Assembly (NCBI RefSeq): GCF_030463565.1
Contig: NC_134656.1
Location: 2,113,001 to 2,177,000 of the forward strand
Direction of reading: 5' to 3'
Source: Pelecanus crispus
Lineage: Eukaryota > Chordata > Aves > Pelecaniformes > Pelecanidae
DNA: 64,000 nt
Shown: positions 1 to 64,000 of the stretch, one piece after another
How positions within the stretch are numbered: position 1 is the first letter of the stretch
How the letters are laid out: every line of letters begins with the position of its first letter
The notes under the pieces: generated by a model
What the model saw: the letters and a program-made list of their open reading frames with translations, nothing else
Database searches by the model: none
Told to the model about the DNA's origin: nothing
Program-made: the position numbers and the translations under genes

Positions 1-4427
<4,427 letters not shown>

Positions 4428-7400
4428 AGCATGCTGGCTTCAGCTGCGTTAGTCATCTCTGTAGGACTTGTCTGCTTACCTGCTTTCGGTGCATTCGCCC
4501 TTCCAGTGGCACAGATTTCGGAGGACAGGAGATCGGTAGCGATATGAAAGATCTTTCTTCCAAAAAGAAAAGCCGCTTCCTTCTCTTCCCAGCGATAGCG
4601 CTCTTGGCTCGCACGGCGCGGGCATCGGCTTCTGTGGCACGTCTGAACGTTGCTGGTGTCACGTAGGAGAGACGAGCCGTCTTGTGAGGCTCTGTTGGCG
4701 TTTTCGTTTTGATGCCCGAATCCCCCCCTGTAAATACAAGCTTTAATTAGTGCTTGTATGGATTCTGAGGTTCAGCAGCTCCTCTGGTTTCTTCCCTAGC
4801 ATGCATTCCCATCCTGTCCTGTCTCCCTTTGTGCAGTTTCTTTACTGTTTGGCCCGTCTGATGCCGGTTCCTTGCCAGCAGATCCGATTTGTTGCTGTTT
4901 GCATGTCCTCAGAGGAGACGAGTGGAGTTCTCGGGGGGGAAGACCAGCAGCTGAGGGGAAGGGCTGGGCTTTTGTTTTAGTTTTTTTAGGTTTTTTTGCC
5001 ACAAGCCTGGTTTAGCTTGGTCTCCTCTGCTGGCAAGCTGCAGCACAACTCAGAAGTATTCCTCAAGCCTGAGCAGATGGAGCATTTTGCGATACTCAAG
5101 AGCGTATTTTTAGAGAACTTCTCCTCAATTTTTTAAATGTACATAGTATAACCTTATTCTTTTAGGTGTCCGAGTTCATTAAGCACATTCAGCACAGTGG
5201 TATTTTAGAGTAACAAGGCAAAATCCAGCAATCCCCGAAAGCCCTTTTGAAGGAACAACCTTTATTTGGAGCCGTTGGGAGACTGCACTTTCACAGCAGC
5301 CCCTGCTTTTGGTTGGGATGTTTGGGAAGGCTCTTGAAGTGCAAGTGGGAAAAAGCAAATTTGTGCAAGGAAAAGCTTTGTGTTTGGGACCCTTTATAAG
5401 CTGTCTTCAATTTTCTGTACTTGTGATCTGTATTATTTTGACCCCCCACTAAAAACCTGACTTTCTTGTGATCGTTGACCGAAAAGCTGTAATGTCTTAC
5501 ATGTTAGGATATAGCAAAAGTATCCAGGTTTGCGTATGCGCGTTATAGAATGTATTTAGTTGGAGGAGAAAACCCCTTATCACTTGTTTGGACAACATGT
5601 ATAAAATACAGCTTGGGGTGGGTTTTTTTTTTTGTTTCCTTGCGTTCTCTTTGAATGTGGTCTTGCCCTTTGACTCTGACTGGGAAGAGTGGGGTCTGAT
5701 AGCAGAAACCTTTGAACTTATCAGGCTCCCAGCACTCTGGGAACGTATCTGCCAGCGGTGGTTACACCAAGTTGTGCTACAGCCTTTTGCCAAAAAGGAT
5801 GAGAAGCCCGTCTTTTAACACTGAAGTAGAAACGGTTGGTCTTGAAGCGAAAACCTTGTTTTTTTCGGGTTTATAATGGAAACTCTCGTGCTTTCTCTTG
5901 AATAGCTGGTGAAAGAGTGTGAAGCTGCATTTTTGGTAAGGAGGGGTGTAGAGCACGGATATCCCGTGGAATTGTAGTTTCCCAAAGGTGAGTGAGAGGC
6001 GTTGGGAGTTGAGAGACTCTTGCTCAGGGATTTTGTGCCATCGCTGGCATCCTTCCTGTACGTGGGCTTCCGCAAAGGGGAAGGGAGGGGAGTTTGGGAA
6101 GGAGAACGGAGACATCGCTCTTGTGGAAAGGAGAGGGTAGACGTGTGGGGCGGGAACGTGGCCAGACAAGGATTCCAAGACTGAGTCAGAAACTGCAGGA
6201 GGAAAAAAAAAAAAAAAAGTTAAAAACCAGCTTTCAACGCGTGCTGTCCTTCAGCCCCTTGTGCTTCTCACGCGGCGTTTACTCTTCCTCCATAATGTGA
6301 TCTGCGTAAGTGCTCGGGCGTGGGGATTGCACCCCGCATCTCTGGGAAGGGAACGCGGCATTTCGGTGGCTGCGGCACTTCTGGCGATGTGCTCGGGAAG
6401 GTACGTAAATCCCCCTGCCCCGTTTGGCGGCTGTGGCGTTGAGATGGGGAAGGACGGTCGGGAGCGCAGCGGCGTGGCTGTTCTCGCCGGAGAGACTCCG
6501 TAATGAGCGTTTGGAACGTCTCCATCGAGCCGGGTACTGTGTGTGTGCCCGCGGATCGGGATCCGTGCGCTTCCCCTGCCCCTTGCTCGGGTGGTAGCAC
6601 CACGTCCCTCAAGGATTTGTTGGGAAAGGCTACCGGAGAGCCCGGGACCGAGAAAACACACGGGAAGGACTTGCTGGGGAGTTGCTCCACGTGGGTGGCG
6701 AGAGGAGAGATCGTTTCCCAGCGCCGCGCACGGAGACGCGGGCGAGGGGACCCTCGCTGGGCGCTGCCCGCGTCCTCGCAGCACCCAGCTCCTTTTGCCG
6801 CCCGCTCTTTGCATCCGCAGCTTCCCTTTCCCCCGCCCGGGGGGTGTGTTCCTTGGCTTGCTGGGGTTTGGGTTTGGTGTTTGTTTTTTTTTTTTTAGAT
6901 GAAAGGGATCATCAATCTTAGAGCCTTTTACTGTTTGTAGAAGTCTTTGTGTTTTTTTTAAATGGATTACGGCACCTACAGATTTTAACTATATATGGAG
7001 CTCAATAAACAAGTTATATGGGCCCTGTCGTCAGCGGCACGTTGTCGCGTATGCTGTGGTTCCCACTTTGCGTGGAGGAACGTTCTTGCCAAGCTAAGAG
7101 CTGGATTATTCAACCATTTGCTTTATCTCTTGCTAAAATGCACACGTTCCACTCTTCAGCGGAGCCTTGTTGCTGTCAGTTGTTTTGTTTTTTTTTATTG
7201 CATCTTGTACAAAAGCAACCGAAACTTGAGTGCGGGCGGTCTTCTGTTGATGTGCCTTGCTGAAAGCTCGGCGAGGAAGCACGCGGGGGGCACGGGACCC
7301 CCATGCGGGGAGGTGTTTTCGGGGTCTGGCGCTGGACAGTCGCTTGTACGTGGCACGCGGTTGTGAGCGCTGAGCGGGGTCAGCGAAGCCAGACCCCTAC

Positions 7401-7649
7401 GGATCAACGCCAACAGAAACCGAAACCGGGGTGCTCGGCGTTCCTGGGCTCTGGCACACCTTTGCAGCACGAAACACGGCCCCGGCCCGGCTCTACCTCC
7501 GCCTGCCGCGCTCCGGCCTCGGGCCCCGCCGCGCTTCGGATCCCCGGGTGGGTGAGACCGTGGGGTGCTGTCTCTGCTTGGCCCCTTTGGGCCTTTTGGG
7601 GCTGAGGGAGCCTCTCCTACCCTGACGCTTTGGCCACCACCGCTCACCG
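4428..7649 (+). other. PRPF6 3' UTR and downstream flank
   Basis: The sequence is AT-rich to about 6,300 and then becomes GC-rich. No ORF resembles a known protein. A canonical AATAAA lies at 7004-7009 and a weak AATACA variant at about 4,732; either could end the PRPF6 transcript, but neither is proven. An A16 tract lies at about 6,203-6,218 and T-runs near 5,625 and 6,885. The 6,250-7,600 part is CpG-rich without a recognisable gene. Confidence 0.4.
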
Positions 7650-8125
7650 AGAGCCCGGACGGGTCCCCTCTTAGCCGGGACCGCTCCCCCACAGCCGGAC
7701 CACTTCCCCCTTAGCCGGGACCGGTTCCCCCCCTTAGCCGGGACCGGTTCCCCCCCTTAGCCGGGACCGGTTCCCCCCCTAGCCGGGACCGGTCCCCCCT
7801 TAGCCAGGACTGGTCCCCCCCTAGCCAGGACCTGTCCCCCACAGCTGGACGGGTCCCCCCTTAGCCCAGACCGGTTCCCCCCCTAGCCAGGACCTGTCCC
7901 CCACAGCCGGACCAGTTCCCCCTTAGCCAGGACCTGTCCTGCTTAGTGGGACTGGTCCCCCCTTAACCAGGACTGGTTCCCCCTTAGCTCGGACGGGTCC
8001 CCCCTTAGCCCGGACCTGTCCCCCACAGCCGGACCGGTCCCCCCTTAGCCAGGACCTGTCCACCTTAGCCGGGTCCGGTTCCCCCTTTGCCGGGACCTGT
8101 TCCCCCTTAGCGGGACCGGTCCCCC
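7650..8125. repeat. C-rich minisatellite, unit about 20-25 bp
   Basis: Degenerate tandem copies of CCCCTTAGCCGGGACCGGTT-type units with runs of 5-7 C, roughly 20 copies. The complementary strand has regularly spaced G-runs, so G-quadruplexes are possible. It directly abuts the CpG-rich segment proposed as the C20orf204 promoter. Confidence 0.85.
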
Positions 8126-8640
8126 GCAGCCCCCGGCGTGACCCCCCGACCCCCTCTCCCTGCCTTCGCCGCCGCCTTCCCTTCCCCGGCCTCAGCCGGT
8201 GCCCGGGGGGAGCAGCCGGTGCCCGGGGGGGGCCGGTGCCCGGGGGGAGCAGCCGGTGCCCGGGGGGAGCAGCCGGTGCCCGGGGGGGCCGGGGCCGGGG
8301 CTGGGCCGGCGGCGGTGTGGCCGCCGTGTCCCGTCCCCCCCCGCGGCGGCCGGGCCCGTCCCCTCCCACCGTGGAGCCAAGTTCAAACCGCGGGCCCCGG
8401 CGGAGCGGGACGCGGCGAAGGGGCCGGGCCGGGCCGGGGTCCCCGGGAGCCGCCGCAGGCTCCGCGCCGGCGGCCCCCGCAGCGCCCGCGGGGCCCCATG
8501 GTGAGTGCGCCGGGGCCGCTGCCCCTTCCCCGGCCGGGGGTCGCGGGTGGGGGTGGCCCGCTGCACCCCCTGCCCGCACCCCCTGCCCGCACCCCCGCCG
8601 CGCCGGGACGGGGTGGGCTCGGCCCGGGTGGGACCCGCGG
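8126..8640 (+). promoter_or_regulatory. C20orf204: CpG island, candidate promoter and first exon of C20orf204
   Basis: Extremely CpG-dense sequence with several GGGCCGGG and CCGCGG motifs and no TATA box. It ends with an ATG at 8498-8500 directly followed by the strong donor GTGAGTGC. The location upstream of the C20orf204 exons, the CpG density and the donor make it the best promoter/first-exon candidate. The transcription start cannot be placed from sequence. Confidence 0.5.
8195..8300. repeat. 20-bp GC-rich tandem repeat inside the CpG island
   Basis: About five copies of a GCAGCCGGTGCCCGGGGGGA unit, some shortened. Each carries a run of six or more G, a good quadruplex former next to the presumed promoter. 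Confidence 0.85.
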
Positions 8641-11600
8641 TGGCCGGGATGGGGCTCGGGACCCCTCGGGACGCGGCCGGTTCTGCTGGGATGGGGCTTG
8701 GAGCGAGCGGGAGAGGGGTCGGGAAGGGGACTCGGACTGGTGGGGATGGGGTTGGTCCGGCCAGGAAAGGGCTTGGATCTGTGGGAACGGGGCTGGGGTC
8801 TGTCAGGATGGGGCTTGGATCCAGCTGGGAGGGTCGCGGTGGGATGGAGCCAGTGGGGAAGGGGCTCTGGTCCGGCTGGGAGGGCTGGTCCAGAGGGACC
8901 AGGCTGCCCGTGGCCAGGATGGGGCTGGGACCCATCCACAATGGGGCTGGGAGCCAGGTGGGATGGGGCTGGGACCCATCTGCAATGGGGCTGGGATCTG
9001 GCCAGCATGGGGCTGGGACCCATCTGCAATGGGGCTGGGATCTGGCCAGGATGGGGCTGGGAGCCGGGTGGGATGGGGCTGGGAGCCATCTGCAATGGGG
9101 CTGGGAGCCGGGTGGGATGGGGCTGGGACCCATCTGCAATGGGGCTGGGATCTGGCCAGCATGGGGCTGGGAGCCGGGTGGGATGGGGCTGGGACCGATC
9201 TGCAATGGGGCTGGGATCTGGCCAGGATGGGGCTGGGACCGATCTGCAATGGGGCTGGGATCTGGCCAGCATGGGGCTGGGAGCCATCTGCAATGGGGCT
9301 GGGAGCCGGGTGGGATGGGGCTGGGACCGATCCGCAGTGGGGCTGGGACCCATCCGCAATGGGGCTGGGAGCCGGGTGGGATGCGGCTGGGACCCATCTG
9401 CAATGGGGCTGGGAGCCATCCGCAATGGGGCTGGGATCTGGCCAGGATGGGGCTGGGACCCATCCGCAATGGGGCTGGGATCTGGCCAGGATGGGGCTGG
9501 GACCCACCGGAGGGTCCATCTCCAGCCGGGGGTGCTGGGGCTCTGGGTGGTGGCAGGGTCCCTTTGGACAGGAGGGGGTCGGGGACGGGGTCCCCCATCC
9601 CAGCGGGGCTCTGGGCAGGCAGCAGGCGTTGCCCCTCGCTGCCTGGAGCTGGCAGGAGTGCCAGCGGGAGCCGCTCTATCAATCATGGTGATTTCCCTTA
9701 TCTCCTCGTGTTTGCTGGAGGATTAGAGCCGAGGAAGAGATTAGCTTCCCCTGCCAGGCTGCGAGCGTCCTGCACCCGCGCTCCCCGGGCTGCCCCTTCC
9801 CTGCCAGCCCTCCCATGGGAAGGGATGCGCCTAATCCCAGCGCTGTCCTGCCCGCCCGCAGCTTGCCGCTGCGGGGATGGCAACGAGGGGAGAAGGAATA
9901 ACTGCAAACCGGCCGCTGAGCTCCTCTTCCTTCATCCCGAAGGGTGGGAAGCGATGGCCAGGATGGGGGGTTTGCCGGTTTCGTCTCTCCCCTGCACCCC
10001 TCTCTTGTCACCGCTGCTTCCCTGCTCTCTGTGGGGGTGGTGGGAAGCACCTACGGCACCCCCCGAGCTCCTGCCCCGGCTGCTCGCCGAGCTTTTTTAA
10101 CTGCAGGCTGCGCTTCCTCCCGTGCTGAGGGCTGAGAGGCTGGTGCCAGGCTCGGCTGCCTGGAAATGCTCTAAGTGGTGTGCTTTCTCCTGGAATTTGG
10201 TCCCAGTTGTTTAATAAGCCACTTCAGGGAAGTCATTCCCAGTTTAATGGTAAAATCGCATGGCCTTGTCTTCTTGGCGGCAGAGGCTTCCTGAGAGCAA
10301 CCCTTAGACTTTGGACAGGGTGTCCTCATGGAAGCAGCGCTCTCCTTTGGCGTCCTGCAGGACTGTACCCTCGGCTCTCCGCTGAATCGCCTCTGGGGCG
10401 AGAGCTCTCTGTGGCTCTGCAGAGAGCAAAGCCAGCGGCGCGGGGAGGCTCTCCCCGGCACGGAAGGCGCGTGGTGATTAAGGAAGCTGAAGAGCCCAGC
10501 GGGATTCGTGGCGGTTGCGTGTGGATCTGCTCGTCTCCTCGCGTGCGCTTCTGCTGCGAGGTGACGCCTGCGTCCGTGGGCTCCCAGACTTGCGGCGCGC
10601 TTGGGCTTCGCCTGGTGTTAAGCTGCCGTCGCCCCTGCTGAGCTGTGGGAGCGGGAGGGTGGGCAGTCTTCCTCGCCCTTTTGGAGCCGGGAGCAGCCCT
10701 TTACGGAGCGGGGAGCACGGAGCGGATGCAGGTTTTACAAACCCTCCAGGTTCCCACCGACGGGCAGGATGGATGGCGTCTACCTGGGCTCCCGCTTCAG
10801 CAAGGGAACTTCTTTCTTCTGGCTTCTCCGAGCAAAAGGCCAAGCCCGAGAGGCCGGCGTGGCTGGGACGGCAGCGAACCCGCCGAGATGCGAGCTGGGG
10901 CCCGGGGCGGGCGGGTGCTGGCAGCAGGCAGAGCTGCCGGCCCCTTCTCCCCTGCGTGCTTTGGCCGCAGCGCAGGGCTTGCGCGTTTGGAAGAAGCTGA
11001 GCTGCTTTCTGCCTGCCCGGACCTGATGCCCGGAGAGGGGGAGATGGGGGGGAGTTTTTGAGGGCTTTTGCCCGCAAACGGCAGATGATGGAAATGCCCC
11101 GCTGCCAGGATGGGGCCGCAGCGCTGGGCCATCTCTCAGCAACGCGGGGACGCGTCGGGCTCCTTTCCTGGCAGATGCCGTGCTTTCCATCCTCGCCCCG
11201 CTGCTGTGGGACTGCTCAAATATCCCCAGTCCCGGTCACCTGAGGTTGCGCTGGCTTTTCTTCAAGGCCCTGGCACTCATCCCTCGGAGGGTCCGGCCTC
11301 CCCCTCCCTGTGCTTCCCCGCCAGCTCAGATGTCAGCGCTTGGGTTTCCCCTCTCTGCCGGGGCCGGCTCGGGGCTGCCGGGAAGGCTTGGAGCTGGGAG
11401 GCAGCCGGGACGCGCTGGCGAGAGCAGGCGCTTGTGCTGCTTCGATCTGGCTCTTGCATGAGGGCACCCGAGCCTTGGGACGAGTCCGGGCTGCGTGGGA
11501 GCTGCAAAAAATGCTGAATAACTGCGTCCGTGCTGCGGGGTTTGCAGGGGTGCCGAGAGCATCCCTTCCGAGGGTGCCTGAAACCGTTGGCGTCAAGGCG

Positions 11601-14592
11601 TGGAGGTTTGCTGGCAGGGAACCAGGCGGCTCCCTGCCTCCTCTCCAAAAAGCAGGGCACGTCCCTTTGTGCTCCCCTTGATTTTCGGTGGTTGAGGGTC
11701 TGGGCTTGAAATGCCACCAGCTGGGGAGGTACTGGGGACCCTGTTGGGGCAGAGAGCTTGGGGACAGATCCTACAGGCTACAGCCATCCCTGCCACACCT
11801 CTGCGCCCGGTACCCGGCTGCTAGCACCGGAGAGAGCGCGGTGGGTGCTGCGGGCAGCACTGCCTGGACTGGGATGAAGCCGGAGCAGTTTCTCAAGGGC
11901 TTTGCTCCAAGACGATGCGGTCAGGCTGGGGGGATGTCCTCCGGGAGAGGAGGCAGGTGCTTTCCCTCCTACACACGCTGCATCTGCAGAGGCGGGAGCA
12001 GCATCCCTGCATCCCCGGCTTCCTTCCTGGCTGACACCGAGCACTTCCCCACGCAGATTCTCCCGCGGGCGCTCTCCTGCGCTGTTCTGCTCCTCCTGCT
12101 CGTCGCTGTGCTGAGCAGAGGGAAGAGGTGCAGCATCGCCAAAATCCTCCGGCAGTACCGCGCCGTCATCTTCCACGAGATCCAGAACCTGGTGAGCGGC
12201 GGGGCAGTCTGCCCGGGGCCCCAGCTCCCTGCTCCGGGGCATGCTGCCAAGCTGGATGCAGCCCCGCTACGGGATGCGGGTGGGAAGGGATGAACCTGGA
12301 AAGCTTAGAATGGGGTTGGCCACTTTGCTGGCGTTTCTGGGGGGAGCGCTGCGTTTAAATGGGGGATTCCTGCTCCGCGTGGGAGGCATGGATGCTTCGG
12401 AGTGCCTGATCTCCTTGCTTTATTTATCCAGAAAAACCTGAGTGGGTCAGAGGACAGGAGCGGAAGGGCCGGGCCAGCTTGTCGTTCAGACAAGGTGAGC
12501 ACCAAGGGACCCAGGGCTGGGGCATCGTGTGGGCTGAGCCCCCAGGGAGCCGTCGAGCCCCCCTCCCCGCCCGGGGCCGCCTGCTTCTCTCCTCTCCAGG
12601 ACCAGAAGATCCTGCTCTCCATCTACAACATCAGCATGTCCCTGCGGGAGGTGGCGGCCGGCACCCTGCGCAGCCCCGAGGAGCTGGCGGTGCGGAAGGT
12701 GGCCAGAAACACTGACTTCGTGCTCAGGGAAAACTGCAAGAAAATCAGCAAGGTGGGAACCCTGCCCCTTCCCAGTCACCCCAGTGGCTCCCAGTTCCGC
12801 AGCACATGGGCTGCAGGCAGAGCCTGCCCTGTTGTGTGCTCTCCTGGCTGTGCATCCTGGGGGGTGAAGGTCCGAGCTGGGGTTGGTGAAGGTCCGAGCT
12901 GGGGTTGTGAAGGTCCGAGCTGGGGTTGTGAAGGTCCATGCTGGGTTAGTGAAGGTCCGAGCTGGGGTTGGTGAAGGTCCATGCTGGGTTGGTGAAGGTC
13001 CATGCTGGGTTGGTGAAGGTCCATGCTGGGGTTGGTGAAGGTCCGAGCTGGGGTTGTGAAGGTCCATGCTGGGGTTGTGAAGGTCCATGCTGGGGTTGTG
13101 AAGGTCCGAGCTGGGGTTGGTGAAGGTCCGAGCTGGGGTTGTGAAGGTCCATGCTGGGGTTGTGAAGGTCCGAGCTGGGGTTGGTGAAGGTCCGAGCTGG
13201 GGTTGATGAAGGTCCGAGCTGGGGTTGTGAAGGTCCATGCTGGGTTGGTGAAGGTCCGAGCTGGGGTTGGTGAAGGTCCATGCTGGGTTGGTGAAGGTCC
13301 AAGCTGGGGTTGTGAAGGTCCATGCTGGGGTTGTAAAGGTCCGAGCTGGGGTTGTGAAGGTCCATGCTGGGGTTTGTGAAGGTCCGTGCTGGGGTTGTGA
13401 AGGTCCATGCTGGGTTGGTGAAGGTCCGTGCTGGGGTTGTGAAGGTCCGTGCTGGGGTTGTGAAGGTCCATGCTGGGTTGGTGAAGGTCCGTGCTGGGGT
13501 TTGTGAAGGTCCATGCTGGGTTGGTGAAGGTCCGAGCTGGGGTTGGTGAAGGTCCGAGCTGGGGTTGGTGAAGGTCCATGCTGGGGTTGGTGAAGGTCCA
13601 TGCTGGGGTTGGTGAAGGTTCATGCTGGGTTTGAGACTGGGGGATGCTGGTGGCACGTCCTGGTGAGCTTTAAGCTTGCCGAGGAAGGAAGTTCGGCTGC
13701 GGCAGTGTGGGACAGGCTGCTGGGTTTTTACCAGCAGCTCCCAAGTGGGTTTGTCTGCCCGTGCCGCCATGCCGCGGCTGGTGGGAACACAGAGCTTCGT
13801 CCCGGTGGGATGCTTGCCCAGTGGGTGGGCACACCCAGTCCCGCTCTTGCGCCCGGGTGCTTGTAGGCAGGAACTGGGATTTCTCCCCATAGAGCTGGTC
13901 TCGGCTCCCCCGGCATCCCCGGGGCTCTGCTGGGGAAACCCCGGCCGGGAGGATCTCCGATGGCAGCCACCAGCAACTCATTAACGAGCGGGGAAACCCC
14001 CGGGCAGCGAAGCCAGGCTCTGCCTGGCTCTGGCACGGTGCTGGGGTCACCCTCCCCGCCATCGCCGGGGAAATCGGCTGGGGCTCACCCTGCCGGGGGG
14101 TCTGCTGGTGTGGGGCGGAGGTGCCGCTGGTCTGGAAAGCTGCCCGCAGACCCAACCTGGCCGTCTGTCCTGGCGTGGATGTGCCGTGGGGTGTGTGCTG
14201 CCAGCTCGGGGGGGGGGGGGACGGCCAGCTCCGGGGACCCGAGAGCACGTCCTCGCTGCGGCCACGGGTGGTTTGGCCACCCTGACCTGCAGCTGTGCCC
14301 GCGCACACCTCGTAGGCGTGGGGGGTGATGTCCCAGGCGCGTCCTCGGTGCTGGGGCGGTGGCTTTTGTCCCCCTGACTAACGCCTGCGTGGTGGTGATG
14401 GGGAGTGTTTCTGCTCCCTCGGCATGCTGACCGCAGAGCCCGCCGCGCATCCCGGCACAGCCCCGGCGCTGGGGACCCGGCCACAGGAGGAAGCAGCTGC
14501 GGGAGATCAGGAGGAAGGCGGAGAGGCTGGCGACCTGCTGGGAGAAGCTCTACGCCCTGCACGCACCCCGCCGCGCCCCGCGGGACTCCTAG
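8498..14592 (+). CDS. C20orf204: C20orf204 orthologue: small secreted protein, five coding exons
   Basis: Coding exons: 8498-8500 (ATG only, inferred), 12057-12191, 12432-12494, 12600-12752 and 14437-14592 (stop TAG 14590-14592). All junctions are phase 0 with GT donors and AG acceptors. The product is 169 aa; human C20orf204 is about 189. Shared with the human protein, from memory: an LRQYRAVIF-type helix (residues 32-40), KNLS (47-50), ILLSI (71-75) and the C-terminal ATCWEKL-AL block. Residues 2-20 form a hydrophobic signal peptide. Cysteines 26, 63, 113 and 152 match human cysteines, and N48-L-S and N77-I-S are glycosylation sequons. A secreted, helical, probably two-disulfide glycoprotein is inferred; receptor and function are unknown. 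Introns 1 and 3 contain minisatellites. The three long internal exons and the last exon are secure. The start codon is the weak point: without the first exon, only a read-through start upstream of 12,057 is available. Confidence 0.85.
8645..9515. repeat. 22-bp G-rich minisatellite in C20orf204 intron 1
   Basis: Units of ATGGGGCTGGGA followed by CCCATCTGCA, TCTGGCCAGC or GCCGGGTGGG alternate as three 22-bp subtypes, about 26 clean copies from 8,930, with degenerate copies back to about 8,645. The subtypes occur in recurring higher-order combinations. No stop codon occurs in several frames of either strand, which creates spurious ORFs of about 500 codons. Confidence 0.93.
9516..12056 (+). other. 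C20orf204: Remainder of C20orf204 intron 1
   Basis: GC-rich unique sequence with no recognisable protein, RNA gene or transposon. It ends in the acceptor TTCCCCACGCAG at 12,045-12,056. Open frames here are short-range products of high GC. An unrecognised non-coding 5' exon of C20orf204 could lie here. Confidence 0.5.
12863..13632. repeat. 21-22-bp minisatellite in C20orf204 intron 3
   Basis: About 35 copies of GTGAAGGTCCGAGCTGGGGT-TG with the variants CATGCT and CGTGCT in the middle and GGTTG or GGTTGG at the junction. The G-rich strand is the sense strand of the gene. It fills nearly half of the intron between the exons at 12600-12752 and 14437-14592. Confidence 0.95.
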
Positions 14593-15475
14593 GGACGCCC
14601 TCGCCACGTGCTGGAGGGACGCGCTGCTCCCGCACCGTGGCTGCCGGCGTCTTGTTTGGAAACCTGGGGCAAATTCAACCCCGAAGGCAGCGGAGTTGCT
14701 ACCGTCAGGTGCCCCAATTGAATTCATCCTCCGGTTTCAAGCGGTACCCGGGGACGGGCCCCTCGCACGTAGCGGGGGCTGGCAGGTTGGTTTGCCGTGG
14801 GATGGCTGCGGCAGGAAGCCGGACCACCAGAAATGTGGGGGAGAAGAAGGGGAAGAGCTGAAAAAAGGAGGCGCGGCGCTGGATTTCTGCGATGCTCCCG
14901 GCCCTGCATCACCTGCTGCTTTCTTGGGGACAACGGTTGCTTTTCGGGGCAGAAAGACGACAGGAGGGACCACGGCTCGGAGGGCTCTGCTGGCAGCGGG
15001 AGCTGCACATCTGCAAGGCTGTGAGGCTGCGGAGAGGGACACGCGTCCCTAGGGTGCTGCTGGGACATGCTGAGCAGCCGGGCACCTGTGGTGGACGGGG
15101 AAACCTGGGTGCATCGCTGGGCGCCCGGGGAAGCCTGGGGAGCGCTGGTGCCCGCCGATAAACAGCGAAACCCCAGGCAGCTGTGGGGGCTTGAGACCAA
15201 GGCTCGGCCTCGGGGATGGGCAGCACCCATGGAGGGACCCGGCTGCCCGGCAGTGCGGGTGCCCCGGCACCCCCCGGCAAGGTGAGCCTGGCGGGACGTG
15301 GGGTTTGGTGAGATGAGGAGCATCCTCCCTCATCATCGCGCTCTGCCAGTGCCCCGGCCGGCGTCCCCGCTCCCCTGTTGGGTGGCAAACAGTCTCTGGG
15401 AAGCCAGAAATAAAACCTCTCCTTCCCTGGAAGCCCCTTGGGTGCTTTATCTGGTGACCCAGGGGCTCTTGTGCT
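14593..15475 (+). other. C20orf204: Probable 3' UTR of C20orf204
   Basis: Unique GC-rich sequence after the C20orf204 stop, running to an AATAAA at 15409-15414 with a GT-rich stretch 25-60 bases further on. If that signal is used the 3' UTR is about 830 nt and the transcript ends just before the next minisatellite. Confidence 0.5.
15409..15414 (+). terminator. Candidate polyadenylation signal of C20orf204
   Basis: Canonical AATAAA, the first one downstream of the C20orf204 stop on the sense strand, followed by GGTGCTTTATCTGGTG and a further GTGCTGTGG element resembling a downstream GU-rich element. Confidence 0.55.
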
Positions 15476-16460
15476 GTGGATGGGGCTGGCACGGCGCAGG
15501 GTCTGGGCACGGCACAGGGTCTGGGCACGGCGCAGGGTCCGGGCACAGCGCAGGGTCCGGGCACGGTTGCAGGGTCCGGGCATGGTTGCAGGGTCCGGGC
15601 ATGGTTGCAGGGTCCGGGCACGGTTGCAGGGTCCGGGCATGGGTGCAGGGTCCGGGCATGGGTGCAGGGTCCGGGCATGGGTGCAGGGTCTGGGCACGGT
15701 TGCAGGGTCTGGGCACGGGTGCAGGGTCTGGGCACGGTTGCAGGGTCTGGGCATGGGTGCAGGGTCTGGGCACGGTTGCAGGGTCTGGGCACGGCGCAGG
15801 GTCTGGGCATGGTTGCAGGGTCCGGGCATGGGTGCAGGGTCCGGGCACGGTTGCAGGGTCCGGGCACGGGTGCGGGGTCCGGGCACGGGTGCGGGGTCTG
15901 GGCATGGCGCAGGGTCCGGGCACGGTTGCAGGGTCTGGGCACGGTTGCAGGGTCTGGGCACGGTTGCAGGGTCCAGGCACGGGTGCAGGGTCCGGGCACG
16001 GTTGCAGGGTCCGGGCACGGTTGCAGGGTCCGGGCATGGTGCAGGGTCCGGGCATGGGTGCAGGGTCTGGGCACGGTTGCAGGGTCTGGGCACGGGTGCA
16101 GGGTCTGGGCACGGGTGCAGGGTCTGGGCACGGGTGCAGGGTCTGGGCACGGCGCAGGGTCTGGGCACGGTTGCAGGGTCCGGGCATGGGTGCAGGGTCT
16201 GGGCACGGCGCAGGGTCTGGGCATGGTTGCAGGGTCCGGGCGCGGGTGCAGGGTCCGGGCACGGGTGCGGGGTCCGGGCATGGGTGCGGGGTCTGGGCAT
16301 GGCGCAGGGTCCGGGCACGGTTGCAGGGTCCGGGCACGGTTGCAGGGTCCGGGCACGGGTGCAGGGTCCAGGCACGGTTGCAGGGTCTGGGCACGGGTGC
16401 AGGGTCCGGGCATGGTGCAGGGTCTGGGCATGGGTGCAGGGTCCGGGCATCCGGGCACGA
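15476..16460. repeat. 18-19-bp minisatellite, about 52 copies
   Basis: Tandem GGTTGCAGGGTCCGGGCAC units, with GGGTGC and GGCGC heads and TCTGG or TCCGG middles. One head is a base shorter, giving mixed 18/19-bp periods. Stop-free in several frames on both strands. Confidence 0.95.
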
Positions 16461-16899
16461 CATAGGTGCCGTGCAAGCCCGGGAAGGAGCGGGCAGCGGC
16501 AGCGGGCACCGTGGCATCCTCTCTCTGCGCGCCATGCCGGCGTCCCTGGCCCACGGGGCCCCATCCTGCACACTTACGCTGGTGCATGGGCGGCGGAGGA
16601 CGGGGCTCTGCTGCAGGAGCTGCTTTGCTGGGAGGCCATTCCCCGTCCCCGAGCCGCGGGCAGGGCTGGAGCAGCGGCCGGGGAGGGAGGGCTCGCCGTG
16701 CGCCCCTGCCTCAGTTTCCCCAGCCCCTCTGCACCCCAGAGGCCTCTGCCACGGCCGTGAGCGGGGCCAGGCCGGGCTGCGTGGCTGTGGGGAGGGCTGC
16801 GGAGGACACGAGATGGCAGCAGTGGGCTGTGCGCGCCGAGCGGAGCCGGACGGCTGCCCACGGCCGTGTGCCCCCACGGCCCGGGCCATGCGGCCGCCT

Positions 16900-17128
16900 G
16901 GACCACGGCCACGGATCCCACCTGGACCATGGCTCCCGCCTGGACCACGGCCACAGATCCCACCTGGACCACGGCTCCCACCTGGACCACGGCCACAGAT
17001 CCCACCTGGACCACGGCTCCCGCCTGGACCACGGCCACGGATCCCACCTGGACCACGGCTCCCGCCTGGACCACGGCCACGGATCCCACCTGGACCACGG
17101 CTCCCGCCTGGACCACGGCCACGCCAGC
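16900..17128. repeat. 42-bp higher-order minisatellite (24 + 18 bp)
   Basis: Alternating GGACCACGGCCACGGATCCC-ACCT and GGACCACGGCTCCCGCCT subunits, about five 42-bp copies, ending at a GGCCACGCCAGCAGCCCC junction. Confidence 0.9.
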
Positions 17129-17924
17129 AGCCCCTGGCCCCATCCCCACCAGGCTCAGGGGGAGGCAGTGGGTGCTGCCCACGAGTGGGACCCCCACCCC
17201 TGAGCCTCGGCGAGGATGGGGGGCACCTTTCCCCCGGGATTTCTGCAGGGGATCAAGCAGCCGGCTGGGGCGGGGTGCAGGGAGGGGAGGGCAGGGGATG
17301 CTCGGGGGTCCTCGCCCACCCCCCTGCCTCTGTGACCCCTTGGGGGGGGGGTGGGAGAGCCCCCCCCCGGGGGTTTAGCAGGGTGCAGGATGTGCCCCTC
17401 GGTTTGGCGGGGCAGGAAAGGGGCGCTGGTTTGGGGGTGGGAGCGGGGGGGACGCAGCCTGGGGATCGCTGCTCTTGTGGGGTCCCACCGGGGCCCAGGG
17501 GTGTTGAGCAGGATCAGGCCCGTGGGCCCCGGGAGACGCCGTCTGCGTGGCACGGGGCAGGCTGGCGCCGGCGGCGGGGCCCATCCGGGGAGCCGCGGTT
17601 CGGCACATCCCAATGCCGGATGCCTCCCGGAGCTGCACCGGGCTGCCGCTGATGCCACGCTCCTCCCCAGCCAGCCCCACCATGCCTGAAGCTCCTTCCT
17701 CCCAGCTCCATCCTCTTCCTCGGGGTGCCCAGGGAGGGGGAACCGGGCTTGAACTCTGCCGCCCTTTCTGCTGCCTCCGCGGGGGGTTTGCATTGGTTTG
17801 GATTCGAGTTTGCTTTCTTATTCTCCCCGTCAGCCCAACCACCACCCCCAAATATAACAACCCCATCCCACCAGCATCCCAAAATAGCCCTGTTGATGCT
17901 TGGCTTCCCTGTGGATCAGGCTGG

Positions 17925-17991
17925 GGGTCCCACCGGGGCGTTGTGGTCGTCCCGGCCGTGCCGGGACGACCACAACGCCCCGGTGGGACCC
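17925..17991. repeat. Perfect 31-bp inverted repeat with 5-nt loop
   Basis: The left arm 17925-17955 (begins GGGTCCCACCGGGGCG) and right arm 17961-17991 are exact reverse complements, separated by CCGTG. Pairing stops at 17924/17992. The first 16 bases of the arm context, GGGGTCCCACCGGGGC, also occur at 17,479-17,494. Confidence 0.97.
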
Positions 17992-19139
17992 GGTGGCTTG
18001 TGCACCGGTGCGAACGGGACGGTGGCTTGGGACCGGGTGACTCACTGCCTTTTTCTGCGTCAAGGCTGGAGCAAAGTCCCCCGCCTTCTCCACCGATCCG
18101 TCAGCACCTTCCCAGATAAAACAGAGCAATAACCGGCCCCGTTGCGTTACCCCTTCCCTCACAGGCAGCAGCTGCTGCTGCCGCCGAACCGGGAAATCAC
18201 CGCGTGCTGCCTGCGCAGCCTCCGGCATCTCGCCCCGGCTGCTTCGGCAAGGCAGGGATGAAGGGGGTTGTGCCCGGTGCTGCCGGTTCGGCATCTGAGT
18301 GGCGGTGGGAGGTGAGCACCGGCGTTCGCCGGGGCTTACAGGCGCTGGCACGCTCGCCGCGAGCTCGCCGCGGGCACCGGCTGCTGGGTGGGGGTAGAGG
18401 GATCCCGGTGCGGCGGCAGGAATGAGTGCATGGAAAGGAAGGAAAGAGTGAAGGAAGAGGCTAAAGGGAGGGAGGGGAAAAGCGAGGTCGAAGCGATGGT
18501 GGAATCACAGCAAAAACAGCCGGAAAAAGGAAACAGGCCCTGAAAAGTTAAATAAAAATAGCAGCGAGGCGAACCCAAGTGTGCAGCACATGGGAGTGAG
18601 CGCATTTCCTTCGAGGGCAGCACCGCATGCTCCCGGCTGCTCCGGGGGGGCCGCTCTGATGTGGCTCCAGCAGCCGCTGCCGCCGCCGCGATCCCCCCCG
18701 TGCCGTGCCAGCCTCTTGGCCGCCGGTCAGCGCCCGCGGTCCGGGCGGGCGAGGCGGGTGCGGGGGTGCCACGGGCACGCCACGGGGCAGGACGTGTTAG
18801 AGCACGAGGAGACGCGCGGGCTGGGGGACTCGCCGGCCATGCCCTCGCCCCCGCACCGTGCCATGTGCCGCCGGCTGATCGCCTCACCAGATGCATCCGA
18901 GCGCCGCGCAAACAGCGCAATCACAGCTTCCTCCCCTCGCTGCTTGTTTTGCAATCACGGCAGCGGCCTGCCGGGAGATGGGGTTCGGTGGCGAGTGCTG
19001 CTGGAGCTGCGGGATTGGGGATGGGGATGGGGATGAGGACAGGGATGGGGACCGGTACTCCTTGCCAGGACCAGTGTGCTGCATCCCAACCCCGCTGCAG
19101 GCTGAGCTCGGAGGCAGCAGCAGACCCCAGCGTGCCAGG

Positions 19140-19262
19140 GCACCGTGCAGGGGTACCGTGCCCGGGACCGTGCCCAGGGGCCATGGCCAAGGGACCGTGC
19201 CCGGGACCGTGCCCGGGGACCGTGGCAGGGGACCATGCCCAGGGACCATGCCCGGGGGACAG
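19140..19262. repeat. Short GGGACCGTGCCC tandem repeat
   Basis: About nine degenerate 12-14-bp units (GGGACCGTGCCC, GGGACCATGCCC, GGGGCCATGGCC). Many units are near-palindromic. Confidence 0.8.
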
Positions 19263-20149
19263 TGACTGCCGTATTTCCGCAGAGCCGATGCCGCAGGCAC
19301 GTTTCGCCCCTTTGCAGCATCGCCGTCGCACCGAAACACGGCTGCCCCTGGACTGGAGCGGAGCCGTCACCATCCTGGGGTGCCAGCAGCCCCCCTGGCT
19401 GGGGTCCAGGGGGGCCTCACCCCCTGCTTCGGTCCTCACCCCCCTCGCAAGCGGGGCTGGGGGCCCATCCCCTGGCAGCCCCAGCGCTGGGGGCACTGGC
19501 ACACGCGGGCGGTGTGTGACGAAGCAGAGCAGCGTTTTGTTCTCTCCCATCTCCCTGCAGCATCGTAAAGTTGTTGAAAGCCCAGATTTACGGTGTGATA
19601 AACGCTAGGGGCTCTGCTGAATATTTTACTGCTCCATCCTTTGGAGAGCGGCTGGTTTGGAGGAGCGGGGAGAGCCGGGCGCGGGGCGGCACGCCCAGCG
19701 GCATCGCTGCCCGGCTCCAGCTGGAGGACGGCGGGTCCTGGGGGATGGGGACGGCCGGGAGCGGGGCCGCACGGAGCCGTGCCACGGCCCAGGTGGGTCC
19801 TGGCACCCCCAGCTGCGGGATGCCGGGTGCCTGAGCCCCTGCGGGCAGCGGGAAAGTGCTGATCCCCACCCCTCCCCGCTGTTTTCCTGGGCCCGTTGCT
19901 GGTTTTGGAGGCATCTGCCGACCAGATTGTGCCACGGAATGCCGGGCTGCCTGTGCCAGGAGATGCCAGCCGAGAGGCGGGGTGCGCCCAGGCCCAGATC
20001 CGGGTGCTTTCCCTCCCGGCACCTCCATCGCCGCTGGGTGCCGTGGGCTGCTCGGCCGGAGGCTGCGTCCTCGCTGGGAATGGCCCGGTGACGCCGGAAA
20101 GCGGCTCTGCCCTGCTCCACCGCCAGCGAGAGGTTTGCAGCCTCGGGGC

Positions 20150-20305
20150 TGCACATGCGTGTGCGTGCACGAATGCTTGTATGCGTGTGTGCAGGCACGT
20201 CTACGTCCGTGCATGCATGTGCGTGCATGTACGTGGACGGGCGCACACGTCTGATTCTGCGCCCGTGCGTGCACGTGCCGGCGCCTGCATGGGCGTGTGC
20301 ACGTG
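20150..20305. repeat. Alternating purine-pyrimidine GTGC/GCAC tract
   Basis: Degenerate TGCGTGCA-like sequence (GTGTGCGTGCACGAATGC and similar), mostly alternating purine/pyrimidine, a potential Z-DNA former. It resembles the longer tract at 37,440-38,095 on the other strand. Confidence 0.75.
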
Positions 20306-22151
20306 ATTCCCTTCCGTGGCTGCTTCCCGACGGGGTGGCTGCAGCCCCCGGCGCCACCGGCTCCATGCACCCTCCTCCCCGCCGCCGGAGCTGGAGCCAG
20401 AGCCGGCCGTCGGAGCCGGCAGGCCTCAGCACGGCGGGGAAGCCAGCGGGAACGGGATGCCAGGCTCAGCGGGAGCGCCAGCTCGCGCTGAGGGTGGATG
20501 CTGCCAACATGGGCCCCGATGGTATCGCGGCTCCCCAGGTGGGCGCTGGCTCCAGCGGCTCTCGACGCCCAGCGGGAGCCAGGCAGCGGCCAGGGGCCTG
20601 GCCAGACCCCGCTCCCCATCCCTGCCAGCCGGCGGGCGCGCGACGGCTCCGACACCGGCACGGGGCACATCCACGCCAAGCCGCCGAGAAGCCGGGGGGC
20701 TGCCGGGGCTCGGCTGGGGGTCGGGGGGGGACCGGGTTGCCTCCTGCTGCCGTGGCCCCCGGCCCCGCTGCTCGGCCTGCGGCATCCTGCGCCGGGGCCC
20801 ATTGTTCGGCCGCGCCGGGCTGCGGGGCAGGATTCCTTTGTCAGAGCTTGGCAATATTTTATTCTAACAATTAACCAAACACGCCCGGGCTCCCTAGCCT
20901 GTTTGTGATTATTGGAGGGCAAATTCCCCAGCCTCGCTCCCTCTTGGTGTCGGCTCCGCCTGGGGCTGCGCCGGGCAGTGGGGATCCAACCCTGCTCCCA
21001 CCAGCTTGGGGCTGGGGACCCCCAACTGCGCCCAGAGCCCCCCGCTCCTGCGGCCGGCGCTGGGGGGGGGGGGGTTTGGTTGCCTCGACCCCCTCGGGAG
21101 CCCGCGAGCATTGCCGACATTGTCTCTGCAGCAGCAGGATCCGTGGCGGCGCAGGGGCAGCGGTGACTCATGGATTTGGGGGGGTGGGGGGATGTGAATC
21201 ACAGCCCTTGCTCGCCGGGCAGGATGCGGCCCCGCACTCGCAGCTTGCCGCATGCCAGCGATGGACCGCAGGCTTTGTCCTCTGCGGGGTGGAAGCGGCT
21301 CGCTGCCCGGGGCGGGATGAGATGGGGCCGCTGCTCTTCCTTGGGGGGCCCCCAGCATCCCGGGATGCTGGCGCAGCTTTCCCAGCCCCAGCTTCGGGGT
21401 GGGATGAGGGTGCTGTGGGTGCTGTGGGATGCGGCTGCCTCCTGCGTCCTGGCTCTCCCCGAGGCTCCTCGCCGTGCTCAGGCTGCGTCCTCGTCGCCGT
21501 TCGCTGCACGGGTGGTAAAAAGAGCTGGCACCTCCCTTTGCAAACTGTCCTGGAGAGTAGATTGCCCAGCGCAGGTTATCAAACCCCTGTAAAATCCCTC
21601 GCTTGCAGCCAGCTCAGCTCATCTCGCTCCACCCTCCAGGCAGTGGGTGCTGAGTCCCTGGCCCCGTGCCGTGGCTGGAGCCGGCAGCGAGCTGGCAGCC
21701 CCGGCCGGGTGCTGCCCATCGTGGGCAGGGGAGTCCTGAGTGGGCGCTGGAGCCGAGGGTCGGGGCAGGCACCGCGGGTGATGCTGCCCACTGAGAGCGA
21801 AGCAGCCGGCACCAGTGCCGGCGCCCTGCGGCGGGGCCGTGCGGGTGAGCCGGAGGTTATTGGCCATCCCGGGGGAGACACCCTGAGCAGGTTGTTTCTC
21901 CAGTTGCTGCTGGGGATGACGGGATCCTGGGAGCAGCCAGGGCAGACGAGGGGGTTCGCAGCCGCAGGATGGGAGGGCAGAGGAGGGACCGGCACCGCGG
22001 TGCTGCCCCGGCCCTGCCAGCATCCTCGGCGGCCAGAGCCGGGCGTGGGGCAGGGAGCGGGCGCAGGCAGTGTCTCCTGCCCGCTGCTCCCCGCAGGTGA
22101 TGGGGGCGGAAAGGTACGACCCCCGTGTCAGCGCCCTGTCCCTCGCCGTGC

Positions 22152-23546
22152 CTAAACCAACTCCTTCAGAGCCAGGGCTCCTTCCTCGTCGGTGCCGTGT
22201 GGCCCCGGGCTCTCGGCCTGATCCTGGATCTTAAAATACAGCGAGTCGTCGAAGCAGAGCCGCTCGGGTGGCCGGGCCAGGCAGGGCAGCCGGAGTATGG
22301 TGCCCGCGAGCAGCCCGGCAAGCAGCGAGCAGCTGATGGCCACCGCCAGCCCGGCCACCTGGCACAGCGCCTGCCCGCCCGCCCCGCGGTCCCCCCACTG
22401 TCCCCCCGCCACCTCGCTGGCGTTGCCCCCAACAGGGGACACCTGGGAGAAGCGGGACCCGGAGGTGTCCTTGGGTGCCACCAGGATGGCCACGGAGCTG
22501 GCCACAGCGCCGAGGATGCCAGGCAAGCCGTGGAGGTTGTGGATGCCGCACTGATCCTGGAGCTTGAGCTTCCTCGCCAGGAGCGGGGTGAGGAACGTGA
22601 AGCCAAGGACGCACGCCACGGCCGAGAGGCTGCCCAGGGCAAGAGCAGCCACCGGTGGCATGGCCATGTCAGCCACCGCGCCAATGGCCACCCCGCCGGC
22701 CAGGCTGCCGTTCTGCAGGTTGCCGGGGCTGAGCTTGCCGTCCCTGTCCAGCAGGCTGGACACTACCACGGTGGTCACGGCGCTGGCACTCATGGCCAGG
22801 AGGGTGTTCAGGATGGCACGATGCTGGGCATCTCCCGGTTGGCAGAGGACAGCCACAAAGCTGGGCCAGAAAACCCAGAGGATGAGCGTCCCCGTGAGCG
22901 ACAGGAGGTCGGAGCGGGGTGTTGGGGTCTCTTTGGGGTGCATCGGCTGCTGCGCCGCCCCAAACAGACCCTTGGACACGCCGAGGCCGAAATAGCAGGA
23001 GAAGACGTGGACCGTGATGGTCCCCCCCACATCCAGGACGCCCAGATGGGTGACGATGGCCAACTCACTGGCGAGGTAGACAGGGACTTCACAGGCGGCC
23101 ACGACGAGGAGCTGGCAGGGGCTGGTCCTCCCCAGGACGGCCCCCACGGAGATGAGCACCGTCACGGCGGCGAACTCGGCAGTGAGGACATTGTGGAGGT
23201 CCAGGTGAGCCTGGCCGTGGTGGAAGTGATAGAGCAAGCCCTGCAGTGCCAGCGCCCATTGCATGGAGAAGTTGAGCAGGAGGAAGTTGTGGGTGACGGC
23301 GCTGAGCCCGTAGCGGGGCAGGAACGTCAGCAGGAGCCCCAGCCCCACCACCAGCATCACCTGGATGTCCTGGAAGAGAGGGAAGATGCCGTAGAGCTGG
23401 TTGGCCACCCAGTTGGCATCCTCTGCCTGCACCGAGGGCTTGTCGTAGGTGACGAAGAGGGCGAAGAAGAGGAGCAGGGCGCCCTGGAAGACCCCCAGGG
23501 AGAGGGGCAGGAGGCGGCGGGGGCGGGTGGGGGGTGGCGTGGCCAT
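22152..23546 (-). CDS. Intronless Rh-family ammonium/ammonia transporter
   Basis: A single open frame of 464 codons with ATG at 23546-23544 (G at -3 and +4, a good initiation context) and stop at 22154-22152. It matches RhAG/RhBG/RhCG proteins (SLC42) along its whole length: a hydrophobic start, about twelve membrane segments, DVGGTITVH at 172-180, WPSF at 227-230, NLHGLPG at 337-343 and the cytoplasmic SPP/FDD-type tail from 426. Residues equivalent to RhCG F130, D177, H185, F235 and H344 are F125, D172, H180, F230 and H339, at a constant offset of five, so the twin-histidine pore and phenylalanine gates are intact. The usual extracellular N-glycosylation loop after the first helix is shortened and lacks a sequon. 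Vertebrate Rh genes normally have about 10-11 exons, so the intronless form suggests retroposition. Subfamily (RHBG, RHCG or Rhcg-like) cannot be decided here. Confidence 0.93.
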   Translation of the reverse strand: MATPPPTRPRRLLPLSLGVFQGALLLFFALFVTYDKPSVQAEDANWVANQLYGIFPLFQDIQVMLVVGLGLLLTFLPRYGLSAVTHNFLLLNFSMQWALALQGLLYHFHHGQAHLDLHNVLTAEFAAVTVLISVGAVLGRTSPCQLLVVAACEVPVYLASELAIVTHLGVLDVGGTITVHVFSCYFGLGVSKGLFGAAQQPMHPKETPTPRSDLLSLTGTLILWVFWPSFVAVLCQPGDAQHRAILNTLLAMSASAVTTVVVSSLLDRDGKLSPGNLQNGSLAGGVAIGAVADMAMPPVAALALGSLSAVACVLGFTFLTPLLARKLKLQDQCGIHNLHGLPGILGAVASSVAILVAPKDTSGSRFSQVSPVGGNASEVAGGQWGDRGAGGQALCQVAGLAVAISCSLLAGLLAGTILRLPCLARPPERLCFDDSLYFKIQDQAESPGPHGTDEEGALALKELV

Positions 23547-23661
23547 CCCGGGGTGGACAGGAGGGGACGGTGACTGGTGTCACCACTGGGCGTGGGGCGG
23601 CAGCCCGGCAGCTCTTGCGGGATGAGCTCCGCTCGCTCCTACATCAGGGTTTTACGTCCAT

Positions 23662-23676
23662 GGTTAATTTTTAACC
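23662..23676 (-). promoter_or_regulatory. Near-perfect HNF1 palindrome upstream of the Rh gene
   Basis: GGTTAATTTTTAACC contains GTTAATTTTTAAC, one mismatch from the HNF1 consensus GTTAATNATTAAC, and lies 116 bp upstream of the Rh start codon. HNF1 factors drive kidney, gut and liver genes, which suits an epithelial ammonium transporter. The surrounding AT-rich patch (23,640-23,800) stands out from its GC-rich neighbours. Confidence 0.5.
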
Positions 23677-26539
23677 GAAGATACAAGTTTATGTGCCAGA
23701 AGAGGAGGGTTTTTCCCCCTCCCTTCTTTAAACACAGCGCCCGTAAATTACCCACGTGCTCTTGTTTGGCCACCATAAAAAGTGGACATGGGGGGGGTTA
23801 TGATTTTGAAGGCAACCGAGAAAAAACTGCCGTGGGGCAGAGCAGGGAGGAGGACGACCTGCGAGGAGCTGGCCAGGGATGAGGGTACCACGGCACGCAC
23901 CCCCATTTAAACCATCCCCATCCCAGGAGCGGGGACCGCACCGTTGAAGTCCCTGGAGCGATGCTGGGAGCTCAGATTCCGCCAGCTCCCGGTCTGGCTC
24001 TGCCACATCCCACCCAGGGACGGCTCCGGCACTGCCAGCACCCCGCGCTGCGGGATGATGCACGTTTCGCTCCGCAACTGCCTGGATTTTGCGAAGCGCC
24101 ATAAAGCTCTGAAATCAGGGCCGAAAAGATCATTTTCTCACAGGTTTGCATTGGCTTGAATGGCTGGAAATTCATTAACAATTAGCGCGCGAGAAAAACA
24201 AAGCCCGGAGCAGCCAAGCAGCTACCCCGAAGTTTCTGGGTTGCTGCTTAGTGTGACATTTTGCCAGTGAATGTCTGGAAAAAAAAAAAAAAAAAAAAGA
24301 GAACCACAAGAACAAAAGGCAGAAGGGTTGGTAAATATTTGTTCCAGAGAGAAGATATTTTTGTGCTGTCCCTGATCTCAACACCCCTGCCGTGGGCGCT
24401 GGCTCCATGCCGCTCTTCGTCATTGTTACTGGAGGATGAGGCAGGCAAGGGCGCAAAATGGGAAACAATTGTTGAATAATCTGCGCGAGGCTGCTCTGCC
24501 AAACCCTCCCCGGCTATTTTTCAACCCAAAGATGCTGGAAATGGGGGCAATGTATAGGAGGAGGAGGAGGTGCTTTGAAGGCAGCGCCTTTGGGGGTTGA
24601 GGAGGGGTTGCGTTGCGCCCGAGCCATGGCCAGCGGCAGCGGAGGGGTGGTGAGAGCTGCAGGGGTTTGCGGGATGGGAACCGGGATGCTTTGTCCGCCT
24701 GTAACGTGGCCCTGCCACACGGCCAGTGCTGCTAACGGCAGCAGATGCTCCCACGGGGATCCCTCGCCCAAGGAAATGTGGGGCTGGGGTCCCTGCAGTG
24801 CCGGACGGCTCTCTCCGGTGTCCCCGGGGTGGCTGGGGACGGGGTGGGATGGGTGGCCAGGATGCTCCCGTCGCTCCTGGGGCACAGCCCAACCCACCGC
24901 CCGCGGCTGCTGCCGGCTCCCACCTCCACCCGCGGCAGGGACGAGGGCTGAGAGGACGCAGGCGAAGCCTCCCCCACCCCTTGCTGGTATAAAAAAGGCA
25001 AAGAAAAGCGATTTCAGCCCCCTGACCCCTCACCCGTAACCCTTCGCATGCCATGCCAGCCCTCCAAAGGCATTGCCAAGGGGACAGCCTGGTGCAGTAA
25101 AACCTCTTTGGTTGATGGCGGGTGAGGTAAGACCCCAGGGTGATGCTCGTAGTGGGCAGCACTCCTGAAATGGAGGAGCTGTGCTGCTCTTAAAGACCTG
25201 GGGGAAGCGTTTTGGCCCCGGCCGAGCAAAGGAGCCGCACGCGAGCAAGGGTAGGGCTCACCATGGCGTGCCGGCCACCGGCACGCTCGCTGCTGCACGC
25301 TCAGTGCTGCACGCTCGCTCCCCTCCTGCTGCCCCGCAGCGGCTCAGCCCTCCCCTTCTCCCCTTCCCGCTTCGCTTCAGGGCTTTTTTAAGGTGAGGCT
25401 AAGTAAAATGCTGAAAAAAAAAGCTTTTGAGCAGGTCTTTCAAAAAGCAGAGTGCTTTCAAGATTGCAAAGTTACGGCAAAGTGCCTCCTGTGAGGAGGA
25501 GGAGGGGGATGCTGGAGGAGATGTGTTCTCCTGGAGCATCCCAGATCTGCTGGAGAGGACAAGCATCGCGCCGGGAGGGTTTGGGGTGTAAATGCCCTCC
25601 TGGATCTGGCCGTCGCCTCTGGCAAGGGGCGGAGGCACGGGGACGCCGGGAGGTTGGGGTGCCCTCACCGGACTCAACTTGCCGGGTCAGCAGACGCTGT
25701 GCGGGGGCACGCGGGGAGGCGGCAGCGCAGCGCCGGGCTGCCAGGCTCCGTGCTCGGGGGCAGGGGTGTTTCGGGCGGTGACACTGCTGCTTATCTCCAT
25801 CGGCGCGAGATAAGGAGGGATGTCCTTGGACACGTGCTCTTCTTCCACCTGGAAATCTTGCTTTGGCAGCACTCAGGGATTTGGGATGCTTATCTGGCTC
25901 CCCCGCAGCCCCCCGCATCCCTCCCGCCAGCATCCCCGGATCTGCTGCATCCAACGTGGGCCTGAGCCGTGCCGGCACATGGGCGCACGCGGAAACCGGG
26001 GCCGACCCCCACCACGCTCCTTTGCCAAGCCGTTGGGTACCACCATTCCCTTGGGAAAAAGGCCATCCTGTTTAGCCTCCCTGCTTCCCAAACCAGACGA
26101 GGTGCAAAGAGCAGCGATGCCCAAACGCTCCCCCGGCCAAAGACCCCGCTGCAGAGAAGGGGGGAAACCCCGCCGGGGCGCAGATTAAAAAATAACCTTT
26201 ATGGCACCCATAAAAGAAGGTCGAAGTTTCAAGAGGTCGCTGGGAAGGTGAAAGTCCCCCCTGGCCCCGGAGCACCCCTGAGGGCAGTGAATGATTAACC
26301 CCGTGGTGCATGGTGCGCCGGCGGGATGCCACGGTGCTCGCCGGGAGGACCCGGCGCGGCGGGGAAGGTCCGGTCCCTCCAGTAACATTTTCCAGACACG
26401 GAGAGTTTTCTTTCGGCACCGAAGGAGCGGGGATGGAGGAAGCATCTGGCGAGGGCCGGGGCGGTAGGGAGGGGACCATTGAATTCCACCCCCCACGTCC
26501 CCCTTTCACTGTGTGGGCAGTTGTTTTATGGCAGGAGGA

Positions 26540-26880
26540 CTGGGGAACCATTTTAGCATGATCCACGCTGAGACTGCTCGAGGAGTTCCCCGCTGAGGGC
26601 TGGATACAAAGAAAAGCTGAATTAACCGAGGGTCATATAAGGCAACAGGATCTGACAGATCCGAGCCAATATATGCTGGCAACAGCCAGTCCATGGCACT
26701 GTGAGAAAACACTCCTGCAAATTTAACAAATCCCTATGGTCTAGAAAGTCATGTACAAGAAATTACTAATGAAGGGATCTAGTCATATCTGGATTTCCAG
26801 ACGTTGGTCATGCTCCCACCGCGTTTTGCAGGCCATATAAGTACATGGATCTGAATCCCGGGCGCTGGAGACCGGCAGGA
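26540..26880. promoter_or_regulatory. AT-rich island with two CArG-like motifs, candidate regulatory element
   Basis: This stands out from GC-rich flanks and holds TCATATAAGG (26,633-26,642) and CCATATAAGT (26,833-26,842), each one base from the SRF consensus CC(A/T)6GG. No coding content is evident. Whether it is conserved cannot be judged from one genome. Confidence 0.3.
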
Positions 26881-26932
26881 TTGTTCCGATCGTCTTGTCT
26901 GACCTCCTGCGTCAGACAAGGGCTCCCGGCGA
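26878..26932. mobile_element. Possible old CR1-like fragment
   Basis: GATCGTCTTGTCTGACCTCC-TGCGTCAGACAAGG resembles the reverse complement or internal 3' region of ancient amniote CR1 elements (GATCATCTAGTC-GACCTCCTG). The match is short and judged by eye only. Confidence 0.3.
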
Positions 26933-28310
26933 GGAGGGGATGCTCAGCCCAGCCGGGCGGCGGCGGCCGGGTCCTGCGGCCGTGCCGGGCTGGGGTTGGC
27001 CGGAGAAGGTTTGGGAACGCCGCGGTGGCACTGGGGTGGCCGGGTGCCCGCACCCCGTGGCGATGCGCTGGCACCCCGGGGATGGGTGCTGGGGACCCGC
27101 TGCTGGGCAGGAGGGAGCGGGAGCTCCGGCTTCATCCCCAAAGAGCCGCGAGCGGACGCCCGGCCTCGGCACCGCGCGGCGGGGAGGGACCGCCGACGGC
27201 ACCCCCGGCTTCGGCATCGCTCTTCCCACCGCCCTGTCCAGCCGCTCTCCTGAGCCCGGAGCACCCCAAAAATCCCTGTTCCCTCAAGATCCTGCCGGCA
27301 AGCTGGGCTGCAAGCGGAGCTACGCCTGGCTCCCGCTCCGGCCCCTTTGTAGGTCCTACATAAACACCCGCCTGGTGTCTAAGCCAGCCGGGAGGGAGCA
27401 TCACGGAGCGTTTTAAAAGCCCTGGTCCGGCTCTGACCCCAGGAGCCTCGGTACCAGTGGCAGGCGGCAAGCGGGGGGCCAGCCCCCCCCCCTCCCACCC
27501 CCCAAACCCCTCGCAGCCGGGTCCTACCGGGGGGGGGGACAAAGCCGAAAAGACGTCACAGCGGCATCACGCGGTCCGAGTGGCCTTCTCCATCTTGTTA
27601 GCACATTGTGTAACACAACATGTGGAGGCGCTGGGACCGCACACGCATGCACTCCCCGACAGCCCAACCGGGGGGAAAAGAAGGAGAAGAAGAAAAAACA
27701 ACAAAAAAAAAAAAAAAAAGAAAAAAAAAAGAAAAAAAAAAAGGAAGCAATTTAAGCTTTGAATCTTTCTCTTTAAAATGTTCTCATGGCTTCATTAGAA
27801 TTTGCAGCCACAGAGGCTTTGAAGAGCATGGTATAAGGAGTGAAACATCTGGAAAAATTAGGATTAATGAAAACATAATTCCCAAGACTAAAGGAAAGAT
27901 TAATCCTGCGTTACCACTTGTGTGTTCCACAGCTTTTCCCCAGCTCGTAACGCTGAACTTATTAAATCGCCCTGAGCTGAGTTTTCCTTTTTCTCTCTCC
28001 CTCCCCTATTGAGCCCAATGGAAGCGACTGATGCCAAATGTAACGACAACCAACTGTGCCGAGCGGCACGGGCGCGGGCGCGCCGCCCCCCCCCCCGCGC
28101 CCAGGTGGGCACCCCCGGCCCGCCGGACCCACGGGCGGGGGTCCTTGGGTGGGGGGCCCGTGGGGCAGGGGTCCTGCGGGTGCTGGGGGGGGTCTCTGCA
28201 CTGGGGGTCATGGGTGCTGTACCCCGGCGGGGCTGCACCTGCTCCCATGTGTGCTTCTGAGCAGGATGGGGCCCGATCCGTGCATGGGATGGGGGATGCT
28301 GGTGGATTAA

Positions 28311-28352
28311 GGAATAAATAAGGAATAAATAAGGAATAAATAAGGAATAAAC
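28311..28352. repeat. 11-bp tandem repeat GGAATAAATAA
   Basis: Four almost exact copies of GGAATAAATAA. Each carries a canonical AATAAA on the plus strand. Confidence 0.95.
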
Positions 28353-28454
28353 CACCCTGCTCTGCTTTCAAATGCACAGCTGCGTTGAGACCGAAGCATC
28401 CCCGAGGTGCTGTGTCTCTGGGTGGCATTTCTGCAAGCATGAGGCTTGCCCTGG

Positions 28455-28690
28455 TGCTGAGCCGTGCTGTGCTGAGCCATGCTGTGCGTGCCGTGCTGTG
28501 CCACGCCATGTCGTGCTGTGCCATGCTGTGCCATGTCATGCTGAGCCATGCTGTGCCATGCCGTGCCGAGCCGTGCTGTGCATGCTGTGCCATGCCGTGC
28601 CTTGCCGTGCCACGCCATGCTGTGCATGCTGCGCTGCGCCACGCCGTGCCGCGCCGTGCCGTGCTATGCCGTGCCGCGTGCTGTGCCCGC
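28455..28690. repeat. Degenerate 10-bp GCCRTGCTGT repeat
   Basis: About 23 units of the GCCATGCTGT / GCCGTGCCGT family with occasional GCTGAGCCAT variants. The alternating TG/CG content makes it stop-free in several frames. Confidence 0.9.
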
Positions 28691-31600
28691 ACTGGCACCA
28701 CCCTCTGCTCCAGAAGCGGCCGCGTTTCATTGCTGCGGGGCTGGGCTTTGAGCAGGGCGCTGGGACACGCCAGCCCCGTGCCGGTTTGCTCCGCTGGGCC
28801 CTGCGGCTGCGGCGGGGCCATGGCATGCCGTGCACCGGCGAGTACCGGAGGCTCACGCCGGCTGTGCCAACTCCTGCTCGAGCAACCTGGGCAGGGCTGG
28901 CCCGGGGTCTCGGGCTGCTCCGGGGTCTCAGGCTGCTCCGGAGCAGACCTCGGCCATGTGGAGGGACCAGCTGGGGAAGATGCTCTTAGGTGACAGCCCC
29001 TTTGTCCCTGTAAAATACAGCAGCAAATTCCTCTTTATTTGGGGCAGCGATGCCACCAGCAAGTAGCACGCGAGTGCCAGCGTTGGGTTTGGGTGTGTGC
29101 GGGGTCACATCAAATGTTTGTCCCCTAAGCTTCGTCACCGCAGATGCTAATTTGCAAAAAGGGCTGGATCCGGGGTCAGGGCGCGTCTCTCCCCGGCTCA
29201 AGCAGCAGCGCAGCCCTCTGTAGCGTGGTGCTTTTTGAGGAGAATGAAAGCAAGCAGATTTCACTTCATTACGTCTTCAGCCATCCCACGCTGGGCGCGG
29301 GGAGGCTGGGCAGTGCCAGCCCCTTGCCGAGGCCAGCTCTGCCGAGCAGCTCCGCGCAGCTCTCCCGGCAGCCGGAGCCGGCAAACAGCTGCTCCGGCCG
29401 GCTGCTGGCGCCAGCCCCGTGCCACTGCAACCCCCCGTGGGGACTGGGATAATCCGGAGGGCTGGAAGAGCCACACAGGATGGGGACAGGGAGCAGCACC
29501 CGCTCTGCGAGTCCCTGCTGGGGTTTGGGTGGGCTCTTGCCTGCTGGGTGCTCCCCAGAACCTCAGGGTGGGGGGAACCAGATGTGTGCACCCCCTCCTC
29601 GCCCCCGCTGAGGCCAAAGGCATTTGCCCCGTGCATGGGAGAAAGGGCTCGTTTGCCCCACGCGCGAGGCCAAGGACGGGGCAGCATGCCCTGGCCGCCC
29701 CCAAAAAACGGGAGGCTCCCAGGGGATTCGACGGGACCCCTCTCCCTCCTTCCCACGCTGCCAGCCCACTCGGCGCTCCTGCTTGTTTTCCAGAGAGGAA
29801 ACCGGCAAACTTGCTATTTTTTTTTTTTTTTCCAATTTTTTTTTTTTTTTTTTTCATTTTCTTTCCCTGTTGCATGTGCGGAGCGGCGGGGCCCAGCTGG
29901 GGGGCAGCCGTGCCGGGTGCCGGCGGGCGCCAGGTGCCGGCGGGGCGGCGGGAGGTGCCCGTCGGCAGCGGGGGGACAATGCCGGCGACGGCCCGCGGCG
30001 CTCGCGGCCGTATTGTGTGAGCGAGGAGGAGATGGATGAAGGTCACATCCTGCCACTCTTCCGATGCCCGGCACCAGGAAAAAGCTGCGCTTTGTAAATA
30101 TAAAAATAAACAACAAACTCTTCCCCCCATTTACCACCTTCCCCCTGCCCCGAAGAAAACAACAACAGCCCCGGCGGTATCGCAGCCACCTGCTCGGGGA
30201 AGTGATTTTTCATATAGGCAGGAAACGGGGGGTCTAATTAAATCTGGGGTCAAGAATATAAAGGGAGAACAAAGTTTATTTAGGAGTCCTTGAGCGGGGC
30301 CGGAGGGGCGGGGGGGGATGCTCAGCGGGGCTGCGGGTGCACGTGACTCCGTGGGACGGCGTTTCGGTGGGGCTGGGGGGGCCCAGGGGGTATTTTGGCC
30401 CCAGGGTGGGTTGCAGGGCATCGCTTTCCTCCCACTATCCGGTCACCCCCCGGTCCCCTCCTCCTGGTGCTGCCAGGGACGGTGGTGACGGCTCGGTCCT
30501 CGCCAGGGCAGGGATGTGCCGGGGGAGTCCCCGCCGTCCCCGTTCCCCGCGGGTGGAGAAAGGAGCCCGGGGAGCGTCACGCTCAGACCTACAAGAGTGT
30601 CCCCAGCCTTCAGCGAGATCATATGAGGTTCCTGTTTCACAAGACGGAGGTTGGCATTTCCATTGTGCTCGCCGGGGATGTGTTGCAATGGGGCAGCTGC
30701 TTCCATCCTTTGTCCTCCTCCCCGCAGAGGAGGAGCCTCAGCCTCTGCCAGGGTGACCTGTCACACCCTGGACCCCCCCCCAGTCACCAAATTCGGCTCC
30801 GCTGGCTGCGGCCGCCTTCCCCGGCGGGTCCCAGCTGCAGGCATCGCCCGCACCGCCAGCGCTTGCCGCCTCCACGGTTGCCTCCTTGCTGCCATCACGC
30901 TGGCTGCCCTCGGCCGGGGGGTCCCCGCCGGGTGTTGGGGACACCCCGCGAAGGCGATGCCCCATCTCCAGCCGCTCCCGGTGCTGACCCCGGGGTGCCC
31001 CGGCTGCCTCTGCTGCCCGCTGCAGGGCTCCTGCCTAATTTCCACAACCAATTAACAAATGAGGGGCTGACCCCACCAAAGTCCAGCTATGGATCCCTGG
31101 GTGCCGGCAGCAGTCCTGGCTCCCCTGGGATGATGCCACCATTCCGGTCCCGTTCCCCTGCCTGCAGCGGGCAGCTGCCGGCTTTTAGGAAGCGCTGCAG
31201 AAACCTTCGCCTTTGGGTTGGGCGCTCCCAGCCTGGACCCGCTTTCTATTCCCCAGCCGGGCCCAACGCACTGAATATAAAGTAACACAGCATTGTTACG
31301 AAAAATAATTAAAACCCAACAAAAAGGCGAGCAGCAGCTGGAAGGGCTGAATCAGAGCGAGCCGGGCTGGCCGTAACCCTTCGCGGGCAGGCGGTGCGGC
31401 GTGCGGGGCCGCGGGGCGGGCAGAGAAGGCGAGGCGGGCAGGGGACCTGCATCCTGCATCCTGCATCCCAGCATCCCAGCTCTGCTGCCGGTGCCTGCGG
31501 GAGCGGAAGGGGAGGTGACGGGCTCCAGGCGTCCCAGTGCTGACCATGGGCATGGCCGCGGGCAGGCTGCGGGCAGGATGCGGGCAGGCTGCAGGCAGGA

Positions 31601-34600
31601 CAGTTCCCGGTGGGCAAAGGGGAATTTGTGCCCTGGGAGCTTATAAACAAACGGGATTTTTGCCCAGGCTTAGGGAAGCTGGAGGGTGCCCCGGTCCCCC
31701 GGTCTGTGATGAAGGAGGGGATGTGCAACCTGGGTACCACTCGCCCTGGGGGCTGCCCGTCCCCATCCCGCAGCAAGGCGCCAGGTCCCTTCTGCGACCA
31801 CCAAAGGGATGCGGGTGCCACCCACTGCGCCGGGCGCGTGTCCCCACCACCGGCATCCCACCAGCGAGCGGGGTACCAGGGCCGGCGGCACGGGGACAAG
31901 GACGCGTCCCCAGCCGCGGGCCTCGCTCCAGCTGGGCGCTGTTTTGTAAGGACTCCTGGGCCTCTGCGGCGTAGAGATAAGCCCAAGAATTTGCCGTCGG
32001 TTCCAAATATCCCGTCCGCTTCCTCCCGCCGTCCTCGCCGCCGCTCCAGCCCGCTTGTCTCATTTCCGCAGCAGCGTGCTGGGGAGAGCTTCCTGTTTTC
32101 CCCCCGGCCCCGGGGCGGCGGCGGGGGGCTGCGGGGCGCGGGGAGGAAGGGCAGGACAATGGGCGCAGGCAGGGACGGGCAGCTGCCCACCTCCCGGGCC
32201 GGGGGTCTGCGCCGGGAGGGGGTTTCCTCGGTGGCCTGGGAGGGGGCAGGAGGGTGGCAGCGGGGCTGGCAGGTGGCAGCGGTGGGGACGCGGGTGCTGG
32301 GCTGAGCTGAGATTGCGGATGGGGTTTCTTCCCTTTTATTCTTTCTATTCTTCTTTAAGGGTTTTGCTATAAATCAAGCCAAGCTCCCTCCGGAGCATCC
32401 TTTCTGTGCTGCAGTGGGTGACACCAGCTGGAGGAGCCCCCCCCCTTCACCCCGGCATCACCCCAGCATGAGAACGGGGACCGAGCCCAGTGCCACCGCT
32501 CAGCCCAGACGCGGTGGAGCAAAACCCTGGGTGGGGGGACCCTGCCCTCCCCGGAAAGATGACCCCCCCCCCACCCAGAGGCACTTTTTAGGGTCCCTCC
32601 AGTAAAACCACCCACTGCAACCCCCCTGCCCAGCCGCAGCGTGGGAGAGCAGCATCCCCACGGGACTGCCACCTCCCGGGGCCATGCTGCGGGGCGGGGG
32701 GCCGCGATGCTTCTCCCCCATCCCAAACCGCAGTCGCGGGAAGAGAGGGATCCGCTTTCGGGCTTTGCTCGCTCTGAGCCCGGCATCCTCCTGCCACAGG
32801 TGGGACTGGCTGGCGGGCAGCCCCACATCCCCCTGGTTTCGGGGAGGGGAGAAGGCTCCTGCCCCCCGGCTCCTGGACCGAGTGTGAGTGTTTACTCGCT
32901 GCCTTTCTCACCGCTCGCAGCATGGCAGGAGTTATTCAAAGGCGGGCGGAAGCGAGCGCAGCAACTGAAACAACAATGAAAAGGAAACGGAGCTTGAAAA
33001 ATTCTCCGTTCATAAATCAACTGAACTGCAGGTGATCCCCGGGCAGGAGCGAGCCGAGGAAAAGCCACGGCTCGGCACGGCTCGGCACGGCCGGCAGCCG
33101 AGCGGACCCCGGCCCCGCAGGCAGGGATGGGGGGCACGGCCGGGATGCTCTGGGGTGTTCCGGGTGATGCTGGGGTTGGTGTTCTTGTCCCGGGGTTGCA
33201 CGCTGGGGGCTTTGGGGCAGGTGAGGTGTAGTATCGCTGGGTTATTTTTTATTATATATAAGCAAATCTGGGTGAGAGGGGCGAAGCTGCGCCGGGTGGA
33301 GCCGCTTTCCGTGGCGGGGCCGGTGTCGCACGCACACGCACATGTATGCGCACATGTACACGTCTGCCTCCCAGGCCAGGGAAACGCACAGGAACGCAGC
33401 CAGCCCGGGGATGGGATGGGGCACAGCCATGCTGTGGCTCCTTGGGGCTGGCGGAGTGGGGAGACGGGATTATTGGGGTGCTTGAGGGGGTGCAAAGAAG
33501 CCCCCCAGCTCTCTCATCACCTCCTCTGTGGCTTTCCGCCTGCCTTTTTGGGGGAAAAACCCCATCACTTTTGAAGCAGGCGAGCCAACGTGTGGCTCCA
33601 AGTCATGGCCGCGCCGCGGGAGATGCTGGGGTTAACAAGAGACGAGCCAGGGCTCTCGGTGGCATCGGGCCACGGCTCCTCGCTGGGATCTCGTAAAGGC
33701 TTTTTCCTCCTTAGGAAAAGGAGCTGCCGTCTTGGGACAGGCTCCTTGGCGCTGGCAGCATCCCTGTGCAGGCAAGGGATGGGCACGGGCAGAAAACATC
33801 TCTCCTCCTTGCTAGGTCCTGCAGCATCTTGCTGCGGGCGAGATGGGGACCAGTTTGGACAAACCCAGGTGTCCCCTCCTCACTGTCACCTCTCTGCCAG
33901 CCCCCGTGAGCTGAGACCGGACCTCAGGGACACCAAAAAGGGGCTTGTGCCTTTGGGACGGTGTACGGCCCCAAGGACTAGGCTGGTGGCAGCAAGCTGA
34001 GCCTTACAGCAGAGGAAAGGATCCGGTCATGGTCCCTACGCTGGGAAAGCCAGGCAGGATCGCATGTCCCCCTCTGCTGCTATTCGTCCCCCCCTTCCAT
34101 GATTTGCCTGTCAACTTGTCTTTCGGCAGAGCTGGAAAACCGGGAGACCACCGTAAATAAATCCTGTGTCTTTAAGCCATTTTGTACAGTACAAGAAAAT
34201 GCACTCGTTGAATTACAGCTTTTTAATCAAATACATGTAACCATGTCACTTAAAGTGCTCGCAAAAAGCAGGGAAAGAAAAAAAAAAAAACCAACACAAT
34301 TGGAAGAGCACGATATTAAAACCAGCTGTGTGCTTACCCCCATCACAGTTAATAGTTTTTGAATGTTCTGAATGAGAGAGAAACCAGAGCCAAGCTCCAC
34401 TTTCATGTCCATCTTTCTGATCAAGCCCTGTCAGACGGGGGGAGCCGGGCAGCCTGGCACAGCAGCGGGGGATGCGGGCGACGCGGGGGATGCGGGAGGG
34501 CTGCGCTCGCCTCGCCTGCCGCTTCTCCCATCCTCGCGGGCTTTCTCCCTGCGGTGACGGGGATGTGGGAGCCCGGGGTCTTCCTGCAGGCAAAGCAGCG

Positions 34601-35544
34601 CAGCCTGGCTGCGACCCAGCCTGGAGATGCGAGCGCAGGTTGCCCAAGGCCTGCGGTGGTGAGGGATGCTGCCCTGGTCCCCCAGCGCCGACTTCAGCCC
34701 AGCTCCACCTCCTGATGCTTCTTCCTGCGATTTGGCATCACCGCTGCTGCAGCTTGTCCCCCACCGGTGCCAAGGCGCCATGGTGCCCGCAGCATCCCTT
34801 CCTCCGAGCGTGCCAGCGCGGTCCCCCGTGCCACGTCCCCGTACCCCGTCCCCTCGGGGCACACATGCCGGGACCACCTCGATGTCTGCCTCCGGCCTCG
34901 CTGGCCACCAACCCCCGCTCCGGCATGGCCTGCCAACCACCCCGAGCTGTGCGGTTCCCCCGTAATGTGGACCAACGCTCATTAAGCGTGAGGCAGAGAC
35001 CACCAAATATGTCAAAACACACTTAAAATTTATTGTTTCATACCATACGTTTGACTCTCTTGAACGCTGGCCAGTGTTTCTCCCTCTCCGCGATGGGGCC
35101 TATCTGCTGTCACCGACGCTTCGCGTATATGTATAACCCGCTTGCTTTCTGTCTTTTTTTTCTTCCCCCCCCCTCCTTTCTTTAAATGAAAAATACAAAC
35201 AATTGATGGAAAATGTACATTTGTTCCATATGGGACGGTCGGAGCGTGGAGAGGAGCCAGGAGAGTCATTTTTAGGCAGACTCCTCTCTCCAGCGGATGG
35301 CTGGACGGCTTCCCAGAACGGCCCCGCGCGGCCTGGCCTGACTCTCCTGACGAGCCTCAGACAGTCTGTGACGCTCCCGCACCGGCGGGGGGGGAACGTG
35401 ATTCAGCTCCCTGCCGGGCTCACCCCCTGGGGGCTGCTGAGCATGGGAGGAGGGAGAGGTTTCCCCCGAGACTCCTGCAAAATCCCAGAAGGGCTGAGCT
35501 CGGCTGCGTGGGAGGCGATGGGGAGACTTGCTTTGTATGGGAGG
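28691..35544. other. Gene-free spacer downstream of SOX18 with AT-rich islands
   Basis: No known protein or RNA gene seen. T-rich tracts at 29,814-29,855. AT-rich islands at about 30,040-30,290 (with ATAAAGGGAGAACAAAG), 33,240-33,265, 34,085-34,420 (with an A12 tract at 34,279) and 34,975-35,240 (AAAATTTATTGTTTCATACC). The rest is GC-rich unique sequence. The islands lie 7-13 kb downstream of SOX18 and are candidate regulatory DNA only on base composition. Confidence 0.45.
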
Positions 35545-35925
35545 TTGAGTTAGGCTGGTGGGGTTGGGTTGGGTTAGGTAGGCTAGGCTGAGTTGGTTGG
35601 GTTGTGTTGGGTGAGGTTGGGATAGGTTGGTTGTGTTGTGTTGGGTAAGGTTTGGATAGGTTGGTTGGGTTGGGTTGGGTAAGGTTGGTTAGGTTGTTTG
35701 GGTTGGGTTGGTTAGGTTAGGTTGGGTTGCCTTCGGTTGGGTTGGCTACTTTTGGGTTGCATTGGCTTCTTTTGGGTTGGGTTATATTGGGTTGTGCTGG
35801 GTTGGGTGGGGTTAGGTTGCGTTGCGTTGGTTGTGTTGGCAGTGTTGGGCTAGGTTGCGTTGCATTGGTTGTACTGGGTTGTGCTACGTTGAATTGGGTT
35901 GTAGTGGGTTGGGTTAGGTGACCTC
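35545..35925. repeat. (GGTTG)n / TTGGGTTAGG array, telomere-like
   Basis: About 70 degenerate 5-6-bp units, mostly GGTTG and GGGTTA/GGTTAG. It resembles but is not the vertebrate telomere repeat TTAGGG, since exact TTAGGG runs are absent. Confidence 0.9.
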
Positions 35926-35962
35926 TGGAGATCACTTCCAACACTTCCATCACCCTTTGGCC
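35914..35962 (+). mobile_element. Probable truncated CR1 3' tail
   Basis: GGTGACCTCTGGAGATCACT-TCCAACACTTCCATCA matches the common CR1 3'-end form (GGATGACCTCTGGAGGTCCCTTCCAAC...). It directly follows the GGTTG array, which may have grown from the GGGTTGG sequence that precedes this motif in CR1. Confidence 0.5.
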
Positions 35963-37439
35963 TCTGGGTGCATCACAGCCTGGCTGGCTCAGCTCAGAAG
36001 AGGAGCACAAAGTGGCTCTGATGGATGTCTGTGGGGCTCAGCTCGGCTGAGAGCCAGTGGGGAGAATGAGCCCCCAAACCCCCCCATGACTCATGCCATG
36101 AGGACCAAATCTGCATCCCTTACAGTCCGAAGGGGACCCCAGCACCGCGCTGGATGCGCGGTTGGATGGTGCAGGGCCAGGGGCTGTGGGGCCAGGGGCT
36201 GGTGGTGGCCCCAGGGCGGGGGGAGGAAATGTGAGGGCTGGTGGGGGCAACACTGGGAGCTGGGGGACCACGACCAGAGCTCCGCTGGTGACGGAGAGGC
36301 CGAACTTCGCAGAGAGGGAAATGCTAAAACAAAAGAGTTTCAGGTTGCGCGGACGTTCCAGGGCACGCTAAGGACTGCTTGCTGGATTATTTTCTTGTTT
36401 TTTCACAAAAGCTGTAATATTCACCACACCGTGGCCCCCAGTCCCTGCAAGCAGCTGCCCTGCTCTGCCTGCGGCGGCCGGTGGAGCGGTGCTTGGCGTG
36501 CCGGCCAGCCCCGGGCAGCCCCGCTGCTGGGAAACTGCTTGGGAGCAGAGCTGGGGAGAGCATCCATCATCATCCCGCGCTTCTCTGGCCGCTCCGGGCA
36601 CGGCCGCAGAGGAAATGGTGCCTTTCCTGTCCTGCAAGGAGCGTTGAGATTTTCACACATTTCCTTTCCCAAACTGGGCTGCAAAACAGAAAGTTGCGAA
36701 AGGTTTGGGAACTTTTCTTCAGCTCAGTCAGGAAAGGTTGCACTGGAAATATTTGAAACCTTTCTTCGCATTTCAACCTTTTCCCTTTGGTTAACCTCTA
36801 CAACATATAATGTGGTTACATCTCTAAATGGTTTGCCTCCCATCTAAAAAAAAAAAGTAGAAACTTTTTTTTTTCCAATTCTCTTTTTCTCGAGTCAGGA
36901 AGTGTTTTAGAGTTGTTCACCACAAACAGGTTTGGTTTTGATAATTTTTTTTTTTTTTTTTTTTTTTTTGGTGGAAGAGGGGAAAAAAAAAAAATCCCAT
37001 CTCCAGCTCTAAAGCAGCTGCCTGATGCCATGGGTGGGGGACCGGCACCGGCAGCATCTTCCCGTTCCCACCGCTGTCCTCACCGCAGGGACATGTGGTG
37101 GTGAGCACCCAAAATACACGGAGCAGGAGGCTCTAATTCCCCCTTAACATCCCAGCCGGGATGACTTCATCGAGGCTGCGCATCCGCGGGCGTGTGTCAG
37201 CGTTCCCTCCCCTCCAGCGCGCTCCGGGCCAGGACGGCTTGGGCTGCCCCGGAGCTGCTGCCGGCCGCCCTGGCAGGTCCCGCTCGCCCGCAGCTACGCC
37301 GCAGCTTCGGCCTCGGGAGCAGCGAGCTGCGTATCGCCGGGCCGGGCAGCACATGCTGTTTTAATATTTGGGTGATGTCATCGAGCACTCTATAATGCCG
37401 TAAAAAAAACCAGAACATCTATAAACCTGACCAGCGAAC
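35963..37439. other. Gene-free spacer
   Basis: Mixed composition without recognisable genes. Includes a G/A-rich stretch with GGGGCTGGTGG repeats (36,170-36,270), an AT-rich segment 36,365-37,010 with T- and A-runs (T22-like tract at about 36,945-36,969) and a GC-rich segment to 37,380. Confidence 0.45.
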
Positions 37440-38095
37440 CTCCAGCAGAACACACACGTGCATGGGTGCGCACACGGATGCATGCACACACACACGGCTA
37501 CACGCAGACGTGCATGCACATGGACGTGCACGCACACACACGTGCATGCAGATGCACGCATGCGCGTGCACGCACACGGATGCACACATGAATGCATGGA
37601 GATGCACGCATGCACGAAGATGCGCATGCACGGGTGCACACGCGCAGACATGGATGCACAGGCCTGTGCACACATGGATACACATGCGTTTACAGACAGA
37701 TGCACACATGGATACACACAGATGCACATGTGGATGCACATGCGGACTCATGCACATGCAGATACATGAAAAGGGACACACACACACACACATGCGGAGA
37801 TGCACGCATGTGGCTACACACATGCACGCACACGCTCAGATGCGTGCACACAGCTACCCAGGGATGCACACACAAATGCACGCACACATGGATGCACACA
37901 GTGACGCATATACGCACAGCTGCGCACGTTTGCAAATGCACACACGTTGATACACATAAATAACACCCGTGCAGGCTTGCACATGGATACATTGGGATGC
38001 AGATGCACACGCATGGATGCGCACACATGGATGCGTGCACACAGATGCACACACACGTGGAGACACACGCCCATGGATACACACGCACTCTCTTC
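37440..38095. repeat. Long degenerate CA-rich minisatellite (CACGCATGCACACATGGATG type)
   Basis: About 650 bp of alternating purine/pyrimidine sequence built from ACACATGGATGCA, CACGCATGCA and (CA)n units of 10-14 bp. Long open frames on both strands follow from the composition. Potential Z-DNA. Confidence 0.9.
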
Positions 38096-39631
38096 ATGCC
38101 ACCCTGACCCTCTCCCCGGCATGCAGCACAGTGCTGGCCGTGGCAGGCGGCACGGGAAGGACAGGGTGGGTGTGCACGGTGCCCACGCTGCCCCGGGACC
38201 GGTGGCACTCCCACGTGTCACGGCACGTGGGGACCTCTGCAGAAGCAGCCCCGGTGCGTGGGGCAGCGAGCCTGGGGGGGATCCACTGCCCCACATCCCC
38301 AGGGGACGAGGAGCAGATGCCACCCGCCCATAAAGCCCAGACGGGACCTGGCAGCCGCTCCCCCTCTCCCTGCCCCGGCAGCCATCCCGGGAAAGCCGGC
38401 AGGATGGGCCTGTCAGGTTTTACATATACCTGTCAAATACCTTCTCCATATTTCTGCCGTAACGACCTGCTAAGAGCCCCTCACTCCTCCTCCCCAGTCC
38501 AAAACCATCAGGCCCCGAGCTTTGGAGAGATTAAGTCATAAAAATCGGAAGGGGCTGCGTAGTAACAGCCCCGGCCTGAGCCATAACGGCAGTGAAATCA
38601 TCCCCAAACTATTTCAGCCCCGTCCATTTCCAGTCCCACGTCACACCTGAGCCACCGGCATGCAGCGAAATAAAACACTGGTGGATGGTTTCCCGGCCCC
38701 AGCGCGGCCGTATGGGGATGGGGGGGCAGGGAAAGGAGGTGATGTTAAAAATAAAAAGGCTCTCCGGGTGCGGAGGGCTGGCCGTCTCTGCCTGGTCCCG
38801 GTGCCGGAGCGGCGCAGGATGTGTCCCGGCCGGGCAGAGGGACCGCCGGAGCAGCGGTTTTCTGGGTTTTCTGACCTGTGGTTTGCATTAAGGAACCCTG
38901 AGCCGCGCAAAGCCCCGCGGCCGAACAGCCAAAGCCAAGCGAAGCTGGGAGGTAGCGCATTTAGCACCGAATCGGACGTGGCTAATTAGCGGCGGGGTTG
39001 ATGCTCATCAAGGAGCCAGTATCCCTCACGGTGTCCGCCTAGCTCTCTGCCCTCCTGACGGCGACGGAGCAGCCCAGCCTGCATCCGGGAAAGGCCAAAT
39101 CCTGTCCTGGCCATGGCTAAGATGCGGTGCTGCAGCTCCGGCGCTGCGGGAAGGTGCCTGCCGGCTCGGTGCCAACCGCACGCCGCCCGCTCGCAGGCGA
39201 GGCTGGGGGAACGGCCCCGGTTCGGGACGCTGCTTCGTTAATTTGATGTCAAAACGACGAGTTCAGGTGAAAAAGGCTGTGCAAAACATCGAGCGATGGG
39301 AAGAGGCGGCATCCCCCGGGGTCTGGCACGGGTCCTTCTGCCTGCCGTTACCTGACCCAAACGCTCCTGTTTTCTTCCTCTCCCCTTTTCCTTCTTTCTG
39401 GTTTCCCCGTGACCTGGGGTAGGGCTGGCCAGCGGGACGGGGCAGCCGCGCATTGTTCGCGGCCTCGATTGCAATTAGGCTTTATTATTAATAAAAACAC
39501 CCGGGGCTGAGTTAGGCAGGAGGGTTGGCGGGGTCCTGCCGGCTTTTGTGTAGAAGCAAGCCAGGGCTTCGCTGGCAAACGCCGCGCGGCGTTAAGAGCG
39601 ATGCAGACCTGGGGAGCCGAGATCTGGCGCT
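38096..39631. other. Gene-free spacer
   Basis: GC-rich to 38,400, then mixed, with AT-richer stretches at 38,500-38,620 and 39,230-39,500. No gene, RNA or transposon recognised. Confidence 0.45.
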
Positions 39632-39732
39632 GGGTCTTGGTGACCCCCAGGTCTTGGTGACCCCCAGGTCTTGGTGACCCCCGGGTCTCGGTGACCCCTG
39701 GGTCTCGGTGACCCCCGGGTCTCGGTGACCGG
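39632..39732. repeat. 17-bp tandem repeat GGTCTTGGTGACCCCCA
   Basis: Six copies with CTTGG/CTCGG and CAGG/CGGG variation; every unit contains the palindromic GGTGACC. Confidence 0.92.
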
Positions 39733-39930
39733 GTCCCGGGGATGGGTGGGCACGGCGGGTCCCTGCAAATCGCCCTGGCACCGCTCGGTGCTTTCGCAGA
39801 GATGCAGCAGCCGTGGTTGCAACACGGTGCCGTGCCCGGTGCGTTTGTGGATGGGGGCGACCATCCATCACCCTGTGGTTTTCAGTGCCGGTACCCGCCC
39901 CAGCCCTGCAGCAGCATCCTTGGGCATGAC

Positions 39931-40328
39931 GCGAGGAGACCCCCGCTCCCCTCACAGCAACGCTGCATTTCCAACAATTTTGCAGTGCAGGTACTTTGGG
40001 AAAGCTCCTGTTCGTGCCCAGCCCTACCACCTCCATGGGCGAGCACCCAAAACCAGGGCGTGAAGCGAGGAGACCCCCGCTCCCCTCACAGCAACGCTGC
40101 ATTTCCAACAATTTTGCAGTGCAGGTACTTTGGGAAAGCTCCTGTTCGTGCCCAGCCCTACCACCTCCATGGGCGAGCACCCAAAACCAGGGCGTGAAGC
40201 GAGGAGACCCCCGCTCCCCTCACAGCAACACTGCATTTCCAACAATTTTGCAGTGCGGGTACTTTGGGAAAGCTCCTGTTCGTGCCCAGCCCTACCACCG
40301 GCATGGGCGAGCACCCAAAACCAGGGCA
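39931..40328. repeat. 134-bp tandem triplication
   Basis: Three head-to-tail copies begin at 39,931, 40,065 and 40,199, each starting GCGAGGAGACCCCCGCTCCC. Only a few base differences separate them (for example CAACG/CAACA, CACCTCC/CACCGGC). The third copy ends at AAAACCAGGGC near 40,328. Exact spacing and low divergence point to recent duplication. Confidence 0.95.
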
Positions 40329-41604
40329 CGCCGGCCCCAGATTGCTCCAGAGCAAGGGACTGCAGCCAAAAAAACACCCCAAGGATTTCCAGCCATCTTC
40401 TGAGATCAGAGGCGACCTGGCACGGCCCACGCCGTGGGGAAAGAAGGGAATTTCTGCTGCAGAAAAATGACTTAATGTTTCCCCTGTGATGCGATCCACT
40501 GCCGGCTTTCCCCCCCGGCACCGCGGGGCAGCCGGGCGAGGGCCGGGCGTGCGCATCGCTTCTTTGAACCGTAGGAAGTGATCGCATCCTCGCCTGGAAG
40601 GTACCTGGAAGCTGGGGGCTGGAAAATAAATCAGGGCTTTCTTGTCCCCCCCCCCCGCAATCTCCTTCCTCCCAGGCCGCTTCGGGGAGCGGAGCGGGAC
40701 GGAGCCTATAGCCGGCTGCTTCCTTTCATAGTCATCGGCAGCGGCACAGGATGCTTCTCATTTGGTGTTGTGTTTGTTTGCTGCGGCGCGGGTTCTGGCA
40801 CCCGCCGGGCGCCCGCCAGCCCTCCCGTGTAGGTAGTGAGGTCATTTTTCCATGTATTCCCCCTTTTTACATACTGTATATGGAAAGACAATGAAGCGCC
40901 TTTCTGGCGTTTAATGGGAACGCGTCGCCAGCCCCCAAAGTGGTCCCGTTTATTAGCGCTTCGCATTAAACAACAACAAAAAAAAAAAAAAAAAAAAAAA
41001 AGTGAACCGGGATTTAGTCCTGTTAACACTAATGTGAATTTAATTTAGGAGAAGCTTGAAAATTAATGTCATTTGTTAAATATCCATTTCCCCTAAAAGG
41101 CAATTCTTTGCCAACAACAACAACAAAATAACTCTTCTTCTATTCAAATCTTTTTTTTTTTTTTTTTTTAAATAGCCTTTTTTGGCGATATCAGCCTGGT
41201 TTAAATCACTCGGCGTTCAAGGAACGGATGCCACCGGGGTTTTATGCAACAGATTGTCATTTCTTCTTTTCAAATTGAACAAAAAAATACTGTAAATCAT
41301 AAAGTGATTCACGGGAGGGGGGATGAAGCTCCGGCAAAGCACCGGCGGCTCCGAGCAGGGTCTGGCCGGGCTGACGATGGCTGCTGGAGCCGGGAAGGAG
41401 CCCGGGAGGGCCGGGAGCTGGAAGGCTCCGGCACACGGGGTTTTCTTCCAGCTCCGAGGACTAAAGCGAAGGCGTCGGAGCAGCCGGGCTCTATTTTTGG
41501 GGGGGTTTCCCAGGGAAATGGGGCGAGCCATGGGTACCACGCACCGATGCGCTGGCAAAATAAGAACCACACCGAGGCTCGTTTCAGAGGGGGATATCGC
41601 ATGT
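40329..41604. other. Gene-free spacer with an AT-rich core
   Basis: GC-rich at both ends. 40,840-41,310 is AT-rich, with an A24-like tract at about 40,978-41,001 and a T21 tract at about 41,151-41,171, and looks like candidate regulatory DNA. TTTATT at 41,605-41,610 is a possible distal SOX18 polyadenylation signal on the minus strand. Confidence 0.4.
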
Positions 41605-41694
41605 TTTATTATATTTTAATCTGAAAACAGCTGCTTTTCCTGCAGAGCACATCTCCGGGCGGCACGGCGCGGTGCCGTGGGGCGGCCACCAGTA

Positions 41695-41765
41695 TCCCAT
41701 CCCATCCCAACTCATCCCATCCCATCCCAACTCATCCCATCCCATACCATCCAACCCCATCCCGC
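41695..41765. repeat. CATCC / CATCCCAACT tandem repeat
   Basis: Pentameric CATCC units with a 20-bp higher-order form (CATCCCATCCCAACTCATCC), about 14 pentamers. Confidence 0.92.
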
Positions 41766-41829
41766 TGCCGGCGCTGCCGGAGCCGCCGGCCCGCGCCGAG
41801 CCGAGCCACGCTCGCGGGGCCCGAGGCGG

Positions 41830-42875
41830 CTGACGGGGCGGGCGGGCGGCAGCCTGGAAATTAATACAGTTGCCAGGTTGTCAAAACATTAATCAACGGA
41901 TACAAAAATCTGGAAATGGTTGGGACAACATGTATTTGCGGAAAATATGTGTTCACACAACAAGCACACAAGATGGGAACAATTATATGAAGATGTTTTA
42001 ATAATTAACCAGTATAAAACAGTTTGCTCTCCATACAGTTCTAGACAATAAAAGTGTTTGCAGTCATATTTTTCTTTTGTACAAAATTCCAGTCAATTGT
42101 TCCACAATATTTACATTGTCATTCCCTTTTCACAAAATATCTCCTATCCCCCCCCCTTTTTTTTTTTTTTTTAAATCCAGCTTTGCTACATAAATGCTTT
42201 AGATCTCATGGATATCCCTCGATTTATTTTTAAAAAGTCTAATAAAAAAAATCCCAAAAGACATTAAATACCATTTTATATATAAAAATGCTTAGTAAAA
42301 ATATAGTTTTGTTGCCCAATTAAAATATATTGCTGAGAATACAGTAAAAACTGTCCTAAAGCCCACCCCTAATGGGCGCCAACTCTTTAACGGCCCCGGC
42401 AAAGTCTTTCTAAAATTCCCCCCCCCCCCTTGCAAGTTCGCCTGCCCTCAGGTTAAGTACTGGGGGCAGGTCGCTTCGGCTCATCCTGGTGGTGGTTGTT
42501 TTGGGCAGGATTTACTGGAATTGGCTTAAAAATGCCCCTTGGAGCTGGTGGGAGCTACAGCTACGCCCTGCCGAGGGCTGGAGCGGGGAGCGCGGCAGGC
42601 AGGCTAGTGCTTGGGAAAGGCGTCTATCTGTGTTATATAGTTATACGGTATATCAGTGAGTTCAGCATGTTTTTTCTCTAAAAAAAAAAAACCCCAAAAA
42701 CCCAAAAAACAAAACAAAACAAAACAAAATAAAAAAAAAAAACAAACAAAAGAAAGCGATGCATTTAATGAGATACTCTAAATATTATGGAGCTCGTGGT
42801 TAAAGGAGGATGGCTTTTTGTTTTTAACGGAGAGCCGGGGCTCTCCCGGTGAGAGCATCGGCCGGCGGGGCCAAC
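41830..42875 (-). other. SOX18: SOX18 3' UTR and its immediate flank
   Basis: This roughly 1-kb AT-rich block starts right after the SOX18 stop on the minus strand and is unlike the GC-rich flanks. Minus-strand AATAAA signals (TTTATT on plus) lie at 42,223-42,228 and 41,605-41,610, with an ATTAAA at about 41,997-42,002. The first would give a 3' UTR of about 650 nt. An A-rich stretch lies at 42,680-42,750. Confidence 0.6.
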
Positions 42876-45800
42876 CTAACCGGTGATGCAGGGGCTATAG
42901 TAAACAGCGCTGCTGGCATCGGACAAGGCGGATATCAAGCTGCTCTCCTCGCAGGAGATGCTTCTAGGAGTCACTTTGGACAGGGAGACATGGTAAGGGA
43001 GTCCCGAGGCTTCGGGACGAGTCCTGCTCATGTTCAAATACTGGTCAAACTCATTGCGGTCAACGTCTGTCCACAGCTCGGTTTGGTTCAAGTGATCCAC
43101 GCTCTCCATGTGGTGGGCTTCGGGTGGGGGCGAGAGCTGGCCCAGGTGGGCGGAAAGCCCGTTCTGAGTTCCCGAGCACATCTGGTTGTAGTATATGCTG
43201 GAGGGATGGGGAGTCCTCATGGCGTCGGCCAAGTGCGACGGGGTCTGCGCGTAGGGCACCGCCACGTCCCGCCCCATGCACTTCTCCTGGGGAAACTCCA
43301 TCTGGTGATGGTGGTGGTAGCCGCGAAAGGGCATCATGTTGCAGTCATCCTGCATGTGCGGAGGGAAAAACGCCGGCTCGGTCTGTTCCAAGACATCCAA
43401 GGGAGACATCTCAGGAGTTGGCAAGCCATAGTTTTCAATATCCGACCCCATGGAGTGGAGTTCTCTGAAGTGGTTAAGTGGGGGAGGCTGGGGGTGGCCC
43501 GGCTGGCTGCCGCCATGGTGACTCATGCTGAAGTTGTCACTGCAAGGCTGGGAAAGGTTATGCAGGAGGATATTGGGTTCCATCCTCTTGATTTTCTTGG
43601 CTTGCTTCTTTCTCCTTGGGCGGGTACTTGTAGTTGGGGTGATCCTGGAGATGCTGGATTCGCAGTCGCTCGGCCTCTTCCACAAAGGGACGTTTGTCGC
43701 TGGCACTCAGCGCTTTCCACGACTGGCCTGGAAGGGGAAAGCGAAGCTCTGTGACAGCGGCTCGGCCACCCGGCGCTGGCCGGGGCGCGGGGGCACCCGG
43801 GGAGAGGGCACCCTTGGGGTGGGAAGGGCTTCTCCGGCCGGTTCGGCACCTGAGCGGGGTCCTGATGCTGGCACGATTTGGGGCCGGGGAATGGGAGCCC
43901 AGGCAGGGCTGTGCCAGCAGCAGGCTCGGGCTGTGCCCAGCACTTCGGTGCAGTGGGAGAATGGGGGTGCAAAGCCCCGGGGGGGGCCGCAGGAATCCCT
44001 CTGCCAGTGCAGGGGATTCTGCCTCCCGCTGCCCCTCGGCACAGCCTGGTCCCCGGGGTGCCTGCTTCCCTGCATCCCGCATCCGCAGCCCCGCTCCTCT
44101 GCAGCCCCAATCGCCCATCCCCAAACCCCGCAGCCCCGTGTCCTGAATCCCATGTCCCCGCACCCCGCAGCCCCCCGTCTCCGCATCCTGCTGCCCTGTC
44201 TGGCCATATCCTGCTTCCCATAGTCCCGCATCCTGCACCTCCGTCTACACATATCCTGCTTCCCGTGTTCCCACATCCCGCATCCTACAGTTGCGTATCC
44301 CGCATCCTGCAGCTCTGTATTCCCATATCCTGCATCCCCGCAGCTGCGTACCCCACAGCCCTGTATCTCTGCATCCCGCAGCCTCCTTCCCCTGCATCTT
44401 GCACACATGTAGCTCTGTATCCTCACCCCCCACATCCCCGTATTCCCACATCCCCTAATATCGTATCCCGCAGCCCTGTAGCTGCGCCCCACAGCCCTCG
44501 ATCCTGCAGCCCTGCATCCTTGCAGCCTGCAGCCGGCATCCCTTAGTCCCAGATCCTTACAGTTTGCATCCCGCAGCCCTCTAACCTTGCAGCCACCAGC
44601 CCCGTATCCCGCAGCACCCTATTCCTGCATCCCGCAGCATCCCATCCCTGTAACCCAGCTCCTGCACCCCCGTATCCTCACAGTCCTCATCCTGCAGCCC
44701 CGTATCCTCACAGCCAGCATCCCGCAGTCCTGTACCCTCGCAGCCTGGCCGGCACAGCCCCGTATCCTTGCATCCCATGTCCCACTGCCTCATATCCTAG
44801 CAGCCCGCATCCCAATGCCCCGTACCTCTTCATCGCACACTCCCAGCCCTGTATCCCTGCATCCCAATACCCCCTACCCCTGCAACCCAAATCCCCAGCC
44901 CCATATTCCTGCATCCTGCTGCCCCGTACCCCTGCAGCCCACATCTCCAGCCCTGTAACTCTGCATCCCAGTGCCCTGGACTCCCGCAGCCTGCACCCCC
45001 AGCTCCATATCCCTGCATCCCGCTCCCCTATGTTCTTGCAGCCCACATCCACAGCCCCATAACTGCCTGTTCCTGCATCCCCAGCCCCATACACTCACAT
45101 CCCTGCATCCCCAGCCCCGTACCCCCTCATCCCGCAGCCCTACAACCTTGCAGCCCGCATCCCCAGCCCTGTACCCCCACATTTCTTCATCCCAAGCCTC
45201 ACACCGCTGCATCCCTGCATCCCCAGCCCCATACCCCTGCATCCCGCTGCCCTACACTCTTGCAGCCCGCATCCCCAGCCTCGTATCCTGGCATTCCTTC
45301 ATTCCCAGCCCTGTACCCCCACATCCCAGCATCCCCAGCCCTGTACCCCCGCATCCCACAGCCCTACACCCTTGCAGCCCACATCCCCAGCCCCGTACCC
45401 CCACATCCCTTCATCCCCAGCCCTGCACCCCTGTACTCCTTCATCCCCAGCGCTGTACCCCCGCATCCCACAGCCCTACACCCTTGCAGCCCACATCCCC
45501 AGCTCTGCATCCCCGCATCCCTAGCCTCATACCCCCACATCCCTTCATCCCCAGCCCCATACCCCCACATCCCTTCATCCCCAGCCCCATACCCCAGCAT
45601 CCCCAGCCCTGTACCCCCGCATCTCTTCATCCCCAGCCCCATACACCCGCATCCCTGCATCCCCAGCCTCATACCCCCGCATCCCTTCATCCCCAGCCCC
45701 ATACCTCAGCATCCCCAGCCCCATACCCCCGCACCCCTTCATCCCCAGCCCCGCACCCCCGCACCCCCGCGCCCCCAGCCCCGCACCCCTTCCTCCCGCA

Positions 45801-46218
45801 GCCCGCCCCGCTCACCCAGCATCTTGCTGAGCACGGCGTTGTGCAGGTCGGGGTTCTGCTGCGCCAGCCGCTTGCGCTCATCCTTCGCCCAGACCATGAA
45901 GGCGTTCATGGGCCGGCGGATGCGGGAGTCCTCGCCGGCCTTGCCCTCGGCGCGGCCGGCCGGGGGGCTGTATCCATAGCCCGGCTCGGGGCTGGGCGAG
46001 CGGCTGGGGGCCGCGCCGGGGGCCGCGCCACCGGGGCCGGGGCCGAAGGCGAAGCCGGGCTCGGGGCTGGGCGTGCGGCTGGCGGGGGAAGCGGCTCCCG
46101 GGGGGCGCGGGAAGGCGAGCCCGGGCTCAGCGGCCGGCACGGCGGCGGTGACCCATGAACAGTCGCCCCGGGGTTGCGATATCTCCTCTCGGCAGTAGTT
46201 AGACTCAGATATATTCAT
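42876..46218 (-). CDS. SOX18: SOX18, two exons, with a single-base frame break in exon 2
   Basis: SOX18 is a SOXF HMG-box factor of endothelial and lymphatic development. Exon 1 is 46218-45816, exon 2 is 43727-42876, joined phase 1 (G|GC) across a GT-AG intron. Exon 1 encodes [12 protein letters not shown]..., SP-rich sequence and the first half of the HMG box from about residue 99 ([20 protein letters not shown]). Exon 2 encodes the rest of the box to HPNYKY (169). After Y169 the normal frame ([10 protein letters not shown], a basic NLS) needs one base fewer than is present: TAC-CCGCCC instead of TAC-CGCCC. The resumed frame then runs 248 codons without a stop to ...YYSPCITG and carries the SOXF motif DRNEFDQYL. 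The intended product is 417 aa; as written it would stop at 43,558 after 190 residues. An assembly or read error is the likeliest cause, since everything downstream is intact. Confidence 0.92.
43622..43624 (-). other. SOX18: Extra base (G-run on plus) breaking the SOX18 frame
   Basis: Plus-strand CTTGGGCGGGTACTTG has GGG where the SOX family reading frame calls for GG. One surplus base in the 3-G run shifts HPNYKY-RPRRKK into PPKEKE... and a stop 21 codons later. It is the only frame problem in the gene. Confidence 0.85.
44140..45790. repeat. Minisatellite filling the SOX18 intron
   Basis: CCCCAGCCCCATACCCCTGC-ATCC and related 20-24-bp units (CATCCCTGCATCCCCAGCCC, CGTACCCCCGCATCCC), degenerate from 44,140 to 44,700 and cleaner from 44,800 to 45,790. 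It makes up about 80% of the 2.1-kb SOX18 intron. Confidence 0.9.
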
Positions 46219-46515
46219 TCCAGCTGGACAGCACTTTGTGTCCGACCCGACCGGGTGCCGGAGAGAGAACCGGGTCCCGCCGCGTCCCACCGGGTCCAGC
46301 AGCCGCCGAGCAGCAGCCCCGCCGCTCGTCTCCCTCGCCTGCGCTTCGGGGGGATTTGGGGTCGCCTCGCTTTGTTTTCGTTTCTGTTCTTTTTTTTTTT
46401 TTTTCCTCTTTTATTATTATTTTTTTTTTCCCCCTTTCCCCCCAAAAAAAACTTTTGGGATGATGCTGGGCTGGAAGGGGCAAAATATAGCCGGGCTGGA
46501 CCAATCAGCGGGGCG
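46219..46515 (-). promoter_or_regulatory. SOX18: SOX18 core promoter and 5' UTR
   Basis: Read on the minus strand there is a GC box (GGGCGG on plus at 46,511-46,516), an inverted CCAAT box (CCAAT on plus 46,501-46,505), then a TATA-like CTATATTTTG (plus 46,481-46,490), about 265 bp before the start codon. The human SOX18 promoter is known to depend on Sp-family and NF-Y sites, which agrees. The presumed 5' UTR contains A-rich tracts (T-rich on plus, 46,390-46,431). Confidence 0.6.
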
Positions 46516-46665
46516 GAGGGGAGGAGGAGGAGGAGGAGGACGAGAAGGACGAGAGGGAGAGGAGGAGGAGAAGGAGGAGGAGATGATGATGATGATGATG
46601 ATGATGAGGGGGAGGAGGAGGAGGAGGAGGAGGAGGAGGAGGAGGAGGAGGAGGAGGAGGAAGGG
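46516..46665. repeat. (GGA)n with embedded (GAT)n microsatellite upstream of SOX18
   Basis: About 150 bp of purine-only or nearly purine-only strand: GGA repeats, a (GAT)8 block at about 46,581-46,605, then a pure (GGA)n run. The homopurine/homopyrimidine mirror symmetry can form triplex DNA. It abuts the SOX18 promoter. Confidence 0.95.
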
Positions 46666-49600
46666 GGGCGTCCCCAGGCACCAGCAGGAAGAGCCACCCG
46701 GGGAGGGCCGGGCTGGGACCGGTGTGGATGCTGCTGCCCAGTTCCCTTCCTTCCAAGGAGGAGGGTTATTATTTTTTTCTCTGCCTTTTCCTTCCTTCTT
46801 CCCTTCTTTCTTCCCTTCTTTCCTTCCTTCCTTCTTTCTTTCCAAGCCCCTTTTCTGGCTACTTGCGGTCTGCCCGTGCCGCCCGCAGCCCCGCCGAGCC
46901 GAGGCAGGGAAGTGTTGAGATTTGCCTGCCAGGCTGCCTGTTTGCAAGCGGACAGGGATGCTTGGGGCTTTGCGTTTATTTTTCTTATGACTTATTTCGT
47001 GTGTGTGTTTTGGCCAGCGTTCCCCACCCGAGGTCGGGAGCAGCCCTGGGGTGAAGGCAGGGGTGAGCGCTCTTCCCCTGGCAATTTTCTGGTGGGAATT
47101 TCAGTGCCGGGGGGAGAAACGGCTCCTTGCTTTTAAGCACTGTTCACATGAAAAGAAATGCGTTTCCAGCCTGTCAGCCTAGGGACCGTTGAGGAACGGT
47201 GGGCTCACCGGCAGCCAGGTGATCGTGGCTAAAAGCTGCCTCCCGAGCTGCGGCGCTGGGGCTGGCACGGCCGTGCCGCTGCCGCACGCGCCGTGGGCAC
47301 GGCAGCATACCCACGGCATGCTGCCATCGGCAGCCGCGGAGAAGCAGCGCATCCCCCACTGCCAGGTCTCTGCTTGGCTCGCTCGGCTGCCGTCCAGCAG
47401 AGATCAGCAGTGCCAAGAGCCAGGCTAGGTGGTCTGAAGGTCCTTCCTGCCCTTGGCGCGGAGGAGTTATGAACTCTGCGGGATCCATTTGCGAGCAAGG
47501 AGATCTGCTTGCACGCTGTCCCTGCTCCCTGACACCCCCCGGGCAATCGGGCTTACACATGAAGGATGCCCCAGCTCCGGGTATCTGCCTCCGAGCCCCC
47601 TCCGGCTGCGGACGTGCAGGAGACCCCAGCCTGAAACGTGAACGCCAGCGCTAGGAAGACTTGGGGCACCGGGTTGCGCAAGAGCCCAGCTCCCAGCCGC
47701 AGCGGTGGGGTATTGCATGCCATGGTTTCTGTGTGTCTGGAAGTGATTTGAAAAAGCTGATCTGCTGTTAACCCTAAACAAAACAAAGGCCTTAAAAAAA
47801 AAAAAAAAAAATCTTCTCTCACTTATTCTTCAATCGCTAGCCAGGAGCGACAGAGGTTTTGGGCTAGATTTCCTTCATGTTCCTGGAGCCTCTTATTAAT
47901 ATTTTGCAAGAGCAAATCAGCACCAGTCCACGGGAGAGCCCGTACGGCTGCAAGGAGCCTCCTCTCCGCTCTCCCCCATCCTGCCCCGGCCATGCAGCCG
48001 AGGAGGGTGCCGGAGCATCGCTGTGCCGGAGGAGCAGCCGCGTGCCGCCGCCCAGAGCCGAGCACCCGAGCCGCCGGAGGCTTTGGCTCTTTGCCCTTGC
48101 CCTGGGAGCAGAAAGGTGGGTGCTGGGGGGAGCCGGGGGCCCCCAGCCCAGGGCCAGCGGCTGCTCGTGGGGTGAAGTGAGCGGTCTTTGGGGCAGTTGG
48201 GCTGGGAAGCTGCTGGGAATGTCCCAGGAGCATCCCCCCCGCTGCGGATCCTGGCCCTTCTCCCGGGCTTCGGCCAAGCGCATGGCGCTTTCCCCGGCCG
48301 CATCCACCCCGTGCCCTCCCACGTGGCCCCAGCAGCATCCCCAGCCTCCGGGTGGGCTCAGAACTGCCCCGGCTCCAGGGTTGGACCCGGTGCCAGTGGT
48401 TGGCATTTGGGACGTGGTGGGGACGAGCTGCAATGTGGTGGCAGAGGGGGCAGCTCAGATTTTTTGCTGGAAACAATGCTAAGAGCTGGGGTGAACCCTC
48501 CCAAGGGGAGGCAGATGCAGAGCTCCGTGCCCTCCACGCTCGCTCTGTGCAACCGCTCCGAGCGTGGGCCTCCTCCGCGCGGGATGGCAGTGGGCTCGCG
48601 ACATTTTCCTTACGCAGGGGCGGCGCGGGGCGAGGGATCAGAGCGGGGCTGCTGTCCCTGTTGCGCTGGGGATGTTTGGGAGCTCCTCTGCCCACGGAGC
48701 AAAGCCGGGCGCTTCGACCTCAGAGCACGCGTGCCGTGCAAACCTTCCTGGCAGTGCGTTGCTGTTGGTGCCGCATCCCGGTGCAGGGATGGGGGGGAAG
48801 AGGCAGGGAGGGCGGCGGAGGGGGAAAGGAAGGGCACGATTGCTGGAGGAGGAGGGGTGAGAGCTGCAAAGCAGGGAGAGAGGGGAAGGAGAGCTGCAAG
48901 GGGGGATGGAGTAGCATGCAAAGCACCCAAAAGTGCCTGGGTGCAAAAATGCCTGGGTGCAAAGCACCCAAAAATGCCTGAACTGGCCCAGGAGGGGTGT
49001 GGGGGGCCCCACTGCCTGGCTGTGTGGGCAATGCCGCACTGCTTTGCTCCCCCTCCCCACAGCTGGCATCTGCCCTGGAGCGGGAAAGCAGGAAGGCATC
49101 TCCGGGGCAGGGGGAGAGCACCCACGGGGTGCAGCGTGCGGGGTCTGTCCTGGCTCAGCTTTCCTGGAGGGGGATGGACACACAAACCGCCGGCAGCACA
49201 ACCCCTCCCTTCGCACCGCTGCCCCAGGGACACGGGGACGCGGCACGAGGCACCGGCGAGACCCCGGCTCCTCACCGGCCGCATCTGCAGCGGCGTGCGG
49301 GGAGGAAGCGCTGGGCATCCCTGGGCAGAGATAAGATGGGCGCGTGCCAGCTGGGTCCCCTCTCCCCGCGCCCTCCTCGCCGGGCCTGGCGTCGGGCGAG
49401 CTGGACCCCAGCCTGGCATACAGCCTCAGGAGTTGTATATTTATTTTTTTTCTTTTTTTTTTTTTCTTTTTTTTTTTTTTCTTTTTTTTTTTCCCTCCCC
49501 CCTTCAGTTTTATTGGGCTGGTGGCTCGCCGCCCCCACCCCGGCCCCCGGTTTCCCTTCCTAGCATCCCGCGCAGCCCAGCACCACACCTAACAGAGGAA

Positions 49601-52600
49601 GCGTGGCGGGGACGGCAGCCTCCGCTCCCCAGCACAAAGGCATTTTCCCTCCCCGCCCCCAGCCCGTGCCTCTCGCGGCCGCTTATTCCTCGCAGCCAGG
49701 TCCGACGCCGAGCTCCCACCCGCCTAAAAATAGATATGGCACCACCTGCACCATCCCAAGGGGTCTCGGGGATTTGGGGGCTCGAAGGGGGGTGGTGGGG
49801 ATGGCAAGAAGGTAAGAGCGAGCATCGCTGGCTCAGCCTGACGGTTGTTGCTGCTGCTGGTGGCTGCGGGTGGGTGCAGGAGCCCCACGTTGGGCTAGGG
49901 GCTGTGCAACCAGGGGCTTTACCCCCCCAAAATTTGCACCCCAGTTAGAGAGGTGGCAGGTGGGTGCTGGCAGCACAGCAGCAAAGCCTCGAACTGTGAT
50001 GGGAAAAATTGCTTTTTATTCTCATTTTGCAGAGGGTGCAAGGCACAAGGGGAGCAGGGGCAGGAGCAGGATCCATCCCCCGGTGCCTCCTTCACTCACT
50101 TGCACGGAGCAGCCTTGCTTCTAGATGTGTTCACGCTGCTAATAAATTAATCACCATGCAATTACTGGTGTGGAGCTGGTGCTCCGGTGTGTCTCATTGG
50201 ATGAATGAGAGATTTCACATTTTTTATTCATTACAGCTAATAATTCTCTTTAGACCATGCAGCACAGGTACGTGGCGCGGTTCAGCCAGGCGGGATGGAC
50301 GTGACCTACACCCGCAGCCACTTCTTCATCCCGAAGGAGATGCCCTTCACCAGGGACGGCCGAGGGGAGCGGGGGGACCCACGCAGGGCTGCTCGGTGCC
50401 GCCGTGGGACGCCCGGGCCGGCGGCTCCCCCGGCGCCCCAGGAGATGCCCCCGCGCCGGCGGGTCCCACGGGGTCCCCCGGGGCCAGGGCCACTGCAGCC
50501 TTGCTGGAACAAAGACTTCCCGAAGAAAGGCGCTTCCTGAAGAGCAAAGGACTCGGGGCTGTGTGTGAGCCCTGCTGGGAGGCTGAAGTCATCTGCTGGG
50601 AAATGCTCCGTGCTTCGCCGGAGCCTCCCTTTGTCCAGGACCCAGCTCAGCGCCCAGTTTCCTTGTGCACAAATAGTTCAGTGGGTCAGGCAGAGCTGGC
50701 AAGCGCCGAGCAAGCCGACCGGGTGCTGCTGGGCGCCAGCAGACGCGGTACGGCGTCTGTCTTAGGAGCATCCCAGCAGCAGCTGCGTGCCTGTACAAGG
50801 GTGACACGTCCCCCGTGTCCCCAGCCAGGGACCAGACTCTTTCCCACCCGAGTCAGGGCAGGTGGAGAACGGGTGGTCGTGGTCCGCTCCAGCCCTGGGA
50901 ATGGCCGGCTCAGCTGTTTTCTGCTCATTTGCTCCTTTTCTTGGCTTCCACCTGACAAGCGAAGGGCACCGGGGACAGTGGGAAGGTGCCCTGGGCCACG
51001 GTGGCTCTCTGCCCTGGGAGCGTGCTGGCCCTAGTGATCGCTGTCTCTCTGCCCCGCTGCCACCCATGCCCACGGGTCCCCGACGGCTGCGGGACTGAGC
51101 TGGGAGCGCGGTGCGGACCGCGCCAGCCAAGCCTGGCAACCAGGCATCGCATCCGAGGAAGCGGAGAAAGTCGTCTGTCTTTTTCAGCTCTTTTCAATAA
51201 CCCGAGGTCAGCCTTGTTTATACAGGATTATAACTCTAACGACAATAGCAATACCCATTGTGCGAGCAGCAAAACCCACAGCTAACCCGAAAAAGCTGTT
51301 TGCTCCGCGCAGGCGCAGCCGTCGCAGCGATGGCCGGAGCCCTTGGTCCTCAGCGGGGCCGTCCTGCCTCCCCTTCCCCTGCCTTTGCCCTGCCATGGCC
51401 CCTTCCTGCACAGCCCTGGCTCGCCGGCGATGGTCCCCCCAGCTCGGGGTGCCGCGCTTCCAGCCGCATCACCCCGTGTTTGCTCCCTGACCCGCTCCCC
51501 CTGAAACCTGGGGTGCAGCCCCCACCCCCCGAGCGTGAGCAAAGCTGCTGCAAATCCCACCCACAGTGCTTAGAGCCGAGCTAATGCCGGGGAAAGGCTT
51601 CGGCTCGGCACGGTGCGGCGCACGGGGAGTGCTGAGCGTGCCGGGGCGCACGGGGCGGGCGTGCTCGGGGCACGCGTGTGCGCGCTGGCTGGAGTCGCTT
51701 CCCCGGCAGCTGATTGCGGCGGCAGTCGTTGCTTTAATACTTGGTTCCCATCGCAGAGAGAGCCCAGGCTTTTAGGAAGGAAAGTCTTACACTTCTACCA
51801 ACTATTTCAAGACTCCCATAAACACATTTTTGGTTCAGCATTAATGAATTACCTCAATGCAGAGCTACTCATGCCAAATACATGAATACAGAGTGTAGAA
51901 AAGCCGCCGAGAAGCAGATTTGGCTGCCATTCAGCTGCTCTGATCGGCACAATTTCTTTTCTCGATTATAGCAAGAAAACGCGCTCTGCCTGTGGCACTG
52001 CGTCCTCCCAGGAACAGGCAGCTGGCCGACAGTTGGGCTGTGCAGAGCCTGGGCACGCCGGGATTATTCTTTGCTTCCATCACTCGAATTGGCAGAAAAT
52101 GCTGCTCGCTGGTGTCTGTGCAGGAGATGCAGCCAAGAACCGGGATCCTGCTGTTTCTGCATGCCCGGGCTCGCTGCTCCGGGCTGCCTGACCTCCTCTT
52201 GGGTGTTGGGGAAAGGAAAGGAACACTGCAATTAGGAGGATTTCTGAAACTGGCTTTTTTGGGGAGGTGGGTCGGGGCTGCCTGCCTGTGGCCCCGCAGC
52301 CATGCGTGCCCACGAGCATCACTTCACCGTGGCCCCTCTCCGTGGAGCAGTGAACCTGAGCCCCCACCCGTGGCCTTGGCGACCGTGTCCCCTGCTTTCG
52401 TCCGACAGCAACAGCTCTCCATGCTGGGGACTTCCAGGAGACGACGTGCCCCCCAAAAGGGAGCGCAGCTCCCCTTTTGCAGAAACCTTTCTCGCTGGGG
52501 CTCTGCTCTCCGCGTTCCCAACCTCCGCGCCCTGCTGGGTGTTTGCTCATCCCTTGCTCTTTGAGCATCATTCGACTGGAAGTACCATGGCTAAAAGGGC

Positions 52601-53167
52601 TTGCGCTACATTGCGGACAAGGATGCTGCTTTCAAGCAGGGGAGAGACAGGGAATTAAGGAAGGCAAGGCAGCGATCACACCTCCGCCGCTTTGCGTCTC
52701 AGTCCTCAGGAGCTCGTCAGCAAGGGCTGAGCTGGTTATTGCCTCTCCACTCCTTAAAATGAAACTCCAGCGGCAGGCGAGCAGGGGAGAGGGGGCGGCT
52801 GGCTGCACCCCTGCACCCACCGAGCCCCGCGGCTGGCAGCAGGAGGGTCGCCCATCCTCTCCCTTGCCGGGAGGGCTGATGCAGCAGCGCAGGGCGTCTC
52901 CATCTGGGAAAGGTTTGCTGTTCTCAAGAGCTGCTGTGGCTCCCGACATGTTTTAACTTAGCGCGAGGCATTACCTCACCGGCCCGCCGCAGATGGCAGA
53001 TGGCAGATGGCTGCTGGCTGTGCCGCGCTCCTCTCTCCCCTCTTCCCGCTTTGTCTGCAGCCCCTGAACCCAGCGCTTTCCACTCGGGTTTCCCACGCGC
53101 TGGCCGGTTTGCTCACAGGGTCCTGGGGAGGGGGGTGCCTGGTTTCTGAGCGTCACCCCAGCCAGGC
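46666..53167. other. Gene-free region upstream of SOX18
   Basis: No exon of TCEA2 or any other known gene was recognised. Contents: T/C-rich stretch 46,740-46,850, A18 tract 47,795-47,812, direct repeats of AAAGCACCCAAAA and TGCCTGGGTGCA at 48,918-48,980, interrupted T tract 49,444-49,493, and AT-rich islands at 50,130-50,260, 51,180-51,300 and 51,720-52,260. The last contains CATTAATGAATTACC, a homeodomain-type motif. Confidence 0.5.
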
Positions 53168-53830
53168 CTGGAGGAAGAGGAGCCCTTTGCAGCATTCCTG
53201 GAGGAAGGGGAACTCTTTGCAGCATCCCTGGAAGAAGGGGAGCCCTTTGCAGCATCCCTGGAGGAAGGGGAGCCCTTTGCAGCACCCCTGGAGGAAGGGG
53301 AACCCTTTGCAGCACCCCTGGAGGAAGGGGAACCCTTTGCAGCATCCCTGGAGGAAGGGGAACCCTTTGCAGCACCCCTGGAGGAAGGGGAACCCTTTGC
53401 AGCATCCCTGGAGGAAGGGGAAACCTTGGCATCATCCCTGGAGGAAGGGGAACCCTTTGCAGCATCCCTGGAGGAAGGGGAACCCTTTGCAGTATCCATG
53501 GAGGAAGGGGAGCCCATTGCAGCACCCCTGGAGGAAGAGGAACCCATTGCAGCATCCCTGGAGGAAGAGGAACCCGTTGCATCGTCCCTGGAGGAGGGGG
53601 AACCTTGGCATCATCCCTGGAGGAAGGGGAGCCCATTGCATCATCCCTGGAGGAAGAGGAACCCATTGCAGCACCCCGGAGGAAGGGGAACCCATTGCAT
53701 CATCCCTGGAGGAGGAGGAGCCCATTGCAGCATCCCTGGAGGAAGGGGAGCCCTTTGCAGCACCCCTGGAGGAAGGGGAACCCATTGCATCGTCCCTGAA
53801 GGAGGGGGAGCCCTTTGCAGCACCCCTGGC
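53168..53830. repeat. 30-bp minisatellite, about 22 copies
   Basis: Unit GCATCCCTGGAGGAAGGGGA-ACCCTTTGCA with point variants and a single one-base shift at about 53,600 (GAACCTTGGCATC). The period is a multiple of three, so each frame encodes a decapeptide repeat, for example SLEEGEPFAA on plus. The repeats end in unique sequence on both sides, and no start codon, splice signal or domain supports translation. Confidence 0.93.
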
Positions 53831-55802
53831 ACCGACTACCTTTGCAGAAGCTCGCAGCCCACCTCCTTGCACGTGGGGTCTCGTGGCCACCCCTGCGTTG
53901 CCAAGGCTTTCACCGCTCAGCAGAAAGGATGAGGATGTGGCTGAGAGCAACCTCGCCTGCATATAGACAGGGAAACCCTCAGTGCCAAAACCAAGTGGAA
54001 GAGAGGAGTTTTAGCTCGGAGGAGGGTAGATGCTGCTGTGGCCCTGTGCCTCAGTTTCCCCATGTGCTGTGCAGGGCACGGGGCAGCCCAGCCCCTCCTC
54101 AGGCCCCTTAGAGACAACAATCTCCCTGGCAAAGGGCAGGATGTATCAGGGTAATTTTGACAGAGTGCTTCTTTCCTGAAAGAGAACAATAATAATAATT
54201 ACAATAATGTTACTAAAGATAAAGAAAATGGCCCGAGAGCTTTCCCTCCCTGCAAGCAGAGGAACAACTTTTGCTTTTCAGTGCTGTATTGGGGACTTAA
54301 AGGGAATGGAAATGACTATGAACGTGCTGCATTTGTAGCTCAAAACCCCAAGAAGTGTGACATCCCCCCCATAAATTGGTCTAAAAATGAGATTTAAAAG
54401 CTCGCCACAGGCAGCATCTCTTTCTTCACTTTTTGATTTCAGAGCATCCTTTGTGCTGCAGCTCAGTGAAAACAGCGGCAAAATCCCCCAGCAGCGGAGC
54501 TGGGGCTTGGGGATGCTGCGAGCGACCGCAGGGGAGTTTGGTGCAGGGATGCAGGGTGGGAGGAGGAGGATGGCACGGACCCCCAGGGATGAAGGCTGTG
54601 CTGATGCTGGGGATCCCTGCAGTTGGTGGGGTGCAGGGGGCCGGGGGCAGGAGGGAGGCGGTGGGGAAGGGCTCTAAGGGAAAGGCTTTGTTCGCTGGCC
54701 AACTGGGAGAGCGCGAGGGCCTCTGGGTTCCAGCGTTTCTCCTCCACTTCTCTCCTGCTGTGCGCGGGAGCCGGGCCAAGGTGGAGCACGGCGGGGTGGA
54801 GCGGGTCCCCGAGGAAGGCAGGGGACGGCCGCGCATTTAGCCCTTAAATTGCCTGGGAAAGCGGCACTATCTTTCCATCTCCCTCCGGAGCTCTTCTCTC
54901 ACCCAAGCCGAGGCTCTTTCCCAGGCTGCTCGCCCCGAACACCTCCACCTCTGCCCTCCTCCTGCCGACCCCTCTTGCTTGGCCCGTTCAGCCTTGCTCG
55001 GATCTGAAAGCGCTCGGGAAGGATAGGCAAAGGCTCACGACAGAACAGCCCTCCGTGGCGCGCTCGAGCCGGAGAAATAAGGTTAAAGGCTCTTATCTGA
55101 TGGAGCCGCAGCCTTGCCAAAGCCTGTTGCTATCAGCTCGGGACACATGTGCTATTGGCAAAGCTTCGGGGACACAATAATACAAACAGTTTTCATTGTC
55201 GAGTCAACAATGATGGGAGAAGGAGCCTGGTGCTATTACCGGTATAAAAGGCGTGCTGTAGGAAAGCTCAGGACAGGAGGATGCAGTGGGGATCAACAGC
55301 AGGGTTTAGTAGATTACAGTTATATTTGTATTCGGGAAGGAGAAACCTTCCATCCCCAGTGGGCTGGAGCCAGAAGGATGGAGCCGGAGGGGGGGGGTTT
55401 AGGCTGTGAGGAAAAACTCTTAGAGCAGCGCTGGAAGCAGCTGCAGCAAAGTGCTGATGGCAGCAGGTTTGCGCGAGGGCAGGAGGCAGGTTTGCAGCGC
55501 GTCAGCCCAAGGTCGCGCTCTGCCAGCTTGTGAGAAGTCACCCAGGGAAAAAAGTGGTGGCTGTAAACGACCGAGCAGGGGTTGCAGGGCGAGGGAGGCT
55601 GCCGCAGCGACAACCGGAGCCTTGCGGGATCCCTCCACACCCTCTCACTACAAAGCCTGTATATATGAAAAAGCCCACGCTGGTGCGTGCGGGGCGGATG
55701 GGCGATTCGGCACACGCTGCACCCAGTCCCTGCTGTCATTTGGGCAGATACGAGGATGGTGGGGAGATCGGTGCCTCCGCACTGGCCAGGGCTGGTACAT
55801 GG
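53831..55802. other. Gene-free region with two AT-rich islands
   Basis: 54,130-54,470 is AT-rich with AACAATAATAATAATTACAA and AAGATAAAG motifs. 55,080-55,340 contains the promoter-like cluster listed next. Between them is GC-rich unique sequence. No gene recognised. Confidence 0.45.
55144..55250 (+). promoter_or_regulatory. Promoter-like cluster: E-box, inverted CCAAT, SOX palindrome, TATA box
   Basis: CACATGTG at 55,144-55,151, ATTGG at 55,154-55,158, ATTGT at 55,195-55,199 and ACAAT at 55,207-55,211 (an inverted SOX pair with 7-bp spacer), and TATAAAAG at 55,243-55,250. Order and spacing suit a plus-strand TATA promoter. No coding sequence with known homology follows. Confidence 0.35.
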
Positions 55803-56062
55803 GACATGGTTTAGTGGGCATGGGGGTGTTGGGTTGATGGTTGGACTGATGATCTTAGAGATCCTTTCCAACCTTAGTGATTCCTAGTTTTTACTTTCAT
55901 TAAAAAATAATCCAGCCACCAAGCCAGGAAACATGAAATTATGACTCTACCCTAAATTGGTTTAGTGGTGGAGTTGGCAGTGTTACACTAATGGTTGGAC
56001 TGGATGATCTTAAAGGTCTTTGCCAAGCTAAATGATTCGATGATTCCATGATTCTATGGGGG
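55803..56062 (+). mobile_element. CR1 LINE 3' end, tandem (dimeric) copy B
   Basis: Same arrangement as at 2,936-3,165: CR1 end, AT-rich linker with AAAAAATAATCCAGCCACCA, second CR1 end with TGGTTGGACTGGATGATCTT and a tail of ATGATTCCATGATTCTATG. Same orientation as copy A, with roughly 10% difference by eye in the shared part. Confidence 0.85.
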
Positions 56063-56439
56063 CCATGCCACACCCGTGCATTCCGCAGGGGGAAGCATCC
56101 TTCCAAAACCTGTGTTGCGTCCCGCCACACTCTTCCTCCTCAGCCTTCCCAGGCCCCTGCCAACCCAAATGGGGGATTTTAGGAGAACACACAGTCCTGG
56201 GCTGGGTCGGATGTGCAGGTGGGATGAGTGGGAGGGGAGGATGAGTGGGATGAGGGCACCGTCCTGCCCAGGGCAGCAGCCCCTCCGAAGCGGTGCCCGC
56301 GGGGCTGCCACGTGCCGGTGGCTGTGCTGGCCCCAGTGCTGGTGCTGTGCCGTGCCCCTGGGACCCAGGCAAGGTCCTGATCCGTGATGCCGCACACCGG
56401 CGAGGGCTCAGAGATGGTGCTTAAGGGATGCAGGACCCA

Positions 56440-57103
56440 AAGGGCAAGATGGTGGATGAAAAGCCGGACATGAGCCGGCAATGTGCGCTCGCAGCCCAGA
56501 AAGCCAACCCCATCCTGGGCTGCATCCCCAGCAGCGTGGGCAGCGGGGCGAGGGAGGGGGTTCTGCCCCTCTGCTCCGCTCTGGTGAGACCCCACCTGGA
56601 GCCCCGCGCCCAGCTCTGGGGCCCTCAGCACAAGGACACGGAGCTGCTGGAGCGGGGCCAGGGGAGGCCACAGAAATGATCCGAGGGATGGAGCCCCTCT
56701 GCTGCGGGGCCAGGCTGGGGGAGCTGGGGGTGCTCAGCCTGGAGAGGAAGGGGCTGCGGGGAGACCTTATTGCAACCTTCCAGTACTTAAAGGGGGCCTA
56801 CAGGAAAGATGGGGACAATCTTTTTAGCAAGGCCTGTTGTGACAGGACAAGGAATAATGGATTTAAACTAAAGAATAGATTTAGATTAGACATAAGGAAG
56901 AAATTTTTTACACTGAGGGTGGTGAAGCACTGGAAGGGGTTGCCCAGAGAGGTGGGAGATGCCTCATCCCTGGAAACATCCCAGGCCAGGTTGGACGGGG
57001 CTCTGAGCACCCTGCTCTGGTTAAAGCTGTCCCTGGCACTGCAGGGGCTGGGCTGGATGATCCCTAAAGGTCCCTTCCCACCCAAAGCGTTCTGTGATTC
57101 TAA
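56440..57103 (+). mobile_element. CR1 LINE, 5'-truncated, about 660 bp of the 3' end
   Basis: Contains the end of CR1 ORF2 (FRLDIRKKFFTLRVVKHWKG at about 56,878-56,937) with the usual GLPREVGDASSLE and QARLDGAL continuation, and the 3' end GGGCTGGATGATCCCTAAAG ... GTGATTCTAAG at 57,103. The coding remnant is broken by frame shifts; this is a dead copy. Confidence 0.93.
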
Positions 57104-60100
57104 GATGGAAGGTCTCCAGCCAGCCGGCTGACAGAGGGCAGGGAGGGGGTGGTCAGCGGATGGGGCACCGAGACACGGTGCCATCCCGCACCCTCGGAGG
57201 TGGGTGGCGAGGTGACGGGGAGCATCGCCTCGGCCATGCCTGTGGTGCTGAGGAAGATGACGCGTGTTCGCCAGCTCTTGTGCCGCGGTGGCAGGGGGAC
57301 AGTGAGCACAAAAGCCCCCACACCATGGCGGGGCTGGAAAGCCAGGCAGGAGGTCAGGAACTTATCAGCTGCTGTCAGCGGCCGAGCGGGGCCGGAGCGG
57401 CCATTCCCACCGGGAGCAATGATGTCAGGCGGCAGTCGCGGCCGGGGGGCAGGAAGCCCGACGCAGCCAGCGAGTCTGTCCTCCTCGGCCTTCCCCATGT
57501 GTTTTCGTGAACAATGCACCCCGCGGCAGGGACGCCGTGAGGCTGGCCCTCCCGTGTCGGGGACACCACGAGGCTGGCCCTCCCGCGCCGCCGGCGGCAC
57601 CGCTCGTCTGCCTTGCACCCGCGCCTCTGCGCCGGGCGCTGCTCCCCACCCGTGTGGGCTGCGGGACGGTGGCTGGCGTTGCACCTTTTGCACGGCGATT
57701 TGGCGCCTCTGCTGCATCGCTGCGAGATCTGAAGGGAAGAAAACGCCGGCGTGCGTTGGCCGCAGCCTGCACCGCGCCGGCACCGCTGTGCTGTCGTGCC
57801 CCTGCCTGCGCGGGCAGGGCTGCTGCCGCACCTCCCTAGATGGCACATCTGGCCCTGGCAAGACACACGTGCGGGGCAGACAGGCTGGCGAGCCCCAGGA
57901 GAAGCCCACGGAGAAAGGACGGCAGTGCCAGCTGCTGGCCTGGCTCTCTCCCACTCCCAGCTCAGCTGGGGCAGGGTAAATACCCGCCTCGAGCATCCAG
58001 CCGCGCCTGCCCGGGTGTCCAAATATTCCATCTGGAAGCGGCAGCAGCCATTACTCAAATGTGCCGAGGGAAAGCTCGGGCAGACTGAGGTGCTCAGCGA
58101 TGCTGTGAGGTGCAGAAGAGCCTCTCCGGGCTGGGGGTCCGCTGGGGCGAGGGGGACCACGAGCCCTGTCCCTACCCTCCCAACCTGGGCAGCTGGGTCT
58201 TAATTTTGCCTCCTGGCCCCATGAGAAGCCTTTGTGAGCCCAGCGGGCACTCGGAGCAGGCCGGGCGATGGCAGCCAAGCTGGGGGCTGCCAACGGGGTG
58301 GCTGGGACGGGGCAAGGCACCTGGTCACGAATGCCCGGAGGGAGAGGGACTTCCTGAGCACATCCAGCTAAAGGATGGCCCCAAGGACTCCAGCTCGGCC
58401 TCTCCCTCCGCTCCCTCCACCCCACCCAGCACACCCTTGTTTTCACAGAGGTGCCTCCTCGCCGGGGACGCTGCAGGCTGCGTTTGCCAGCGGCTGGCAG
58501 CAATGTCCGTGCTGGTGCCGACAGGCCGGCTGGCATGTTTTCCCCCAGGGAGGCTTTAGCAGGAGGCTGTGCATTTCTGGGAATTGTGTCGGGCAGGGAA
58601 GGAGGTTATTGTTCGAGCTGCAAGTGTGCGGTGCGCTGATGAGATCAGGGCTCGGTGCTCGGCAGCGGGGCAGCTGAGCTGTCTGCAGCACTGCTGATGG
58701 GGCGATAAGCGAGAGAAGGCTCTTATCTGTGGTCCCATCGCTGCGGGGAGAGCTGGAGAGCAGAGGGCACGGCAAAACCCCAGTGACCTGGCTCTGCTCG
58801 GCCTCGCCGTGCGGTTAGCATGGGGCAAAGGGGTGTCCAGGGGGTTTCAAAGGGAGCGATGAAGGCAGTGAAGCAGGGAGCACGCCGCCTTCGGCTCTGG
58901 CACGCTGCGGTGCAGCCGCCCACCCTGCTGACTTTGGCCATGCAGACTCTTCCTCCCAGTCCTCCCAGTTCACCCAGCAGCCCCCTCAGGCACACGAATT
59001 CAGCCCTGGGCCTGAGAGACCTGGTAGTTTTTAGATCACGGGCACCCTCGCTGTGGGGGGAACCCGCCCCGCACAGCTCCCTGCAGCCGTGCCGAAGCAG
59101 CTTTCGCTCCAGCCATGGATGGAGGAGGCCAAACGCTGCCTGTCCGCTGCCTGGATTTCACCCTCTGCCTCGCTGGTGGGCAGCGGGAGGTGTGTTGGTG
59201 CAGCCACGGCGTGGGCACCGTCCTCATGTCCCCGTGATGGTGGTGATGGAGGGACTGCCGCGGCCCCCAGACCACGGCTGAAACGCCGAGGGCTGTGTGC
59301 TTCGGCAGGGCGGCTCAGGGGAGGGTATTTCTGAGAAAAGGCCCCTCTGCGCTGCCCCAGCCCTCCTCGCTGAGCCTCTCCTGCCTCCCTCTCTGCCAAT
59401 CGATCCATCTCTCCAGCCCCTCTGAGGTCTCGGTCCCAGTCCTGGCTGCCCTGCCGTGTGCTTGCTCCTTTGCAAGCAGGACACAAGTCCTGCCGACCCC
59501 AAACTCTGTGGGAGACAATATCAGAGCTCTGTTTGCAAAACCGCTGCGAGGAAGGGGCTGGGGGGGGGGTCAAAGCCCTTTGCAATCCTTTACTGTGGGT
59601 GAGCTGAGAGGTGCCACGTTAGCCCATGAGAAGCTAACCATCCTCCTCCTCCTCCTCGGGAGGATGCCTCCCTCCACGCGCCATGGCTTTTGACACAAAG
59701 CAAGTCACGAGAGCCCGAGGAGGACAGACCTGCTGCCATGGAGGGGCACCGCCATCCGGAGAGCTTCCCCACCGCCCTGGTCTGGAGATCGCGCTGGCGA
59801 GCAGGGACAGCATAGGAAATGCTACATGGGAAAGCCCTGTGTGAGAGCCCAGGAGCCCCTGCCTTCCCACAGCAGACTTATCAAGGCACCAGTTCAGAGT
59901 GGCGCTTTCCATGGGCCAAAAGGGAAGTGCATACACACCAGACTTCTCAGGGTCAAGGATGCTGGGCAAGCAGCGAGCCGAGAGGCTGCAGGGGGCAAGG
60001 GAGGGAACCGGGGCGTGGGGAGGGAGACACAAATAGCAAAATGAATGGCTTGAACTTCCTATGTTTTATGAAGGCGAATAAAAGGAGACAAGAGAGGGGA

Positions 60101-63100
60101 AGAAAAAGGAGACCTGAGCGCTTGCACACGCTCTCACGCACACACGGGCCAGCCCGGAGCCCAGAGCCTGTCGGTGGCCCGTGTGGCACAGCAGCCTGCA
60201 CCCACTTGGCCGGCACGGCTCTGGGCCAGCTGCTCCTCTGGCCCAGCGTCCCCCGAGAACACCTCGTGAAGCATGACAGGCTGCTGCTTAGCACTTATTC
60301 CTCCCCGCCGTCCTTATTAGTTTGAACAGCAGCCAGTATGATTAAAATTATTAGAAGGAAGAGATTTAGGGAACATCCAAAGTGTCTTGGAAGAGCATCT
60401 GCAAAGCTGGAGGTCCAAACTCCACCCCGGCGCTCGCAATGAGCAGGGCTCAGGGGAGCCATCATCTCCTCCGCGTCCTCCCTTCCACGCTCCCCGTTTC
60501 GCAGGGTGGCAGGGGCTGGGCTACCACGCGGGGTGGTCCTGGCCACGTTTCCCTCCACGGCTGCTGCCCACTTGCAGCTAAATCCTGCAGGCCTTCCCGG
60601 TGCAGGACTTGTCCCAGGAGGTCCAGATGGCAGCGTCCCCAGGCACAAGCTGCTCACCAGCAGCTCCGGGGCAGATGCGGTGGGAGGTCGTGGGGAGCAG
60701 AGGACACGGAGCCTCTGTGGGCTGCTCCACCGGAGCAGCACGGATGGATCCTGCGATATCTCCTGGGAGCCATGCTGGTTCCTGTTGTGTTAGGAGGGCC
60801 TGTGCCACAAGACGAGGTGTGGAGAGGTTCCTTGGCTCCTCAGAGGGCAAAACAGGATGGTCTGCAAGACAGAAATGCAAGTCACAATTTGGGCCAAATT
60901 TGCCAGGTTTCTTAAGTGTGTGGATGGAGCATTTTGACCTCCAGGGTCAAATGTCCCTGGTTGCCAGGGCTAGGAGCCTAAGGACATTGAACAATTGCAG
61001 TGAGGAGGGGGACAAAATGCTGACGCCTGCCTCTGTTCTGGGGCTGGCACAAGCTCATGTCTAGGGGATCGGTTCTGCTGTCTCCCTCTTCCTCCTCTCC
61101 TAGATTTGAGCTGCCCTGGGTGACTTTACGGTCATCCTCAGGGAGGTCAGTGCTGGGAATGGCTTGACCAGCAGTGCGGGAGGGTGGCCGGCTGCGGGCA
61201 TCCTTGCCAGCGACGCGGTGGCTACTGTGCCAGGTGGAGATGGCCGAGACCCAAAAGCGAACCACCCAGCAGAGCCAGGAGCCCTCCGCCACTGCCAAGA
61301 CAGGCTCACGAGGGTGAAAAGGAGGGGAGATGCATCAAAACCCCTCCCCAAAATCAGCACTGCTCTGGCAAAGCCTACAGCAGCTGCTCCCATCTCCTGG
61401 CTGGTGTTCACAGATGAGGGCTCGGGGTCTAGCAGCTACTTGCCGTCTGTTGCTCCCTGGACGGGGTCTCTCCCTACCAGCTCAGAGCCCAGTGTGTCAC
61501 CCAGGGACAACCAACCTTCCTGTCCCTGCGAGCCGTGACCCCAAGGCTGAGGTCCTGGAGACCTGGGCGCACCCTGGCTCAGGACAGAGCCTCCCCGGGG
61601 GTCTCGTGGTGGGCAGGGGGGCAAGGCTGGGCTCAGGAGAGCCTCTTGTCTCTGCCTTCTCCAAAAGTAGGCCAGATTGAGCCTCCGGTGGTTGGGAGCA
61701 AGAGAAAGGGTGGGGTTTGGTGGCTGATCTCCAAATGAATGATGGCGACTTGAATCTGCTGGGGATACTGGAAGCAAGGAAAGCTCATCCGACTTGATCC
61801 AGCCCATCCACCAGGTCCAAATCAGCTGTGAGTCACTTGGGAAACACTGTAGCCCAGCGGGAAAACCAGGTGAGATTTTGTGGGCTTTTATTTTGCAGCA
61901 AACTCTTCTCCTGGCTCCACCAGCTCTGCCTGCCGAGGGGAGCTGCCAGCCCCCTCACCACGTACAGAGACTTTCGCAGTGCCTCCGGGCGTGCAGGGGT
62001 CAGCTAAAGCCCCCTCCCAACCTCTCCCCCGAGCCCAGCTCCAGCGACGGACTCGCCCCTGCTCTGTTTTTAGCACATTCAAGTAGCTGCTTTCACAAGA
62101 GGTAAAAGAAAGTTCATGGATCCGTTGACAGATCAGCCCAAGCGGGAATTTCTCTGGGAATTCCTGCAATAGCAGGTTGGCTCCCGCGGAGGTGGAGTTT
62201 CCTCTGGATCTACCTCCACCCAGGCTTGGGGAGCGCTCCGGCCACCGGCTCCACGCTCGGGGGGCTGGGCTGAGCGACGCCACCGCTGCTTCCCAGCCAA
62301 GGTCAGCCAAAAACCCTCCCCGCTCTGCAAACGCCTGTCCTGTTAACCCTTGGGAAGAGCGGAGCCGCAGGCTGGCAGGGTTAGGCTGCAGAGCTGGCCC
62401 GTGCCCGCAGGCGTGCAGGGGCAGGGGGCATTTTCTTCTCCTGCCCGGCAGGCAGCGGACGGGGCTGCAGGCGTGAGGATTGCATGCCGTTATGTTCCTC
62501 GGGGACCCGCTGCCAACCAGGCAGTCGTGGGGCCTGGGCAAGAACCGTCCGCCGCGGCGGGAGGCCGGCGTTAGCGGGGTGATGGGTTTCTCGCTCGGAG
62601 GCAGGGAGCGACGGGGTGACGGCGCTCGGCATCGGTGACTGTGCGCTCTGGAATCTGAGACACGTCCCCGGCCATAGTTGTGGTCAGGAACCATCTTCGG
62701 TTGCAGTGATACAAACCACATTCACAGTGGCAGCAGTGCCGCTCGAGCGCGCCTCTGACGCCAAGGACTGGCGTGACCCGACCCCACACACGGGACAGGC
62801 AGCTGCCCGCTTCCAAGGACCTCCAGAAGGTCCCCTTGTTGGGACTTGTTTCCTCCTCCCTCGCAGAGGTGGGCCTCTCCAAAATGGCACCCCCTCGCTT
62901 CGCGGCCAGAGCCTGCCAAGGGATGGAGGCTTTCCAGATGCTGCGGAGGCTCCAGACGGCGGGCTGGAGGGAACTCGCGCTCGCAAACGTGGGGCCAAGC
63001 CCAGAAGTTTCAAGGTAGCTCCAAGCGTCATGCCAGGGAGAGGGTCTGGAGCTCAGGTTTGGCCTGGGGCCACCTCTGCTCCGTTTGGGGACGAGTCGAA

Positions 63101-64000
63101 ACGCGTCTCGCGCATCTGGGGAGCAGCTCTTGCTCGAGGGGATGTCAGAGGTCTGTCCAGCTCTGTGCGAGCTGCCGTAAAGAGCAAGCCGGCAGCTTTA
63201 GGTACCTAAGAGGCAGTTTGGGGGACAGCCACCCAGGAGAGGTTTAGCACCGAGCTGTTCGATGCTCCCCACCCTTCTGTGCTGGGAAAGCTCAACTCTG
63301 CCCTCAGTGACTCGGTTGCCACAGGACAAAGCAGGGTTGGAGCTGAGCAAAGGGAGCCCTGGTTCCCGACACCTAATTCTGCAGCCCGAGGCCACGCAGC
63401 GCTCATCTCCACGCTTTCGCTCGATCCGCGGCCCCGCCGGGGCAGGACACGGCCGCTCTTTACCAGCACAGTCAGGGCCCTCTCTGAAACATCGGTGCTT
63501 GGCGAGGGCTGCGAAGCCGGCTGTGCGGGAGGCATCGAAGTTGTCCCCTTGCCAGGAACCAGCTGGAGAGAGCAACAATATTCAGCGGCGAGTCCCAGAG
63601 GCAGACACTGCGCAGCTCCCGGGGGATCGCGCCGCCCTCGCGCAGCGTACGAGTGCCATCTACAGGGGGGCTCCACGCTCCGGCCTGGGCACCCCCAAAC
63701 CATCCATCCCCTCGACAATCTTCTGTTAAGCAGCTTCGTGTCCCTAAGGCCGCGCTGGGCGGGCTGCAATGGCCCCATGTCTCGGTTTAGCCAGGCAGCA
63801 GGGCTAACCGCGGCGCTGAGGGCCACCCACCGCCGGATTGCAGCCGTGGGCGATATCCCTGCGGAGCTCGGTGGCTGCTGGAGCTGCTTGCCCGGCTCCG
63901 AGCGCCGCAGGGCTGCTGCCTCGAGTGGCTTTGCAGGCGGTTCCGCTGCCTGGGCTGCTGCGGCTCCTTCGGCATCGGCTCAGCTGGGGCTGGCGGAGGG
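57104..64000. other. Gene-free region to the right edge
   Basis: GC-rich, mostly unique sequence. Open frames of 100-300 codons overlap on both strands without similarity to any family I know. AT-richer patches occur at about 59,820-60,110 and 60,280-60,400 (TTTGAACAGCAGCCAGTATG). No TCEA2, RGS19 or OPRL1 exon was recognised, though short exons could be missed by eye. Confidence 0.45.

Follow-up and report, generated by a model that had tools for sequence, protein, structure and literature searches.

Rhp2 is a class of Rh proteins known mainly from shark kidney. The shark protein described by Nakada et al. in 2010 is reportedly 476 aa long and encoded by a single coding exon, and is said to lie basolaterally in the renal tubule and to transport methylammonium. 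We take the single coding exon to be a mark of Rhp2. Excerpts of two papers place RhP2 in a clade apart from RhAG, RhBG, RhCG and Rh30 (PMC3844404), and record Rhp2 transcripts in dogfish kidney as well as five Rh proteins, Rhp2 among them, in the elephant shark (PMC5568229). Among the matches listed in literature searches that cover subscription journals thinly, no title or abstract start names avian Rhp2, and the available portions of PMC4625885 and PMC5209957 contain nothing on Rhp2 in birds. The similarly named teleost rhcgl1 was considered and set aside; PMC9672858 treats it as a rhcg2 duplicate.

Here we describe a single-exon Rh gene in the bird Pelecanus crispus. The window, that is, the whole stretch of 64,000 nucleotides that was analysed, corresponds to C14:2113001-2177000, and the genome searched for relatives comprises 1.31 Gb in 310 contigs.

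Reading frame, pore and fold

The gene is annotated as follows.

22152..23546, minus strand: single-exon CDS of 464 aa for an Rh-family ammonia channel, probably Rhp2, called from the ORF, homology, pore residues and an AlphaFold2 model

The frame runs unbroken from ATG to stop and contains no introns; the complete Rh gene proposed by the first-pass annotation is found exactly there. Its product matches Pfam PF00909 (Ammonium_transp) over residues 24-420 (1.7e-56; 192.1 bits, cut-off 23.2) and, among solved structures, human RhCG over residues 8-440 (1.1e-96), RhAG (3.8e-95), Nitrosomonas Rh50 (7e-55) and RhCE (1.1e-41). GC content at codon positions 1, 2 and 3 is 0.69, 0.45 and 0.88, which is a coding pattern. 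ORF length alone proves little in this GC-rich stretch, with stop-free runs of at least 475 codons arising in 8 of 300 sequences of 6 kb simulated under a first-order Markov model. It is the homology across nearly the full length that marks the ORF as real, and a chance ORF was excluded on the Pfam match and the homology to RhCG and RhAG, unremarkable as the length is. Antisense to the gene a frame of 482 aa is open at 22125-23573 (+), probably a by-product of the GC-rich codon pattern. Rfam gave 0 matches at the gathering threshold.

Long frames do arise by chance in GC-rich DNA, and the ORF might accordingly be an unexpressed dead copy, its frame still open through chance or because it died recently. 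We find this barely credible, because homology begins close to the start codon and reaches residue 440, the five classical pore residues are all present and GC3 is 0.88. In simulations of neutral decay from the bird RHCG CDS, with indels ignored, 0-3 of 1000 frames were still free of stops once identity had fallen to about 45%, and 0-1 of 1000 when it was about 35%. Survival this rare speaks for the protein having long been under selection, and neutral decay of the frame is unlikely.

The five residues in question, F130, F235, D177, H185 and H344 of RhCG, recur in the window protein at an offset of -5, as F125 and F230 (gate) and D172, H180 and H339 (pore). Two positions depart from RhCG, S181 being T176 and N236 being V231, so the original statement that every pore and gate residue is kept at a constant offset holds for the classical five and is otherwise slightly too strong. 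Lungfish Rhcg also has Thr at the S181 position, according to an excerpt of PMC5657625. The bird RHAG model keeps four of the five classical residues, bird RH30 three and human RhCE none, and the loss of pore residues typical of RH30 (RHCE/RHD-type) is absent from the window protein. Near-invariant columns, defined as those at least 97% identical among 31 reference proteins, number 39, and are kept at 30 positions in the window protein, 32 in bird RH30 and 28 in human RhCE; general conservation therefore fails to separate the three, and the pore residues do.

The AlphaFold2 model, built from an alignment of 27 rows, is all helical (mean pLDDT 76.7, pTM 0.79). Foldseek returns RhCG (3hd6) as its best match (E 7.6e-23, TM 0.76/0.87), with RhAG also among the best; the top seven are Rh proteins, followed by Amt/Mep. 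The window protein is a member of the Rh family by sequence and fold.

Genomic neighbourhood and candidate regulatory elements

Three further features of the window concern the setting and possible regulation of the gene; the roles of the second and third are putative.

42876..45990 (upper limit approximate), minus strand: SOX18, with an intron interrupting its HMG box, 5'-side neighbour of the Rh gene and synteny anchor
23662..23676, minus strand: palindrome GGTTAAAAATTAACC, candidate promoter element, about 116-130 bp upstream of the ATG
20858..20863, minus strand: candidate poly-A signal, the first AATAAA 3' of the stop, about 1.3 kb from it

A SOX18 neighbour had been reported at first pass, and the minus strand does carry an HMG-box gene at about 42.9-45.9 kb, which we take to be SOX18 by virtue of its HMG box and where it lies. 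Exons matching TCEA2 lie at C14:2181160-2193975 (+), past the window end at 2177000, and the order Rh(-), SOX18(-), TCEA2(+) presumably fits the human 20q13.33 segment. A Pfam search of 19 long ORFs of the neighbourhood, including nine at 7.9-21.2 kb on the side of the putative C20orf204 of the first-pass annotation, gave no family above cut-off.

Several other observations were made in this neighbourhood. In SOX18 exon 2 the reading frame shifts just past the HMG-box stretch HPNYKY (window about 43622-43641, minus), and the conserved continuation sits in another frame, open to 42876; either the assembly is in error or the frame is truly broken here. A C-rich minisatellite array with a GC skew of about -0.5 lies within the SOX18 region at 44807-45804, and large GC-rich minisatellites are present at 7652-9506, 12853-13633, 15488-16449 and 53167-53829.

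The palindrome GGTTAAAAATTAACC is perfect, and its core has one mismatch to GTTAATNATTAAC, which we take to be the HNF1 consensus. Allowing one mismatch, GTTAATNATTAAC has three matches in the window, GGTTAAAAATTAACC being one of them, against 0.00 expected in shuffles; the HNF1 call is this consensus match, and the pattern used in a separate search was derived from the site itself. HNF1 drives kidney, liver and gut genes. The gene may be expressed from its own promoter through this HNF1-like site, and as a motif the palindrome hints at kidney, gut or liver as the place of expression.

Rh paralogues and phylogenetic placement

Four Rh loci were found in the genome: the window gene, RHCG (C7), RHAG (C3) and RH30 (C16), of which the last three are intron-bearing and the window gene is the sole intronless one. 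Splice-aware alignment gives bird RHCG eight introns within the aligned span. From its FQD exon onward the RHAG model has seven, which agree in order and phase with the final seven RHCG introns; the last two, next to a gap-rich part of the alignment, are presumed to fall in the same columns. The RH30 model carries these seven as well, together with four others, some of them doubtful. None of the eight introns of the shared RHCG set occurs in the window ORF, which crosses the whole of their span unbroken, and the gene is as intronless as first described. Three queries for RHBG did not find it in this genome; it is either lost or missing from the assembly.

One feature of the RHAG locus was also recorded.

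C3 about 127307.8-127308.0 kb (locus L013 about 4330-4530): bird RHAG Cys site, from alignment

Here bird RHAG has Cys at the RhCG gate position F235 (WPSCNS), with a 3-residue alignment gap shortly after. Frames near the RHAG locus are presumably CR1-like repeats.

The window gene is deeply divergent from the three other Rh loci. Its protein is identical to bird RHCG at 163/421 positions (39%), to human RHCG at 167/422 (40%), to human RHAG at 159/395 (40%) and to bird RHAG, the highest value, at 151/352 (43%); identity to three bacterial Rh50 rows ranges from 132/393 to 139/397 (34-35%). Bird RHCG and bird RHAG share 187 of 352 residues (53%), and between bird and human the identities are 329/432 (76%) for RHCG and 244/348 (70%) for RHAG.

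Trees were built from RHCG, RHAG and RH30 rows of bird and human, with no RHBG. The bird RHAG row begins at the FQD exon, the first coding exon not being assembled, and bird RH30 and human RhCE are likewise represented by partial rows. Bacterial relatives amount to 64 loci, of which 27 Rh50 proteins serve as outgroup in the largest trees; the other 37, among them L094, a short fragment, were excluded by choice and not under a formal rule. With the full outgroup the six vertebrate rows (RHAG, RHCG and RH30) together form the sister group of the window protein at 95/95; once the long RH30 branches are removed, this protein falls outside the four RHAG/RHCG rows at 96/93. Three outgroup subsets place it outside again (87/91, 96/95 and 85/70). 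When ten slow Nitrosomonas, Nitrospira and Nitrosospira rows are the sole outgroup it joins RHAG at 69/47, so its placement is unstable. The phylogeny that had been suggested as a check, run here with RHAG, RHCG, RH30 and bacterial Rh50, thus gives a divided answer: outside RHAG and RHCG in five of six overlapping data sets, and with RHAG, unsupported, in one. The window row is long-branched and of unusual composition, and the tree output warns that it could be joined falsely to the bacteria, whose branch is also long. Transfer from bacteria was considered and is not indicated, since the protein groups on the vertebrate side of a branch supported at 100/100. Two scans of viral contigs for relatives confirmed none.

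AU tests were applied to the competing placements. Joining the window protein to RHCG of human and bird gave p = 0.037 with the full outgroup, 0.266 with the slow one and 0.056, 0.026 and 0.105 with the three subsets. For RHAG the values were 0.049 (full) and 0.073, 0.017 and 0.102 (subsets), the two being already joined in the slow set, and for RH30 the value was 0.176 in the full set, which is not a rejection. A clade with bird RHCG alone was rejected (0.006 full, 0.008 slow), and one with bird RHAG alone was borderline (0.052 full, 0.166 slow). Among 11 informative quartet sites, eight unite the window protein with bacteria against RHCG=RHAG, one unites it with RHCG and two with RHAG, a balance in favour of the outside placement.

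These results bear on whether the gene is a fast-evolving retrocopy of RHCG or RHAG from the bird or sauropsid lineage. Such an origin would suit a gene without introns among Rh genes that share an intron set, and the borderline values give no clear rejection of a clade with RHAG of the bird alone. It is nevertheless very improbable, given identities of 39% and 43% where the bird and human orthologues retain 76% and 70%, the rejection of the clade with bird RHCG, and the eight of 11 sites shared with bacterial Rh50. A recent retrocopy of RHCG is ruled out by identity and AU tests, and its RHAG version only borderline. Visual inspection of the sequence around the gene showed no poly-A tail and no flanking duplication, as is expected if the gene is very old. 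The functional retrogene of the first-pass annotation stands, then, to the extent that retroposition is a possible origin, but not with bird RHCG as its source; the alternative of a lineage-specific gene is unsupported, given the distance from the bird's own RHCG and the rejected clade with it. The old paralogue, possibly lost in mammals, that was also proposed is the better half of that reading, matching the known Rhp2 clade and falling outside in most data sets.

Retroposition could also be much older, in an early vertebrate, from RHCG/RHBG, RHAG or RH30 after the paralogues had split, in which case Rhp2 or a similar clade would be nested within the vertebrate genes. This is a question of origin and is compatible with the window gene being Rhp2. 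The slow-outgroup tree and its p-AU of 0.266 for RHCG favour it, as does the result for RH30, and long-branch attraction could pull the window protein outward; against it are the outside placement in five of six data sets and the full-outgroup rejections of RHCG and RHAG. We consider it a serious possibility, though rather unlikely.

Rhp2 and the comparison with known systems

Absence of introns, similar length and the deep split together fit Rhp2. We think it likely that the window gene represents Rhp2 in the bird, as an orthologue of this old Rh gene with a single coding exon, this orthology being drawn from descriptions of Rhp2; belonging to that reading as a whole, and held with the same assurance, is that the gene predates the bird-mammal split. 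It probably predates the RHAG/RHCG split too. The gene is, in short, real and intact and of an ordinary kind, probably the Rhp2 of a bird. Its product would most likely form a trimeric membrane ammonia channel, in which the F125 and F230 pair would gate the outer pore and D172 with the twin histidines H180 and H339 would act in NH4+ deprotonation and NH3 passage.

In mammals RhBG performs the basolateral ammonia step, and birds excrete uric acid. A bolder proposal, which we regard as improbable, is that the gene belongs to a class of Rh genes that arose before any of the intron-bearing ones of vertebrates, has lacked introns since early vertebrates and is kept in birds under an HNF1-driven renal or enteric promoter, where it may replace the basolateral RhBG ammonia step. 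If this were true, a uric-acid excreter seemingly without RHBG in this assembly may use an Rhp2-like channel for basolateral ammonia.

Under the Rhp2 reading, this bird genome has retained an intact ammonia channel despite uric-acid excretion, and the gene is a testable candidate for avian renal or intestinal ammonia handling. Its map position by SOX18 and TCEA2 offers a fixed point for tracing the putative loss of Rhp2 in mammals. It also warns against reading every intronless paralogue as a young retrogene.

Among known systems, Rhp2 of sharks and other vertebrates presumably shares with the window gene a single coding exon and a length of about 470 aa. Published work describes it as a separate vertebrate Rh clade with transcripts in dogfish kidney (PMC3844404, PMC5568229); the window gene comes from a bird and is likened to it by published description rather than by sequence. 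RHCG, in human and on bird C7, resembles the window protein in fold, in length and, with an offset of -5, in the residues of pore and gate, but differs in identity (39-40%), in the eight introns of the bird gene and at S181T and N236V. RHAG, on bird C3, has the highest identity and has F130, D177, H185 and H344 in common with it, but bears introns and carries Cys at the F235 position, where the window protein keeps Phe. Bacterial Rh50 of Nitrosomonas and Nitrospira is, like the window gene, intron-free and of the same fold, at 34-35% identity over three rows; the window protein, however, lies on the vertebrate side of the 100/100 branch.
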